DNA of 60,724 nucleotides from an uncultured Caulobacteraceae bacterium (GCA_903923135.1 CAIXWN010000066.1:1-60724), one strand, 5' to 3'. Shown: positions 1-60,724, counted from the stretch's first letter. Numbers and translations are program-made. The notes: generated from the sequence alone by a model not told the origin.

Positions 1-46
1 CATCTGGTCGGATTTTGCTCCAGGCAATTCTCGCCGAGAAACCCCC

Positions 47-62
47 TTCCCCGAGAGGGGAA
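47..62. other. Small perfect hairpin with GAGA loop
   Basis: TTCCCC and GGGGAA pair around a GAGA tetraloop. No U-run follows on either strand, so a terminator is not proven. It could be the 3' end of a gene left of the window or a processing signal. The rest of positions 1-90 holds nothing I can support. Confidence 0.3.
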
Positions 63-90
63 AGAGAGGGCGTCCTCGTTCCGTCTACCC

Positions 91-234
91 TCATTTTGCA
101 ATCTTCCAGGCGACTTTCCATGTCCGCGCCTCAGCCCGACCCGAACGCTTCGGCGCCCGTGCGACGCTGGCGGTGCAGGCCGAGAGGCGTTCGCGAAACA
201 CCGCCGCCGCGTCGCGGCGCTCACCAGCGCCCGT
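91..234 (+). pseudogene. Decayed 5' copy of the 3373-4026 gene (promoter core plus start)
   Basis: Positions 93-122 (ATTTTGCAATCTTC core, then ATGTCCGCGCCTCA at 120) closely match 3346-3386, the promoter and start of the hypothetical gene at 3373. Reading on from ATG 120 gives MSAPQPDP. After a +1 shift the frame reads ARATLAVQAERR, which resembles ARAELRLAKLQR in the intact gene. The similarity ends where the M28 peptidase gene ends on the other strand. The -35 and -10 hexamers and half of the TTGCA/TGCAA operator-like repeat are lost here. I read this as a truncated, frameshifted paralogue remnant. It could instead be a short real gene in a diverged family. Confidence 0.35.
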
Positions 235-2479
235 TGACCCTCCCGACGGCGACGGTTGAGCCGAACATGTCCCAGCCCATCAGCTTCGGGGGCAGCGGCG
301 GCAGGGGTCGCGCCGCGGCGGGCCACCCGGGCCGGTAGGCCGCGTAGGACCCGGACATCGCGCCCGGGCCGGCGGGCCGGAAGGTCAGGACAAACCCCTC
401 GGGCGCCGCCGCCCAGCTGATGCGGATCGGCGATCCGGGCGGCGCGGCATAGGGCGCCGGCCGGCCGTTCAGGGTGACCCCGCTGATCGCCGTGTCGAGG
501 CTGACCTGCAGGCCCAGCTCGACGTCGGCCGGCGCCCGGCCGCGCAGGGAGACGGTTCCATCCAGGTTTCGGGCGACCGAGATCTCGGGGGCCGGCGCGG
601 CCACACTTTTCGCCGGGGCCGCCCAGACCTGATCGTCGAACCAGGGCAGGCTGCGCCGCACGATCGCGCCGCCGTCCGCGCCCAGTACGGCGCGGGTCCA
701 GGGCGCGGGCGCCCGCGCGCTCACCCGCCACGCCCGGCCGTCGGTCTGGTCCACGACATAGAGCAGCGACGCCGCCTGCGGATGGCGCGGCGAATAAGGA
801 TCGGTGAGATTCAGGTCGAGCGCAATCGCCAGACCCGCCGCCAGGAGAATGCCGGCCGGCGCGAGGGCGGCGGCAATGCCCTGCCCGCGGGCGGTCCACG
901 CCAGGGGCCACAGGCAGAACGCCGCCAGCCAGACGATCAGCGCCGGCAGCGCCGGCGCGTCGAGCCCCTGGAGCAGGAAGTGAAACAGCGTCCCCAGCCA
1001 CGCCAAAGTCAGGGCGATGACGATCAGGGCCGCGCCCCAGCCCAGCCGCCGGCGATCCGGGTCGGGCCCGATCAGCGCCGCGCAGGCCGCGCCGGCCGCC
1101 AGGGGCCAGGCGATCGTCATGGCGATGGTCGGCGCCCACAGCTGTAGTGCCAGGGCGGCGAGAAGGCCGGTCGCCAGCAGCCCGATCCAGCCGCCGAGGA
1201 AACTCATCCAGCGCCCCAGGCCCGCGGCGATCAGCATCAGCACGCCCAGACCGGTGAGGGCCATGGCCGCCTCATAGGTCGCGAACCGCGTCAGCAGCGG
1301 CCGGCCGTCCATCCAGCCGAAGCCATAGCCCGTGGCCTGCCGCGTCAGATAGAGAGCCGCCGCGGCGCCGGCCAGCAGCAGCAGGCCGGCGGCGATGCCG
1401 CCCGCGATATCGCGCCAGGAGCCCAGGGCGCCGGGCCCGCCGCGCCTGACCGCCACGCCGATCAGCCCGGCGATCGCCGCCAGCAGCACCCAGCCGCCCC
1501 GGGCCGGATAGGCCAGGAGAAGATCGCCAACGATCGGGCCATAGGCCCTGTCCGGCGTGCGGGCCGGCAAGGTCGCCGAGAACGCCACGGCCCGCGCCGT
1601 CCCCAGCACCTCATCGCCGATGTGCTGCACCGAGCCCGGGTCCAGCGCCGCCACGGTGGAGCTCGGCGAATGATAGTCGAACTGCCGGCCGATGAAGGCG
1701 TAGTTCAGCCCGGCGATCCCCCGGGCCTTGGCCACCGTGAAATCGGTGTCGTTGGGCAGATGCTTGTAGACGAACACGGTCAGGGAGTTGGCCACCGGCC
1801 GGACCGCGGTGCGGCGATAGAGCTCGACAGCCCCGCCGTTGTTGTCGCCGGTCTCGAACATCGTCGCCCGGCCGCCGCCGCCGCGCGCCTCCAGGTTCAT
1901 CAGGAAACCCACCCGGGCGGCGGCCGGATCGTCGCGGAAGAAGGCCGTGGCGCCCAGCAGACCGGGCTCTTCGCCGTCGGTGAACACCACCATCACATCG
2001 CGCGCCGGCCTCCCCGAGGCCTTGATGGCGCGGACGATCTCCAGGATCGCGGCGACGCCGGTCACATCGTCGGCCGCGCCCGGCGAGCCGGGCACACTGT
2101 CATAGTGGGCCATCAGGGTGAGGGCGGGCAGACGACGGTCGCGTCCGGGCAGCACGCCGATCAGGTTCTCCACGGCGCCGCCGCTGATCAAGGTGGTCTT
2201 GCCGAACGTGCGCTGGATGTCGCCTTCGCCGCGCTGGACGCGCGGGGCCAGACCCAGAGTGGTCATGCGGCCGATCAGATGGTCGCGCACCCGCTGGTTG
2301 GCGGGCGAGCCGATCGGATGCGGAACCCGCGCCATGACGGCGATGTCGGCCAGGGCCCGGCCAGCCGCGAACTGGTCGGCCGGCGCCGAAGCCGGCTTCG
2401 GATCGGGCGTGCGGGAGCCCGCGTAGAACAGCAGAAAACCCGCCACAACGCAGCCGATCAGCGCCCCGAGCCTGCCCAT
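221..2479 (-). CDS. M28 family zinc aminopeptidase with C-terminal polytopic membrane domain
   Basis: The 752-residue product should be a membrane-anchored exopeptidase with its catalytic domain outside the cytoplasm. Residues 1-20 form a signal anchor. Residues 40-310 are an M28 domain with the expected co-catalytic zinc ligands: H125 in MAHYDS, D137 in GAADD, the E170/E171 pair in FTDGEE, E197 in NLEARG, and a late His in DYHSPS. From about residue 320 to 580 there are several hydrophobic helices, followed by a soluble C-terminal domain of about 170 residues. This layout resembles ERMP1/Fxna-type M28 proteins rather than the short secreted enzymes. The gene is divergent from the peroxiredoxin. 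Substrate is unknown. Confidence 0.88.
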   Translation of the reverse strand: MGRLGALIGCVVAGFLLFYAGSRTPDPKPASAPADQFAAGRALADIAVMARVPHPIGSPANQRVRDHLIGRMTTLGLAPRVQRGEGDIQRTFGKTTLISGGAVENLIGVLPGRDRRLPALTLMAHYDSVPGSPGAADDVTGVAAILEIVRAIKASGRPARDVMVVFTDGEEPGLLGATAFFRDDPAAARVGFLMNLEARGGGGRATMFETGDNNGGAVELYRRTAVRPVANSLTVFVYKHLPNDTDFTVAKARGIAGLNYAFIGRQFDYHSPSSTVAALDPGSVQHIGDEVLGTARAVAFSATLPARTPDRAYGPIVGDLLLAYPARGGWVLLAAIAGLIGVAVRRGGPGALGSWRDIAGGIAAGLLLLAGAAAALYLTRQATGYGFGWMDGRPLLTRFATYEAAMALTGLGVLMLIAAGLGRWMSFLGGWIGLLATGLLAALALQLWAPTIAMTIAWPLAAGAACAALIGPDPDRRRLGWGAALIVIALTLAWLGTLFHFLLQGLDAPALPALIVWLAAFCLWPLAWTARGQGIAAALAPAGILLAAGLAIALDLNLTDPYSPRHPQAASLLYVVDQTDGRAWRVSARAPAPWTRAVLGADGGAIVRRSLPWFDDQVWAAPAKSVAAPAPEISVARNLDGTVSLRGRAPADVELGLQVSLDTAISGVTLNGRPAPYAAPPGSPIRISWAAAPEGFVLTFRPAGPGAMSGSYAAYRPGWPAAARPLPPLPPKLMGWDMFGSTVAVGRVNGRW

Positions 2480-2736
2480 CGCCGTTCCTCCAGTGGGCCG
2501 GTTCGCCGTAGCCAGCCGGCCTCATCGACTCTGTGTTAGCCCCTCCACGCGTGGCAAGCCTCGATCGTCGTCGAGAGACAGTCTGTTGGCGTCCGGCTTC
2601 GCGCCTGAACCACGGCTTGAAATTGGATTTCTCTATCGAACCGACAAGAACTATCGATTGGACCTTTGTCCTGGCCGCGCCCATACCCCGGGCCCAGACC
2701 GCGCGCCACCGCGCGGCGGCAACAGGGATACAGAAC

Positions 2737-3288
2737 ATGCAAGGACGCAACCTTCCGGAAATCACCTTCAGGACGCGGGTGCGCGACGAGTCGATCGGCG
2801 GCCAAAACCCCTACCGCTGGCAGGATGTGACCACCTCCGACGTGTTCGCGGGAAAGCGGGTCGTCGTCTTCTCTCTACCGGGGGCTTTCACGCCTACCTG
2901 TTCGAATGAGCAGTGCCCCGCCTTCGAGCGTCTCTACGACCAGATCAGGGCGGCCGGCGTCGACGAGGTGATCTGCATCACCGTCAACGACGCCTTCGTG
3001 ATCCACCAATGGGCCCGCCACCTGGGCGTCTCGAAGGTGAAATTCCTGCCCGACGGCTCCGGCCACTTCACCCGCCGCATGGGCATGCTGGTCGACAAGG
3101 GCCACCTCGGCTTCGGCTACCGCAGTTGGCGCTATGTCATGGTCGTCGAAGACGGCGCGATCGAGCAATGGTACGAAGAACCGGGGATCAACGACGAGGG
3201 CTCGGATAACGATCCCTATACGGTGACCAACCCCGACGTCGTGCTGGACTACCTTCGGCGGACGAAGGGCCTGACCGCCGCGGCCTGA
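2737..3288 (+). CDS. Peroxiredoxin (Prx5/AhpE-like, thioredoxin fold)
   Basis: This 183-residue thiol peroxidase should reduce peroxides in the cytosol. The peroxidatic site is PGAFTPTC with Cys55. A second Cys (C60) lies five residues on, in NEQCPAFE. The conserved fold continues through VNDAFV and the LPDGSGHF segment typical of Prx5 proteins. I chose ATG 2737 because the family begins close to this point; the frame is open upstream but that stretch has no conserved sequence. The 257 bp upstream, shared with the divergent M28 gene, contain two CTATCGA half-sites near 2635 and 2653. These do not fit the full OxyR pattern, so regulation is unproven. Confidence 0.92.
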   Translation: MQGRNLPEITFRTRVRDESIGGQNPYRWQDVTTSDVFAGKRVVVFSLPGAFTPTCSNEQCPAFERLYDQIRAAGVDEVICITVNDAFVIHQWARHLGVSKVKFLPDGSGHFTRRMGMLVDKGHLGFGYRSWRYVMVVEDGAIEQWYEEPGINDEGSDNDPYTVTNPDVVLDYLRRTKGLTAAA

Positions 3289-3336
3289 CCGGAGGGGGAC
3301 GCGGCGGCGCGCGAGGGGGCAGCCGTCGCCGACGTC

Positions 3337-3365
3337 TTGACTTGCATTTTGCAATCTTCTAGACT
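3337..3365 (+). promoter_or_regulatory. Sigma70 promoter with palindromic operator in its spacer; near-leaderless start
   Basis: TTGACT (3337-3342) and TAGACT (3360-3365) are separated by exactly 17 bp. The spacer carries TTGCATTTTGCAA (3342-3354), a perfect 5-3-5 inverted repeat overlapping the last -35 base. The expected transcription start is about 3371-3373 and the ATG is at 3373, so the mRNA would have essentially no 5' leader. A repressor bound to the spacer palindrome would block polymerase, which suggests autoregulation or control by an unlinked factor. A degenerate copy lies at 93-110. Confidence 0.6.
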
Positions 3366-3372
3366 CCACTCC

Positions 3373-4026
3373 ATGTCCGCGCCTCACCCCGCCCCAGACA
3401 CTCCGCAACCGGCCGGCGACCCCGCCGCCGCCCGGGCCGAGCTTCGGCTGGCCAAGCTGCAACGCCTGTCCGACAAGGCCCTGGCCATGGCCGAGGCGGT
3501 GAACGCCGATGGCGGCAAGGAGACAGCCGAAGCCTTCGCCAGGCTCTCCCGCGCGACCCGGCTGACCATCACCCTGGAGGCGAAGCTCGACGACGCCCTG
3601 AGCGCCCGGCTGGCCGGCGCGATCGCGGAGGCGAAGGCCGAGGCCGAAAGAGTGCGCGAGGAGGCCGCGAAGGATCCCTACGCCCCGCTGAAGACCGGCA
3701 TGAAGGCCCGGGTGCGCGAGCTGGTTCGCGACGTCATCGACCACGAGGTGTCCGACCCGGAAGAGCACGACATCCTGGTCGACGCCCTTGAGGAACGCCT
3801 TCTCTGCGACGAGGCCTACGGAACCATCGACCACCTTCCGCCGCGCGACATCGTCGAGCACATCTGCGCCGATCTTGAGCTCAGCCCCGACTGGCGCCGC
3901 TGGGACGGCGATGACTGGATCCCCGATCCGCCCTTCACCCGCCCCCTCTGTTCAGACTTCGCCACCCCCAGCCGAAGACCTATCCTGAACGACGCGCCGG
4001 ACCCGGACCCCGACGCGCTGGAATGA
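3373..4026 (+). CDS. Conserved hypothetical protein, helical, acidic C-terminus
   Basis: The product is 217 residues with no enzyme motif that I recognise. The N-terminal 20 residues are Pro/Ala rich. Residues 20-105 are strongly helical with the segment FARLSRATRLTITLEAKL, a pattern I associate with small uncharacterised alphaproteobacterial proteins. Residues 115-175 are acidic and helical (RDVIDHEVSDPEEHDILVD). The tail is rich in Asp and Pro. The start at 3373 rather than the in-frame TTG 3337 is chosen because 3337 lies in the -35 box. The gene stands alone between the peroxiredoxin and a hairpin pair. Function unknown; the coiled, charged composition would suit a DNA- or protein-binding role, but that is only a guess. 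Confidence 0.75.
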   Translation: MSAPHPAPDTPQPAGDPAAARAELRLAKLQRLSDKALAMAEAVNADGGKETAEAFARLSRATRLTITLEAKLDDALSARLAGAIAEAKAEAERVREEAAKDPYAPLKTGMKARVRELVRDVIDHEVSDPEEHDILVDALEERLLCDEAYGTIDHLPPRDIVEHICADLELSPDWRRWDGDDWIPDPPFTRPLCSDFATPSRRPILNDAPDPDPDALE

Positions 4027-4079
4027 GCCGGGCGGCCGCGCCGCTCCCCCTTTCGGCGCCGGCGCCGATCCGCGATACT

Positions 4080-4133
4080 CTGGAGCACGGCCCGTTCAGG
4101 CGGAATCACCTGAACGGGGTCACCGTGCTCCAG
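4080..4133. repeat. Long imperfect inverted repeat (hairpin 1 of a pair)
   Basis: CTGGAGCACGG (4080-4090) pairs with CCGTGCTCCAG (4123-4133). The inner arms CCCGTTCAGG (4091-4100) and CCTGAACGGG (4109-4118) also pair, with a 4-base GTCA bulge and an 8-base loop. No U-run follows. It looks like a REP/BIME-type dispersed palindrome, and may also limit read-through from the upstream gene. Confidence 0.6.
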
Positions 4134-4144
4134 TTTCAAGCGTT

Positions 4145-4196
4145 TGGAGCCTGATTCAACGTCCGCATCTGTTCCGTGCGAACGGATCAGGCTCCA
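4145..4196. repeat. Second inverted repeat (hairpin 2 of a pair)
   Basis: TGGAGCCTGAT (4145-4155) is a perfect inverted repeat of ATCAGGCTCCA (4186-4196). TCCG (4162-4165) and CGGA (4183-4186) can extend pairing inside. It begins 11 bases after the first hairpin and ends 25 bases before the acyl-CoA dehydrogenase start. The outer motif GGAGC is shared with hairpin 1, so the two may be halves of one mobile repetitive unit. Confidence 0.55.
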
Positions 4197-4221
4197 GGCC
4201 AAATCACAACGGGCTCCGGGA

Positions 4222-5400
4222 ATGGCCGCCATGGGCGACGACATCGAGGACGAGGACCACGAGGCCCTGCGCGAGGGCGTGCGCGCCGTCGTCGCCGGAT
4301 TCGACGACGACTACTGGTACGCCCGCGACGAGGACGGCCTGTTTCCCTTCGAGTTTCACAAGGCCATGGCCCGCGGCGGCTGGCTGGGGATCACCATGCC
4401 CGAGGAGTACGGCGGCGCGGGCCTGGGCGTCACCGAGGCGGCGATCATGATGCGCGAGGTGGCCAGCCACGGCGGCGGCATGGCGGCGGCCTCGTCGGTG
4501 CACATCAATCTGTTCGGGCCCCACCCGATCGTGGTCAAGGGCACGCGCGCCCAGAAATCCCGCTGGCTGCCGCCGCTGATCGCCGGCGAGGACCAGTGCT
4601 GCTTCGGCTTCACCGAGCCGGACGCCGGCCTCAACTCCACCCGCATCAAGACCTTCGCCGAAAAGGTCCCCAGCGGCTACGTCGTCCACGGCCAGAAGGT
4701 GTGGACCTCAACCGCCCAGGTGGCCAACAAGATCATGCTGCTGACCCGGACGACGAAGTTCGAGGACTGCGCCAAGCCCACCGACGGCATCACCATCTTC
4801 TACACCGACCTCGACCGCGCCCGCATCGACGTCCACCGCATCCCCAAGATGGGCCGCAAGGCGGTGGATTCGAACGCCATCTTCATCGACGGCCTGTTCG
4901 TGCCCGAGGAGGACCGCATCGGCGAGGAGGGCAAGGGCTTTTCCTACATCCTCCACAGCCTCAATCCCGAGCGCATCCTGGTGGGCGCCGAGGGCATCGG
5001 CATCGGCTCCGACTGCCTCACCCGCGCCGCCGCCTACGCCCGCGAACGCATCGTCTTCGACCGGCCCATCGGCCAGAACCAGGGCATCCAGCATCCCCTG
5101 GCCGAGAAGTGGATGTATCTGGAAAGCGCCTGGCGAATGGCCCTGCACGCCGCCCGGCTCTACGACGCCGGCCTGCCCTGCGGGGCCGAGGCCAACGCCG
5201 CAAAGTTCCTCGGCGGCCGCGCCGGGCACGACGCCGCCTGGCAGGCCATCGCCACCCACGGCGGCTTCGGCTACGCCAAGGAATACCACGTCGAGCGCCT
5301 CTACCGTGAAGTCGCCATCACCCGCATCGCCCCGATCACCGAACAGCTGATCCTCAGCTTCATCGCCGAGAAGGTCCTCGGCCTGCCCAAGAGCTATTGA
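4222..5400 (+). CDS. Acyl-CoA dehydrogenase
   Basis: This 392-residue flavoenzyme should oxidise an acyl-CoA to the 2,3-enoyl-CoA and pass electrons to ETF. The N-terminal helical domain contains MPEEYGGAGLG. The middle beta domain has CFGFTEPDAG and KVWTSTAQ, the usual FAD/substrate segments, and the C-terminal helical domain has HGGFGYAKEYHVERLYRE. The YEGT-type catalytic Glu of short/medium-chain enzymes is absent (the segment reads RIAPITEQ). A Glu in LNPERILVGAEG aligns with the helix-G base of isovaleryl-CoA and long-chain dehydrogenases. ATG 4222 is used; ATG 4231 has better GGGA spacing and is equally possible. The crotonase gene starts 12 bp after the stop. Confidence 0.9.
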   Translation: MAAMGDDIEDEDHEALREGVRAVVAGFDDDYWYARDEDGLFPFEFHKAMARGGWLGITMPEEYGGAGLGVTEAAIMMREVASHGGGMAAASSVHINLFGPHPIVVKGTRAQKSRWLPPLIAGEDQCCFGFTEPDAGLNSTRIKTFAEKVPSGYVVHGQKVWTSTAQVANKIMLLTRTTKFEDCAKPTDGITIFYTDLDRARIDVHRIPKMGRKAVDSNAIFIDGLFVPEEDRIGEEGKGFSYILHSLNPERILVGAEGIGIGSDCLTRAAAYARERIVFDRPIGQNQGIQHPLAEKWMYLESAWRMALHAARLYDAGLPCGAEANAAKFLGGRAGHDAAWQAIATHGGFGYAKEYHVERLYREVAITRIAPITEQLILSFIAEKVLGLPKSY

Positions 5401-5411
5401 GGCCCCTCGAC

Positions 5412-6164
5412 ATGTCCACCGCCGATATCCTCACCGTCGAACTGACAGACGGCGTCGAGACCGTCACCCTCAACCGCCCCGAGCGCCTCAACGCCCTCAA
5501 CCAGCCCCTCGCCGAGGCGCTGCTGGCCCATTTCGAGGCCAAGAAGCGCGACGCCGAAACCCGGGTGATCCTGCTGCGCGGGGCCGGCCGCGCCTTCAGC
5601 TCGGGCGCCGATCTCAAGGCCGGCGGCCAGCCCGACCGCCTGCGGGACGGCCCGCACGGCGACTGGGGCCTGCGCGACCTGCTGCGCGCCATGCGGCGCT
5701 GCCCGCAGCCCGTCGTCGCCCTGGTCCACGGCGCCGCCGCCGGCGGCGGTCTGGCCATCGCCCTGGCGGCCGACATCATCGTCGCCGGCGAGACCGCCGC
5801 CTTCCACCCGGCCTTCATCAAGATCGGCCTGTCGGGCTCGGAACTGGGGGTCAGCTGGCGCCTTCAGCGCACCATCGGCCTCTCCCGCGCCCGCGAGATG
5901 CTGCTCACCGGCCGGCCGATGCTGGCGGACGAGGCGCTGCGCACCGGCCTGGTCGCCTCGGTGGTCCCGGACGCCGGCCTGCTGGCGCACGGCCAGGGCC
6001 TGGCCGCCGACATGCTGAAGGCCGCGCCGGACGCCCTGCGCATCTCCAAGCGCACCTTCGACGCCACCCTGGAGATCGCCGGCTTCGACACCGCCCTCGA
6101 ACTGGAGGAGCGCGGCCAGATCCAGATGATCCGCGCCGGCGCCGCCGCCCGCGCGGCGTCCTGA
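5412..6164 (+). CDS. Enoyl-CoA hydratase/isomerase family protein (crotonase fold)
   Basis: The protein has 250 residues. Oxyanion-hole motifs are present: FSSGADL near residue 60 and HGAAAGGGLAIAL near residue 105. Neither of the two catalytic glutamates of classical hydratase is in place: GGGCE reads GGGLA, and QPEIL reads HPAFI. An acidic residue in GLSGSELG is where isomerases and related crotonase enzymes often carry their base. It is likely co-transcribed with the acyl-CoA dehydrogenase 11 bp upstream, so it acts on an enoyl-CoA, but hydration should not be assumed. The stop abuts the convergent synthetase stop in the palindrome TGATCA. Confidence 0.88.
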   Translation: MSTADILTVELTDGVETVTLNRPERLNALNQPLAEALLAHFEAKKRDAETRVILLRGAGRAFSSGADLKAGGQPDRLRDGPHGDWGLRDLLRAMRRCPQPVVALVHGAAAGGGLAIALAADIIVAGETAAFHPAFIKIGLSGSELGVSWRLQRTIGLSRAREMLLTGRPMLADEALRTGLVASVVPDAGLLAHGQGLAADMLKAAPDALRISKRTFDATLEIAGFDTALELEERGQIQMIRAGAAARAAS

Positions 6165-7751
6165 TCAGATCCTGCGATCGCGGCCGGCCCACCAGGGCGC
6201 CCGCAGCGGGGCCTTGAGGATCTTGCCGGCGGCGCTGCGCGGGATGACGTCGATGAAGTCGAAGCTCTTGGGGGCCTTGTAGCGCGCCAGCTTCGCCTGA
6301 CAGTGGGCGCGCAGGTCGTCCTGCAGCGCCGCGTCGGCCGCGACGCCCTCGCGCAGCTGCACCACCGCCTTGACGTTCTCGCCGAACTCCTCGTCCGGCA
6401 CGCCGATCACCGCCACGTCGGCCACGGCGGGATGCTCGTTCAGCACCCCCTCGATCTCGGCCGGATAGATGTTCACCCCGCCGCTGATGATCATGTCGAT
6501 CTTGCGGTCGGTCAGCCACAGATAGCCGTCGGCGTCGATCCGCCCGACGTCGCCGGTGGTGAACACCCCCGGCTCCAGATGCGCCGCGGCCGTCTTGGCC
6601 GCGTCGTTGTGATAGCTGAACCCCGCGCCGGAGAGGTTGCGGAAATAGAGCACGCCCTCGCCGCCGTCGCTGACCCGCCCGCCGTTGTCGTCCACCACGA
6701 TCGCCTCGACCATGGGCGAGGGCCGGCCGACGCTGCCGCCCTTGGCCAGCCAGTCCTCCGAGCTGATGGTCGAGATGATCGAACCCTCGGTCGAGCCGTA
6801 GTATTCGGTGATCTTCGGACCCCACCAGTCGATCAGCGCCCGCTTGACGCCGGGCGGGCAGGGGGCGGCGCCGTGCCAGACCCCCACCAGCGAGCCGCCG
6901 TCGAACCGCGCCCGGGCCTCGGCCGGGGCGTCCAGCAGGCGCTTCATCTGGGTGGGCACCAGATGCAGGTTGGTCACCTTGTGGCGGTCGATCACCGCCA
7001 GGGTCTCGGCGGCGTCGAACCGGTGGCGCATGACGATCGACGCCCCGGCCAGCAGCGGCAGGAAGGTGAACGCCCACTGGGCCGAGTGGTAGAACGGCCC
7101 GCACAGCAGGGCCCGGCCCGAGGGCGGGACCATCTGGGCCACCCCCGCCGCCACCGCCTGCATCACCTCCGGCGGCAGGTTCGCCCCGCCCGACAGCATG
7201 CCGCGCACGCCCTTGGGCCGTCCGGTGGTGCCGGAGGTGTAGAACATCGGTCCGCCCAGCCGCTGCTCCGCCGGCTCGTCGGCCGACGCTTCGGCCAGCA
7301 GGGCCTCATAGGCCACCTGCCGACCATCGCCCGCCAGCTCGCCCAGTCCGCCGCCGGCCGCGTCGGCGACCCCCACCACCAGGCTCACCGCCCGCGCCCG
7401 CGGGTCGGCCAGGGCGGCGGCCACCGTGGCGGCGAAGCGATGGTCGGCGATCACCGCCCGGGCCCCGGCGTCCTCGATCAGATAGGCCAGCTCGTCGGCC
7501 ACGAAGTGCCAGTTGGCCGGCACATAGGTCCAGCCGCCGTGGCAGCAGGCCAGGGCGATCTCGAACCATTCCCGGCAGTTGCCCGCCACCACCACCAGGG
7601 TGTCGCCCGCCGTCAGCCCCCGGGCCCGCAGGCCGTTGACCAGGCGGTTCACCCGCGCGTCGAGGGCGGCCCAGGCTGTCTCGCCCGCCTCGTCGATCAG
7701 GGCGATCTCGTCGCCGCGCCGAGCCGCGAATCCCGCCGTCAGTGTCGCCAT
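6165..7751 (-). CDS. Acyl-CoA synthetase (AMP-forming, ANL superfamily)
   Basis: The 528-residue enzyme should activate a carboxylic acid to its CoA thioester through an acyl-adenylate. Visible motifs are the P-loop YTSGTTGRPKG near residue 175, EYYGSTEG near 315, TGDVGRIDADGYLWLTDR near 400-415, and the C-terminal catalytic lysine in SAAGKILK. Its stop touches the stop of the convergent crotonase gene, and its substrate probably feeds the neighbouring acyl-CoA dehydrogenase and crotonase. It is divergent from the aldo/keto reductase across a 167-bp gap. The acid it uses cannot be told from sequence. Confidence 0.9.
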   Translation of the reverse strand: MATLTAGFAARRGDEIALIDEAGETAWAALDARVNRLVNGLRARGLTAGDTLVVVAGNCREWFEIALACCHGGWTYVPANWHFVADELAYLIEDAGARAVIADHRFAATVAAALADPRARAVSLVVGVADAAGGGLGELAGDGRQVAYEALLAEASADEPAEQRLGGPMFYTSGTTGRPKGVRGMLSGGANLPPEVMQAVAAGVAQMVPPSGRALLCGPFYHSAQWAFTFLPLLAGASIVMRHRFDAAETLAVIDRHKVTNLHLVPTQMKRLLDAPAEARARFDGGSLVGVWHGAAPCPPGVKRALIDWWGPKITEYYGSTEGSIISTISSEDWLAKGGSVGRPSPMVEAIVVDDNGGRVSDGGEGVLYFRNLSGAGFSYHNDAAKTAAAHLEPGVFTTGDVGRIDADGYLWLTDRKIDMIISGGVNIYPAEIEGVLNEHPAVADVAVIGVPDEEFGENVKAVVQLREGVAADAALQDDLRAHCQAKLARYKAPKSFDFIDVIPRSAAGKILKAPLRAPWWAGRDRRI

Positions 7752-7860
7752 GCCGTTCCTCCCCGGTCTTCACCGATGGTTATCGCGGGATCCGCCGCCG
7801 CGCCAGCGGCGCCCGTCCCTGACCCCGTCCCTGGCCCCATCGCCGGCCCCATCCGTGGCA

Positions 7861-7888
7861 TCGACGTCGGCGGGGGATGCTCTAGACT
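7861..7888 (+). promoter_or_regulatory. Possible sigma70 promoter for the aldo/keto reductase
   Basis: TCGACG (7861-7866) and TAGACT (7883-7888) are 16 bp apart, 31 bp before the ATG at 7919. The -10 is the same hexamer as at 3360. The -35 match is weak. The adjacent stretch 7810-7855 is a C-rich run of short near-repeats with no gene. Confidence 0.3.
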
Positions 7889-7918
7889 GTGGGCCGGGCG
7901 GAAGAGCGAGGCGGCGTC

Positions 7919-8899
7919 ATGACCTACCGGAGATTCGGCGAAACGGGCCTTTCCGTCGGCCCCCTGGCGCTGGGAACGGTCAACTTCTCCTGGCTGACCA
8001 GCGAGGGGGACAGCTTCGCCATCCTCGACCGGGCCTTCGAGGCGGGAGTGAACCTCGTCGACACCTCCGACAACTACAACGCCGGCCAGACCGAGGCCCT
8101 GCTGGGGCGCTGGTTCGCCCAGGGCGGCGGCCGGCGCGAGAGGACCGTCCTGGCCAGCAAGGTCTATTCGCCGCCCATGGAGTGGGGCTCGGGCGATCCG
8201 GCCCTGCGGTCGGGCAGCTGGGTCGGACCCAATCAGAGGGGGCTGTCGGCCCGGCACATCCGCGAGGCCTGCGAGGCCAGCCTCAGGCGGCTCAACACCG
8301 ACCATCTCGATCTCTACCAGATGCACCACGTCGACCGGTCGGCGCCCTGGGAGGAGATCTGGCAGGCCATGGATCTGCTCGTCGCCCAGGGCAAGGTCAT
8401 CTATGTGGGCTCGTCCAATTTCGCCGGCTGGCACATCGCCCGGGCCCAGGAGACCGCCCGCGCCCGCCGGGGCCTGGGGCTGGTCTCCGAGCAGAGCGTC
8501 TACAATCTCCTCAAGCGCACCGTCGAGCTGGAGGTGATTCCGGCCGCGCGGGCCTACGGCATGGCCTTCCTTCCCTACAGCCCCCTCGCCGGCGGCCTTC
8601 TGGGCGGGCGGCCCACGGACAACGAGCGCGGCCGCCGGGCGTTCCTGCCGCCGTCGCCCGCCGTCGACGCCTTCCAGACGCTCTGCGACGATCTCGGCCA
8701 CGCACCGGGGGCCGTGGCCCTGGCCTGGGTGGCGCGCCAGCCGGGGGTCACCGCCCCGGTGGTCGGACCGCGCACCCTGGCCCAGTTCGACGCCAGCCTC
8801 GCGGCCCTGGACATCGCCCTCGACGACGAGGTCTGGGCGCGCATCGACACGCTGTTTCCCGGGCCGGGAGGGGCCGCGCCGGAGGCCTACGCCTGGTGA
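7919..8899 (+). CDS. Aldo/keto reductase
   Basis: This 326-residue NADPH-dependent carbonyl reductase has a TIM-barrel fold. The catalytic tetrad is visible: Asp and Tyr in DTSDNYN, Lys in LASKVY, and His in MHHVD. The cofactor-binding C-terminal end has a TAPVVGPRT segment. ATG 7919 is preceded by a purine-rich GCGAGGCGG; the GTG start 30 bp upstream would add residues not seen in the family. Length and the GLSVGPLALG N-terminus match the YajO/Tas-like group. It overlaps the convergent methyltransferase gene by 13 bp. Substrate unknown. Confidence 0.92.
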   Translation: MTYRRFGETGLSVGPLALGTVNFSWLTSEGDSFAILDRAFEAGVNLVDTSDNYNAGQTEALLGRWFAQGGGRRERTVLASKVYSPPMEWGSGDPALRSGSWVGPNQRGLSARHIREACEASLRRLNTDHLDLYQMHHVDRSAPWEEIWQAMDLLVAQGKVIYVGSSNFAGWHIARAQETARARRGLGLVSEQSVYNLLKRTVELEVIPAARAYGMAFLPYSPLAGGLLGGRPTDNERGRRAFLPPSPAVDAFQTLCDDLGHAPGAVALAWVARQPGVTAPVVGPRTLAQFDASLAALDIALDDEVWARIDTLFPGPGGAAPEAYAW

Positions 8900-9558
8900 G
8901 GGCCGGCGCCGCTTTCGCCCGGGGCCCGGCCGGTCACCACGGTCAGGGGGTCGCTTGCCCAACCCTCCGACAGCCGATGGGTCTCGATGGCCAGGAACCC
9001 GGCGCGCCGCAGATACAGCTCCACCAGTCGCGCATGGCCGCGGGCGTCCAGGGCGCGCCACACCGCCACGGCCTTGCTGGGGAAGCAGCGGTTGGAGAAG
9101 CTGATCGCCAGGGGCGCGCCGGGCCGCAGCACGCGCGCCAGATCGGTGAGCACGGCGTGCGGTCGCTGCAGGTACTGCACGGCGACGCAGATCATCGCCC
9201 CGTCGACGGACGCCGTCTCCAGGGGCAGGGCCGGATCGCGGTTCAGGTCCTGGACGAAGCGCCGGGTCAGCCGCGGATTGGCCGCCAGTTCCTCGGCGTT
9301 CATGCCGTGGCCGATCACCTCGCCATAGGCCACGTCGTCCGGCAGATGGCTGACCCAGCTGCTCATCAGGTCCAGCAGCGCGCCGCCGGGCGGCAGGATC
9401 CGGCGGTAGAACGCGGTCAGGGCGCCGATGGCCGCCTCGTCGATATGGGTCACCAGACGCGCCTCGGCGTAGAACGCCGCGTCGTCGCCGCCGTCGACCC
9501 TGGCGAAGGCGCCGGGCGGCAGTTCGGGGAAGGCGGGGTCGGCGGGGTCGGCGGTCAT
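8887..9558 (-). CDS. Class I SAM-dependent methyltransferase-like protein
   Basis: The 223-residue product has a glycine-rich SAM-binding segment after LPPGGALLDLMSSWVSHLP. It also has an acidic motif II in ASVDGAMICVAVQYL and the ARVLRPGAPLAISFSNRCFP loop typical of Rossmann methyltransferases. The classical ExGxGxG motif I is degraded to LDLMSSW. I chose ATG 9558 because translation further upstream gives Arg-rich, unconserved sequence that would overlap the divergent ABC gene. The methyl acceptor is unknown. The family contains many SAM-binding proteins of unknown role. Confidence 0.8.
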   Translation of the reverse strand: MTADPADPAFPELPPGAFARVDGGDDAAFYAEARLVTHIDEAAIGALTAFYRRILPPGGALLDLMSSWVSHLPDDVAYGEVIGHGMNAEELAANPRLTRRFVQDLNRDPALPLETASVDGAMICVAVQYLQRPHAVLTDLARVLRPGAPLAISFSNRCFPSKAVAVWRALDARGHARLVELYLRRAGFLAIETHRLSEGWASDPLTVVTGRAPGESGAGPHQA

Positions 9559-9623
9559 GCGCCCCAGACTAGGGCCACGCCGCCGCGCGCGCGAGACCCC
9601 GGCCGCCGGCAGGGGCGCCGCCC

Positions 9624-11405
9624 ATGGCCGTGACCGCTCCGCCATCCGGCGGGCCCGGTTTCGGCGCCCTGCTGAAGGCCTATCTGGCTCCCCAGGCCCC
9701 GCGGGTGGCGGTCCTGGCGGCCTTCCTGTTCGCCGGTATCGCCCTGCAGCTCATCGGGCCCCTGGTGCTCAAGCGCTTCATCGACAACGCCGCGCCGGGC
9801 CCCGACGCCCTGCCGATGACCACCCTGTGGGGTCTGGCGGGGGTCTATATCGCCGCCGCCCTGCTCACCCAGGGCGCCCAGATCGGCACGGCCTGGTTCA
9901 GCGAACAGGTGGGCTGGACGGCCACCAACCGCCTGCGTAGGGATCTCGCCGGCCATTGCCTGGGCCTGGATCTCACCTTCCACAACGCCCGCACGCCAGG
10001 GGAGCTGATCGAGCGGATCGACGGCGACGTCACCGCCCTGGCGACCTTCTTCTCGCAGTTCGTCCTGCAGATCCTCGGCAGCGTGCTGCTGGTGGCGGGA
10101 ATCCTGCTGCTGATCGCCCTGCACGACTGGCGCATCGGCGCGGCCATGACACTGTTCGCCGTCGCCGCCGCCCTGGCCATCAGCCGCACGACCCAGATCG
10201 GCGCTCCGCGCTGGGCGGCCGAACGCCAGGCGCGCTCGGACATGTCGGGCTTCCTCGAGGAGCGGCTGGGCGGGCTGGACGACATCCGCGCCAACGGCGG
10301 CGGGGCCCACGTCATGCGTCGCCACGCCATGCTCAGCGACGTCCTGGGCCTCGCCGGCCGCCGCGCCGGGCGCATGGGCCTGGCCATCAACACCGCCGTC
10401 AACGGCCTCTACACCCTGGGCCTGGGCATCACCCTGATCGGCGGGGTGATCCTGTTCCAGCGCCACGAGGCGTCCCTGGGCACGGTCTATCTGTTCGTCC
10501 AGTACACCGGCATGCTGGCCATGCCCCTGGCCCAGATCGGCATGCAGCTGCAGCAGTTCCAGTCGGCCGGCGCGGGCCTGGGCCGCATCCGCGAGCTCCA
10601 GGCCATCACCTCGCGGATCGCCGGCGGTCCGGGCGTCGCCTGGCGCGCCGCCTCGCCGGGCGTCGAGTTCCGCCATGTGACATTCGCCTATGAGGGGCGG
10701 GCCGCGGCCCTGAAGGACGTCTCCTTCGCCCTCGCCCCGGGTCAGACCCTCGGCCTGCTCGGCCGCACCGGCAGCGGCAAGTCGACCCTGATCCGCCTGC
10801 TGTTCCGTCTCTATGAGGTCAACGAGGGGGCGATCCTGATCGACGGCCAGGACGTCCGCGCCGCCACCCTGGAGCAGCTGCGCGCCCGCATCGGCGTGGT
10901 CACCCAGGAGGTGCAGCTGTTCGAGGCCAGCGTGCGGGACAACATCACCCTCTTCGATCCGGCCATCGCCGACGGGCGCATCCTCGAGGTGCTCGAGGAC
11001 ATCGGCCTGGGCCCGTGGCTGCGGCGCCTGCCCGCCGGCCTGGACAGCGACCTGACCGCCGGAGGGCTCTCGGCCGGCGAGGCCCAACTCCTCGCCTTCG
11101 CCCGGGTGTTCCTGCGCGACCCGGCCCTGGTCGTGCTCGACGAGGCCTCCTCGCGCCTGGACCCGGCCACCGACCGGCTGATCGAACGGGCCATGGACAA
11201 GCTGCTGAACCCCGATCCCGGCCGGCCGCCGCGCACAGCCATCATCATCGCCCACAAGCTCGCCACCGTGCGGCGGGCGCACCGGATCCTGATCCTCGAC
11301 CATGGCCGGGCGGTGGAATCGGGCGACCGGGCCTCCCTGGCCGCGGACCCTCAGTCCCACTTCGCCGGCCTGCTGCGCTCGGGCCTGGAGACGGTGCTGC
11401 AATGA
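9624..11405 (+). CDS. ABC exporter half-transporter, subunit 1 (catalytic Walker B)
   Basis: The 593-residue protein fuses a six-helix membrane domain (about residues 20-310) to an ATPase domain. Walker A is GRTGSGKS (380-387), the Q-loop is in GVVTQEVQLF, Walker B ends LDEAS with catalytic E507, and the switch His lies in IIIAHKLA. The signature motif is altered to LSAGE (482-486). Such changes are typical of one partner of a heterodimeric type IV exporter. The gene overlaps the next half-transporter by ATGA, so the two are translationally coupled. Cargo is unknown. An AGGGGCG precedes the ATG. Confidence 0.9.
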   Translation: MAVTAPPSGGPGFGALLKAYLAPQAPRVAVLAAFLFAGIALQLIGPLVLKRFIDNAAPGPDALPMTTLWGLAGVYIAAALLTQGAQIGTAWFSEQVGWTATNRLRRDLAGHCLGLDLTFHNARTPGELIERIDGDVTALATFFSQFVLQILGSVLLVAGILLLIALHDWRIGAAMTLFAVAAALAISRTTQIGAPRWAAERQARSDMSGFLEERLGGLDDIRANGGGAHVMRRHAMLSDVLGLAGRRAGRMGLAINTAVNGLYTLGLGITLIGGVILFQRHEASLGTVYLFVQYTGMLAMPLAQIGMQLQQFQSAGAGLGRIRELQAITSRIAGGPGVAWRAASPGVEFRHVTFAYEGRAAALKDVSFALAPGQTLGLLGRTGSGKSTLIRLLFRLYEVNEGAILIDGQDVRAATLEQLRARIGVVTQEVQLFEASVRDNITLFDPAIADGRILEVLEDIGLGPWLRRLPAGLDSDLTAGGLSAGEAQLLAFARVFLRDPALVVLDEASSRLDPATDRLIERAMDKLLNPDPGRPPRTAIIIAHKLATVRRAHRILILDHGRAVESGDRASLAADPQSHFAGLLRSGLETVLQ

Positions 11406-13207
11406 CCGCCGCCGCCGATCCCGCGGACGACATCGCCCCCGGCCAGGGCGGCGCCTGGCGGCACGGCTGGGGCCTGGCCCGGGCCCACCCGGCGCTGTTC
11501 AGCCTCAGCGTCCTCGGCTTCGTGGTCTTCTACAGCCTGCCGCTGACCAGCGGCCTGGCGATCCGGGCGGTGTTCAACACCCTCAGCGGCCACGCTCCGG
11601 CCGGCTTCGGCCTGTGGACCCTGGTCGGCCTGGTGCTGGCGGCCCAGATGCTCCCGCAGCTGATCCTGCTGGGCGCCTCGGCGGCGTGGAACGCCTTCGC
11701 CTACGCCATGGAGGGGATGCTCCGGCGCAACCTGCTCGGCTTCCTGGTCTCGGCGCCGGGCCCCCGCCGCCTGCCGGCCTCGGTCGGCGACATGGTCAGC
11801 CGCTTCCGCGACGACGCCCAGGCGGTGGTCTGGTTCGTCGAGGCCTGGATCGATCTGAGCGGCCTGATCGTCTTCACCATCGGCGCCCTGGCGATCATGG
11901 CCTCGATCAATCCGGTCATCGCCGCGGTGGCCGCCGCGCCGATGGTGGTGATCGTGCTGCTCACCAATCACCTGGCCCTGCGCATCCACCACTACCGGCG
12001 GCTCAACCGGGAGGCGACCGCCCGGGTCACCGGCTTCATCGGCGAGACCTTCGGCGCGGTGCAGGCCATCCAGGTCGCCTCGGCCGAATCGCGCATGCTG
12101 GGCCGTCTGGAAAGCCTCAACGACGCCCGCCGCAAGGCGGCGATGAACGACCAGATTTTCAACGCCATGCTCGACACCGTCAGCAGCAACATGGGTCGCA
12201 TCGGCCTGGGCCTGGTGCTGCTGATCTCGGCCAGCGGCCTGCGCCAGGGCGACTTCACCGTCGGGGATTTCACCCTCTTCGTCAGCTACACCGGCTTCGC
12301 CTCCGTCGGTCCGCAGTGGATCGGCCGCCTGCTCGCCCGCCGGCGCACCGCGGCGGTCTCCATCGACCGCATGGAGGCGGCGCTGGACGGCGCATCGCCC
12401 TACGCCCTCACCGCCGCGCAGGTCACCGCGCCCCGCCGCATCGAGCACGACGACCCGCTGGAGGTCCTCGCCGTCCGGGGGCTCACCAGCCTCTATCCGG
12501 GTACGGACCGCGGCATCGCCGACATCAGCTTCACCCTGCGCCGGGGCGCCCTCACCGTGATCGCCGGCGAGGTCGGCGCGGGCAAGACCACCCTGATCAA
12601 GGCCCTGCTTGGCCTGACGGCGACCCAGGCCGGCGAGATCCTGTGGAACGGCCGTCCGGTCGACGACCCGGCCAGCTTCATGATCCCGCCGCGCTGCGCC
12701 TACACCGCCCAGGCCCCGCGGCTGTTCAGCGAGACCCTGCGCGAGAACCTGCTGATGGGCCGTGGCGACGATCAGGCGGCGATGGCGCGGGCCCTGTCCC
12801 TGGCCATCCTCGAGGAGGATCTGCAGGACATGGACAGAGGCCTGGACACGGTGGTGGGAACCCGGGGGGTGACCCTGTCGGGGGGGCAGCTGCAGAGGGC
12901 CGCCGCGGCGCGGATGTTCCTGTGCGATCCGGATCTGCTGATCCTCGACGACGCCTCCAGCGCCCTGGACGTGCGCACCGAGCAGCTGTTCTGGACGCGC
13001 CTGCTGGGCGACGGCCGCCGCACCTGCCTGGCCGTCTCGCACCGTCCCGAGGCCTACCGCCGCGCCGACGAAATCATCCTGCTGAGCCACGGCCGCATCG
13101 AGGCGCGCGGCACGCTGGAGATCCTGCTGCGCGACAGCCCCGCCTTCCGCCAGACCTGGCGCGACATCACCCACGCCGGCGCGCACGGGGCCTCGGGTCC
13201 GGCGTGA
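11402..13207 (+). CDS. ABC exporter half-transporter, subunit 2 (degenerate Walker B)
   Basis: The 601-residue partner has a membrane domain at about residues 35-330 and a C-terminal ATPase. Walker A is GEVGAGKT (389-396) and the signature is canonical LSGGQ (492-496). Walker B reads LILDDAS, with D517 in place of the catalytic Glu; the switch His is in AVSHRPE. The degenerate site formed by this Walker A/B and the LSAGE of subunit 1, and the intact site formed by the other pair, match the asymmetric exporters TM287/288, LmrCD and TAP. The ATG overlaps the upstream stop by 4 bp. The closest short neighbour, on the other strand, is a HAD phosphatase. Confidence 0.9.
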   Translation: MTAAADPADDIAPGQGGAWRHGWGLARAHPALFSLSVLGFVVFYSLPLTSGLAIRAVFNTLSGHAPAGFGLWTLVGLVLAAQMLPQLILLGASAAWNAFAYAMEGMLRRNLLGFLVSAPGPRRLPASVGDMVSRFRDDAQAVVWFVEAWIDLSGLIVFTIGALAIMASINPVIAAVAAAPMVVIVLLTNHLALRIHHYRRLNREATARVTGFIGETFGAVQAIQVASAESRMLGRLESLNDARRKAAMNDQIFNAMLDTVSSNMGRIGLGLVLLISASGLRQGDFTVGDFTLFVSYTGFASVGPQWIGRLLARRRTAAVSIDRMEAALDGASPYALTAAQVTAPRRIEHDDPLEVLAVRGLTSLYPGTDRGIADISFTLRRGALTVIAGEVGAGKTTLIKALLGLTATQAGEILWNGRPVDDPASFMIPPRCAYTAQAPRLFSETLRENLLMGRGDDQAAMARALSLAILEEDLQDMDRGLDTVVGTRGVTLSGGQLQRAAAARMFLCDPDLLILDDASSALDVRTEQLFWTRLLGDGRRTCLAVSHRPEAYRRADEIILLSHGRIEARGTLEILLRDSPAFRQTWRDITHAGAHGASGPA

Positions 13208-13215
13208 AGCGTCGC

Positions 13216-13977
13216 TCAGCGGGGCGGCGCGCCGTCCTCCAGACAGGCGAGCAGGGCCTCGATCACGTGACCGGTCTCGTCCGGGTCGCGCACCCGGATG
13301 CAGTCGGCCCCCGCCTCCAGGGCCGGATAGTCGTTGCCGCCGGGAAAGATCGCGTCGCCGATGAACAGCATGTCGGCGATCTCCACCCCCAGCGTCTCGC
13401 GCAGCTTGTGCAGGCCGTAGGCCTTGTCGATGCCCAGCCGCGTCACATCGATCGAGCTGGAGCCGCCCAGATGGATGGAGAACTCCGGAATCAGCGCCTT
13501 CAGGATCAGGGCGATGGCCTTGCGCTTGGCGAAATCGGGGTCCCAGGCGGACTTCTCCGCCAGCGGGGCCTGCTGACCCAGGGCCGAGAAGGTGATCTGG
13601 CTGCCGCGGTCCTCGATCGCCTCGCCCCACTGCCGGCCGGCCTTGAATCCCGACGCCTCCAGGGCGCTGTTCAGGGCGGCGACGATTCTGGCCTTCTCCT
13701 CGACGGCGAAGTCCTCGGAGTAGAGGCGTCGCCAGCCGCCGTCCCGGATGTAGAACTGGGTGCCGCAGGTCGGCAGGATCGACAGGTTGTCCAGCCGCGC
13801 GTCCGGCGCCAGGCCGGCCAGCATCTGGCTGTTGAACTGTGGCCAGGCCCCGCCGGAAATCACCGCGACCCGGGTCACCGCCAACAGCCGGCCGAGCAGG
13901 GCGCCCATGACCGGGTCCAGCGGCGACTTGCTCCGCGCCAGGGTTCCGTCGAGATCGAAGACCACCAGTCGCTTCAT
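13216..13977 (-). CDS. HAD-IIB phosphatase, eukaryotic phosphomannomutase-like
   Basis: The 253-residue product starts with motif I DLDGTLARSKS. It has motif II Ser in ISGG, the lysine in GIDKAYGL, and motif IV FIGDAIFPGGNDY. The DK-Y and GD-PGGND patterns are characteristic of the PMM1/PMM2-like branch of HAD-IIB enzymes rather than generic Cof proteins. It may be a sugar-phosphate mutase or phosphatase. ATG 13977 is preferred because DLDGT falls at residues 8-12; an upstream in-frame ATG at 13993 would add five residues. It is divergent from the PQQ dehydrogenase. The window also has an unrelated alpha-D-phosphohexomutase at 52261. Confidence 0.82.
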   Translation of the reverse strand: MKRLVVFDLDGTLARSKSPLDPVMGALLGRLLAVTRVAVISGGAWPQFNSQMLAGLAPDARLDNLSILPTCGTQFYIRDGGWRRLYSEDFAVEEKARIVAALNSALEASGFKAGRQWGEAIEDRGSQITFSALGQQAPLAEKSAWDPDFAKRKAIALILKALIPEFSIHLGGSSSIDVTRLGIDKAYGLHKLRETLGVEIADMLFIGDAIFPGGNDYPALEAGADCIRVRDPDETGHVIEALLACLEDGAPPR

Positions 13978-14139
13978 GAACAGGCATTGCATCCGGCGGC
14001 GCCGGAGCGGGAAGCCCGCCGGTCGCCCGCTCCTAAGGCCTGACCGGCCGGATGGTTCCAGGCACGCCGCGATGAAACTTGGGAAGCGGACCGGGCGGGT
14101 GCATGATGCCCTCGGGAACGCCACGAACCGGGGCTGGTC

Positions 14140-16119
14140 ATGATGTCTTCCATCCGATCGCGGACTCCGCCGGAACTTGCGCCGGCTCTCTGCCTGGCGC
14201 TCGCCGCGCTTTCGGCCTGCTCCCGTCCGGCGGCCCCGCTGGCGGCGTCGCCCGACCGGGAGTGGCCGTTCTACGGCGGCGACGCCGGAGGGCAGAGGTT
14301 CTCTTCCGCCGACCAGATCACCCCGGCCAACGTCCGCGACCTGAAGCCGGTCTGGCGCTTCTCAACCGGCGCGGCGAGCATTCGCGCCGACGCCCTCCGG
14401 CACGCCGCCTTCGAGGACACCCCGATCATGGCCGGCGGCCGGGTCTATGTCTGCTCGCCGTTCAACGCCGTCTTCGCCCTCGATCCGGCCACCGGCCGGG
14501 CGCTGTGGTCCTACGATCCCCGCATCGATCCGACGGTCCGCTACCCCAATGAGGATGTCTGTCGCGGGGTGGCCTACTGGCGCGATCCCGCGCCCGCGCC
14601 CGGCGCGCCCTGCGCCGAGCGCCTCTTCACCAACACCAATGACCGGCGGCTCATCGCCCTGGACGCCGCGACCGGCCGGGCCTGCCCCGGGTTCGGTCAG
14701 GGCGGGACCGTCGACGTCGGCCGCGGCCTGGTCCTGCAGCGGCCCGGCCAGATGCAGATCACCTCGCCGCCGGTGGTCGCCCGCGGGGTGGTGATCGTCG
14801 GCTCGTCCATCGACGACAATCAGCGGGTCAGCGAGATCTCCGGCGCCGTCCGGGCCTATGACGCGCGCACCGGCGCGCCGAAGTGGTCCTTCGATCCCCT
14901 GGCCTCGGCCAGACCGGCCATTACCGCCGGGGCCGCCAACGTGTGGGCCCCGATGTCGACGGACGAGGCCCGCGGCCTGGTCTTCCTGCCCACCACCAGC
15001 CCCAGCCCCGACTTCTGGGGCGGCCTGCGCCAGGGAGACGACGGCGACGCCGATTCGGTCGTGGCGCTCAACATCGAGACCGGCGCCAAGGTGTGGGCCT
15101 TCAAGACCGTCCATCACGACGTCTGGGACTATGACAATCCGGCCCAGCCCACCCTGGCCATGGTGGCCTGGCGCGGGGTCGCGCGGCCGGCCGTGCTGCA
15201 GCCCACCAAGCAGGGCCTGCTGTTCACCCTCAACCGCGACACCGGCGCGCCGGTGATTCCGGTGGAGGAGCGGCCCGTTCCCCAGGGCGGCGCCCCGGGC
15301 GAGACCCTGAGCCCAACCCAACCGTTCCCCACGGCGCCCCGGCCGCTGGCCCCCAGCGTCATCCGCCCGCAGGACGCCTTCGGCCTGGGACCCTGGGAGC
15401 GCGACCAGTGCCGCCGCAAGATCGCCGCGGCCCGGCATGAGGGGCTGTTCACGCCCCCCTCCCTGCAGGGCACCATCCTCTATCCGTTCACCGGCGGCGG
15501 CGTGAACTGGGGCGGGCTGGCCTTCGACGCCGGCCGGCAGGTGGCCTATGTCAACACCTCCAGCGCCATGCACCTGGTCACGCTCATCCCGGCGGCCAGG
15601 GTCAGGGCGGCCAGGGCGGCCGAGCCCGATGTGGAGATCTCGCCGCAGACCGGCGCCCCGTTCGGCATGCGCCGCGAGGTGATGCGCTCGGGCCTCGGCC
15701 TGCCCTGCAATCCGCCGCCCTGGGGTCAGCTGCACGCCGTCGACATGCGCACCGGGCGGATTCTCTGGGAGGTTCCCCTGGGTACGACCGAGGATCTTGC
15801 CCCCGGCAGCCAGTTCCTGCTGCGCGGCGCGGGCGCGCCGAATTTCGGCGGCCCGATGACCACCGCGTCGGGTCTGGTGTTCATCGGCGCGGCCATGGAC
15901 AACTACCTTCGCGCCTTCGACGGCGCCACCGGCCGTCAGGTCTGGCGCGGCCGCCTGCCGGCCGGCGGCCAGGCCACGCCGATGACCTATGTCTGGCTGG
16001 GCCGGCAGTATGTGCTCATCGCCGCCGGCGGCCACGCCAAGTCGGGCACGAAGCGGGGCGACCAGATCGTCGCCTTCGCCCTGCCGGGGACGCCGCCCGC
16101 CTACCGCCCCTTGCGATAG
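14140..16119 (+). CDS. PQQ-dependent dehydrogenase, predicted lipoprotein
   Basis: The 659-residue quinoprotein has an eight-bladed propeller of the membrane glucose dehydrogenase type. It begins WPFYGGDAGGQRFSSADQI and contains repeated W-motifs such as TGRALWSYD and TGAKVWAFK, the segment VHHDVWDYDNPAQP, and a GGVNWGGLAFD blade. It has no N-terminal membrane domain of the Gcd kind. It carries a signal peptide with lipobox LSAC (Cys27), so it should be lipidated and face the periplasm, passing electrons to quinone or a cytochrome. No pqq biosynthesis gene is in the window. Substrate (glucose or another polyol/alcohol) is unknown. It overlaps the convergent acyl-CoA dehydrogenase by 19 bp. 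Confidence 0.9.
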   Translation: MMSSIRSRTPPELAPALCLALAALSACSRPAAPLAASPDREWPFYGGDAGGQRFSSADQITPANVRDLKPVWRFSTGAASIRADALRHAAFEDTPIMAGGRVYVCSPFNAVFALDPATGRALWSYDPRIDPTVRYPNEDVCRGVAYWRDPAPAPGAPCAERLFTNTNDRRLIALDAATGRACPGFGQGGTVDVGRGLVLQRPGQMQITSPPVVARGVVIVGSSIDDNQRVSEISGAVRAYDARTGAPKWSFDPLASARPAITAGAANVWAPMSTDEARGLVFLPTTSPSPDFWGGLRQGDDGDADSVVALNIETGAKVWAFKTVHHDVWDYDNPAQPTLAMVAWRGVARPAVLQPTKQGLLFTLNRDTGAPVIPVEERPVPQGGAPGETLSPTQPFPTAPRPLAPSVIRPQDAFGLGPWERDQCRRKIAAARHEGLFTPPSLQGTILYPFTGGGVNWGGLAFDAGRQVAYVNTSSAMHLVTLIPAARVRAARAAEPDVEISPQTGAPFGMRREVMRSGLGLPCNPPPWGQLHAVDMRTGRILWEVPLGTTEDLAPGSQFLLRGAGAPNFGGPMTTASGLVFIGAAMDNYLRAFDGATGRQVWRGRLPAGGQATPMTYVWLGRQYVLIAAGGHAKSGTKRGDQIVAFALPGTPPAYRPLR

Positions 16120-17426
16120 TCGACGTCGTCCCAGGTGATCGCCGAGAGCTCCTTCTTCCTGGGGCCCATGTAGCCGAACAGGAAGGCCGCCACCTTGCGC
16201 ATCTGGATCTCTTCCGACCCTTCGGTGATCCGGTAGCGACGGTGGTGGCGATAGATGTGCTCGAAGGCCTTGTGGCGGGAATAGCCGATGCCGCCGTGCA
16301 CCTGCATCGCCCGGTCAGCCGCCTCGCAGCACAGGCGGTTGGCCCAGTAGTTGCACATCGAGACCTTGTCGGAGATGCGCTTTTCCACCTCGGGGTGGGG
16401 CATCTGGTCCATCTCCCAGGCGGTCTTGCGGATCAGCAGGCGCAGCATCTCGCACTGGGTGGCCAGCTCGACCAGAGGCCACTGGATCGCCTGGTTGTCG
16501 CTGAGCGGCTTGCCGAAGGGCTTGCGGGCGCGGGCGTACTTGACGCTCTCGTCGATGCAGTAGAGCGCAGCGCCGAGGGAGCCGGCGGCCTGGCGAATGC
16601 GGTTCTCGTGCACGAAGGACTGCGCCAGGGGCAGGCCGCCCTCCGGCGGGCCGAACATCGCCGTCTCCGGGACCCACACGTCCTTGAACGACACCCTCGG
16701 GTGGTCCGTGGGCATGTTGAAGGTCCACAGGTACTGCTCGACCTCGACCCCTTCGGACTGGGCGGGCACCAGCAGGCAGGTGATCCCCTTGGCGGCGCCG
16801 TCCTCGCCGGATGTGCGGCAGAACAGGGCGCAGTGGGTGGCGTGGTGCATGCCCGTCGTCCACATCTTCTCCCCGTTGATCAGGAAGCCGGGGACGCCAT
16901 TGCGGCTCTCCGGAACGGCCCGGGTCTCCATGTGGGTGGCGTCGGAGCCGTGGTACGGCTCGGTCAGGCCGAAGGTGACGCGCCGTGTGCCCTCCAGCAG
17001 CCCAAAGATGAACTCCTCCTTCTGCGCCTGGGTGCCGAAGTCGCGGAACATGACGATGAAGGGGTGGTTGCCGACGATGGCGTGCTCGTTCTGTTGGTCG
17101 TAGTGCAGGCCCAGACCCTTGCGGGCCAGGTGCTCGCGGATCACCGTCATCCACAGGTTCGAGCCGTCCTTGCCGCCGAACTCGGCCGGCAGACAGAAGC
17201 GGTAGTGGCCGGCCTTGTCCGCGCGGCGCTTGGCCTCGCGCATCAGCGCTTCCCACTCGGGGCGCGGCAGACCGTTGTTGTCGAAATCGGTGCGCGCCCA
17301 CTCCCGGCGATGATCGAAGAAGCGGATGTTGTCGTCCTGCAGCTCAAGCGGCTTGATGTCGGACTCGATGAAGGCGTCCAGTTCCGCCAGATAGGCGGTC
17401 AGGTCGGCGGGGATGTTGAAGTCCAT
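16101..17426 (-). CDS. Acyl-CoA dehydrogenase family protein, LvaC/ACAD11-like
   Basis: The 441-residue flavoprotein has the ACAD fold: FGLTEPYHGSDATHMET (FAD/substrate), EKMWTTGMHHATH, QVHGGIGYSRHKAFEHIYRHHRRYRITEG. The base Glu is retained as E402 in TEGSEEIQ. It is the last gene of an operon whose preceding genes encode a DUF6285 protein and an APH-type kinase. That order matches LvaA-LvaB-LvaC of Pseudomonas putida, where LvaC converts the 4-phosphoacyl-CoA made by LvaAB to an enoyl-CoA. It also matches the fused human ACAD10/ACAD11. I infer elimination of phosphate rather than simple dehydrogenation. GAGGAAAC lies just before the ATG. Confidence 0.88.
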   Translation of the reverse strand: MDFNIPADLTAYLAELDAFIESDIKPLELQDDNIRFFDHRREWARTDFDNNGLPRPEWEALMREAKRRADKAGHYRFCLPAEFGGKDGSNLWMTVIREHLARKGLGLHYDQQNEHAIVGNHPFIVMFRDFGTQAQKEEFIFGLLEGTRRVTFGLTEPYHGSDATHMETRAVPESRNGVPGFLINGEKMWTTGMHHATHCALFCRTSGEDGAAKGITCLLVPAQSEGVEVEQYLWTFNMPTDHPRVSFKDVWVPETAMFGPPEGGLPLAQSFVHENRIRQAAGSLGAALYCIDESVKYARARKPFGKPLSDNQAIQWPLVELATQCEMLRLLIRKTAWEMDQMPHPEVEKRISDKVSMCNYWANRLCCEAADRAMQVHGGIGYSRHKAFEHIYRHHRRYRITEGSEEIQMRKVAAFLFGYMGPRKKELSAITWDDVDYRKGR

Positions 17427-17438
17427 GGCGGGGTTTCC

Positions 17439-17843
17439 TCAGGCGGGCGTGTCGGTGGCGTCGGCCGCGGCCTTGACGGCGGCGGCGCGGCGATAGGTGG
17501 CGTAGTTCGGCTGGTCCACGGCCAGGGTGTCGAGGGTCGTGGCCCAGAGGTGGTCGATCAGGGCCGGGTCGGCGGGGTCGATCTCTCCGGCGGCGATGCG
17601 CGCGCAAAGCGCGTCCTCAAGGTCGGACAGGGGCCCGTCCGCGCCCAGCAGCGCCTTCAGCCGCTCCGCCTCGCCGGCCACGGCCGCCGGGCCCAGGGCC
17701 AGTTCCCGCCGGACCATCTCCAGCACGTTCACCGCCACCCGGGCGTGAAAGGCCAGGCGGCCGGTCAGGGTCGGCGAGACCTCGTCGCGCAGGAAGCCGG
17801 CGACGGCTCCCAGCAGTTCGCTGGCCGTGGGTTGATCATACAA
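17439..17843 (-). CDS. DUF6285 protein, LvaB-like kinase partner
   Basis: The 134-residue all-helical protein has the family pattern YDQPTASELLGAV, FHARVAVNVLEMVRREL and a C-terminal DTLAVDQPNYATYRRA. Small DUF6285 proteins sit between APH-family kinases and acyl-CoA dehydrogenases in many genomes. In P. putida the equivalent LvaB is needed with LvaA for 4-hydroxyacyl-CoA phosphorylation. The start is TTG 17843, eight bases inside the kinase gene, because the family N-terminus (M-x-D-x-P-T-A) aligns there and no ATG is available in frame. The overlap implies translational coupling. It ends 13 bp before the dehydrogenase start codon. Confidence 0.82.
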   Translation of the reverse strand: MYDQPTASELLGAVAGFLRDEVSPTLTGRLAFHARVAVNVLEMVRRELALGPAAVAGEAERLKALLGADGPLSDLEDALCARIAAGEIDPADPALIDHLWATTLDTLAVDQPNYATYRRAAAVKAAADATDTPA

Positions 17844-18846
17844 GGGGACGCCCTCCGGGTGGGGCCAGCATGGACAGCAGATCGATCTCGGTCTCCGAGG
17901 CGCGCCGGCCGATGGCCGCCTTCTCCACCGACCGCTCGCCTGCCTGGAACTCGCAGGCCATCATGGCGCAGCTCAGGCCCCAGCGCAGGGTGCTCATCAC
18001 CTCCCAGAACCGCGCGCGATCCCGGTCCACCGGCTGGCCGGACACCGACTCATAGCCCGCCCAAAGCTCCTCGCGGGCGCCGAAGCCGCCGGCGGGCCGG
18101 TCGATCTCGCCGAACCGCCAGGAGGGGGTGCAGATCCAGCCGAGGTCATAGAGCGGGTCGCCCAGGTGGACGACCTCCCAGTCGAGCACCGCGCGCAGCC
18201 CCTCGGGGCCGACAATGATATTGCCGGTGCGCATGTCGCCGTGCACCACCTTCGGCTCGGCCTCCCTGGCCGGCCGGTTCTCGCGCAGCCAGCGGAAGGC
18301 CCACTCCACCACCGGCCGTCGCCCGCCGTTGGCCCGGTAGAGGGCGTAGGCGCCGTCCAGACTGCTCTCGATCGTCGACACCCGCAGGGGGCCGGCGCTC
18401 GCCGGGTCGATCTGGTGGATGCGCGCCGCCGCGGCGCCCATCTGCCAGGCCAGGCGCGGCCGGGCCTCGGCGTATTCCGGATCGCGCAGGATCCGCCTCG
18501 CCAGGGTCTCGCCCGGGATGCGCGTCATCAGGAAGCCCGATCCCAGGGCCTCCTCCGGAGCGAACACATGCACGACCTCGGGAACCGGCGCGCCCGTGGC
18601 CCGGGCCAGTTCGATCAGCCGCGCCTCTGTCTCCATGCCCGCGGCGTTCTCCCGCTTGACTGTGCCGCCGGGATTGCGCCGGAGGATCAGTTCGCGCCAT
18701 CCGTCCGGGGTCTCGACATCGAACGCCCAGAGCTCCTGGCTGGCGCCGCCGGACAGCCTCTGCAGGCCCTCGACGCGCGCGCCCGGGCCGAACCGGCGGC
18801 TGACCGACGCCGAGAGCGCCGCGACGAACGTCTCATCGGCCGACAT
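17836..18846 (-). CDS. APH-family phosphotransferase, LvaA-like hydroxyacyl-CoA kinase
   Basis: The 336-residue kinase has the aminoglycoside phosphotransferase fold. The catalytic loop is HGDMRTGN (H202, D204, N209) and the metal-binding loop is LDWE (D222), followed by LGDPLYDLGW. A glycine-rich loop RLSGGASQELW lies at 30-40. The genomic setting, not the fold, gives the role: it lies between an acyl-CoA synthetase and DUF6285/ACAD genes, so antibiotic resistance is unlikely. The probable substrate is a 4-hydroxyacyl-CoA. Its ATG shares one base with the synthetase stop (TGATG), and it overlaps the DUF6285 gene by 8 bp, so all four genes form one unit. Confidence 0.87.
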   Translation of the reverse strand: MSADETFVAALSASVSRRFGPGARVEGLQRLSGGASQELWAFDVETPDGWRELILRRNPGGTVKRENAAGMETEARLIELARATGAPVPEVVHVFAPEEALGSGFLMTRIPGETLARRILRDPEYAEARPRLAWQMGAAAARIHQIDPASAGPLRVSTIESSLDGAYALYRANGGRRPVVEWAFRWLRENRPAREAEPKVVHGDMRTGNIIVGPEGLRAVLDWEVVHLGDPLYDLGWICTPSWRFGEIDRPAGGFGAREELWAGYESVSGQPVDRDRARFWEVMSTLRWGLSCAMMACEFQAGERSVEKAAIGRRASETEIDLLSMLAPPGGRPLV

Positions 18847-20399
18847 CACAGGTCCTCCAGGATCAGCAGGCCGGCGGCGATCTGGTCGCGCAGTTCGCGC
18901 TTGAGCACCTTGCCCGATGCGTTCTTCGGCAGGACGTCGATGAACACCACGTGGCGCGGTTTCTTGTAGCCGGCGATTTCCTCGCGGCAGAACGCCACCA
19001 GATCCGCGCCAGTCACGGCGTGGCCGTCGCGGACGCAGATCACGGCCACCACCTTCTCGCCCCACTTGGGGTCGGGGGCTCCGATGACCGCCGCCTCGAC
19101 CACGGCCGGGTGGCGGTACAGCGCCTCCTCGACCTCGCGGGGATAGACGTTCTCGCCGCCGGTGAGGATCATGTCCTTCTTGCGGTCGACGATATAGAGG
19201 TAGCCGTCCCCGTCCCAGCGGCCCACGTCGCCGGTGTGGAACCAGCCGTCGGTGAAGGCCGCGGCGGTGGCCTGGGGATTGCGCCAGTAGCCGCTCAGCA
19301 CCTGATCACCCTTCACCAGGATTTCGCCGGCCACGCCCGGCGGCGCGTCGACGCCGCTCTCGTCGATCACCCGCACGCGCGCCAGTGGCATCTGCCGGCC
19401 CACCGAACGCAGGATCTCCAGACCCTCCTCGGCGGCGCGATCGTGGTCGGCCCGGCCCATGGTCATGACGTTGCCGCTCAGTTCGGTCATGCCGAAACCG
19501 GTGGAAAAGGCGATGCCTGGCCAGCGCGCGCGGGCCCGTCGCAGCACCTCGCCGGGCATGGCCGCGGCCCCGTAGCCCAGCCGACGCAGGGATGAGAGGT
19601 CGTACCGGTCGGTCTCGGGGTTCTCCAGCAGCATGGCCACCATGGTGGGGGCCATAGCCGTGTTGGTCACGCCGTAGCGTTCGACGTTGGCCAGCAGGGT
19701 CGGCGGGTCGAAGCTCCGTAGCAGCACCAGCGGGAAGGCCCGCAGATGATGCATCGGCATCACATATCCGGCCACGTGGAACATCGGGAAGGTGAACATG
19801 CACACCTCCTCGGTCCCGCTCTCCCAGGCGGTCATGCTGTTGAGAATGCCGGCCAGCAGATTCCTGTGGGTCAGCATCGCCCCCTTGGGCAGGCCGGTGG
19901 TTCCTGATGTGTAAAGCAGCCAGCAGAGGTCGCTCTCCTGCGGTCGCCGCCCGGGCTCGACCGCCGCGCCGGCATCCCGGAACGCCGCATAGCTCCCGGC
20001 GTCCTCCGCCTCGCCGTCGATCAGCAGGATCCGTTCGACCGAGGGGATGAGGTGGCGGATTTGTCGAATGGCCGGCAGGTATTTCGCCTCGACCACCAGG
20101 ATGCGCGGCTCGCTGTCGCCGATGATGTAGGCTAGTTCCTTCGGCGCCAGGCGGTAGTTGAGCAGGGTGAGCGCCAGGCCTGCGCCAGGCGCGCCGTAAT
20201 AGCAGTCGACATATTCGGGGCAGTTCTCGGCCAGGATCGCCACGCGGTCGCCCGGCTCGGTGACCGACATCAGGGCGTTGGACAGCCGCCAGCACCGGTC
20301 GCGGAGCTGCGCGTAGGTGATCCTCTGGTCCTGGAAGATGATCGCCGGCGTGTCCGGCGCGTGGTGCGCGGCGAGCATGGGCACATCGCTCAGCAGCAT
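18846..20399 (-). CDS. Acyl-CoA synthetase, first gene of the LvaEABC-like operon
   Basis: This 517-residue AMP-forming ligase carries the P-loop LYTSGTTGLPKGAM near residue 165, the FGMTELSG motif, WFHTGDVGRWDGDGYLYIVDR near 390, and the catalytic lysine in NASGKVLK. It is the promoter-proximal gene of a four-gene set that continues with a kinase, DUF6285 and ACAD. By analogy with LvaE it should load a hydroxy- or keto-acid onto CoA to start the pathway. CTGGAGGACGCC before the ATG is a strong ribosome binding site. A palindrome at 20449-20464 lies in its promoter region. The acid it uses is not known. Confidence 0.9.
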   Translation of the reverse strand: MLLSDVPMLAAHHAPDTPAIIFQDQRITYAQLRDRCWRLSNALMSVTEPGDRVAILAENCPEYVDCYYGAPGAGLALTLLNYRLAPKELAYIIGDSEPRILVVEAKYLPAIRQIRHLIPSVERILLIDGEAEDAGSYAAFRDAGAAVEPGRRPQESDLCWLLYTSGTTGLPKGAMLTHRNLLAGILNSMTAWESGTEEVCMFTFPMFHVAGYVMPMHHLRAFPLVLLRSFDPPTLLANVERYGVTNTAMAPTMVAMLLENPETDRYDLSSLRRLGYGAAAMPGEVLRRARARWPGIAFSTGFGMTELSGNVMTMGRADHDRAAEEGLEILRSVGRQMPLARVRVIDESGVDAPPGVAGEILVKGDQVLSGYWRNPQATAAAFTDGWFHTGDVGRWDGDGYLYIVDRKKDMILTGGENVYPREVEEALYRHPAVVEAAVIGAPDPKWGEKVVAVICVRDGHAVTGADLVAFCREEIAGYKKPRHVVFIDVLPKNASGKVLKRELRDQIAAGLLILEDL

Positions 20400-20448
20400 G
20401 GCGTCCTCCAGGCGCGTCGGGTCGCCGCCCGCGTCGCCGGGGGTAACC

Positions 20449-20464
20449 TTATAACGCGATATAA
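20449..20464. promoter_or_regulatory. Palindromic operator candidate of the LvaEABC-like operon
   Basis: TTATAACGCGATATAA is an inverted repeat with one mismatched pair around CGCG. It is strikingly AT-rich in its surroundings. It lies 50 bp upstream of the synthetase start codon, where a -10 or -35 region would be, and about 34 bp after the stop of the next synthetase. A TetR- or GntR-family repressor is the likely type of binder; none is encoded nearby. Confidence 0.45.
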
Positions 20465-20497
20465 AGTGAGGGAAGGGGAGGCTGGCCCCCCAGCCTG

Positions 20498-22171
20498 TCA
20501 GAAGTGGCCGGCCCGGAGTTCACGTTTCAGCAGCTTGCCCGTCGCCGTTCGGGGAAGTTCGCCGGTGGTCAGGCGGATGGCCGTCGGGATCTTGAATCGG
20601 GCCAGACGGCCGGCGAGGCTGTCGCGGATCGCGTCGGCCGTGGCGGGCGTGTCGTCCGCCGGATCCACCTGGATCACCGCCGCCACCTCCTCGCCCAGTT
20701 CCGGGTGGGGCAGGCCGATCAGGCCGACGTCGCGGACTGCGGCGTGCTCCAGAATGACCGCCTCGACCTCGGCGCAATAGATGTTCTCGCCGCCGCGGAT
20801 GATCACGTCCTTCTTGCGATCGACCACGAAGTGGAAGCCCTCGTCGTCGACGAAACCCAGGTCGCCGGTGCGGAACCAGCCGCCGCCGAACGCCGCCTCG
20901 GTGGCCTCGGGATTGTTCCAGTAGCCGGGAATGACGTTGGACCCGCGGATCCACAGTTCGCCGATGTCGCCGCGCGGCACGTCGGCGCCGTCGTCGTCGA
21001 CAATCCGGATGTCGGCGGTCACCACGGCCCGGCCGATGCTGTCCGGACGGGCGAGGTAGTCCGCGCCGCCGTTGGTGATCACCGCGCTGGTGGTCTCGGT
21101 CAGGCCATAGCCGTTGCCCGGCGCGGCCTTGGCCTGGAACTGATCGCCGATGCGTCGGATCAGGTCGGGCGGCACAGGCGCGCCGCCGGAGGTGACCCCC
21201 ACGAGAGAACTCATGTCCGCGCCCATGGCGTGGGCGGTCTCCAGCAACTGCCGCACCACGATCGGCACGCCGGAGACGGATGAGAGGCCATGGCTCTGGA
21301 TCAGCCGCACCGCTTCGGACGGCGCCCACCTGTACATCATCGCCACCTTCGCGCCGGTGGCGACGCTCAGATACAGGCCGGTCAGGCCGCCGATGTGAAA
21401 GAACGGGAAGGTCTGCAGCACGCCGGACTGCGGCGCGTCGGGATCGGCCTCGGCCGGCAGGCCGCCGATGATCCGCGCCACGGTTCCCGCCAGCAGGGTG
21501 TTCATCAGATTGGTCATGTGGTTGCGCTGGGTCGCCATCGCCCCCTTGGGATTTCCGGTCGTCCCGGACGTGTAGAGGATGGTGGCGAGGTCGGAGGGGC
21601 CGACGTCAACATCGGGCAGGTCCCGCGCCGGTCCGGCGATGATCTCGGCGAAATCGGCGCCGCCGGCGCCGGCGTCGCCGCGGCGGGTGACCACCACCGT
21701 TTTCAGTCCGGGGCGCGACAGCTGGTCATTCAGCCGCTCAAGGCGTTCGCCGTCGATGATCACGGCCGCAGGAGCCGAATCATCCAGAGCGTAGGTCAGT
21801 TCGGCCGTTGTCCACCAGGCGTTGAGCGCCACGACGATGGCGCCGATCGACTGGCAGGCCCAGAAGGCCACGCTCCACTCGGGATAGTTGCGCATGCCGA
21901 TGGCGACGCGGTCGCCTTTGCGCACGCCCCGGTCAATCAGATGATGGGCGAGGGCCGCAGCCTGGGCGTGGTGCTGGGCGTAGGAAAGGCTCTCCTCGCC
22001 AAAGACCGCGAAGGTCCGCGCGCCGTGGCTGCGGGCGCCCTCGAGCACCTGCCGAAACGACTGGGGCGCGTTTCGGTAGACGCGCACGGGATGGCCGGCC
22101 GAATGGTCGTTCGCCAGCTCGAAGGGGCCGGCCGCGGTCAGGGCCGCGATGATTTCCTCGCGAGAGGGCAT
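20498..22171 (-). CDS. Acyl-CoA synthetase (AMP-forming)
   Basis: The 557-residue ligase is distinct from its downstream neighbour. Motifs: ILYTSGTTGNPKGAM near residue 200, GNGYGLTETTS near 350, WFRTGDLGFVDDEGFHFVVDRKKD near 425-445, and the C-terminal lysine in TATGKLLK. A 98-bp gap with its own palindrome separates it from the LvaEABC-like operon, so it may be transcribed separately. The GGAAC-type inverted repeat 45 bp upstream of its start could control it. Together with the SnoaL-like and VOC proteins upstream it suggests breakdown of a carboxylic acid of some complexity, but the substrate cannot be named. Confidence 0.9.
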   Translation of the reverse strand: MPSREEIIAALTAAGPFELANDHSAGHPVRVYRNAPQSFRQVLEGARSHGARTFAVFGEESLSYAQHHAQAAALAHHLIDRGVRKGDRVAIGMRNYPEWSVAFWACQSIGAIVVALNAWWTTAELTYALDDSAPAAVIIDGERLERLNDQLSRPGLKTVVVTRRGDAGAGGADFAEIIAGPARDLPDVDVGPSDLATILYTSGTTGNPKGAMATQRNHMTNLMNTLLAGTVARIIGGLPAEADPDAPQSGVLQTFPFFHIGGLTGLYLSVATGAKVAMMYRWAPSEAVRLIQSHGLSSVSGVPIVVRQLLETAHAMGADMSSLVGVTSGGAPVPPDLIRRIGDQFQAKAAPGNGYGLTETTSAVITNGGADYLARPDSIGRAVVTADIRIVDDDGADVPRGDIGELWIRGSNVIPGYWNNPEATEAAFGGGWFRTGDLGFVDDEGFHFVVDRKKDVIIRGGENIYCAEVEAVILEHAAVRDVGLIGLPHPELGEEVAAVIQVDPADDTPATADAIRDSLAGRLARFKIPTAIRLTTGELPRTATGKLLKRELRAGHF

Positions 22172-22215
22172 GGTCGCTCCTGGGTTTCCTGGCGTTTGTC
22201 GTTCCCGGAAATAAT

Positions 22216-22228
22216 GAGAACGTGTTCC
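22216..22228. promoter_or_regulatory. KstR/TetR-like operator candidate
   Basis: Read on the minus strand this is GGAACACGTTCTC, 45 bp upstream of the synthetase start at 22171. With the preceding T it fits the actinobacterial KstR pattern TnnAACnnGTTnnA at all but the last base. KstR is known from actinobacteria, so the likeness may only reflect a related TetR-type repressor of lipid or steroid genes. No regulator gene is adjacent. Confidence 0.4.
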
Positions 22229-22294
22229 AAAAAGACTAGGCCCTAACCCCCGCGCGGATCAATGCATCATCGCCAAATGTCGCCGCGGCCTCGC

Positions 22295-22735
22295 TCAGGC
22301 CAGCTCCAGCGCCCTGAGCACCGCCCCCTGGTCGTAGTAGGGCCGCTCACAAAGGATCCGGTCGGAGCCCGGCGGAAATTCGAAGCTGGCCATCATCCGG
22401 ACCCTGAAACGCCGGCCGGTCGGCGACGCCACACGGCCGCGCAGACGCAGGGGGCCCAGGTGCGTGCCGGTGAGCCAGAACTCCACCAGCACGCTGTCGC
22501 CGCCGGCGGCGATGGCGATGATCTCGCTGGCCTGGTCCGGGAAGGGGACCCGCGAGGCGGCGAAATAGCCGCGCACCGCGACCTCGCCGTCGAAGACCGT
22601 TCCGGCGCCATAGAGTTCGTAGCGGGGGTGGTGGAAGGTGGCGATGACGGCGTCCCAGTCGTGTTCGCACTCCAGTCGCATGTGGTCACGCACGGCCCGC
22701 AGGCGGCGGTCGGTCAGGGTGTCCATGGTCGACAT
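22295..22735 (-). CDS. SnoaL-like / NTF2-fold protein
   Basis: The 146-residue product has the cone-shaped NTF2 fold pattern. It begins with an N-terminal helix LRAVRDHMRLECEHDWDAVIATF, then HPRYELYG, then a strand-rich core ending FRVRMMASFEF. Members include polyketide cyclases, ketosteroid isomerase relatives and dehydratases, so a cyclase, isomerase or hydrolase role in the acyl-CoA island is possible. Its ATG shares a base with the stop of the VOC gene (TGATG), showing coupling. The active-site residues are not identifiable with confidence. Confidence 0.78.
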   Translation of the reverse strand: MSTMDTLTDRRLRAVRDHMRLECEHDWDAVIATFHHPRYELYGAGTVFDGEVAVRGYFAASRVPFPDQASEIIAIAAGGDSVLVEFWLTGTHLGPLRLRGRVASPTGRRFRVRMMASFEFPPGSDRILCERPYYDQGAVLRALELA

Positions 22736-23256
22736 CAGCCGGGACGACGGATGGGATCGGCGCCGTCCCAGGTCGCTGCAGACTGACGGATGTGTTCGAA
22801 CAGCGGGGTCGGGCTTCCTGAGATGTCATAGACCTCCATCACCGTGGAGGGGTGGTCGCCTTCCGTGTCGTAGTAGACGAAACGGTTTTCGCCGATCACT
22901 CCCTGCTGGGCGATGACCTGGCCGAGGCCACGGAGGCGGGCCAGCTCGCCGGCCATGTCGGTCGTCCAGGCGCTCAGGTGCTGCAGACCCTCGCCGTGGG
23001 CGGCCAGAAAGTCGCGGTAGAGGCTGGGCGTGTCATCGTGCTGCTGGATCAGCTCCAGCTGTAGCTCGCCTGAATTGGCCAGGGCGATGCTGATCCGCGG
23101 GTTTCCCGGTCGGCCGCGATACTCGAAATCGGCGACGGGCACGACGTCGAAGTAGAACCAGGGGCCGACCCCGAGCGCCGCCCAGTGGCGCATGGTCGCC
23201 TCGATGTCACGCACCACATAGCCGTTCTGCCGTGTCGGTCCGAAGATGCGGCTCAT
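22735..23256 (-). CDS. VOC superfamily protein (glyoxalase/dioxygenase fold)
   Basis: The 173-residue protein has a paired beta-alpha-beta-beta-beta layout. RQNGYVVRDIEATMRHWAALG begins module 1, LQLELIQQHDD holds a candidate metal-ligand Glu, GLQHLSAWTTDM begins module 2 with a His, and STVMEVYDI supplies a further Glu. These resemble the metal ligands of methylmalonyl-CoA epimerase-type and catechol dioxygenase-type members. ATG 23256 follows AGGAGA. The gene begins a coupled pair with the SnoaL-like gene. The 225 bp upstream to the MFS stop contain GAACGTTC (23435-23442), a short palindrome, and otherwise nothing supported. Confidence 0.83.
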   Translation of the reverse strand: MSRIFGPTRQNGYVVRDIEATMRHWAALGVGPWFYFDVVPVADFEYRGRPGNPRISIALANSGELQLELIQQHDDTPSLYRDFLAAHGEGLQHLSAWTTDMAGELARLRGLGQVIAQQGVIGENRFVYYDTEGDHPSTVMEVYDISGSPTPLFEHIRQSAATWDGADPIRRPG

Positions 23257-23481
23257 GCGGGTCTCCTGCGTCAGGGACTGCGGGACAATGCATCCGATGA
23301 ACCCGAGCAGGACACGATCCATCGCCTCCCGGCGAGGCCGCACTCTGCGACCAGGGTCGGCGCCATCGCCAGGACTGGCTGGCGGCTGGCGGTCAGGTCC
23401 TGTGCGACGCTGTCCATTGGCACGGTACGCTAGCGAACGTTCCGTCGTCAGGCAAGCGAACCACCGCTTCGCGGCCGACGC

Positions 23482-24693
23482 CTACATCCGGGCCGCCGCG
23501 CGGCCGGCCGCCAGGGCCAGGAAGATCGCCGGGGCGACGATCAGCGCCCCGAGGAAATAGGGTCCGTCTACGAACGGGATGGAGAACACGAAATAGGCCA
23601 CCTGTGGTCCCGCCACCCGGGCGAAGGCGCCGGTGGCGTTGTTGAACCCCATGATCTGGCCCTGGTTATCCTCGTCGATGGCGCGCGACATCAGCGCGCC
23701 GGCGTTCGGGAAAGCCACGGAAGAGCAGAGCGCGGTCATCGCCATCAGGGCGTAGGTGGTCCAGCCGCCGTTGCCGAACGGCTGCAGCGCCATGGCGATC
23801 ACCGTGCCCACCATGCCCACCGCCAGCATGCGCGCCTCGCCGAAGCGGCGCGAGAGCGTGCCGGTGAGCAGGAACTGCGTGGGGGCCGAGACGATGCCGG
23901 CGATGCCAAAGCAAAGGCCGACATCCCGCGGCTGCCAGGCATAGCGATGCTGGGCCCACAGGCCGAACACCGATTCGATGCCGTTGAAGGCGAAGCCGAC
24001 CATGAACGTCAGCAGCATCAGCCGGCCCACCACCGGATGGCGCACGGCGTAGCGGATCATGGCAAGACGCGTGGGCGGGTTCGGATCCGGAACGCGGATC
24101 TTGCGCGTCTCGCGCACGATCAGGGCGATGCCCATCGCCGAACACGCGGCCAGCACCGAGGCGGCCAGAAGCGGGATCTGGAAGCCGATGGTTCCGGCGG
24201 AGGGCTTGGCCAGGAATCCGCCCGCCACCGGGCCCAGGATGAAGCCGATATTGTAGGCGGCGCCGAGGGTGGCCATGCGGCTGGCCCGATCCTCCGGCGC
24301 CGTCACGTCGGCGATGTAGCCCTGAACCACCGAGCCGTTGCCGGCCCCCAGTCCGCCGACCAGACGGATCAGGAAGGCCATGTAAATGTTCGGCGCGAAC
24401 GCCAGGGCGCCGTAGCAGAGGCAGTTGGCCAGGGTGGTGCAGACCAGGATCGGCTTGCGCCCGATGCGGTCCGACAGTCGGCCCCAGAACGGCTCGCCGA
24501 AAAACGAGCCGATGGGATAGGCTGAGAAAACCAGGCCCATCTGCCAGGGAGCGGCGTGGAACGAGGCCCCATAGAAGGGCAGCAGCGGCACGACGATGCC
24601 GAATCCCAGGATGTTGATGAACGTCACCGACAGCAGGGTGTAGAGAGCCCAGGCGGAGCGCCGGGGCGACGGGGCGTCGGCCTGGGGGGTCAT
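23482..24693 (-). CDS. MFS transporter (DHA1/TetA-like drug:proton antiporter)
   Basis: The 403-residue protein has 12 predicted membrane helices. Motif A between helices 2 and 3 is GRLSDRIGRKP, and the first helix contains ILGFGIVVPLLPFY, both typical of TetA and related effluxers. Motif C-like glycines are in NIGFILGPVAGGFL in helix 5. It probably exports a small hydrophobic compound at the inner membrane. It stands alone; no regulator is adjacent. Tetracycline specificity cannot be inferred from these motifs. Confidence 0.88.
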   Translation of the reverse strand: MTPQADAPSPRRSAWALYTLLSVTFINILGFGIVVPLLPFYGASFHAAPWQMGLVFSAYPIGSFFGEPFWGRLSDRIGRKPILVCTTLANCLCYGALAFAPNIYMAFLIRLVGGLGAGNGSVVQGYIADVTAPEDRASRMATLGAAYNIGFILGPVAGGFLAKPSAGTIGFQIPLLAASVLAACSAMGIALIVRETRKIRVPDPNPPTRLAMIRYAVRHPVVGRLMLLTFMVGFAFNGIESVFGLWAQHRYAWQPRDVGLCFGIAGIVSAPTQFLLTGTLSRRFGEARMLAVGMVGTVIAMALQPFGNGGWTTYALMAMTALCSSVAFPNAGALMSRAIDEDNQGQIMGFNNATGAFARVAGPQVAYFVFSIPFVDGPYFLGALIVAPAIFLALAAGRAAARM

Positions 24694-24752
24694 GGCGGCT
24701 GGTTTAGGGGCAGGGCCCGCCGATCACAAGGTTCGCGGTTTCCCGTTGCCGG

Positions 24753-25163
24753 TCAGTGCGTCGGCGGCGGGAATTTGGAGTAGGTCTCGGTCGAAGCCAG
24801 GATGACATGATCCTCCACACCGTTGTCCCGATGAACATTGGCCATCGCATAGGCGGCGGAGGTGACCATCGTCAGAAAGGCGCCGCGGGAAGGGTAGCGA
24901 ACCAGAACGACGAAATCCCATGGCCGGTCCTCCAGGTCGCCATAGGCGGCGCCCTCCGCGTTCCCCGCCCACAGGGTCGTTCCGCCAACGGCCCGGATCT
25001 GCGGCGAGACCATCCGGCTGTAGCGCTGATACGCCTCCCAGCCGGAACCGTCGCCGTCGGTTGAAGCTGCCCGAAAGCGCAGCAGGTTGATCATCACCAC
25101 GGGACCCGTATCGGGCAGGCCGCGCACGAAGCTCTCGTTCAGTTCCTTCGGACCGTTGCTCAT
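24753..25163 (-). CDS. DUF1330 family protein (ferredoxin-like dimeric barrel)
   Basis: The 136-residue protein contains PVVMINLLRFR, EAYQRYSRMVSPQIRAVGGTTLWAG and WDFVVLVRYPSRGAFLTMVTS. This is the strand-helix-strand pattern of DUF1330/antibiotic-monooxygenase-like barrels. ATG 25163 is chosen because upstream residues are Ala-rich and unconserved. It diverges from the beta-lactamase-like hydrolase. Function is not known for the family. Confidence 0.75.
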   Translation of the reverse strand: MSNGPKELNESFVRGLPDTGPVVMINLLRFRAASTDGDGSGWEAYQRYSRMVSPQIRAVGGTTLWAGNAEGAAYGDLEDRPWDFVVLVRYPSRGAFLTMVTSAAYAMANVHRDNGVEDHVILASTETYSKFPPPTH

Positions 25164-25233
25164 CAGGCGTCTCTCCGCTTGCCCTGCCAGGGCGCCTCGC
25201 TGATCATGAGGCCAAAACACGGGGGTGACGGCC

Positions 25234-26574
25234 ATGTCCAATACTTCACGGCTAGGTGCGGTGCTGGCCGCGCTGGCCCTGGCCGCCGCGCCCGCGGTTG
25301 TCGCCGGCGGGCCGGCCACTGAAGCGCGCGCTGCCACCTTGGTCCCGGCCATGAGCCCGGAGTCTGTCGGATTCGACTCGGAGCGGTTGAAGCGTCTGGA
25401 CGACTATATGGCGCAGGTTGTCGCCGACGGTCGCGTCGCCGGTATGACCTCGCTGCTGGCGCGTCACGGCCAACTCGTGTCCTTCCGGACCTACGGCAAG
25501 GCCAGTCTCGCCAGCGGCGCGCCCATGACCCGGGACGCCCTCTTCCGCGTCTACTCGATGACAAAGCCCCTGACCGGCGTGGCCCTGATGATCCTGTTCG
25601 AGGAGGGTAAATGGCGCCTCGACGATCCGGTCACCCGCTACGTGCCCGAGTTCAGGGACCTCAAGGTGATGACCGGCGTCGGCTCAGACGGCAGGATCAC
25701 CGTCGAGGACATGAAGCGTCCGCCCACCATGCGCGAGCTGATGAGCCACACCGCCGGCTTCGGCTATGGCCTGGGCGACGCCAATCCGGTGGACAGGCTC
25801 TACCGGGAGAAGCATGTGCTTGCCTCGCCGGGGCTCAAGGCGATGATCGACCGGACGGCCGAAATTCCCCTGAAGTTCCAGCCGGGAACGCGCTGGGAAT
25901 ATTCCAGCGCCGCCGACATCCAGGGCTATATCGTGGAGAAACTGTCCGGCGAGCCCCTCGGGCGCTTCATGGCCAACCGTATCTTCGCGCCCCTGAAGAT
26001 GACCGACACCGCCTTCGTCGTCCCTCCGGAAAAGGTCGGGCGGCTGACGGCGGTCTACTACTTCAACAAGCAGGCGGGGAGGATCGCCGAAGCCCCCGCT
26101 GCGCCCGGGACCGGCGTCCAGGATTTCACCCGACCGCCGCCGATGGAATCCGGTGGCGGCGGTCTGGTCTCGACGAGCCTCGACTACGCGCGGTTCTGCC
26201 AGATGATCCTCAACAAGGGCGAACTGGACGGCGCGCGGATACTTTCTCCGGCGACGGTCGAACTCATGGGAACCAATGTGATTCCGAAGGACGTGCTGGT
26301 CTCCTCCAACGGATCCGGCGCGGCCCGATTCACCGAGGCGGTGGGCTTCGGCCTCGACTTCATGGTCGCCAGGGATCCGCGCGCGGCCGGTCAGCTCGAG
26401 GGCGCCGGAACGCTCAGTTGGGGGGGCGCGGCCGGCACCTGGTTCTGGATCGACCCGACCAACGACGTTTTCTTCGTCGGCATGATCCAGCGCTTCGGGG
26501 GGACCGGCGGCGATGATCTCGGCGGTGTCGCCCGCACCCTGACCTATCAGGCCCTGACCCACCCTGAACGCTAA
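25234..26574 (+). CDS. Serine hydrolase, class C beta-lactamase / penicillin-binding fold
   Basis: The 446-residue secreted enzyme has a signal peptide of about 34 residues (ALALAAAPAVVAGG, then EARAA). The nucleophile motif is SMTK (S108, K111). The second motif is YSS instead of YSN (in TRWEYSSAAD), and the KTG-equivalent is SWGGAAG near the C-terminus. These changes are typical of esterase or D-aminopeptidase-like members rather than true AmpC. It probably acts in the periplasm on an ester or peptide. The GTG nine bases upstream is an alternative start. Confidence 0.88.
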   Translation: MSNTSRLGAVLAALALAAAPAVVAGGPATEARAATLVPAMSPESVGFDSERLKRLDDYMAQVVADGRVAGMTSLLARHGQLVSFRTYGKASLASGAPMTRDALFRVYSMTKPLTGVALMILFEEGKWRLDDPVTRYVPEFRDLKVMTGVGSDGRITVEDMKRPPTMRELMSHTAGFGYGLGDANPVDRLYREKHVLASPGLKAMIDRTAEIPLKFQPGTRWEYSSAADIQGYIVEKLSGEPLGRFMANRIFAPLKMTDTAFVVPPEKVGRLTAVYYFNKQAGRIAEAPAAPGTGVQDFTRPPPMESGGGGLVSTSLDYARFCQMILNKGELDGARILSPATVELMGTNVIPKDVLVSSNGSGAARFTEAVGFGLDFMVARDPRAAGQLEGAGTLSWGGAAGTWFWIDPTNDVFFVGMIQRFGGTGGDDLGGVARTLTYQALTHPER

Positions 26575-26844
26575 AATAAGACCCATCAGGCCGAAGGCCG
26601 CGTCAGCGTTGGCGGCCACCGCCGACCTGACGGCTGGTCCGCCGGTCGCTGGCGCAGCGCCGAACGGTTGTCGAGTCTCTTCCGGGCCCGGGACGACTGG
26701 CGGATGGACGACTGACTCTGCGCCCTCTCGCCGCCGCCGTACGGCTATGTTCGGGTACGCGTGGCGTCCGACGCGGTGCCGATTGACGAACATTCGGGCG
26801 ACGCGGTCGAGGTCGTGTGCCGCGTCTTCTTCTGGGGCGGCGCG
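26575..26844. other. Convergent gap without a supported gene
   Basis: This 270-bp region lies between the stops of the serine hydrolase and the MOSC protein. Reading frames here are Arg/Ser-rich and lack any recognisable pattern. A small GGCC-GAA-GGCC stem near 26589 has no U-run. I see nothing else. Confidence 0.5.
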
Positions 26845-27636
26845 TCAATCCAGCAGGGTCACGGGGTCTCCGAGCCGGACGGCGCCGGGCTCGATCACCT
26901 GGGCGTAGGTGGCGAACCCGGGGGTCTCATAGCCGGCCAGCATTCCGTCCGGGTACGCCGCCTTGTCGCGATAACGGATCAGGGCCTTCATGATGTCCTG
27001 ATCACGCTCGCCACCGACCGGATTGAAGCCGGGGATGCCGCAGCGCGGAACAGGCGAGCGCACCTTCAGGACCGCGTCGCCGATCCGCATCCGCCGGTCT
27101 TCCCAGCCGTCTTCCTCATGCTCGATCTCGTTGCGCAGCACCAGGCCGGGACGAAAACGCGCCGCGTCGACCGGCGCGCCCACCGCGCGCTCCAGTCGCC
27201 GCAGCGATCCGGTCGTGACGAAGGTGATTGGCATGATGTCGACGCCCGCGCCGGCGCGGACGCTGCGCACCAGCCGGATCGGACGTCCGGCGAAATCCGA
27301 CAGAGCCTGCGCCCATGGGCCCTCCACCTCCGCCACCTGCAACATCCGCAGGCCGAACTGGTTGACCGCCCACGTCCGGCCTGTCCCGGCCGCGGGGCCC
27401 TCGACGACCCCGCCGCAGGGCATGTCCAGACGCAGGGTGTCGGCGTCGGCGTCCAGGGTGAAGGTCAGGGGAAAGAACTGGCCGTGCCCTTCTGAGTTGA
27501 CGAAGGCGTCGTTCGCCTCGGCCAGCAGGAAGTCCCGGTCGTGGCGGATGCCCCACGGCGTGATCTCCACCGTTTCGGGGTGCAGGAATTGCGTGGCCTT
27601 GACGAACACCTGCCCGATCTGCGCCACCGTGATCAT
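26845..27636 (-). CDS. MOSC domain protein (YcbX/MOCS-like)
   Basis: The 263-residue product has an N-terminal MOSC_N beta-barrel segment (GIRHDRDFLL, then VNSEGHGQFFPL) and a MOSC core. The core contains the conserved Cys in VPRCGIPGFNP and the pattern RPGLVLRNE. MOSC proteins transfer sulfur or act with the molybdenum cofactor, and some reduce N-hydroxylated compounds. The start follows a C-rich leader, and a 12-bp perfect palindrome lies 17 bp upstream of it. The substrate is unknown. Confidence 0.85.
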   Translation of the reverse strand: MITVAQIGQVFVKATQFLHPETVEITPWGIRHDRDFLLAEANDAFVNSEGHGQFFPLTFTLDADADTLRLDMPCGGVVEGPAAGTGRTWAVNQFGLRMLQVAEVEGPWAQALSDFAGRPIRLVRSVRAGAGVDIMPITFVTTGSLRRLERAVGAPVDAARFRPGLVLRNEIEHEEDGWEDRRMRIGDAVLKVRSPVPRCGIPGFNPVGGERDQDIMKALIRYRDKAAYPDGMLAGYETPGFATYAQVIEPGAVRLGDPVTLLD

Positions 27637-27653
27637 CCGCCTGTCCCCCCACC

Positions 27654-27665
27654 GACCGGCCGGTC
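27654..27665. promoter_or_regulatory. Perfect palindrome upstream of the MOSC gene
   Basis: GACCGGCCGGTC is a 12-bp perfect palindrome, flanked by ACC on the left, 17 bp before the MOSC start codon. This position and sequence type suit a TetR-family operator. In such GC-rich DNA a chance palindrome is possible. Confidence 0.35.
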
Positions 27666-27697
27666 AGGGTGACGCAGCGGTCGCTGGTCTCAGAACA

Positions 27698-28153
27698 TCA
27701 CGAACCCGTTCCGGGCGCTACCGCTGGGTGATGGTGCGGCGGACCGGCGTGGGTTCCCGCCCCTTTCACGTTGAAGATCAGCGTGCCCTGCGTGAGTGGT
27801 CCGGCGCCGCCGGCGACGCGCCATTTCAGGTTGTAGGTTCCCACCGCCAGGAGGCTCCGACTGGTCAGCACCAGGGTGTTCGGGTGGGCCGGCTCAACGC
27901 TGGTCGCCAGATGACCCATGGGCATGTCCATGTTTTCCAGCCGACCGTTCATCACCATGGTGGTCATCGTCAGGTCACCACTCGACAGCCTGGCCGACAC
28001 CGGTTCGCTGAAGCGCAGTTCGATCCGCTGCGTTGGCGCGACCAGGGATTTCTCGTCCGGGACCGAGGACAGCAGTCTTGGAGCCGCGTGGGCGGCGCCG
28101 GCCCCGGCGATGGCGGCCAGGGCGGCGAGACAGAGCAGGTTCGTTCGCGTCAT
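27698..28153 (-). CDS. copC: CopC-like periplasmic copper-binding protein
   Basis: The 151-residue product has a signal peptide ending AGAAHA and a CopC-type beta sandwich beginning PRLLSSVPDEKS, then LRFSEPVS. A Met-rich loop NMDMPMGH provides likely Cu(I) ligands and the tail is His-rich (HAGPPHHHP). Classical CopC has an N-terminal His that binds Cu(II). Here that His is retained only if cleavage falls before HAAPRLL; cleavage after AHA would remove it. No copD is adjacent. It diverges from the Met/Cys-rich small protein that heads the Cus genes, which supports a copper role. Confidence 0.82.
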   Translation of the reverse strand: MTRTNLLCLAALAAIAGAGAAHAAPRLLSSVPDEKSLVAPTQRIELRFSEPVSARLSSGDLTMTTMVMNGRLENMDMPMGHLATSVEPAHPNTLVLTSRSLLAVGTYNLKWRVAGGAGPLTQGTLIFNVKGAGTHAGPPHHHPAVAPGTGS

Positions 28154-28190
28154 CTTTGGGATCTCCTGAGCGCCGCTGCTTATACCCAAC

Positions 28191-28226
28191 TGTCCCGGAT
28201 TCGTTGACCCAGGTCATTTGTCCCGG
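28191..28226. promoter_or_regulatory. Repeat-rich divergent copper promoter region
   Basis: TGTCCCGG occurs twice in the same orientation (28191-28198 and 28219-28226), flanking TGACCCAGGTCA (28205-28216), a 5-2-5 inverted repeat. The block lies between the divergent copC and small-protein genes. A metal-sensing regulator is the natural candidate. It does not match the CueR pattern closely. Confidence 0.4.
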
Positions 28227-28255
28227 CGAGAGTCGGGGCTAGGGTAGTTTCGTTC

Positions 28256-28651
28256 ATGCGGATCATGCTCGCCATCCTGGCCATTCTGGGCCTCCTCGCC
28301 AGCCCCGTCGCCGCGGCCGCCTCAGGCGGTTGCGGCCAGGCCGGCGCCCCGGCCGTGGCGCCGCCCGCCGCCCAGGCGGACGCCGTCGCCATGATTGGCG
28401 TGGGCATGGATATGGACATGGGCGCCATGTCGATGAAGCCACATGCCTCTGGCGACCTCCATGCGGCGTCGCCGGCCAAGGGGCATTCGCGACTCTGCGC
28501 CGGGTTCTGCTGCGTCACCGGCGCGCTGCCTGCCGTCTCCCTGACGGGGCCAGCGCCGTGCGGCCGAACGCCGCCTCCGTCGGCCCGCGTGGTCGCCGAC
28601 CGGGCCCACTTGCCGCCAGGACCAGACCAGCCTCCCAGACCGCTGGCCTGA
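28256..28651 (+). CDS. Small secreted Met/His/Cys-rich protein, probable copper binder
   Basis: The 131-residue product begins with a hydrophobic signal sequence (MRIMLAILAILGLLASPVAAAAS). It continues with GMDMDMGAMSMKPH, a Met-rich stretch, and then LCAGFCCVTG, a Cys cluster. The tail is Pro-rich and probably disordered. I do not recognise a family. The composition, the divergent copC and the downstream cusCBA genes make periplasmic copper or silver binding likely, analogous in role to CusF but not similar to it. A 131-bp gap separates it from the TolC-family gene. Confidence 0.7.
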   Translation: MRIMLAILAILGLLASPVAAAASGGCGQAGAPAVAPPAAQADAVAMIGVGMDMDMGAMSMKPHASGDLHAASPAKGHSRLCAGFCCVTGALPAVSLTGPAPCGRTPPPSARVVADRAHLPPGPDQPPRPLA

Positions 28652-28782
28652 CGACCCGGGGCCTTCGCCCCGCGTCGGCGACGCGCGCCTGCGCCCCGCG
28701 CCGGGTTTCGCGCGCCTGAGCCGCTGTCGGCCGCTTTGGCGGTCGTCAGCGCTGACCTCGATCTCTCACGCAGGATGGCTTC

Positions 28783-30015
28783 ATGCGCTCCTACTGGCTC
28801 TGCGCCGCGGCGGGAATCGCCCTGGCGACCACCGCCCGGGCGGCTCCTCTGACCTATGCGTCGGCCCTGGCCCTGGCCGAGCGGTCGGCCCCAAGCCTGC
28901 AGGCGCGGGCCGCCGACATCGAATCGGCGCGCGACACGACCGTCGCGGCGGGGCGTCTGCCGGACCCGAAACTGCGGGCGGGTCTGGAGAACTTCCCCAT
29001 CTCCGGCCCTCCGGCGTGGCGTTTCGGCCCCGAGAGCATGACCATGGCCAGTCTCGGCGTCATGCAGGACGTTCCGAACGCCGCCCGGCGGGCGGCCGCC
29101 CGCCAGCGCGCCGCCGCTGATATCGGCGCCGCGGAAGCATCGGAACGGCTGGAGGCCCGGATCGTGCGCCTCGGCGCTGCGCTGGCCTGGATCGATCTGC
29201 ACTATGCGCGGCGGCGTACCGCGGCGCTGGAGGAGGTCGAGCGGGCCATCGCCAGCCTCAGGGCGGTCGCGCCGTCGCAACTGGCTGTTGGCGCCCAGCG
29301 ACCGGCGCAGACGCTTCAGGCCGACGATCTCGCCGCCGCGCTCGGTGATCGTCGGGCCGACCTCGCGGCGGCTGTTCGCAAGGCGCGGGCTGAACTCACA
29401 CGCTGGACAGGGGACCCGGACGCCGATGTCGTCGGCGATCCGCCGGCCGGCGGTGTCGACCCGGCACGCCTGAGGGCCGGCCTCGACCGGGTTCCCGGCG
29501 TCGCCGCCTACGACGAGATGGCCCGCCAGGCAGACGCCGACGTGGCTGCGGCGAGAGCCGACAGGCGCCCGGACTGGACCTGGGAGCTCACCTATCAGCA
29601 TCGGGACCCGAGGTGGGGCGACATGGTGTCCGTGGGCGCCACAATCAGCCTGCCGCTCTTTGCGGCCACCCGGCAGGATCCGGTGATCGCCGCCCGAGCC
29701 CAGGCGGTCAACCGGGTGCGTTTCGAGCGCGACGCGGCCCGGCGCGCCCTGACCTCCGCTCTGGAAGCCGATCTGGCCGACCAGGCCGCACATCAGGACC
29801 GACTCGCCCGCGCGCGGACCACCCTCGAGCCCCTGGCCCGACGTCGGGCCGATCTTGAGGCGGCCAGCTACGCGGCGGGGACGGCAGGCCTGGCCGACCT
29901 CTTGGCCGCCCAGGTCTCCCTGGCTGAGACCCGCATCGACATCCTGGACCGCGAGGCCGCCGTCGCCCGTGACGCGGTCCGCCTGACCCTCACCTATGGA
30001 AGCGATGACCGATGA
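28783..30015 (+). CDS. cusC: TolC-family outer membrane channel, CusC/CzcC-like
   Basis: The 410-residue protein has a signal peptide cleaved near TARA-APL and two OEP repeats. The first opens with YASALALAERSAPSLQARAADI; the second contains EMARQADADVAAARADRRPDW. Long helices, with ALEADLADQAAHQDRLARARTTLE, form the periplasmic tunnel. It should be the outer-membrane exit duct of the tripartite pump encoded with the next two genes, whose adaptor starts inside its stop (ATGA). The symbol is given by context; CzcC is equally close in family terms. The preceding AGGATGG serves as ribosome binding site. Confidence 0.85.
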   Translation: MRSYWLCAAAGIALATTARAAPLTYASALALAERSAPSLQARAADIESARDTTVAAGRLPDPKLRAGLENFPISGPPAWRFGPESMTMASLGVMQDVPNAARRAAARQRAAADIGAAEASERLEARIVRLGAALAWIDLHYARRRTAALEEVERAIASLRAVAPSQLAVGAQRPAQTLQADDLAAALGDRRADLAAAVRKARAELTRWTGDPDADVVGDPPAGGVDPARLRAGLDRVPGVAAYDEMARQADADVAAARADRRPDWTWELTYQHRDPRWGDMVSVGATISLPLFAATRQDPVIAARAQAVNRVRFERDAARRALTSALEADLADQAAHQDRLARARTTLEPLARRRADLEAASYAAGTAGLADLLAAQVSLAETRIDILDREAAVARDAVRLTLTYGSDDR

Positions 30016-31283
30016 CCGCTCCGATCCGATTCACCGGCCGCCTGCTCCTGGCCGCCGCCGCCATCGCCGTTGGGGCCGGCGGGGCAGGCTACGGCCTTGC
30101 CCGTCTCGTGGCTCCGCCGCCGCATCCCGAACCGGCGGCGGCCCCGCAGGTTCGCAAGGTCCTTTACTGGTACGATCCCATGGCTCCGGACAGCCATTTC
30201 GACAGGCCTGGCAAGTCTCCGTTCATGGATATGCCGCTCACCGCACGCTATGCCGATGAGGCCGGGGCCGGCGGCGACTCCGGGGTGCGCATCGACGCAT
30301 CGAGGGCGCAGAGCCTTGGCGCGCGCCTGGCTACCGTCGAACTGGCAGACTTCGCCACCGGCCTGGACCTGACCGGGGTGGTCGATTTCAACCAGCGGCA
30401 GGTCGCCGTGGTTCAGGCCCGTTCGGCAGGCTTCGTCCAGAAGGCCTACGGCCGCGCGCCGGGTGATGTGATCGCCTCCGGCGCGCCGATCGCCGACGTC
30501 CTGATCCCTGCCTGGGTCGGCGCGCAGACCGAATACCTGGCTGTCCGACGCCTCGGCGATCCGGCGATGGAGGGGGCCGCCCGTCAGCGCCTGCGGCTGT
30601 TGGGCATGTCCGAGGCCCTGATCGCTGACGTCGCCCGGGACGGTCGCCCACACAGTGTGGTGACCATCACCGCGCCGCTCGGCGGGGTCGTCCAGACTCT
30701 CGACGCCCGCCCGGGTATGAGCCTGGCCATGGGGCAGACGCTCGCCCAAATCACCGGCCTTGGCACAGTCTGGCTTAACCTTGCAATTCCTGAAAGTCAG
30801 GCGGACCAGGCGCGGGTCGGTCGGCCCGTGGTCGCCCGGTTCGCCGCCTATCCGGGAGAGACGTTCGCCGGCCGGGTGTCGGCGATCCTGCCGACCGTCC
30901 AGGCTGACAGTCGCACCCTCACGGTCCGCGTCGAACTCGCCAACCGCGGCGACCGGCTGAGACCGGGGCTTTTCGCCACCGCCCACCTTGCCGGCGAGAA
31001 CCGTCCGGCCCTGCTTGCGCCGTCCGAGGCGGTGATCCGCACAGGCCGCCGCAGCCTGGTGATGCTGGCCGGGGAGAGCGGTCGCTACCAGGCCGTCGAG
31101 GTGCGCACCGGCCGCGAGGATGGCGGCCGGACGGAGATTCTCGACGGCCTGAATGCGGGCGACAGGATCGTGGCGTCCGGCCAGTTCCTGATCGATTCCG
31201 AGGCCAGTCTCACCGGTGTGCAGGTGCGACCACTGCCCGACGCGGCGGCTGCCACGACCCCGGCCGCGGCGGTGTCGAAGTGA
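30012..31283 (+). CDS. cusB: RND periplasmic adaptor, CusB-like
   Basis: The 423-residue membrane-fusion protein has an N-terminal anchor ([19 protein letters not shown]). A heavy-metal-binding segment [12 protein letters not shown] then FMDMPL lies around residues 51-75, as in CusB/SilB proteins. Next come barrel-sandwich and alpha-hairpin regions ([20 protein letters not shown]) and a C-terminal beta-barrel ([23 protein letters not shown]). It should link CusA to the outer-membrane channel and hand metal to the pump. It overlaps the TolC-family gene by ATGA and the CusA gene by GTGA, so the three are coupled. Confidence 0.9.
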
Positions 31284-34200
31284 TCGCCGCCGTCATCCGC
31301 GCCTCGGTCAGGCGCCGCCTGCTGGTGCTTCTGGCCGCTCTGGCGCTGCTCGTCGCCGGCGGTCTGGCCCTGCGGGCGACCCCGGTGGACGCCCTGCCTG
31401 ATCTGTCCGACGTGCAGGTGATCATCCGCACCAGCTATCCGGGCCAGGCGCCGCAGATTGTCGAGAACCAGGTCACCTATCCGCTGGCGACGACCATGCT
31501 GTCGGTCCCGGGCGCGAGGACCGTCCGCGGCTATTCCTTCTTCGGCGACAGTTTCGTCTATGTGCTGTTCGCCGACGGGACGGACCTCTACTGGGCCCGT
31601 TCGCGTGTGCTTGAATATATCAATCAGGCCCAGGGCCGTCTGCCGGCCACCGCCCGTCCGGCTCTTGGGCCGGACGCGACCGGCGTCGGTTGGGTCTATG
31701 AATACGCGCTGGTCGACCGCACCGGGCGACACGACCTGGCGCAACTGCGGTCCCTGCAAGACTGGTTCCTGCGCTACGAGCTCAAGACCCTTCCCGGCGT
31801 CGCCGAGGTGGCGAGCATCGGCGGCATGGTCAAGCAGTACCAGGTCGTGCTCGACCCGATGAAGCTCGCAGCCTTTGGCGTCACCCATCAGCAGGCCGTC
31901 ACCGCCATCCAGGCAGCCAACCAGGAGGCCGGGGGGGCGGTGCTCGAAATGGCCGAGGCCGAGTACATGGTCCGCGCCTCGGGCTATCTGAAGGCTCTCG
32001 ACGACTTCCGCGCCATCCCCCTCAGGGTCGCGAGCGGCGGGACGCCGGTGCGGCTGGGTGACGTCGCCACGATTCAGGTCGGTCCGGAGATGCGCCGCGG
32101 CGTGGCCGAACTGAACGGCGAGGGCGAGGTCGCCAGCGGCGTGGTCATCCTTCGGTCGGGCGGCGACGCCCGCGCCGCCATCGGGGCGGTGAAGGCGAAA
32201 CTGGCCGAACTGAAGTCCGGTTTGCCACCGGGGGTCGAGATCGTCCCGACCTATGATCGCTCGCAGCTAATCGACCGGGCGGTCGGCAACCTGCGGGAGA
32301 AGCTGATCGAGGAATTCGTCATCGTCGCCCTGGTCTGCCTGCTCTTTCTGGGTCACGTCCGTTCGGCTCTGGTCGCCATCCTCACCCTGCCACTTGGCGT
32401 CCTGGCGGCCGTTCTGGTCATGCGTCTGCAGGGGGTCAACGCGAACATCATGTCCCTGGGGGGGATCGCCATCGCCATCGGAGCCATGGTCGACGCCGCT
32501 GTCGTGATGATCGAGAACGCTCACAAGACCATCGAGCGCTGGCAGGTCGCCCACCCTGGGGCAGAGCTGCGGGGTGTGGAGCGGCGGGAGGTGATAACCG
32601 CCGCCGCGGCCGAGGTGGGCCCCGCGCTCTTCCTCAGTCTGCTGATCATCACCCTCTCGTTCGTGCCGGTGTTCTCCCTGCAGGGACAGGAAGGACGGCT
32701 GTTCTCGCCTCTGGCCTTCACCAAGAGCTACGCCATGGCTGGTGCGGCGATCCTGTCAATAACCCTGGTTCCGGTTCTGATGGGCTGGCTGATCCAGGGA
32801 AAGATCCCGCCCGAGAACGCCAATCCGGTGAATCGCTGGCTCACTTCGCTTTACAGGCCGCTGCTCGACTGGGTGATGCGCCGCCCCCGGACCACCCTGG
32901 CCATCGCCGCCGTGGTCTTCGCCACCACCGCCTGGCCCCTGGCGCATCTGGGGGGCGAGTTCATGCCCAGGCTCGACGAGGGCGATCTGCTCTATATGCC
33001 CTCCGCCCTGCCCGGCCTGTCTGCGGCCAGGGCAGGCGAACTGCTTCAGCAGACCGACCGGCTGATCAGGACCACACCGGAGGTCGACAGCGTATTCGGC
33101 AAGGCCGGGCGTGCGGAGACCGCCACCGACCCCGCGCCCATGGAGATGTTCGAGACAACAATCCGTTTCAAGCCCCGCGGGCAGTGGCGTCCGGGCATGA
33201 CGCCCGAGAAGCTGGTCGAGGACCTCGACCGCCGGGTGAAGGTTCCTGGGCTGGCCAATGTCTGGGTGCCGCCGATCCGCAACCGTATCGACATGCTGGC
33301 CACCGGCATCAAGAGCCCCATCGGCGTGAAGGTCTCGGGCGCGGACCTCGCGGAGCTGGACCGCGTGGCCCATGATGTCGAAGCGGTCGCCCGCACGGTG
33401 CCGGGCGTGAGTTCGGCTTTGGCCGAGCGTCTCACGGGCGGGCGCTATGTGGACGTAGATATCGACCGTGCCGCCGCCGCCCGTTTCGGCCTTAACATCG
33501 CAGACGTCCAGGCGCTGATTTCGGGCGCCGTGGGTGGCGAGACCGTGGGCGAGACGGTGGAGGGGCTGGCCCGTTATCCCATCAGCGTGCGCTATCCGCG
33601 CGAGGTGAGAGACAGCCTGAGTGGGCTCCGGGGATTGCCGATCCTCACCCCGGCCGGCCAGCAGATCACCCTTGGCGCGGTGGCTCGCATTGCTGTCGCC
33701 GATGGTCCGCCAATGCTGAAGTCCGAGAACGGCCGGCCCTCCACCTGGGTCTATGTAGACGTTCGTGACCGCGATCTGGCCTCTGTCGTCGCCGATCTTC
33801 GCAAGGCGGTCGACAAGGCGGTTCGGCGCCCGCCCGGCGTCTCCATCGCCTACGCCGGTCAGTTCGAGTATCTGCAGCGCGCGGTTGAACGGCTCGCGCT
33901 GGTTGTACCGGTCACCCTGCTGATCATCTTCCTGCTGCTCTATGTCACCTTCGGGCGGCTGGACGAGGCGGTTCTGATCATGGCGGCCCTGCCGTTCGCC
34001 CTCACCGGCGGCGTTTGGACCCTCTACCTGTTGGGCTTTCATCAGTCGGTGGCCACGGGGGTCGGCTTCATCGCGCTGGCCGGCGTGTCGGCGGAGTTCG
34101 GCGTGGTCATGCTGATCTATCTGAAGTCCGCGCTGCGGGCGCAGGGCCCCGATCCCTCGCCCGAGGCCGTCGAGGCGGCAGTGCGTGAAGGGGCGCTGAT

Positions 34201-34408
34201 GCGCGTCCGGCCCAAGGCGATGACGGTGGCGGTGATCGTCGCCGGCCTGGCCCCGATCCTGATCGGACACGGAACCGGATCCGAGGTGATGAGCCGCATC
34301 GCCGCGCCGATGATCGGCGGAATGCTCAGCGCGCCGCTGCTTTCCATGCTGGTCGTGCCGGCCGCCTATCTGCTCATGCGGCGGAGGGCCGGATCGCCGG
34401 CCGGTTGA
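31280..34408 (+). CDS. cusA: CusA-type heavy-metal RND efflux pump (Cu+/Ag+)
   Basis: The 1042-residue inner-membrane proton antiporter has the two-fold RND layout. Helix 1 is near residue 12, a first porter domain follows, then a central helix bundle at about 340-530, a second porter domain, and a C-terminal bundle at 870-1035. The three methionines that bind Cu(I)/Ag(I) in E. coli CusA (M573, M623, M672) occur here at exactly residues 573 (YMPSA), 623 (MEMFE) and 672 (DMLATG) when GTG 31280 is the start. This supports copper/silver rather than Co/Zn/Cd specificity. It is the last gene of the efflux operon. The 132 bp to the next gene hold no supported gene. Confidence 0.95.
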
Positions 34409-34540
34409 CAGGCTTGACGGACAGCCCTCTGGTTCCGCCGACGTGGGCGCCGGCGATGCCGCCAGGCGGGAGGGCGCCATGGCGGGGCCGGATATGGACG
34501 TGCTGGTCGACCGGCTTGAACGCAGGGAGGTCGCCGCCTG

Positions 34541-35395
34541 ATGGTTCGCCGCTTCGCCGCCGTCGCATCGATCGCGGGCGCCCTTCTTGCGGCGGCCGTC
34601 GTCCTGGCGGCCTGCTCGCCGGCAAGCCGGATGCGGCCCGCCGACACTTTTGCGCGGGTCCGCGCGCGCGGCGTGCTCACCGTCGCCACCAACGCCGGTT
34701 GGCAACCTCAGGGTTTCATCGACGATTCCGGTCAGCTGGCCGGGTTTGATATCGATGTGGCCCGTGAGATTGCCCGTCGACTGGGAGTGAAGGCCAGGTT
34801 CCAGACACCGGACTGGAGTGTGATGACGGGCGGGCACTGGAGGGGCCGTTGGGACCTCATGGTGGGCTCGGCCACCCCGACACGGGCGCGGGCCCATGTC
34901 GTCGATTTCGCCGGCGTCTACTACTACAGCCCCTACGTTTTTGTGGTGAACCGCATGAGCACCGCCCGGAGAAGGGCCGATCTGGACGGCCGCAGGATCG
35001 GCGTGGAGACCGGCACCACGTCCGAGGATTACATCCGCCGTCACCTGGAAATCGATGATCCGTCCGCCCCTGCTGTCGTCTATTCGGTGACCCCGGGCCA
35101 GGTGCGCACCTACGCCAATTCCATGATGCCCTTCGACGACCTGCGCCTTCCGGCCGGCGCGCGTCTGGACGCCGTGCTGGCCCCAGAACAGACCGCGCTG
35201 CAGGCGATCCGCAGCGGCTATCCGATCCGCGTGCTGCCGGGCGGTTACGCCTTCCGCGAGCCTCTGACCGTCGTCACCGACAAGGACGATCCGGCCTGGA
35301 CGGCCCGTATCCGCCGCGTCATCGCCGCCATGAAAGCCGATGGCGCCCTGCGGGTGATCACCCTGAAATGGTACGGCAGGGACTACAGTAGCTGA
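34541..35395 (+). CDS. ABC importer substrate-binding protein (family 3), lipoprotein
   Basis: The 284-residue protein has a signal peptide with lipobox LAAC (Cys25). The binding fold begins GVLTVATNAGWQPQGFID, followed by LAGFDIDVAREIARRLG, typical of polar amino acid receptors, and ends TLKWYGRDYSS. The lipid anchor is unusual for a Gram-negative amino-acid receptor, which is normally soluble. It heads an operon-like set with an FAD oxidase, a permease and an ATPase. AGGGAGG lies 10 bases before the ATG. The ligand may be an amino acid, amine or opine. Confidence 0.87.
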   Translation: MVRRFAAVASIAGALLAAAVVLAACSPASRMRPADTFARVRARGVLTVATNAGWQPQGFIDDSGQLAGFDIDVAREIARRLGVKARFQTPDWSVMTGGHWRGRWDLMVGSATPTRARAHVVDFAGVYYYSPYVFVVNRMSTARRRADLDGRRIGVETGTTSEDYIRRHLEIDDPSAPAVVYSVTPGQVRTYANSMMPFDDLRLPAGARLDAVLAPEQTALQAIRSGYPIRVLPGGYAFREPLTVVTDKDDPAWTARIRRVIAAMKADGALRVITLKWYGRDYSS

Positions 35396-35454
35396 CCGCT
35401 GATTCTCGTGCCGGGGCCGACCGCTCCGATCCGACGGCGTCCGGGAGGGCCAGG

Positions 35455-36759
35455 ATGGCCTATGTGGAGACCTACTACCGGAGGCGGATGGGCGCCGCGT
35501 CGCCGCGCCCGCCGCTTGGTGACTGTCTTGAGGCGGATGTCTGTGTCGTCGGCGGCGGCCTGGCCGGGCTGAGCACGGCGCTGGATCTGACCCGCGCCGG
35601 GCGCCGGGTCTGTGTGCTGGAGGCTGAACGGATCGCCTGGGGCGCCTCGGGACGCAACGGCGGCTTCGTCAGCCCCGGCTATTCGGCAGGAGTCGACACG
35701 ATTCTGCGCCACGTGGGCGCCGACGATGCCCGCGCCCTTCACCGGTTGTCGGTCGAAGGCGTGCAGGCGGTGGCCGACAATCTCTCCACCCTGGCGATCG
35801 ACGCGGCGGCGCCGGTGGCGGGATACCTCTCCGCCTCGCGTTATGATGCGGCCGACGAACTGCGCGCCCAGCGCGATCGCCTCGAGCGCGACTTCGACTA
35901 CGCGGTGGAGTTCTGGCCGCGCGAACGGGTGCGCGAAATTCTGCTCTCCGACCGCTATCACCAGGGCCTGTATCATCCGCGGGCCTTCCACTTCGATCCC
36001 CTGGCCTACAGCCATGGCCTCGCGGCGGAGATCGAGCGCCTGGGCGGCTCGGTCTTTGAGTCCTGCCCGGTCGTCGCCCTGCAGATAGAAGGAGCTGACC
36101 ACCGGGTCCGCACCGCCGCGGGCGAGGTGCGGGCGAAAGACGTGGTCATCGCCACCGGCGGCTACACCGGTCGCCTGGCGCCGCGGTTGCACGCCAGTTA
36201 TCTGCCCGTCGCCACCTATGTGATGCTCACCCGCGCCGATCCTGATCTTGTGGCGACGGCGATCCGCACGCCCATGGCCATCGGCGACCGTCGCCGCGCC
36301 GGCGACTATTACCGTGTGGTGGACGGGGGCGAACGCATCCTCTGGGGCGGCAAGATCACCACCCGCACCAGCGAACCGCGCCGGCTGGCCGATCTGCTGC
36401 GCCGGACCATGGCCTCGACCTACCCGCAGTTGCGCGACGTTCAGGTGGACATGGCCTGGTCGGGTCTGATGGCCTACGCCCGCCACCTGATGCCTCAGAT
36501 CGGCGCGCTGGGGCCCGGCCTGTGGTGCTGCACCGCCTTCGGCGGGCACGGGATCAACACCACCGCGATCGGCGGGCGGCTGATCGCCGAGGCGATCACC
36601 GGCAAGAGCGATCGCTACCGGCTCTTCGCGCCTTTCGGTTTGGTCTGGAACGGCGGTCTCGCCGGACGCGCCGCGGTGCAGGCCGCCTACTGGGCTCTGC
36701 AGACCCAGGACGCCTTCAACGAGCGCGCCGGGAGCCGCGGACGGGGGGTGCAGAGATGA
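35455..36759 (+). CDS. FAD-dependent amine/amino-acid oxidase (DAO, PuuB/OrdL-like)
   Basis: The 434-residue flavoprotein has an N-terminal dinucleotide fold VCVVGGGLAGLSTALDL (near residue 30) and the hallmark WGASGRNGGF (about 62-71). It has a FAD-loop near HGINTTAIGGRLIAEAI at the C-terminus. These features match gamma-glutamylputrescine oxidase and related glycine/sarcosine oxidases. It probably deaminates the compound brought in by the ABC importer whose other genes surround it. The permease gene starts within its stop (ATGA). Substrate undetermined. Confidence 0.88.
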   Translation: MAYVETYYRRRMGAASPRPPLGDCLEADVCVVGGGLAGLSTALDLTRAGRRVCVLEAERIAWGASGRNGGFVSPGYSAGVDTILRHVGADDARALHRLSVEGVQAVADNLSTLAIDAAAPVAGYLSASRYDAADELRAQRDRLERDFDYAVEFWPRERVREILLSDRYHQGLYHPRAFHFDPLAYSHGLAAEIERLGGSVFESCPVVALQIEGADHRVRTAAGEVRAKDVVIATGGYTGRLAPRLHASYLPVATYVMLTRADPDLVATAIRTPMAIGDRRRAGDYYRVVDGGERILWGGKITTRTSEPRRLADLLRRTMASTYPQLRDVQVDMAWSGLMAYARHLMPQIGALGPGLWCCTAFGGHGINTTAIGGRLIAEAITGKSDRYRLFAPFGLVWNGGLAGRAAVQAAYWALQTQDAFNERAGSRGRGVQR

Positions 36760-37710
36760 TCTTCGCCGACAACGTCGACCAACCGCCGCTGCTGCGTCGT
36801 CCGATCGTGTTCATACCGGCGCTGGCGCTGCTCTTCCTCGCTCTGCTGCGGGCGGACCCCGCCAACTGGCCCCTGCTGCGGGGCGTTCTGGCGGCGGCCG
36901 GCCTGGGCGGGGTCCTGGGTAACGGTCTGGCGGCAGCGGCCGTGTGCGTCCTTGTCGGGGCCAATGCCTATGTTCTGCTCCGCCTGCCGGTGCGCTGGCA
37001 GGTGGCGATGGTGTGGGTCGAACTGACCCTGGCCCTCGCCGCGCTCTTCGTGTCCTTCGACCTCAGCTACGCCTTCATCCGGCGAAAGCTGTGGATTCTG
37101 GTGTCGATCGGGCTGGTGAACACCCTGTTGATCTCGGCGGTGTCCATCGTCCTGGCCTTCATCCTGGCCATGGCCGGCGCGGTGGCCAAGCTGTCGCAGA
37201 ACGGCGTCGCGCTCGGCGTCGCCAACTTCTACACCTCACTGTTCCGTGGCGTTCCGCTGCTGATGCAGATCTACATCATCTATCTGGGTCTGCCGCAGAT
37301 CGGCGTGGTGGTCGACGCCATTCCGGCGGGCGTGGCGGCTCTGTCGCTGTGCTACGGGGCCTACATGACCGAGATTTTCCGCGGGGGTATCGAGAGCATT
37401 CCCCGCGGTCAGTGGGAAGCGGCTCGGGCCCTGGGGCTGAGCCCCGGCCAGACCCTTCGACAGGTCATCCTGCCTCAGGCCATGGGAGTTATCATTCCGC
37501 CCACCGGCAACCAGTTCATCGCCATGCTGAAGGACAGTTCCCTGGTCTCGGTGGTGGGGGTGTGGGAGCTCATGTATCTGGCGCGCACCCAGGGCCAGTC
37601 GGAGTTCCGCCATATCGAGATGATGCTCACGGCCTCGATGATCTACTGGATCTTCTCCATCCTGCTGGAACTCGGGCAGGCGCGGATCGAACGCTTCTTT
37701 GGTCGCGCGC

Positions 37711-37721
<11 letters not shown>
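36756..37721 (+). CDS. Polar amino acid-type ABC permease
   Basis: The 321-residue inner-membrane protein has the HisM/GlnP core. [18 protein letters not shown] begins it, and the ATPase-coupling EAA loop is [24 protein letters not shown]. The C-terminal segment is [24 protein letters not shown]. It has about 100 extra N-terminal residues with three to four additional helices, longer than a plain GlnP. As the only permease in the set it probably works as a homodimer. The start overlaps the oxidase stop, and its own stop overlaps the ATPase gene by 11 bp. Confidence 0.9.
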
Positions 37722-38466
<745 letters not shown>

Positions 38467-38499
38467 TGCCGGTTCCGGAACCCGGAAGCGGCCTTCGGG

Positions 38500-38988
38500 T
38501 CAGGCGGCGGGGCCTGCCGGCCTGGCCTTGTGCAACTCGGCCTCGAAGGCCTCGTCGCTGACCGGATTGCGGCCGACCAGTACGCTGCAGTCGACGTGAT
38601 CGGTGACCCAGGCGCCGGTGTCGCCCGACCACCAACGGCTGATCAGGTTGCGACGGCGATGGCCCAGGACAACCAGATCAGCGGCAACTTCGCGGGCGAA
38701 GGCCCCGATCTGCGGTGAGGGGTCGCCGATCGCCAGACGCGCCACCGGATCGAAACCCATCCCCCTGAGCGCTTCGACCCCGCGGGCCAGCAGGGCCCTG
38801 TAGGTGTCGACCTGCTGGGCGACGGCGCCGCCATAGACATTTTCCGCCATTCGCGTGCCCCCCGTTTCGGGCAGGACCGACAACAGGAAGACCTTGGCCT
38901 CGCACCGCCGCGCAAGCAGCGCGCCTTCTCGCAGAGCAATCAGGCCCTCGCGTGAGCCGTCATAGGCCAGCAGAATTCGTTGATACAT
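38500..38988 (-). CDS. Universal stress protein (UspA family)
   Basis: The 162-residue single-domain protein begins RILLAYDGSREGLIALREG. The C-terminal nucleotide-loop region is VVLGHRRRNLISRWWSGDTGAWVTDHVDCSVLVGR. The usual G-x2-G-x9-G-S/T motif is changed to GHRRRN...SGDTG, so ATP binding may be weak or different. Usp proteins of this kind are often induced by hypoxia or stationary phase. An FNR/FixK-like site lies 216 bp upstream, closer to the divergent GNAT gene. ATG 38988 is used; GTG 38994 is possible. Confidence 0.85.
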   Translation of the reverse strand: MYQRILLAYDGSREGLIALREGALLARRCEAKVFLLSVLPETGGTRMAENVYGGAVAQQVDTYRALLARGVEALRGMGFDPVARLAIGDPSPQIGAFAREVAADLVVLGHRRRNLISRWWSGDTGAWVTDHVDCSVLVGRNPVSDEAFEAELHKARPAGPAA

Positions 38989-39203
38989 GGCCACCGGTCC
39001 TTGGCGGACACCTGCCCGCCGCCACTATCTACAACAGACCTGAGGATGCGCCGCCAGGGGCGATCCGAGGTCGCGGCGATTGCACTGGCCCGACGTCAGG
39101 TGAGCCCGCCGCAGACGCGTCGGGTCATGGCCGTGGCGACATGCCTTGCGGCCTGGGCGCGATGGCAGGGCGAGATCGCTGGCGTCGGGTGGTCCTGGCC
39201 GCG

Positions 39204-39217
39204 ATGATCGCGATCAA
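39204..39217. promoter_or_regulatory. FNR/FixK-like box in the usp-GNAT divergent region
   Basis: ATGATCGCGATCAA matches TTGAT-N4-ATCAA at nine of ten defined positions. It is 76 bp before the acetyltransferase start, compatible with class II activation of a start near 39258. The 304-bp divergent region 38989-39292 holds no gene I can support. Confidence 0.4.
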
Positions 39218-39292
39218 TCGTCGAGGATCTACCTTTCCTGCTCCGGGTGCAGGGTCGGCCTTGGGTCAGGTGGGACGCGTCAGGGGCCGGGC

Positions 39293-40066
39293 ATGGACGA
39301 AGTGGCGCAACTCAACCGGCTTGGCGCCCGCGCCGTGATCGCGTCAATGGGCGGCTCGCCCGGCTTCGAGCTCGGGCTGTCACCCAACTGCGGCCTGGCT
39401 CTGAGCGGCGAGCCGCTCGCCGATCTCAACATGCTGTTTCTCGGTCCGGACGTGGATGTTCTGGCGTTCTTCGCACGGGCCATGGCGCGGGTGGCCGAAA
39501 GGGACCTGCCGCTCCTCGCCCTGATGACTCCCCATGTGACTTCAATGCTGGGGCCTGTCGCCGAGCGCCTGGGCCTCACCGCGGCGGGAACCGCGCCGCT
39601 GATGGTGCTCAGGGCCGGCCCCGCGCTGAACCCGGGCCGCGCCTGCGACATCCGTCGCGTGCTAGACCCTGACGATGTGCGCGTCGCCGGGGATCTCGCT
39701 TCGGCCGCCTTCTCCCTGGACCGCGCCGCCATGGCGCGAGCGATGGACGTGGGAGTGACGCCAACCTCCGGAGCCGAGACCTGGGTCGCTTACGACGGCG
39801 GGGCTCCGATGAGCGCCGTCACGGTCACCCCGACCGGCCCGACGGCGGGAATCTGGACCATGGCCACGCCGCCCGAAAAACAGGGGAGGGGCATGGGCCG
39901 CGCTTTGCTGACGAAGGTGATCGAGCGTTATCGCGCCGAGGGCGTCGAACGGTTCTATCTGGTGGCCACGGTGGCCGGCCGGCCGCTCTACGAAAGCCTC
40001 GGCTGCGAGGCGATCGCCGACTACTCCCTCCGGGTGTTGGGTCACTCGACCCAGACCTCGACCTAA
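39293..40066 (+). CDS. GNAT family acetyltransferase
   Basis: The 257-residue product has a C-terminal GNAT domain with the acetyl-CoA pyrophosphate loop EKQGRGMGRALL, preceded by TAGIWTMATP. It ends in the AEGVERFYLVATVAGRPLYESLGCEAI segment. The N-terminal half (residues 1-110) resembles a second, degenerate GNAT-like unit with no acetyl-CoA loop. The acceptor is unknown. Its stop overlaps the stop of the zinc alcohol dehydrogenase by 4 bp. Confidence 0.85.
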   Translation: MDEVAQLNRLGARAVIASMGGSPGFELGLSPNCGLALSGEPLADLNMLFLGPDVDVLAFFARAMARVAERDLPLLALMTPHVTSMLGPVAERLGLTAAGTAPLMVLRAGPALNPGRACDIRRVLDPDDVRVAGDLASAAFSLDRAAMARAMDVGVTPTSGAETWVAYDGGAPMSAVTVTPTGPTAGIWTMATPPEKQGRGMGRALLTKVIERYRAEGVERFYLVATVAGRPLYESLGCEAIADYSLRVLGHSTQTST

Positions 40067-41136
40067 GGCGTAATGGCGACTTTCAGCACCTGATCGCGCT
40101 GGTGCGAGAACAGATCGTAAGCCGCCTCGATGTCGTCCAGCTTGAAGTGGTGCGTGACCAGGCCGCCGAGGTCGATCCGGCCCGACTCGATCACAGACAT
40201 CAGCCGGCGCATGCGTTCCTTGCCGCCGGGGCACAGGGCCGTGGTGATCGTGTGGTCGCCCAACCCTGCCGCGAACGGGCCGAGCGGCAGGGTCAGGTCG
40301 GTGGAATAGACACCCAGGCTCGACAGCCGGCCCCCCGGCCGCAGAACGCGCAGGGCCGATTCGAACGTGGACTGGGTCCCGAGCGCCTCAATGGCGACGT
40401 CGACTCCCCGCCCGTCGGTGATTTCAAGGATCGCCTCGACGGGGTCCGCCGCGCTGAAATCGACCACATGGTCGGCCCCCATGCGCCGCGCCATGGCCAG
40501 GCGCTCGGGCAGGCGATCGACCCCGATGATGGTGGTGGCGCCCATCAGCCTGGCGCCGGCGGTGGCGCACAGTCCGATGGGCCCCTGTGCGAACACCGCC
40601 ACCGTGTCGCCTATGTGGATGTCGCCCTTCTCCGCTCCGCCGAAGCCGGTCGACATGATGTCGGGGCACATCAGCACCTGGGTATCGCTGAGCCTGTCGG
40701 GGATCAGGGCCAGATTGGTCATTGCATCGGGCACAAGCACATATTCGGCCTGACAGCCGTCGATGGTGTTGCCGAACCGCCATCCGCCCATGGCCCTCCA
40801 GCCGTGTCGCGTGCCGGCTCCGTCCTGCGAGGCGTAGCCACAGAGACAGGCATTGGAGTGGCCGCTGGGCGTGATCGCCCCGGCGATCACCCTCTGGCCC
40901 TCGCTGAAACCCCGCACGGCCGAGCCGAGCCGCTCAATGACGCCCACGGGTTCGTGGCCGATGGTCAGCCCGCGCTCGACGGGGTACTCGCCCTTGAGGA
41001 TGTGCACGTCGGTGCCGCAGATCGTCGTGGTGGTCACCCTCACCAGGGCGTCCAGCGGCCCCACCTCCGGTATCGGCTTCTCGTCCAGGACGATCCGTCC
41101 CGGCTCCACGAAGATCGCCGCTTTCATCCTGGCCAT
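40063..41136 (-). CDS. Zinc-dependent alcohol dehydrogenase (MDR family)
   Basis: The 357-residue enzyme has catalytic zinc ligands Cys in TTICGTDVH and His in GHEPVG. The Rossmann domain contains VAVFAQGPIGLCATAGARLMG followed by IIGVDRLPERL, and there is a GHSNACLCGYASQDG segment. These fit the Thermoanaerobacter/C. beijerinckii secondary alcohol dehydrogenase-like branch, which lacks the full four-Cys structural zinc site. Three in-frame ATGs compete: 41148, 41136 and 41127. I use 41136, as related proteins begin MARM. It should interconvert alcohols and aldehydes or ketones with NAD(P). Confidence 0.88.
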   Translation of the reverse strand: MARMKAAIFVEPGRIVLDEKPIPEVGPLDALVRVTTTTICGTDVHILKGEYPVERGLTIGHEPVGVIERLGSAVRGFSEGQRVIAGAITPSGHSNACLCGYASQDGAGTRHGWRAMGGWRFGNTIDGCQAEYVLVPDAMTNLALIPDRLSDTQVLMCPDIMSTGFGGAEKGDIHIGDTVAVFAQGPIGLCATAGARLMGATTIIGVDRLPERLAMARRMGADHVVDFSAADPVEAILEITDGRGVDVAIEALGTQSTFESALRVLRPGGRLSSLGVYSTDLTLPLGPFAAGLGDHTITTALCPGGKERMRRLMSVIESGRIDLGGLVTHHFKLDDIEAAYDLFSHQRDQVLKVAITP

Positions 41137-41194
41137 GACCATTTCCATCGACTGATCGGGTGATGGATGTCTTCAAGCCGGGAACCCGGCGTAC

Positions 41195-41212
41195 CGCCTT
41201 GAGGCGGGTCAA
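41195..41212. promoter_or_regulatory. Palindrome and FNR-like core upstream of the alcohol dehydrogenase
   Basis: CCGCCTTGAGGCGG (41195-41208) is a perfect 6-2-6 palindrome. Overlapping it, TTGAGGCGGGTCAA (41199-41212) has the TTGA-N6-TCAA core of FNR/FixK sites but not the full consensus. The block is 59-76 bp upstream of the chosen start. Only one of the two readings is likely to be functional. Confidence 0.3.
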
Positions 41213-41257
41213 GATCGCATCAATACGTCCGGCGGCGCGCCGTCGGACTGAGCGCGG

Positions 41258-41695
41258 TCAGGCCGCGCGGTCAGCCACCACGGCCCGGATGAGGTCGTTC
41301 ATCGCTTCGCCCATCTGGGACTTCTCGATCACCGCCGCGCCGGCGCGGCGGGTCTGGGCCTGCGGCAGGGCGCCGGGATTGCTGGCGATGATCACGGCGG
41401 CGCAGGTCAGACCGCGGCTGCGCAGTTGGCTCAGCAGGATCAGGCCGTTCATATCGGGCAGGCCGTAGTCGATAAGCAGACAGTCGGCCGCGAGAATCTC
41501 GTCGCTGGCGATCGCCTTGCCGCCTTGGTTGAAGAGGCAGACGTCATACCCCTGGACGTCCAGCGTGAAATGCAGGGAATCCAGAACCGCCGGATCGTCC
41601 TCGACGACGGCGACAAGACGTTTGCGGGGAGAGGTCGATGCCATGGCCTGACCATGCGGCAAGTCCGCTGTCCGAGCCTTGATGTACCGCAACAT
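41258..41695 (-). CDS. Single-domain response regulator (REC only)
   Basis: The 145-residue protein has a receiver domain from about residue 26. The acidic pocket is EDD (32-34), the phospho-acceptor is D76 in LLIDYGLPDMNG, the switch residue is S105 in VIIAS and the conserved Lys is K125 in VIEKSQ. It has no output domain, so it works like DivK/CheY or as a phosphate sink. An N-terminal extension of 25 residues precedes the domain. ATG 41695 follows AAGGA with good spacing; ATG 41644 is a shorter alternative. No histidine kinase is adjacent. Confidence 0.85.
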   Translation of the reverse strand: MLRYIKARTADLPHGQAMASTSPRKRLVAVVEDDPAVLDSLHFTLDVQGYDVCLFNQGGKAIASDEILAADCLLIDYGLPDMNGLILLSQLRSRGLTCAAVIIASNPGALPQAQTRRAGAAVIEKSQMGEAMNDLIRAVVADRAA

Positions 41696-41748
41696 GTTCC
41701 GGTCCTTGCGGCGACGGTCCGGACCGTCGACCGGACGGGATCGCCCGT

Positions 41749-42282
41749 TCAGCGCGGGGCGAGGATCATGATCATCTGCCGGCCTTCCATGCGCGGCTCA
41801 TACTCGACCTTGGCGATCTCGTCGAAGTCGGTGCGCACCTGCTGCAGCAGTCTCATGCCCAGTTCGGGGTGACGCATTTCGCCGCCGCGGAAGCGCAGGG
41901 TCACCTTCACCTTGTCGCCCTCTTCGAAGAAGCGGTGCATGGCCTTGGCCTTCACCCCATAGTCGTGAACGTCGATGTTGGGACGGAGCTTGATCTCCTT
42001 GACCTCGACCAGCTTCTGACGCTTGCGCGCCTCGTTCTTCTTCTTCTGTTCCTGGAACTTGAACTTGCCGAAATCGAGGATCTTGCAGACCGGCGGGTCG
42101 GCGGTGGGGGAAACCTCCACCAGATCCAGACCCGCTTCGCTGGCCGCTTCCAGCGCGGCCGAGGTGGGCATGATCCCCTGTTTTTCTCCGTGCTGATCGA
42201 TCAGCAGGACTCGCGGCACGCGAATTTCATCATTTATGCGGGGACCGTCCTTGGACGGCGGCGCGGGCATGGGACGGCGAAT
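41749..42282 (-). CDS. infC: Translation initiation factor IF-3
   Basis: IF-3 binds the 30S subunit and enforces correct initiator selection. The N-domain contains [21 protein letters not shown] and the linker [18 protein letters not shown]. The C-domain contains [27 protein letters not shown] and ends [13 protein letters not shown] place the start at ATT 42282 (177 residues): AGGAG at 42292-42296 is 9 bases upstream, ideal for ATT. The TTG at 42291 directly abuts the AGGAG, and ATG 42270 is too far. AUU is the classical autoregulatory start of infC. rpmI and rplT are not next to it here. Confidence 0.95.
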
Positions 42283-42296
42283 AGGCTTCAACTCCT
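42280..42296 (-). promoter_or_regulatory. infC: infC ribosome binding site and AUU start
   Basis: On the minus strand AGGAG (42296-42292) is followed after 9 bases by ATT (42282-42280) and then CGC CGT CCC ATG. IF-3 discriminates against non-AUG starts, so this arrangement lets the factor limit its own synthesis. The leader upstream to 42383 contains a possible TTAACC-N17-TAGCCT promoter. Confidence 0.7.
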
Positions 42297-42383
42297 GGGG
42301 CTGTTATGACGTGGCTCTGATCTGAGCGTGGGTTCAGGCTATCACAGTATGTGCGCAAGGTTAATCGCTCTATCAAGCCTTGA

Positions 42384-43355
42384 TCACGCCGGATGTTCCG
42401 TCCGGGCCCGGACGGCGGCCAGGACGCGGTCCGCCGACAGGTCGGCGAGGTTCGCCTCTCTGAGCACGGTCACCCGCCCGCGGGGGGCGCACAGCGCCGG
42501 ATCGGAATCGGCGGAGAACAGCGACACAGTCGGAGCGCCCGCCGCCGCCAGCAGATGCATCGGTCCGGTGTCGTTGCCCACCGCCACGGCCGCCCGCGCG
42601 CCAATTGTGGCGACGCCGGCGAAATCGGTCCGGCCTATGAGGTTGATCAGACCCGCGGCCTTCGTCGCGATGGCCTGGCCGAGGTCTGATTCGGCCGCCC
42701 CGCCGATCAACTGAACGGTGAAACCCTCTCCCCTCAGCCGCCGGGCAAGGTCGGCGTAGGCCTGCGCAGGCCAGCGTTTCGCAGGACGGCCGGGCGCTGC
42801 TCCGGGAACCAGCACCGCCGTCCTCCCCGTCGCGGTCAACGCCTCCGGTGGAACCCGCGGGATCAGGCGCAACAGCCAGCCCAGGTCAGGCGGCGGCGCC
42901 GTGCCTTCGGCGACGGGCGCGTCATGCCAGATGCCGGCATCGCGAAGTTGCCCTGCGTGGCGCTCCAGACTGTGCCGCGTCATGCGGTCGGGATCGCGGT
43001 GGGGGAGGGCGCAACCGACCGCCACGCCCGACCATCGCGGAGGAAACGGCCGCAGGGACTGAAACAGCAGGTTGGTCCGGTCATTGCCCTGCAGGTCGTA
43101 GACCAAGTCATGGCGCCGGCGCCTGAGCCGGCCGATCAGCGCCAGGGAGCCGGTCAGGCTCATCGGCCGTCCGTCGCTCTCCACGGCGTCGAAGAATGGG
43201 CTGGCGGCGGCGAGGGACGCGTAGGGCGGCGTGGTCAGTAGTGTGATCCGGGCGTCCGGGTGGGCGGCTCTGATGCGGGCGAAGGCGGGAAACGCCAGCA
43301 CCATGTCGCCCAGCGCTGACAGCTTGATGACCAGGATTTCCCGCGGGACCTTCAC
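42384..43355 (-). CDS. Glycosyltransferase family 9 (heptosyltransferase-like)
   Basis: The 323-residue GT-B enzyme starts ILVIKLSALGDMVLAFPAFARIR, the standard ADP-heptose transferase opening. It has the donor-side motif AAVAVGNDTGPMHLLAAAGAPTVSLF near residue 255. It should add heptose or a related sugar to lipopolysaccharide core at the inner face of the inner membrane. It overlaps the preceding GT4 gene by ATGA, so the two are co-translated. The exact sugar is unknown. Confidence 0.88.
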   Translation of the reverse strand: MKVPREILVIKLSALGDMVLAFPAFARIRAAHPDARITLLTTPPYASLAAASPFFDAVESDGRPMSLTGSLALIGRLRRRRHDLVYDLQGNDRTNLLFQSLRPFPPRWSGVAVGCALPHRDPDRMTRHSLERHAGQLRDAGIWHDAPVAEGTAPPPDLGWLLRLIPRVPPEALTATGRTAVLVPGAAPGRPAKRWPAQAYADLARRLRGEGFTVQLIGGAAESDLGQAIATKAAGLINLIGRTDFAGVATIGARAAVAVGNDTGPMHLLAAAGAPTVSLFSADSDPALCAPRGRVTVLREANLADLSADRVLAAVRARTEHPA

Positions 43356-44653
43356 GGGCGGTCCTCCAGCAGGCGCCGGTAGATCGCGAAAGTCGTCGCC
43401 GTCATGGCCTCCAGGGAATAGCGCTGCATCGCCCGGGCACGCGCTGCAGCGCCCATCCTCGCCAGGGCGGTCGGCGGCGTGGCCAGCGCCGCGTCCACCG
43501 CCCGGGCCCAGGCGGCCGAATCGCCGGCTGTGACCAGCCAGCCGGTCTCGCCGTCAATGATCGTTTCCCCCGGCCCGCCGAGGGGCGAAGCCAGCACCGG
43601 CCGTCCCGCGGCGGCGGCCTCGACGACGCTGCGTCCGAACGACTCGGGCAGGACAGACGGGGCGACCACAAGGTCGGCCGCCAGATAGGCCGCGGGCATG
43701 TCGTTCACCGCGCCGACCAGCCGCACCCGCTCGCCGAGCCCGGCCCTGTCGGCCAGAACCCGCAGGGCCGCGGCCTCCTCCGGCTTCTCCGCCTTGCCCG
43801 CGAGGATCAACACCGGAGTGGCCGGTCCGGCCAGTCGGGTCATCGCCTCGATCATCAACCTTTGACCCTTCCAGCCGGCAAGCCGGGCCGCCAGCAGCAG
43901 CACCGGGCGCCGGTCGGTGGCCTCAAGGTCCCAGGCGGCACGTATCGCCGCCACCCGCTCAGCGGAGACCGTGAGGGGATCGAAACGCGCTGTATCGATC
44001 CCCTCGGTCGCCACCACGACCCTGGCGGGGTCGATGCCGTGTTCGGCCAGGATGTGATCACGGGTGAAGATCGAGTTGGCCAGGACCAGGTCGCCGCGGG
44101 TCATCACAGCATTATACCAGCGTTTCGGCGCCGAACGGGCCTGATAGACCCCGTGATAGGTGGCGATCACCGGCACCCTGGCCGCCCTGGCCGCCCAGAG
44201 GGCGCTGAACGCCGGCGCGCGCGAGCGGACATGCACCAGACTGACCCCGCGGCTCTCGATGATGCGCTTCAGCCGGACCGCGTTGGCCACTAGCGTGAGG
44301 GGATTGCGGCTGTGCATCGGAGCCCGGATCGTCTCGGCGCCGCAAGCCCGCAGGACCGGCTCAAGGCGACCCCCGGCCGAGACGACCAATGATCGCCCGC
44401 CCGCGGCGGCCACGGCCAGAGCGGTGTCCAGTGTCACCTGCTCCACGCCCCCGCCATCCAGTCTGGGCGTGACCTGCAGCAGGGTGAACCCGGGGGGAAG
44501 GTCGTCGGTGGCGATGGGCGGGTCTCCGATCCTGGCTGACCGTGTGCTCGGTCGCGGGCGGCCTGTCCAGCGGCCTGTCCAGCGGCCCGGAGCCGGCTCC
44601 CGCGGCGGTCCCGGTTGCAGCGACGCTGGAAACCCGTCAGGAAGCCCGCCCAA
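43352..44653 (-). CDS. Glycosyltransferase family 4
   Basis: The 433-residue GT-B enzyme has the acceptor-side start LLQVTPRLDGGGVEQVTLDTA. It contains RVVVATEGIDTARFDP and the donor motif PSVLPESFGRSVVEAAAAGRPVLASPLGG, with the E-x7-E pair. It likely builds lipopolysaccharide or exopolysaccharide together with the GT9 enzyme. The first 50 residues before GFTLLQVTP are repetitive (GRWTGRWTGR) and not family-like. The true start may lie further in, but no ATG, GTG or TTG exists there in frame. This region overlaps the 5' end of the divergent hydrolase gene. Confidence 0.83.
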   Translation of the reverse strand: MGGLPDGFPASLQPGPPREPAPGRWTGRWTGRPRPSTRSARIGDPPIATDDLPPGFTLLQVTPRLDGGGVEQVTLDTALAVAAAGGRSLVVSAGGRLEPVLRACGAETIRAPMHSRNPLTLVANAVRLKRIIESRGVSLVHVRSRAPAFSALWAARAARVPVIATYHGVYQARSAPKRWYNAVMTRGDLVLANSIFTRDHILAEHGIDPARVVVATEGIDTARFDPLTVSAERVAAIRAAWDLEATDRRPVLLLAARLAGWKGQRLMIEAMTRLAGPATPVLILAGKAEKPEEAAALRVLADRAGLGERVRLVGAVNDMPAAYLAADLVVAPSVLPESFGRSVVEAAAAGRPVLASPLGGPGETIIDGETGWLVTAGDSAAWARAVDAALATPPTALARMGAAARARAMQRYSLEAMTATTFAIYRRLLEDRP

Positions 44654-45422
44654 GGGTTCCGATCCGCAACGCCGCGAGACGACCGCCCGCCTGGAGGTCG
44701 CTGGCGCGGCTCTGGCCTGGCGTGCCGTCGCCGGCCGGGGACCAACGGTGGTATGGTCGGGCGGCTTTCACTCCGACATGACCGGGGCCAAGGCCCAGGC
44801 CCTGGCCGACTGGCCGGCGGACACCGGCAGGGCCTTCCTGCGTTTCGACGACTTCGGCCATGGCCGGTCGGACGGCGCCTTCGTGGAGGGGACCATCACC
44901 CGCTGGCGAGGCGACGTCCTGGCCATGCTCGACGCGCTCGCACCGGGCCCGGTCGTGCTGGTGGGGGCGTCCATGGGCGGCTGGCTGGCCTGCCTGGCGG
45001 CGCTGGCCCTTCCCAAACGCATCAACGGCCTTGTCTTGATCGCGCCGGCGGCCGACTTCACCGAGACCCTGCTGCGTCCAGACCTGCCCCCGCAGGCGCT
45101 CCAGGCCCTCGTGCGAGACGGCGTGTGGAGACGGCCGTCCGCCTATGACAACGCCGGCTATGACATCAGCGCCACCCTGCTGGAGGACGGCGCACGCTGG
45201 TCCATCCTTGGCGGCGCCGTCCCCGTCACCGCGCCGGTTCGTGTCCTGCAGGGCGGCGATGATCGGGACGTGCCCTGGACGCACGCCCTGGCGTTGGCCC
45301 AGCCCCTGGAAGGGCCGGATGTGGTGTTCACCCTCATCCGCGACGGCGATCATCGCCTCTCCCGTCCGGCGGACATCGCCCGACTGATCTCGGCTCGGGA
45401 GGAAGTGGCTCCGGCGTGCTGA
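44514..45422 (+). CDS. Alpha/beta hydrolase, ABHD10-like thioesterase family
   Basis: The conserved domain begins at RLEVAGAALAWRAV (about residue 59 from ATG 44514). The catalytic Ser is in VGASMGGWLACL, the acid in GGDDRDVPW and the His in DGDHRLSR. The segment FLRFDDFGHGRSDGAF and the VPW loop match ABHD10/palmitoyl-protein thioesterase-like enzymes. The start is uncertain: the domain has no ATG, GTG or TTG immediately before it. The available starts (ATG 44514, GTG 44544) lie inside the divergent glycosyltransferase gene and give an unconserved Arg/Gly/Pro-rich leader of 45-60 residues. Confidence 0.78.
   Translation: MGGSPILADRVLGRGRPVQRPVQRPGAGSRGGPGCSDAGNPSGSPPKGSDPQRRETTARLEVAGAALAWRAVAGRGPTVVWSGGFHSDMTGAKAQALADWPADTGRAFLRFDDFGHGRSDGAFVEGTITRWRGDVLAMLDALAPGPVVLVGASMGGWLACLAALALPKRINGLVLIAPAADFTETLLRPDLPPQALQALVRDGVWRRPSAYDNAGYDISATLLEDGARWSILGGAVPVTAPVRVLQGGDDRDVPWTHALALAQPLEGPDVVFTLIRDGDHRLSRPADIARLISAREEVAPAC
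44560..44583. repeat. 12-bp tandem duplication in overlapping 5' ends
   Basis: GGCCTGTCCAGC occurs twice in tandem (44560-44571, 44572-44583) and is followed by GGCC, the start of a third unit. It encodes the GRWTGRWTGR repeat of the glycosyltransferase leader on the minus strand. It lies where that gene and the divergent hydrolase gene overlap, which suggests slippage in non-essential coding or untranslated sequence. Confidence 0.6.
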
Positions 45423-45441
45423 TCCCCGCCCCCGCGCTCGG

Positions 45442-46326
45442 TCAGCCGTTCAACAGGGTCTCTATGGCCGCGCGCGCCGAAGCCCCGCCGTGGGGATCGC
45501 CGAGCGCCAAGGCCACGTTGGCCCGCAGAAGGCCGAGCTTGTCGCCACAGTCGTAGGTTGAACCGACATACTCGAGCGCGTGGAAGGACTCGGTCTCCAG
45601 GCGTTTGAGCATGGCGTCGGTCAACTGGATTTCGCCGCCGGCGCCCCTGGCGTGCGCGGCCAGGGCGTCGAAAACACCCGGTTGCAGGATGTAGCGGCCG
45701 GAGATGAAAAGGTTGGAGGGCTCCGTTCCGGGAGCGGGCTTTTCCACCATGCCGGTCATCTGCTTGAGCCGGCCATCGAAACCTGGCGCCGCCCCGCCCA
45801 GGGCCACGATGCCGTACTTGTGCGCCTCGCCCGTCGGGGCGGGCTCGACCACGACGATATTGCCACCGACGGCCTCGTGCGCCGCGACGGCCTGGCTCAG
45901 GGCGCCCGGCTGCGCGGCCATGAGCATGTCGGGCAGCATCACCGCGAAGGGTTCGTCGCCGATCAGGTCGCGGGCGCACCAGACCGCATGACCCAGGCCC
46001 AGGGGCGCCATCTGACGCACGAAACTCATCTGGCCTGGCTCGAGAAGATCGGCGGTCACGTCCGCCAGGATCGCCGAGCGGCCCTTGGCCTCAAGGTTGT
46101 GCTCCAGCTCGAAGGCGTGATCGAAATAGTCCTCGATGGCGCTCTGGCCGCGCCCGACGATGAACACGAAGTGCTCGATCCCCGCCGCCCGGCCCTCGGC
46201 GACCACGTGGGCCAGGATCGGCCGGTCCCAGACGTTGAGCAGGTTCTTCGGCGTCGTCTTCGCCGCCGGCAGGATGCGGGTTCCGAGGCCCGCCACGGGC
46301 AGGACCGCCTTGCGTACTGGTTTCAT
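45442..46326 (-). CDS. galU: UTP-glucose-1-phosphate uridylyltransferase
   Basis: The 294-residue nucleotidyltransferase makes UDP-glucose for surface polysaccharides. The N-terminal nucleotide motif is GLGTRILPAAKTTPKNLLNVWDRPIL; the usual PKEMLPVVDKP of GalU is changed to PKNLLNVWDRP. Other family features are present: DMLMAAQPGAL, VEKPAPGTEPSNLFISGRYIL and EYVGSTYDCGDKLG. The substitution of Lys by Arg in DRP may mark a subfamily with altered sugar preference. It lies 27 bp downstream of glmS on the same strand and probably shares its transcript. Confidence 0.88.
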   Translation of the reverse strand: MKPVRKAVLPVAGLGTRILPAAKTTPKNLLNVWDRPILAHVVAEGRAAGIEHFVFIVGRGQSAIEDYFDHAFELEHNLEAKGRSAILADVTADLLEPGQMSFVRQMAPLGLGHAVWCARDLIGDEPFAVMLPDMLMAAQPGALSQAVAAHEAVGGNIVVVEPAPTGEAHKYGIVALGGAAPGFDGRLKQMTGMVEKPAPGTEPSNLFISGRYILQPGVFDALAAHARGAGGEIQLTDAMLKRLETESFHALEYVGSTYDCGDKLGLLRANVALALGDPHGGASARAAIETLLNG

Positions 46327-46353
46327 GATCGTCCCTGTTTGCCGGGGACATTC

Positions 46354-48168
<1,815 letters not shown>

Positions 48169-48329
48169 GCTTTTTCGTCAATCCCAAAAGGTGATGAGCT
48201 TCGTCCACCGCCTCGCCGCGCGGTCATGCCGCGTTCATGGGGCGCCGACGATACTTGTAGCCGGTCCGGTAAAGCGGGCCGCATAAATCTCGGTTTCGTA
48301 TCATTTCCGCAACGGTGTAAATGGGGCCC
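48169..48329. promoter_or_regulatory. glmS-glmM divergent intergenic region
   Basis: About 160 bp should hold both promoters of the amino-sugar genes. It is relatively AT-rich near 48290-48320 (CTCGGTTTCGTATCATTTCC). I see no clear hexamer pair, riboswitch or glmS ribozyme; such ribozymes are a feature of Gram-positive bacteria. Confidence 0.35.
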
Positions 48330-49691
48330 ATGAGCAAGCGCAGTTATTTCGGCACCGACGGCATCCGTGGTCAGGCCAACCAGTTCCCGATGACGCCCGA
48401 GGTCGCCCTGCGGGTCGGCATGGCGGCGGGCAAGCTGTTTCGAAGCGGCGGCGACCGTCGACATCTGGTTGTCATCGGCAAGGACACCCGCCTGTCCGGC
48501 TACATGATCGAACCGGCCCTTGTGGCCGGCTTCGCCAGCGTCGGCATGGACGTGCGGCTGTTCGGGCCCCTGCCGACTCCTGCTGTGGCGATGATGACCC
48601 GATCCATGCGCGCCGATCTGGGGGTGATGATCTCGGCCTCCCACAACAGTTTCGCCGACAACGGCATCAAGCTGTTCGGTCCTGACGGATACAAACTTTC
48701 CGACGAGATGGAACTGCGCATCGAGACGCTCATGGATGAGGGGCTGCAGGAAGGCCTGGCGGGGCCCAAGGATCTTGGCCGGGTGGTTCGCATGGACGAG
48801 GCCCAGGCCCGCTATGTGGAGATCGTCAAGGCCACCCTGCCGCGCACCCTCAGCCTGAGCGGTCTGCGGGTCGTGGTCGATTGCGCCAACGGCGCGTCCT
48901 ACAAGGTCGCCCCCACGGCGCTCTATGAACTCGGCGCCGAGGTGATCCCGGTGGGGGTCGGACCCAACGGCTACAACATCAACGACGAGTGCGGATCCAC
49001 TCATCCGGCCGCCATGGTGCGGGCCGTCAAGGAATACCGCGCCGATCTGGGTATCGCTCTCGATGGCGACGCCGACCGCCTTGTGATCTGCGACGAGAAG
49101 GGCCAGGTGATCGACGGCGACCAGATCATGGCCCTGATCGCCTCCGCCTGGGCGGCGCAGGGGCGGCTCAAGGGCGGCGGCGTGGTCGCCACGGTGATGT
49201 CGAATCTCGGCCTAGAGCGGTTTCTCCAGGCCAGGGGCCTGACCCTTGAGCGCACGGCCGTCGGCGATCGATATGTCATGCAACGCATGCGCGAGGGCGA
49301 CTTCAACCTGGGCGGCGAGGCGTCGGGCCACATTATCCTGTCAGACTACTCCACCACCGGCGACGGTCTGATCGCCGCCCTGCAGGTGCTGGCAGAACTC
49401 GTGCGGACCGGCAGCCGGATGAGCGATCTCGCCCGCCAGTTCCAGCCGGCGCCCCAGAAGCTGGAGAACGTCCGGTTCGCCGCGGGACGGCCCCTCGAAA
49501 GCGACAAGGTCAAGGCCGCCATCGCCGAAGGCGAGGCCCGCCTGAACGGCGCTGGCCGCGTGCTGGTGCGCGCCTCCGGCACCGAGCGGCTGATCCGGGT
49601 GATGGCCGAGGGCGACGACGAGAAGCTGGTCGGCCAGGTGGTCGGTCAGATCGCCGAGGCCGTCAGGCTGGCGGCCCAACCCGCAGGCTGA
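48330..49691 (+). CDS. glmM: Phosphoglucosamine mutase
   Basis: The 453-residue alpha-D-phosphohexomutase turns glucosamine-6-phosphate into glucosamine-1-phosphate. It begins [13 protein letters not shown]. The phosphoserine is S104 in [12 protein letters not shown], the metal loop is DGDADR, the sugar loop is GGEASGHI and the C-terminal phosphate-binding loop is [18 protein letters not shown] 48330 is used; ATG 48321 would add three residues. It acts on the product of GlmS and leads to UDP-GlcNAc for peptidoglycan and lipid A. Confidence 0.97.
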
Positions 49692-49801
49692 TCGCTCGCG
49701 ATCGCGCCACTCGCCAGAACCATCGGCGGCACGGTTCACGGTTTGCGAACGTCGTTTCTCGCGGGCATGATCCCTCCGGCTTCCAATGGGGGAGATGCGC
49801 C

Positions 49802-50464
49802 ATGTCCGATCCAGCCCTGACGCCCGCGATCACGGCCGCGCTGCGGGCGAATGAGCTGGGCGCCGCCAGCCCCTACCGGATCAGCTTCGCCTGCAAGGGT
49901 TCCAGCGGCGCCTCCTTCGGCGCCTTCCAGGGCGACACCGCCGTCAATCCCGCCGCCCTGGCGACCCTGCGGCGCGTGCTGGCGGCGGCGGCCATGCCGA
50001 CGGATCAGGCGGGGCGGATCCTGGACGCCGTGCGCCTGCCCTGTCCGACGGACCCGCTAAGCCGGGCCGACGAGGCGGCGGTGAACGCGGCGCTGGACGC
50101 CCCGCAGGGTCGGGCCCTGGTCGACGCCCTTGACCAGAGGAGTCTGTCGGTGGTTCTGGCCGATCTGGACCTCGCCAACGCCGCGGCGGCCCGCGGGGGC
50201 AATTCCATCGACCCGGCTGGCCAACTCGCCATCTGTCTCTGGTGCAACATGTCCGGACCGCCAACCCTGCTGCTGACCTGGCTGGGAGGCGTCCCGGTCA
50301 CGGAGTCCGGCGCGGTCGTCGCCGCCCCCGGCCGGCCGGTCAAGCTCGACGATATCCGGCGCTACCTGAACTGCACGCCGTTCTTCACGGCCCATCCGAA
50401 CAACATGGCGCACTTTCTGCAGAGTGTGGCGGCCGGCGCCGCGCTGCTGCCGACTCCGGGCTAG
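49802..50464 (+). CDS. Uncharacterised protein with lysozyme-like sequence features
   Basis: The 220-residue soluble protein has no signal peptide. The segment RISFACKGSSGASFGAFQGDTA near residues 22-45 recalls the SxGxSFGxxQxD pattern of some phage-type muramidases, but no clear catalytic Glu stands before it. Later segments are ICLWCNMSGPPTLLLTWLGG and FFTAHPNNMAHFLQSV, both with the look of conserved motifs. GGGGGAG precedes the ATG. It converges on a three-gene set on the other strand. I do not recognise the family with confidence and assign no function. Confidence 0.75.
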   Translation: MSDPALTPAITAALRANELGAASPYRISFACKGSSGASFGAFQGDTAVNPAALATLRRVLAAAAMPTDQAGRILDAVRLPCPTDPLSRADEAAVNAALDAPQGRALVDALDQRSLSVVLADLDLANAAAARGGNSIDPAGQLAICLWCNMSGPPTLLLTWLGGVPVTESGAVVAAPGRPVKLDDIRRYLNCTPFFTAHPNNMAHFLQSVAAGAALLPTPG

Positions 50465-50482
50465 CCGGCCGCGGGAGGGTCG

Positions 50483-50854
50483 CTACCAGACGATCTGTTG
50501 GAAGAACTCCACGGCGAAGTCGAACGCGGCCCGCGCCGGCGGAACGGCGATAAGATAGCAGGTCAGGGCCGCCGAGGCCGCCACTGATAGCAGCAGTCGC
50601 AGGGACGTATAGCGGCGCACGGTCAGCAGGCACAGGCCGTTCACTCCGGCGAAAAGGGCGATGGCTATCAGCAGGGCGAAGATTTGCGGCGCCAGCGAAG
50701 CCATCGGGACGCCGGTGTCGTTGAACAGGATCATGATCCCGATGATCGGCAGACCCAACGTCGAGACCAGGAAGCCGGCCGCCATGGTGATCAACAGCGA
50801 CCCGGCGGCGATCCTGCCGACGCCGGTCGAGGGGGCTGGCGGCGGCGACGACAC
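50483..50854 (-). CDS. Small membrane protein, three predicted helices
   Basis: The 123-residue protein has a Pro-rich N-terminus. Hydrophobic segments lie at about 14-45 (one long or two short helices), 57-78 (IFALLIAIALFAGVNGLCLL) and 86-103. A short amphipathic tail FDFAVEFFQQIVW follows. It is the last gene of a minus-strand set with only 3 bp to the preceding gene. No family recognised. It resembles a small membrane anchor or holin-like protein only in general shape. Confidence 0.65.
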   Translation of the reverse strand: MSSPPPAPSTGVGRIAAGSLLITMAAGFLVSTLGLPIIGIMILFNDTGVPMASLAPQIFALLIAIALFAGVNGLCLLTVRRYTSLRLLLSVAASAALTCYLIAVPPARAAFDFAVEFFQQIVW

Positions 50855-50857
50855 AGG

Positions 50858-51226
50858 CTAGCCGGCGGCCCGGGCCAGGCCGGCGTAGACCGTCATGGCC
50901 TCGTCGAGCGCCGTCGCGAGGCTGCTCGCCCAGGCGCTGGACGCCTCGCTGTTCCGCTGCAGCCCGTCCAGCGTGGCGCAGGCGCCGTCCAGCCGGCTGA
51001 GCAACGTCTCGGTGGAGGGGTCATTGTCCATGGCGGTGACATGCGCCCGGTTGAGGCTCATCTGTTCGAGCAGGAGGCGGCCGCGCAGGTCGGTGAGGGC
51101 GGTGATCAGGGCCCCGTCGGGCGCCGGGCTCTCGTAGAGGGCCTGCAGCATCGGATCGATCTGCGCCAGCCCACCGGCGAGCGCGGCGCTGATCGCCGCG
51201 CCGGCCGTCTCCAGAGTCAGCGCCAT
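50858..51226 (-). CDS. Small helical protein of unknown function
   Basis: The 122-residue soluble protein is Ala/Leu-rich and probably a helical bundle (LTALTDLRGRLLLEQMSLNRAHVTAM, then SRLDGACATLDGLQRN). It has no signal peptide. It lies 17 bp after the lipoprotein gene and 3 bp before the membrane protein gene, so the three are probably one operon. No motif or family recognised. Confidence 0.65.
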   Translation of the reverse strand: MALTLETAGAAISAALAGGLAQIDPMLQALYESPAPDGALITALTDLRGRLLLEQMSLNRAHVTAMDNDPSTETLLSRLDGACATLDGLQRNSEASSAWASSLATALDEAMTVYAGLARAAG

Positions 51227-51243
51227 GGGGGTCTCCTCGGAAA

Positions 51244-52155
51244 TCAGGGCGTCGGCGTTGCGGCCGACTTCAAGGCGGATCGGATGTTTGCGACCGCCCC
51301 GGTCAGGGCGGTGATCCCGTCAAGCGCCGCCTTGACCGTCATGCGGGGCTGGCGGAGCGAGGCGACCATCCTTCGGTGGGCCTCCGGCAGGGCGGTGAAA
51401 TCGATCCTGGCGCCCGCGGCGTCATGCTCCGCCTGTATGGCCCCCAGCAGATGTCCGGTCAGGGCGATCCGCTCCTGGTCCTTGACGGCCGGGTCGAGCA
51501 GCCTCGCCTGGAGCCGGGCGACCGTCTCGCTGCGGGCCAGGATGATGTTTGTCTGCAGCAGGGTGGTTTCGGCCTGCAGTCGGACGGCGAGCGCGTCGAT
51601 CGCTGGCTGTGTCGCTGCGGCGATCCGGGACAGAGCCTCGCGCCGCCGGTCAAGCCGCGACTGAGCCGCCAGCCCGGAGACGAGGCCCGTGACCGCCTCC
51701 ACGCCCGGAACGCCCGCCAGGGCGAAGATGTCGCCAGCGCTTTTTCCAAGTGTGTTCAGCGCTGTCCGCTGGTCGGCGATATCCCTGGAGGCGGCCAGTC
51801 GCGCCATGGCCGACCCGTAGGCCGCCAGTTTGTCGGCGTCCGCGGCAAGTTTATCGCCCACGGCGTCGGTGTCGATCCGGTGGCCGTCGGCCATGATCAC
51901 CGCCCGGCAGGTCCGGGCCTGATCCAGGGTTTCCCGGTGGACAAGGCAGTCCTGGGAGAACACCCGCCCATTGACCAGGGCGGCGGCGAGGGCCTGCTCC
52001 AGGAAGGCGGCCTGTTCGCCCGACCGCGCGCTGTCGAACGCCGTCCTGACGTCTGCCGTGGCGTTCGCCCAGGCCACCGGCGACGGATCATCGGCCACCG
52101 TGGCGCAGGCCTGCGTCAGAAGCGCCGCGGCGCAGATCAGGGTCAGTCGGCGCAT
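51244..52155 (-). CDS. Predicted lipoprotein, coiled-coil rich, unknown function
   Basis: The 303-residue protein begins MRRLTLICAAALLTQACA, a signal peptide with an imperfect lipobox (TQAC, Cys17). The mature part is almost entirely helical: ADKLAAYGSAMARLAASRDI, SRLDRRREALSRIAAATQPAIDALAVRLQAE, QARLLDPAVKDQERIAL. Two Cys residues near 80-95 (DCLVHRETLDQARTCRAVI) could form a disulfide. ATG 52155 gives the signal peptide; upstream in-frame sequence is not plausible. It heads the three-gene orphan set. It should sit in the envelope facing the periplasm. Confidence 0.72.
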   Translation of the reverse strand: MRRLTLICAAALLTQACATVADDPSPVAWANATADVRTAFDSARSGEQAAFLEQALAAALVNGRVFSQDCLVHRETLDQARTCRAVIMADGHRIDTDAVGDKLAADADKLAAYGSAMARLAASRDIADQRTALNTLGKSAGDIFALAGVPGVEAVTGLVSGLAAQSRLDRRREALSRIAAATQPAIDALAVRLQAETTLLQTNIILARSETVARLQARLLDPAVKDQERIALTGHLLGAIQAEHDAAGARIDFTALPEAHRRMVASLRQPRMTVKAALDGITALTGAVANIRSALKSAATPTP

Positions 52156-52260
52156 CGGTGCGATCGCCCCTCCGGCCGGCCCCTCGCGGCGTTCCCGCCG
52201 GAGCCTTGCGACCATAGAACCATGGGGCCCGCCGGCGCTCAATGGCGACGGCAAGCCGTT

Positions 52261-53760
52261 TCAGATCTCCTGGTTGAACGCCCCGATTGTCGGCCACCGG
52301 CGTAGCCGCGGCTTGACCTCCCGATGGAAGAGATCGCGCATATCCTCGGCCGACCGGGTGCTTTCCACCACCACCACCAGTTCGGGTTTGTTGGAGGACG
52401 CCCGGACGAGCAGCCAGGAGCCGTCCTCCAGACCCACGCGGATACCGTTGATGGTCAGCACGCTGGCGATCCTGCGACCCAGGATCGTCTCTCCCCGGTC
52501 GGCCAGTTCCTGATAGGCGGCGATGATCTCCCGCAGCACGTCATACTTGATCTCGTCGGCGCAGCGGGGGCTCATGGTCAGTGAGGTGTAGGCCAAAGGC
52601 AGGGCCCGTTTCAGATCGCTGAGGCTCTTGCCGGGATTACGATTCAGCATGGCCAGGATCGCTGCGGCGGCCGTCAGGGCGCAGTCGTAGCCACGGCCGA
52701 GCGGTGTATTGAAGAAGAAGTGGCCCGACTTCTCGAACCCGGCCAGGGCGCCAATTTCGGCGGTCTTTCGCTTGATATAGCTGTGGCCGGTCTTCCAGTA
52801 GAGTGTGGAGGCGCCGTGCGCCTGCAGAACGGGGTCGGTAGCGTAGAGACCCGTCGACTTCACATCCACTACGAAGGTCGCTCCCGGGTGCAGCGGCGCC
52901 AGGTCCCGGGCCAGCATCAGCCCCATCTTGTCGGCGAAGATTTCCTCACCCTCGTCGTCCACCACTCCGCAGCGGTCGCCGTCGCCGTCGAAACCCAGCG
53001 CCAGGTCGGCGCCGTGCGCCTTGACCGAGGCCGCCATGGCCTGGAGCATCTCGGTGTCTTCCGGATTGGGGTTGTAGTTTGGGAAGGTCCAGTCGAGGTC
53101 GCACTCGACCGGGATGACCTCCGCGCCCATCCGTCGCAGGGCCTCCGGAGCGAAGACTCCGGCCGTGCCGTTGCCGCAGGCGCAGACGACCCTCAGAGGC
53201 CGCTCCAGCGAGCAACGGGCGGCGGCGTCGGCGATGTAGCGGTCGGCGACACCTTCCACGTGCGCCAGCGTTCCGCCCGGTCGGGGCTGCGCCTCGCTGG
53301 AAAACACCAGCGTCTTCAGCCGGCCGATTTCTTCAGGACCGAAGGTGAGCGGCGGCGAGACGCCCATCTTCACGCCGGTCCAGCCATTCTCGTTATGGCT
53401 GGCGGTGACCATCGCCACGCAGGGCGCCCGGAGGTCAAACTGGGCGAAATAAGCGGTGGGCGAGAGGGCCAGACCGATATCCAGCACCTCACAGCCGGCC
53501 TGCACGAGGCCCAGCGTCAGGGCCTGCTTCACCGACAAGGAGTAGGAGCGAAAGTCGTGGCCCACGACAATGCGCCGTTCACCGCATTCCTGGATGTAGG
53601 CGCCCAGACCCAACCCCAGAGCCTGAACCCCGAGAAGGTTGATCTCCGAACCGAGCAGCCATCGGGCGTCGTACTCTCGAAAGCCCGTGGCCTTGACCAG
53701 GGGTGCGTTCTCATACGCCACGGTTCCGGCGAGCAGGTCGGCGCGGGGCTTGGCGAGCAT
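52261..53760 (-). CDS. Phosphomannomutase/phosphoglucomutase (AlgC/ManB type)
   Basis: The 499-residue alpha-D-phosphohexomutase has the phosphoserine loop MVTASHNENGWTGVK. The metal loop is DGDGDR, the sugar loop is GFEKSGHFFF and the phosphate-binding loop is RASSNKPELVVVVE. The SSNKPE form indicates mannose/glucose rather than glucosamine phosphate preference. It probably supplies mannose-1-P or glucose-1-P for nucleotide sugars, linking to galU nearby. A 57-residue membrane protein gene is 28 bp upstream on the same strand and likely co-transcribed. Confidence 0.92.
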   Translation of the reverse strand: MLAKPRADLLAGTVAYENAPLVKATGFREYDARWLLGSEINLLGVQALGLGLGAYIQECGERRIVVGHDFRSYSLSVKQALTLGLVQAGCEVLDIGLALSPTAYFAQFDLRAPCVAMVTASHNENGWTGVKMGVSPPLTFGPEEIGRLKTLVFSSEAQPRPGGTLAHVEGVADRYIADAAARCSLERPLRVVCACGNGTAGVFAPEALRRMGAEVIPVECDLDWTFPNYNPNPEDTEMLQAMAASVKAHGADLALGFDGDGDRCGVVDDEGEEIFADKMGLMLARDLAPLHPGATFVVDVKSTGLYATDPVLQAHGASTLYWKTGHSYIKRKTAEIGALAGFEKSGHFFFNTPLGRGYDCALTAAAAILAMLNRNPGKSLSDLKRALPLAYTSLTMSPRCADEIKYDVLREIIAAYQELADRGETILGRRIASVLTINGIRVGLEDGSWLLVRASSNKPELVVVVESTRSAEDMRDLFHREVKPRLRRWPTIGAFNQEI

Positions 53761-53788
53761 GGCGACGCGGGCCTTTCAGACGGAGCGT

Positions 53789-53962
53789 TCAACGACGTTT
53801 CGGAACCGGGAGGGCGGGACCGGGCGCCTGCGGCGAAGCCGTCTGCGCCTGACCGAAGGGCGGTGGGGATCGTTCGCCGAGACCCTGCGGCCAGACCAGC
53901 GCCAGGGCGATCATCAGCGCCGCGATCAGCCCCAGAAGCGGAAAGAACAGGCGGTCGCTCAT
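53789..53962 (-). CDS. 57-residue single-helix membrane protein
   Basis: The frame from ATG 53962 to TGA 53789 reads MSDRLFFPLLGLIAALMIAL, continues ALVWPQGLGER, then a Pro/Gln-rich tail ending LPVPKRR. One N-terminal helix (residues 6-24) with a Pro-rich tail suggests an inner-membrane anchor with an extracytoplasmic tail. It has a proper start and stop and lies 28 bp before the phosphomannomutase on the same strand. Coding character is convincing despite its size. Function unknown; a partner of the mutase or of polysaccharide assembly is possible. Confidence 0.65.
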   Translation of the reverse strand: MSDRLFFPLLGLIAALMIALALVWPQGLGERSPPPFGQAQTASPQAPGPALPVPKRR

Positions 53963-54064
53963 GAGGCTGGAGTCTATACGGGCGCCGCCCCGCGGGCGCC
54001 ACCGGACTTGACGCTTCGGGGCCTTGGTCCTAGCCCCGCGTCTCGTCCAATCGCAGGATCATCG

Positions 54065-54784
54065 ATGTCCAGACTCGTCCTTCTTCGCCACGGCCAGAGC
54101 CGCTGGAACATTCAGCAGCGATTCACCGGCTGGGTGGATGTCGACCTGACGGAGAAGGGAGAGGCCGAAGCGCTGGCCGCCGGTCGCCTGATCAAGGCGC
54201 AAGGGCTGGACATCGATCTGGTCTACGCCTCGGTGTTGACACGGGCCATCCGCACGGCCGACCTCGCCCTCTGGACCGCAGACCAGCTTTGGGTGCCAAT
54301 GATCAAGGACTGGCGGCTGAACGAACGTCACTACGGCGCCCTGACAGGCCTCGAACACGGACCGACCCGGGAAAAATACGGGGCCGAGCAGGTGCAGATC
54401 TGGCGGCGCTCGTTCGACGTGCCGCCGCCGCCGCTGGAGCCGGGCGGCGAATATGATTTCAGCCATGACCGACGCTACCAGGGCATTACGCCTCCGCCGA
54501 GCGAGAGTCTGAAGACCACTCTGGAGCGGGTGCTGCCCTATTGGACCGCCGAGATCGCCCCTCGTCTCGCCGCGGGACAGACCCTGCTGGTGGTCGCGCA
54601 CGGCAATTCCCTGCGCTCGATCGTCAAGCACCTGTTCTCGGTTTCCGATGTGGATATCCCTGGGGTGGAGATTCCCACCGGAAATCCGCTGCTGATCAAT
54701 CTGGACGAGGCCCTGAGGCCGGTTGCGGCGCGCTATCTCAACGCGGGAGCCGCCACCGCGCTGCCGCCGCTGCTCGCCGGCTGA
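54065..54784 (+). CDS. gpmA: 2,3-bisphosphoglycerate-dependent phosphoglycerate mutase
   Basis: The 239-residue glycolytic enzyme interconverts 3- and 2-phosphoglycerate. The catalytic loop is LVLLRHGQSRWN with phospho-His9. Family motifs follow: FTGWVDVDLTEKGEAEA, YASVLTRAIRTA, WRLNERHYGALTGL and the second His in VVAHGNSLRSIVKHL. ATG 54065 is chosen by alignment of the LLRHG motif. It stands alone on the plus strand, divergent from the small membrane protein gene and ending in a bidirectional-type hairpin. Confidence 0.96.
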   Translation: MSRLVLLRHGQSRWNIQQRFTGWVDVDLTEKGEAEALAAGRLIKAQGLDIDLVYASVLTRAIRTADLALWTADQLWVPMIKDWRLNERHYGALTGLEHGPTREKYGAEQVQIWRRSFDVPPPPLEPGGEYDFSHDRRYQGITPPPSESLKTTLERVLPYWTAEIAPRLAAGQTLLVVAHGNSLRSIVKHLFSVSDVDIPGVEIPTGNPLLINLDEALRPVAARYLNAGAATALPPLLAG

Positions 54785-54797
54785 GCGGGGCCATGAC

Positions 54798-54827
54798 AAA
54801 AGGGGCGGAGCGTCGCCGCTCCGCCCC
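54798..54827 (-). terminator. Rho-independent terminator of hsp20
   Basis: GGGGCGGAGC (54802-54811) and GCTCCGCCCC (54818-54827) form a perfect 10-bp stem with a 6-base loop. On the minus strand it is followed directly by TTTTGT. It should end the hsp20 transcript. The same stem may help end gpmA, though the plus-strand flank has only short T runs. Confidence 0.8.
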
Positions 54828-54853
54828 CGTCTGGTCGGTCCTTAGGCCTGCAG

Positions 54854-55321
54854 TCAGGCGGCCTTTTCACCCTCGATGAGCGGGGAGACCTTGGCGGTCG
54901 CCGTCGGCGCGCCGATTTCCACGCGACGGGGCTTCAGAGCTTCGGGCAGCTCGCGCTTCAGGGCGATCGACAGCAGCCCATTGGCCAGCTGGGCGTCCTG
55001 TACGACCACGTAGTCGGCCAATTGGAAGCGGCGTTCGAAGTTCCGCTCGGCCAGGCCGCGGTGCAGATAGCGCCGGGTCTCGTCGTTGGCGCCCTTGCGG
55101 CCCTGCACCGTGAGCAGATTTTCCTTCACCTCGATGGCGAGGTCCTCCGACTTGAAGCCGGCAACCGCGATCTCGATGCGATAGGCGTTCTCGCCGGTGC
55201 GCTCGATATTGTAGGGCGGATAGCCTGTGGCCGCCTCGGTGCTGGCCGAGTCGAGAAGGTCCGCCAACCGGTCGAAACCGACGACGGAGCGATAGAGGGG
55301 GGAGAGGTCGATCGTACGCAT
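54854..55321 (-). CDS. Small heat-shock protein, Hsp20/IbpA family
   Basis: The 155-residue chaperone holds unfolding proteins in a refoldable state. The alpha-crystallin domain spans about residues 35-130: YNIERTGENAYRIEIAVAGFKSEDLAIEV, then LTVQGRK and ANGLLSIALKRELPE. The LxxGLL-like end is followed by a C-terminal extension. The start is decided by the Shine-Dalgarno: AAGGA is 8 bases before ATG 55321, whereas ATG 55330 would overlap it. That SD lies in a short hairpin (55329-55341). A strong terminator follows the gene. Confidence 0.93.
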   Translation of the reverse strand: MRTIDLSPLYRSVVGFDRLADLLDSASTEAATGYPPYNIERTGENAYRIEIAVAGFKSEDLAIEVKENLLTVQGRKGANDETRRYLHRGLAERNFERRFQLADYVVVQDAQLANGLLSIALKRELPEALKPRRVEIGAPTATAKVSPLIEGEKAA

Positions 55322-55322
55322 G

Positions 55323-55348
55323 TTCGGCATCCTTCTAGGATTGAAGCA
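55323..55348 (-). promoter_or_regulatory. Possible RNA thermometer over the hsp20 ribosome binding site
   Basis: On the mRNA, AUCCU-AGA-AGGAU (55341-55329) folds into a five-pair stem whose 3' arm holds the Shine-Dalgarno AGGA. An outer UUC/GAA pairing around it could extend the helix. UUGCU, the conserved ROSE-element motif, lies just upstream (55350-55346). Small heat-shock genes of alphaproteobacteria are often controlled by ROSE thermometers. The short stem is consistent with melting at raised temperature, but no folding energy was computed. Confidence 0.45.
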
Positions 55349-55483
55349 AGGTTGCAGTGAATCGGATCGTTACGAGCCGGAGATGGCCTCGCGTTTGACC
55401 CGGAAGGCCCGGAAATCCAGCGCCTTCGATACATAGGTTGGCGCCGCCCGCCCCGCTTTCAAGGCCCCCCGAACGGCCGGGTC

Positions 55484-55496
55484 TGAACAATGTTCA
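55484..55496. promoter_or_regulatory. Palindrome upstream of the SCP2 gene
   Basis: TGAACAATGTTCA is a perfect 5-3-5 inverted repeat 83 bp before the SCP2 start, in the 257-bp divergent region with hsp20. It is a plausible repressor site. It does not fit the alphaproteobacterial LexA direct repeat GTTC-N7-GTTC. Confidence 0.35.
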
Positions 55497-55578
55497 CTTG
55501 CCTCGTTTCCGGCCTCGGGTTACGGCCGTCTAGGCGCCAAAACACCATGGCGCCCCCACACAAGGAGACAAGAAAATC

Positions 55579-55887
55579 ATGGCTACGCTCCAGGACCTGA
55601 CTGATCGCGTCACCAAAGCCGTCGGCGCCGATTCCGGCCTCGGCAAGACTCTGAAGTTCAACCTCAAGGGTGACGGCGTTGTGTTCATCGACGGCGGCTC
55701 GGTCACCAATGAGGACAAGCCGGCCGACCTGACCATCACCATCTCGCTTGATGATCTGGTGGCCATGGGCGAAGGCAAGCTGGACGCCATGACCGCGGTC
55801 ATGGGCGGCAAGATGCAACTCTCCGACATGGGCTTGGCCATGGGCCTGCAGGGCAAGATGACGGCCCTCTTCTCGAAGATGGCCTAA
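55579..55887 (+). CDS. SCP2 sterol-carrier family protein
   Basis: The 102-residue stand-alone SCP2 domain contains KTLKFNLKGDGVVFIDGGSVTNED, ADLTITISLDDLVAMGEGKLDAM and the C-terminal helix LSDMGLAMGLQGKMTALFSKM. It binds a hydrophobic ligand such as a fatty acyl chain in the cytosol. AAGGAGAC lies upstream of the ATG. A lysophospholipase-like hydrolase starts 11 bp after its stop, so the two are probably co-transcribed and act on lipids. Confidence 0.9.
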   Translation: MATLQDLTDRVTKAVGADSGLGKTLKFNLKGDGVVFIDGGSVTNEDKPADLTITISLDDLVAMGEGKLDAMTAVMGGKMQLSDMGLAMGLQGKMTALFSKMA

Positions 55888-55898
55888 GAGGGACAGGC

Positions 55899-56855
55899 TT
55901 GGCTGAAGCCGCGCCTCTGGTCGGGACGGCTGAGGCGCCGGTCCCCGAAGGCGCGGCGGCCGAGTGGTTTCGCGGCGCGGATGGCGTTCGGCTTCGGGCG
56001 GCGCTGTTCGCGCCCGTCCGCGGCGCGCGCGGTTCGGTGGTGATCAGCGGTGGGCGCACGGAGCCGATCGAGAAATACTTCGAGGTCGCCGGACGGCTCA
56101 CCGCCCGCGGATTCGTCGTACTGGTTCACGACTGGCGGGGCCAGGGCCTCGCCGACCGGCTGTTGCCGGACCGCAACCGGGGGCATGCCGTGGGTCACGG
56201 CGATTTCCTTTCCGACTACGCTATCCTGCTGAACGGCTTCGAGAGCCGTTTGCCGCGCCCGTGGATCGCCCTGGGCCATTCCATGGGCGGTTGCCTGACG
56301 CTGCTGGCGCTCGCCGAGGGCGAGACCCGGTTCGCCGGGGCCATTCTGTCGGCGCCGATGCTGGGGTTGCACACCGGGACCGTGCCGCGCCCGGTCGCGC
56401 GCCTCCTGGCTCGACTGCTGACTGGACTTGGACAGGGCGCCAGGCCGGTCCCGGGGCCACCTGCCGCCATCACGCCCTTCGAGATCAATGTGGTCACCCA
56501 CGACCGGGCGCGATACGAGCGCAATGAGGCCCAGGTCCGCGCCTGTCCTGATCTCGCCCTGGGTTCGCCGACCTGGGGCTGGCTCGCGTTCGCCTTCTCG
56601 GCGATGGCCATTCTTGCGAGGGGCCCCGGCGTTCCGCGTATCGCCCACCCCGTGACGGTGGTCGCGGCTGGAGAAGATCTGATCGTCGACAACGCCGCCC
56701 TCAGAGCGGTTGCCGCACGCCTGGCCCAAGGCCGTTTCGCGGAGGTTTCTGGCGCCTATCACGAATTGCTGCAGGAGACGGATGACGTCCAGGCGGTGTT
56801 CTGGCGGGAATTCGACGATCTCGCCGGTCGCGTCGCTCCGGAGGCGCCGGCCTAG
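55899..56855 (+). CDS. Alpha/beta hydrolase, lysophospholipase/monoacylglycerol lipase-like
   Basis: The 318-residue hydrolase has the serine nucleophile in ALGHSMGGCLTLL. The acid is likely in VVAAGEDLIVDN and the His in SGAYHELLQET. The DWRGQGLADR motif is typical of PldB/Hydrolase_4 enzymes. Start is TTG 55899 with GAGGGACA upstream; there is no closer ATG in frame. It follows the SCP2 gene by 11 bp. The stop overlaps the hisN stop by 4 bp. The exact ester cleaved is unknown. Confidence 0.85.
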   Translation: MAEAAPLVGTAEAPVPEGAAAEWFRGADGVRLRAALFAPVRGARGSVVISGGRTEPIEKYFEVAGRLTARGFVVLVHDWRGQGLADRLLPDRNRGHAVGHGDFLSDYAILLNGFESRLPRPWIALGHSMGGCLTLLALAEGETRFAGAILSAPMLGLHTGTVPRPVARLLARLLTGLGQGARPVPGPPAAITPFEINVVTHDRARYERNEAQVRACPDLALGSPTWGWLAFAFSAMAILARGPGVPRIAHPVTVVAAGEDLIVDNAALRAVAARLAQGRFAEVSGAYHELLQETDDVQAVFWREFDDLAGRVAPEAPA

Positions 56856-57676
56856 ACCGGCTTGGCCTGCGCCGCCAGCGGCAGCAGGAGAGGCAGGACC
56901 GACTCGAGAAGCGCCTGATCGCCGGCCATCACGGCCGCCCCGCCCTGGCGGCCCATTGGCTGGCCAGACCAGTTGCTCAGCACGCCGCCCGCGCCGACGA
57001 TGACCGGGATGGCGGCCTCGATATCCCAGCTCTTGAGGCCGGCCTCGACGACCATGTCGAGGCTGCCTGCGGCGACCATGGCGTAGGCATAGGCGTCGCA
57101 GCCAAAACGCACCAGGCGGGTGGCCGCCCGCACGCGCGCCCAGGCGTCCAGCTCCGCAGCGTTGAATGTGGCCACCGGATCGGTGGTGGCGACTATGGCC
57201 TGACCCAGGGGCGTTCCCTTCCGCGTCGCCAGCGGTCGGGAGCCGGTGGCGTGGATCAACCGCGAGCCGCCGGCGTGGCCGAGAAAGACTTCTCCGATAT
57301 AGGGCTGTCCGATCGAGCCCAGAACGGGGGCGCCCTGGAATCGCAGGCCGATCAGGGTGGTCCAGACGGGCAGGCCGGCGATGAACGCGCGCGTGCCGTC
57401 GATGGGATCGAGCACCCACACGAACTCGGCGTTCGGCCGGTCCTCGCCATATTCCTCACCGATCACGCCGTGCTCCGGATAGTGCTCGGAAATCAGGAGC
57501 CGGATGGCGGCCTCGGCCCCGCGGTCGGCGGCGGTGACCGGGTCGAAGGCCCCTGGCCCCCCCTTGTCCTCGAGGCCGTTTTCCACGCGAAAGAGCGGCA
57601 GGATCACCTCGCCGGACGCCCGGTTCAGCTCAACCAGAAAGGCGTCGAGGCGGTCAAGGTGTGGCGGCTGGGTCAT
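56852..57676 (-). CDS. hisN: Histidinol-phosphatase, inositol monophosphatase type
   Basis: The 274-residue Mg-dependent phosphatase has metal ligands in GEEYG (E74/E75) and DPIDGTRAFIAG (D90, D93), and the C-terminal site SWDIEAAIPVIVGAGG. The DPIDGTRAFIAGLP segment is diagnostic of HisN within the inositol monophosphatase family. It should carry out the penultimate step of histidine synthesis. No other his gene is present, which is common for hisN. Confidence 0.9.
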   Translation of the reverse strand: MTQPPHLDRLDAFLVELNRASGEVILPLFRVENGLEDKGGPGAFDPVTAADRGAEAAIRLLISEHYPEHGVIGEEYGEDRPNAEFVWVLDPIDGTRAFIAGLPVWTTLIGLRFQGAPVLGSIGQPYIGEVFLGHAGGSRLIHATGSRPLATRKGTPLGQAIVATTDPVATFNAAELDAWARVRAATRLVRFGCDAYAYAMVAAGSLDMVVEAGLKSWDIEAAIPVIVGAGGVLSNWSGQPMGRQGGAAVMAGDQALLESVLPLLLPLAAQAKPV

Positions 57677-57758
57677 GGCCCGGCGTTTAGCGCATCAATG
57701 GCGGGTCCGCCAAGGCGCGCGGCGTTGCGTCGTCCCCACGCGCGAGACTATTGAGCCC

Positions 57759-58685
57759 ATGGCCAAGTCCCGTTCGCCACTGATCCAGAGGTTCCTCTGG
57801 CGCCTGGAGGCCCTGGGTTTCGATGTGTTTACGATCTTGGCCCGCACGATCCCGATCGAGGTCTGGTCGGCGTTCGGCGGGGCGCTGTTCCGCACCCTGG
57901 GTCCGCTGTCATCGGCTCACCGGACCGCCCGGCGCAGCCTCCGTCTGGCGTTTCCCCAGATGGCCGATGCCGACGCGGTGGCCATCGTCCGGGACCAGTG
58001 GGAGAACTTCGGCCGCTACATCGCGGAGTTTCCGGTGCTCGACCGTCTTACCCCGGCCAGCGGCCGGGTCGACGTCAGCGCCGCAGCCCGCCTTGAGGAA
58101 ATCGCAGCCACGGGCCGGCCCATGGTGTTCATCTCTGGCCATCTGTCGAACATGGAGGTCATGGCCGCCGCGATCGTCGATGCCGGCATCCCCTGCGAGA
58201 TCACCTATCGCGCCGCCAACAACCCCTACGTGGACGCTCGGATCAAGAAGAGCCGGTTCCGCTATGGCGTTCGGATGTTTGCGCCCAAGGGGGCTGAGGG
58301 CGCGCGTGAACTGCTGGAGGGTCTCAGGGCCGGTCGCTCCATCGCCATGATGAACGACCAGCGCTACGATGCGGGCGTCGCCGCCCCGTTCTTCGGCCGA
58401 CCGGTGATGACCAATCCCGCCGCCGTGCGCCTGGCGCTGCGGTTCGGCACGGCGATCCAGCCGCTGTCTATCCAGCGCCTGCCGGGGGTGCGCTTCCGTC
58501 TGGTCGCGCATGAGCCGATCCTGGTGGCCGACACCGGCGACCGGACGGCCGACATCGCCGCCGGGGTCGCCGCGGTCAACGCCTTCATCGAGGCCCGGGT
58601 CCGCGAGCGGCCGGGCGAGTGGTGGTGGCTGCACAAACGTTGGCCGCGGGAGGACTATGCGGCGCTCGCCACCCGCGGCCTCTGA
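57759..58685 (+). CDS. Lipid A biosynthesis acyltransferase (LpxL/LpxM family)
   Basis: The 308-residue membrane-associated enzyme should transfer a secondary acyl chain to a lipid A precursor. The HX4E catalytic motif is HLSNME (H128, E133). The second block is MMNDQRYDAGVAAPFFGRPV and the end is GEWWWLHKRWP, as in HtrB proteins. An N-terminal hydrophobic patch (GFDVFTILARTIP) anchors it to the inner membrane. Specificity for lauroyl or other chains is not evident. Its stop abuts that of DUF2093 in TGATCA. Confidence 0.9.
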   Translation: MAKSRSPLIQRFLWRLEALGFDVFTILARTIPIEVWSAFGGALFRTLGPLSSAHRTARRSLRLAFPQMADADAVAIVRDQWENFGRYIAEFPVLDRLTPASGRVDVSAAARLEEIAATGRPMVFISGHLSNMEVMAAAIVDAGIPCEITYRAANNPYVDARIKKSRFRYGVRMFAPKGAEGARELLEGLRAGRSIAMMNDQRYDAGVAAPFFGRPVMTNPAAVRLALRFGTAIQPLSIQRLPGVRFRLVAHEPILVADTGDRTADIAAGVAAVNAFIEARVRERPGEWWWLHKRWPREDYAALATRGL

Positions 58686-58907
58686 TCAGGGATTGAGCTG
58701 TTTCCAGCGGGCCAGGGCCTCGGCCGGCCCGGCGTAGGCTTCCTGCAGGACAGGATTCCAGTAGCGCAGGTCGTCGAGCGGGATTTTCCCGCCCGATACG
58801 GCGCAGATCACATAACGGCCGGGCCTGAGCACGGTCATCTCACCGTCGCCATAGCGCACCACCGCCAGGTCGCCGGCGCCACCCAGATCCTTGTCGTAAG
58901 CATTCAT
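58686..58907 (-). CDS. DUF2093 family protein
   Basis: The 73-residue protein has the family pattern LAVVRYGDGEMTVLRPGRYVICAVSGGKIPLDDLRYWNP and QEAYAGPAEAL. ATG 58907 is in frame and gives the standard length. The family is common in alphaproteobacteria and often found next to xseA, as here (28 bp downstream on the same strand). Function is unknown. Confidence 0.85.
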   Translation of the reverse strand: MNAYDKDLGGAGDLAVVRYGDGEMTVLRPGRYVICAVSGGKIPLDDLRYWNPVLQEAYAGPAEALARWKQLNP

Positions 58908-58935
58908 GAGGCAGCCTTTAGCCTGAAAGCGTGTG

Positions 58936-60366
58936 TCAGAACAGTCGGCCCTGATCGGCCGACGGCGGTGCTGCCCTGCGGGGGTGGGCCGGCGATCCGG
59001 GCGAACCGTCAACGACCGCGCCGCGTTCGCCGTCATGGAAGACCAGTTTGACCGCCTCGCCGCTGTTCGCCATCGCGGCCGAGCGGATCAGATGGCCATC
59101 GGCGCGCTCCACCCGAGCGAACCCGCGACTGAGCGGCCTGTCCGGATCGAGGGAGAGGCGCAGCTTGTCCAGGCTGGCGAGGCGCTCCTCGGCCTGGACC
59201 AGATTCCGCCGGATCACGGGGTCGAGCCGCCGTGCGAGCGCCAGTAGGCCCTGCCGCCGGGTGTCGACGGCCAGGCCGAGCAGGCGGGGTCTGAGCGAGC
59301 CCGACTTGAAGGTGAGGTCATGACGGTGCGCGGCGACGTTGGCCGCCAGCGCCGCGCCCAGACGCCCGGCGGCCAGATCAAGCCGCTGGGTGGAGATCGC
59401 CAGAAGGTCCTGCAGCCGGGGCAGTCGCCCGGCTGAGGCGCCGAGGCGCGCGGCGCCAAGATCCATCATCCGCGCCCCGCAGCGGATCATGCGGCGTTCA
59501 TAGTCCGCCAGGGTCGCGGCGAGGTCGGCAAAGACGGGCGTGACGATCTCGGCGGCGGCCGTGGGCGTCGGCGCCCTTCGGTCCGAGACAAAATCGATCA
59601 GGGTGGTGTCGGTCTCGTGACCCACCGCCGAGACGACCGGTATCGGACAGGCGGCCACCGACCGGGCCAGGGCCTCGTCGTTGAAGGGCCACAGGTCCTC
59701 GACCGAACCGCCGCCCCGGGCGACGATAATCAGATCCGGCCGTGGAATCCTGCCGCCAGGCGCCAGGGCTGCGAAGCCTTCCACCGCCGTCCGCACCTGG
59801 GCCGCCGCCTGGTCGCCCTGGACCACCACTGGCCATACCACCACCCGGCAGGGCCAGCGCGCCGCGATGCGGTGAAGGATATCGCGGATCACCGCGCCGG
59901 TGGGACTGGTGACCACGCCGATAACAGCGGGCAGGGCGGGCAGGGGCTGCTTGCGGGCGGCCTCGAACAGACCCTCGGCGGCCAGCCGGGCCTTCAGGCG
60001 CTCAAGCTGAGCCAGAAGGGCGCCGATTCCCGCCGGCTCCATGGTCTCTATGATGATCTGGTACTGAGAGCGGCCGGGGTAGGTGGTCACCTTGCCAGTG
60101 ACGATGACCTCCAGCCCGGTCTGCGGACGCACCCCCAGTCCCCGCACCTGCCCCTTCCAGATCACCCCCATAATCGAGGACCTGTCGTCCTTGAGGTCCA
60201 GATACACGTGGCCATTGCCGTGGAATGTGACCTTCGACAGCTCGCCGCGCAGGCGGACAAAGCCGTACGCCTCCTCGATGGTCCGCTTCAGCGCAAAGGC
60301 CAGTTCCGAGACGCTGTAGGCCTGGGTGTTGGAGGTCTCGGCGGGCGGGGGTGACAGGTCGGTCAT
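58936..60366 (-). CDS. xseA: Exodeoxyribonuclease VII large subunit
   Basis: The 476-residue subunit begins with an OB-fold: [28 protein letters not shown], then [10 protein letters not shown]. The catalytic domain contains [32 protein letters not shown] and [29 protein letters not shown] long helical segment and a C-terminal end [12 protein letters not shown] follow. With XseB it degrades single-stranded DNA. ATG 60366 is chosen; the upstream extension to 60393 is not conserved. DUF2093 follows in the same operon. gcrA lies about 100 bp upstream. Confidence 0.95.
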
Positions 60367-60468
60367 GTCCGGGACCTTACCTTCGCACTCCACCCTTGAG
60401 GAGAGTCAGCGGGTCAATATCGCCCACGCGCCGGCTGGCGCAGAACAGTCCGTCCGGAATGGATGGAC

Positions 60469-60724
60469 TCAGACGTAGCGGCGAAGCGACCGCGCCAGTT
60501 CGGTCGAACCGGCCTTCTTCTTCGTCTGCTGGGGCTGATAGGCGATCCGGGCGTGGTCCAGACAGTAGGGGCCGTCCTCGTTGGAACGGCGGCCGCAGAA
60601 GCTGAACTCGTCGCTGGACGGGTCGCCGATCGGCCACTTGCACATGTGCGCGCCCAGGGTCAGCACCGTGGCGACGCCCCGTTCCTCGACGCGCGGAGCG
60701 GCCGGCAGCTGCGGCGCGGGGGCG
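60469..60724 (-). CDS. gcrA: Cell-cycle regulator GcrA, C-terminal part (cut by window edge)
   Basis: About 85 codons of the 3' end are present; the N-terminal DNA-binding half lies beyond the right edge. The visible part reads TVLTLGAHMCKWPIGDPSSD, then FCGRR, PYCLDHARIAYQPQQ and ends ELARSLRRYV. This is the sigma70-binding C-terminal domain of GcrA with its Cys/His cluster. GcrA activates genes at CcrM-methylated GANTC promoters. It is an alphaproteobacterial marker. Confidence 0.93.
   Translation of the reverse strand, partial: APAPQLPAAPRVEERGVATVLTLGAHMCKWPIGDPSSDEFSFCGRRSNEDGPYCLDHARIAYQPQQTKKKAGSTELARSLRRYV

Follow-up and report, generated by a model that had tools for sequence, protein, structure and literature searches.

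Only recently has a chemistry been assigned to the pairing of a hydroxyl kinase with an acyl-CoA dehydrogenase (ACAD), namely for mammalian ACAD10/11 and for a single bacterial operon (Lva). The P. putida lva genes, which serve the use of levulinate and 4-hydroxyvalerate, are laid out in the order lvaR-A-B-C-D-E, and the 12 kDa protein LvaB binds the kinase LvaA, growth on levulinate requiring both (PMC6692424; the lva facts used here are drawn from this paper, PMC12440821 and PMC11342911). In mouse ACAD11 the phosphate-handling site comprises R626, H634, R637 and the catalytic D753, and it is common to LvaC (PMC12440821). A further APH-fold hydroxyl kinase of a catabolic pathway, the 25-hydroxysteroid kinase (25-HSK) of Sterolibacterium denitrificans, partners a still unknown phosphate lyase (PMC8449060). 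The substrate of 25-HSK is a free sterol, and no DUF6285 protein is known for it.

The locus described here lies in a stretch of 60,724 nucleotides from an uncultured Caulobacteraceae bacterium, hereafter the window. It shares with LvaA-LvaB-LvaC an LvaA-type kinase, a DUF6285 partner, an adjoining ACAD and an acyl-CoA synthetase (ACS) in the cluster, and with ACAD10/ACAD11 and their bacterial homologues the logic of a kinase plus an ACAD domain. The locus works like the LvaAB kinase module, yet it falls outside the LvaABC/ACAD10-11 system, since the ACAD feature that defines this system was tested for and is absent. It would thus appear to be not a copy of the levulinate/ACAD10-11 pathway but a widespread variant, one whose parts are annotated merely as phosphotransferase, DUF6285 and generic dehydrogenase.

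Gene content and order

A sequence-only reading had described an LvaEABC-like operon of four coupled minus-strand genes at 16101-20399, coding for an ACS, a kinase, a DUF6285 protein and an ACAD, and both the coordinates and the Pfam matches agree with this gene content (Table 1). Two of the junctions that it described are borne out, namely the TGATG that joins the ACS stop to the kinase start, thereby fixing the length of the kinase, and the 8-bp overlap of the kinase end with the DUF6285 gene, whose TTG start at 17843 is supported by homologues that begin MQDxP. The gap between the DUF6285 and ACAD genes, given as 13 bp, is instead 12 bp (17427-17438). The order ACS-kinase-DUF6285-ACAD differs from the A-B-C-D-E order of lva and, in keeping with the earlier remark that an lvaD-like reductase is not adjacent, neither an lvaD-like SDR nor an LvaR-like sigma-54 regulator was found among the scanned window neighbours of the kinase-DUF6285-ACAD trio.

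Table 1. Genes of the locus and its neighbours within the window
Gene product	Coordinates	Strand	Remarks
Acyl-CoA synthetase (ACS)	18846..20399	-	517 aa; Pfam AMP-binding (E 4e-86) and C-terminal domain
APH-fold kinase, putatively LvaA-type	17836..18846	-	336 aa; Pfam APH (E 3e-37)
DUF6285 protein, putative LvaB-type kinase partner	17439..17843	-	134 aa, TTG start; Pfam DUF6285 (E 1.8e-35)
Acyl-CoA dehydrogenase (ACAD), putative third class ("class C")	16101..17426	-	Pfam Acyl-CoA_dh (E 4e-43)
Second acyl-CoA synthetase	20498..22171	-	Pfam; 98-bp gap to first ACS
MFS transporter, a possible uptake component of this cluster	23482..24693	-	Pfam MFS_1

The second ACS gene is probably on the same transcript as the four genes. 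In the nearest relative (L161) the gene order is kept, with the first ACS at 84% identity; the second ACS adjoins the four genes (86% identity), and the MFS transporter adjoins both ACS genes (88%). From the neighbouring ACS and MFS genes, the substrate would seem to be an organic acid that is taken up by the cell. Across public loci, an ACS lies within 2 kb of the class C ACAD in just 11 of 80 cases, so the first ACS is regarded as lineage-specific, and its candidacy as a core component of the module was rejected.

Other genes of the window surround the locus. A PQQ-type quinoprotein dehydrogenase gene on the plus strand (14140-16119) converges on the end of the ACAD gene with a 19-bp overlap, and additional acyl-CoA dehydrogenase, enoyl-CoA hydratase and acyl-CoA synthetase genes are found at 4144-7751. 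In L160, counterparts of this ACAD and hydratase are retained close to the trio, as is that of an aldo/keto reductase lying nearby.

The kinase and its DUF6285 partner

The kinase residues H202, D204, N209 and D222 (numbering of the 336-aa protein), already pointed out in the sequence-only reading, are all present; of these, D204, N209 and D222 do not vary in any of 78 class C-linked relatives. In a quick maximum-likelihood tree with long branches, every kinase classed as DUF6285-linked, including that of the window and that of an lvaABCDE-ordered operon, falls on one side, and the ACAD10/11-type kinases, mouse ACAD11 and PDB 3dxp among them, fall on the opposite side, the separating branch having a length of 2.06 and a support of 100. 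The kinase had been regarded as distinct from true aminoglycoside enzymes, and it indeed groups with the DUF6285-linked kinases and apart from them; its assignment as LvaA-type, separate also from the ACAD10/11 kinases, is thus supported by the tree. The Pfam APH domain would also suit an antibiotic (aminoglycoside) phosphotransferase lying beside unrelated fatty-acid genes; this is extremely improbable given the score of 33 bits with the NCBIfam APH(3') profile, whose cut-off is 205, the kinase tree and the strict tie to DUF6285 and the ACAD.

In a Foldseek search with the model of a fused kinase-DUF6285 protein, 25-HSK (9ft5, 9fsg) ranks straight after 3dxp and above true APHs. This close fold match could point to a dehydration, at the expense of ATP, of an alcohol that is hindered or tertiary, as with 25-HSK, the phosphate being removed by the ACAD homologue or by an unlinked lyase. 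Such a reaction is rather unlikely here, as the sequence similarity of the window kinase to 25-HSK is weak (E 3e-4) and the linkage to ACS and ACAD genes speaks for a CoA thioester, whereas 25-HSK uses free sterols. A hydroxyacyl-CoA is the likely substrate of the kinase. The CoA-contacting residue R176 of ACAD11 is missing in nearly all DUF6285-linked kinases, which would fit a substrate-binding role of DUF6285.

The identity of DUF6285 is indicated by an operon of another genome (G387, L063), where a divergent sigma-54 regulator, a kinase, a DUF6285 protein (118 aa), an ACAD, an SDR and an ACS follow the order lvaR-A-B-C-D-E, with DUF6285 in the place of LvaB. Judged by this operon position, DUF6285 is very probably LvaB. 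Kinase and DUF6285 form a single polypeptide at 21 of the 80 class C loci (L228 8564-9904 and 20 more among L160-L239); these natural fusions, mostly of 440-510 aa, are found in sphingomonads and relatives. AF2 modelling predicts the two domains of the fusion to be packed together (pTM 0.86) and DUF6285 to be a five-helix bundle (pLDDT 94). A search of this fold against the PDB gave no match with E <0.001, and a literature search on DUF6285 found no paper. In L161, a Caulobacteraceae MAG, the DUF6285 gene occurs twice in tandem (9044-9364 and 9357-9743) with identical N-termini, which represents either a duplication or an assembly artefact.

Active-site residues of the class C dehydrogenase

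The window ACAD was compared with known enzymes in an alignment of 59 ACAD10/11-type, 9 LvaC-type and 95 distinct window-type (class C) sequences. The positions of R626, H634, R637 and the Asp base of ACAD11 are occupied by R/H/R/D in 59/59 ACAD10/11-type and 9/9 LvaC-type enzymes, whereas class C has F, Q, S or G, and E, each in 95/95 (F271, Q279, G282 and E402 in the window ACAD). Accordingly, R..GRIHHCMR with Asp is present in 59/59 ACAD10/11-type sequences and 0/95 of the window family, and the window ACAD likewise lacks the R..ARLTHCMR and Asp base found in the LvaC type. As helix motifs served to sort the classes, the motif counts are partly by construction, while the Asp/Glu split and the change of R626 to F lie outside the window-type sorting pattern. 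None of the four hallmark residues occurs in any class C member (0/95), and the HCMR motif is absent. By sequence, the window ACAD lacks the LvaC/ACAD10-11 hallmark and would represent a third ACAD class.

These residues divide the claims of the sequence-only reading. The proposed base E402 is present; as an LvaC-like feature it does not stand, for it is the conventional-ACAD Glu at the position of MCAD E376 and sets the window ACAD apart from LvaC because the LvaC/ACAD10-11 base is Asp. Similarly, the statement that the locus has the same parts as LvaA-B-C and ACAD10/11 applies to the putative LvaA-type kinase and LvaB-type DUF6285 and fails for the ACAD, and phosphate elimination as in LvaC/ACAD10-11 finds no equivalents of R626, H634, R637 and Asp in the window enzyme. 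A genuine LvaEABC-like system, with an ACAD that removes a 4-phosphate by the very mechanism of LvaC and ACAD10/11, would agree with the identical kinase-DUF6285-ACAD order and the LvaA-type kinase; given the replaced hallmarks and the lack of an SDR or LvaR-like regulator among the scanned neighbours it is very unlikely, and the LvaC/ACAD10-11 mechanism is refuted for the window ACAD at the sequence level. After this residue comparison, gene order was rejected as a sufficient ground for transferring the mechanism of LvaC.

In the same alignment class C keeps the MCAD-like M188, W189, T191, Y398, Glu402 and R276, matching in conventional ACADs (MCAD, CarC) the Glu at MCAD E376 and the equivalents of Arg256, Trp166, Thr168 and Tyr372. 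In contrast to MCAD and CarC, it has invariant residues of its own in the pocket region (N275, R278, Q279, D110 and E114), an N-terminal DDNxRFFDHRRE segment and the strict tie to kinase-DUF6285. In particular, R278 is invariant in 95/95 class C sequences, and Arg or Lys occupies this position in 0/41 other sampled ACADs. N275, R278 and Q279 fall on the helix that in ACAD11 carries R626/H634/R637, and the acidic D110 and E114 correspond to positions close to the acyl pocket of MCAD, where they would be unfavourable to a phosphate. Sequence conservation within the family is strong (64-76% identity). Against the PDB, the window ACAD scores higher with CarC (143 bits) than with ACAD11 (84 bits), and in the ACAD tree class C stands weakly beside the HCMR-type (ACAD10/11- or LvaC-type) enzymes (support 94, branch 1.5). 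Literature searches returned no biochemical data on any class C member and nothing specific on fitness or degradation for this gene set. The window's own genome also codes for an ACAD that is intermediate between the classes (L047 14064-15230, G000:C188; RLGTRRLEMAAW...YDGPTEV), with an R626-type Arg and the Asp base and without the HCMR motif.

Linkage, distribution and proposed reactions

In 60 of 80 public loci, the class C ACAD has a kinase and DUF6285 at a distance of no more than about 2.1 kb, and the window's own genome holds, on another contig, a second, diverged kinase-DUF6285-ACAD trio (L048 1769-4479, G000:C269), which has no adjacent ACS and whose ACAD is 76% identical to that of the window; the arrangement is thus far beyond chance. 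Enoyl-CoA hydratase-family genes are the next commonest neighbours (32/80 loci), and public genomes hold at least 581 candidate relatives. Within the phylum, class C ACADs occur in 30 of 398 genomes, all 30 of which have DUF6285 (the G301 copy being fused), including 10 in which kinase and class C ACAD are far apart; with relatedness not removed, the Fisher p for this co-occurrence is 7e-37 by genome and 8e-21 by genus. DUF6285 is found in 40 genomes altogether, and since an LvaC-type ACAD is present in each of the 10 without class C (adjacent in 8, elsewhere in 2), class C and LvaC-type ACADs look like alternatives for one kinase unit. In contrast, the ACAD10/11-type ACADs have an adjacent kinase in 15 sampled loci and DUF6285 in none, their kinases forming a separate group.

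We tentatively propose, with somewhat less than even confidence, a module for the breakdown of a carboxylic acid that is hydroxylated or derived from a lactone, in which kinase-DUF6285 is followed by the class C ACAD. We infer the substrate and each chemical step as follows. The adjacent ACS would ligate the acid to CoA; the LvaA-type kinase, with DUF6285 (LvaB) as an obligatory docked subunit, would phosphorylate the hydroxyl of the acyl-CoA; and the class C ACAD would convert the phosphorylated product to a 2-enoyl-CoA that enters hydratase and beta-oxidation reactions. The ACAD step would differ from that of Lva and ACAD10/11 because of the ACAD residues. As the leading possibility, Glu402 would take the alpha-proton and phosphate would be lost with the assistance of the rebuilt polar set N275/R278/Q279, an ordinary ETF-linked dehydrogenation being almost as likely. 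Direct action of the class C ACAD on the product of the kinase is slightly favoured; that it eliminates phosphate without net oxidation is put forward with more reserve; and more speculative still is the idea of a third phosphoacyl-CoA-processing flavoenzyme, with a Glu base, the relocated R278 and a substrate class other than 4-hydroxy acids. The proposal is favoured by the kinase's place in the DUF6285-linked clade, the LvaB position of DUF6285, the 30/30 co-occurrence, the fusions and the invariant R278. Against it stand the absence from class C of the published phosphate-handling residues and Asp base, and the presence of M188, W189, T191, Y398 and Glu402, which are typical of redox ACADs.

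A further point against the proposal is that an ACAD10/11- or LvaC-type ACAD could remove the phosphate in trans, at least one such HCMR-type enzyme being present in 30/30 class C genomes. The window's own genome has an orphan LvaC-type ACAD beside a ribosomal-protein operon (G000:C169:15133-16242, L268 15049-16275, RLAPARLTHCMR) and three orphan ACAD10/11-type ACADs (C39, C124, C262) with no kinase in the flanks covered. These enzymes keep alive a model of separate steps, in which class C, in line with its MCAD-like active site, would be a conventional ETF-linked dehydrogenase of a polar acyl-CoA. We consider this model somewhat unlikely, because the HCMR-type ACADs are solely ACAD10/11-type in 21 of the 30 genomes, because ACAD10/11-type ACADs elsewhere pair with their own non-DUF6285 kinases, and because DUF6285 is strictly tracked by class C and not by an HCMR enzyme.

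With the proposed kinase-DUF6285-class C module, the LvaA-LvaB kinase unit would be paired with a class C ACAD more often than with the LvaC type (30 of 40 DUF6285 genomes sampled). Knowledge of its function would account for a catabolic module frequent in Bradyrhizobium and in the orders Sphingomonadales and Caulobacterales, and a substrate-binding role of the DUF6285 subunit would thereby be put to the test. An operon on Thermus thermophilus HB8 pTT27 (L086 3871-6998) comprises an LvaC-type ACAD, a kinase, DUF6285 and a histidine phosphatase; the lva cluster of P. citronellolis likewise has a histidine phosphatase (PMC6692424).
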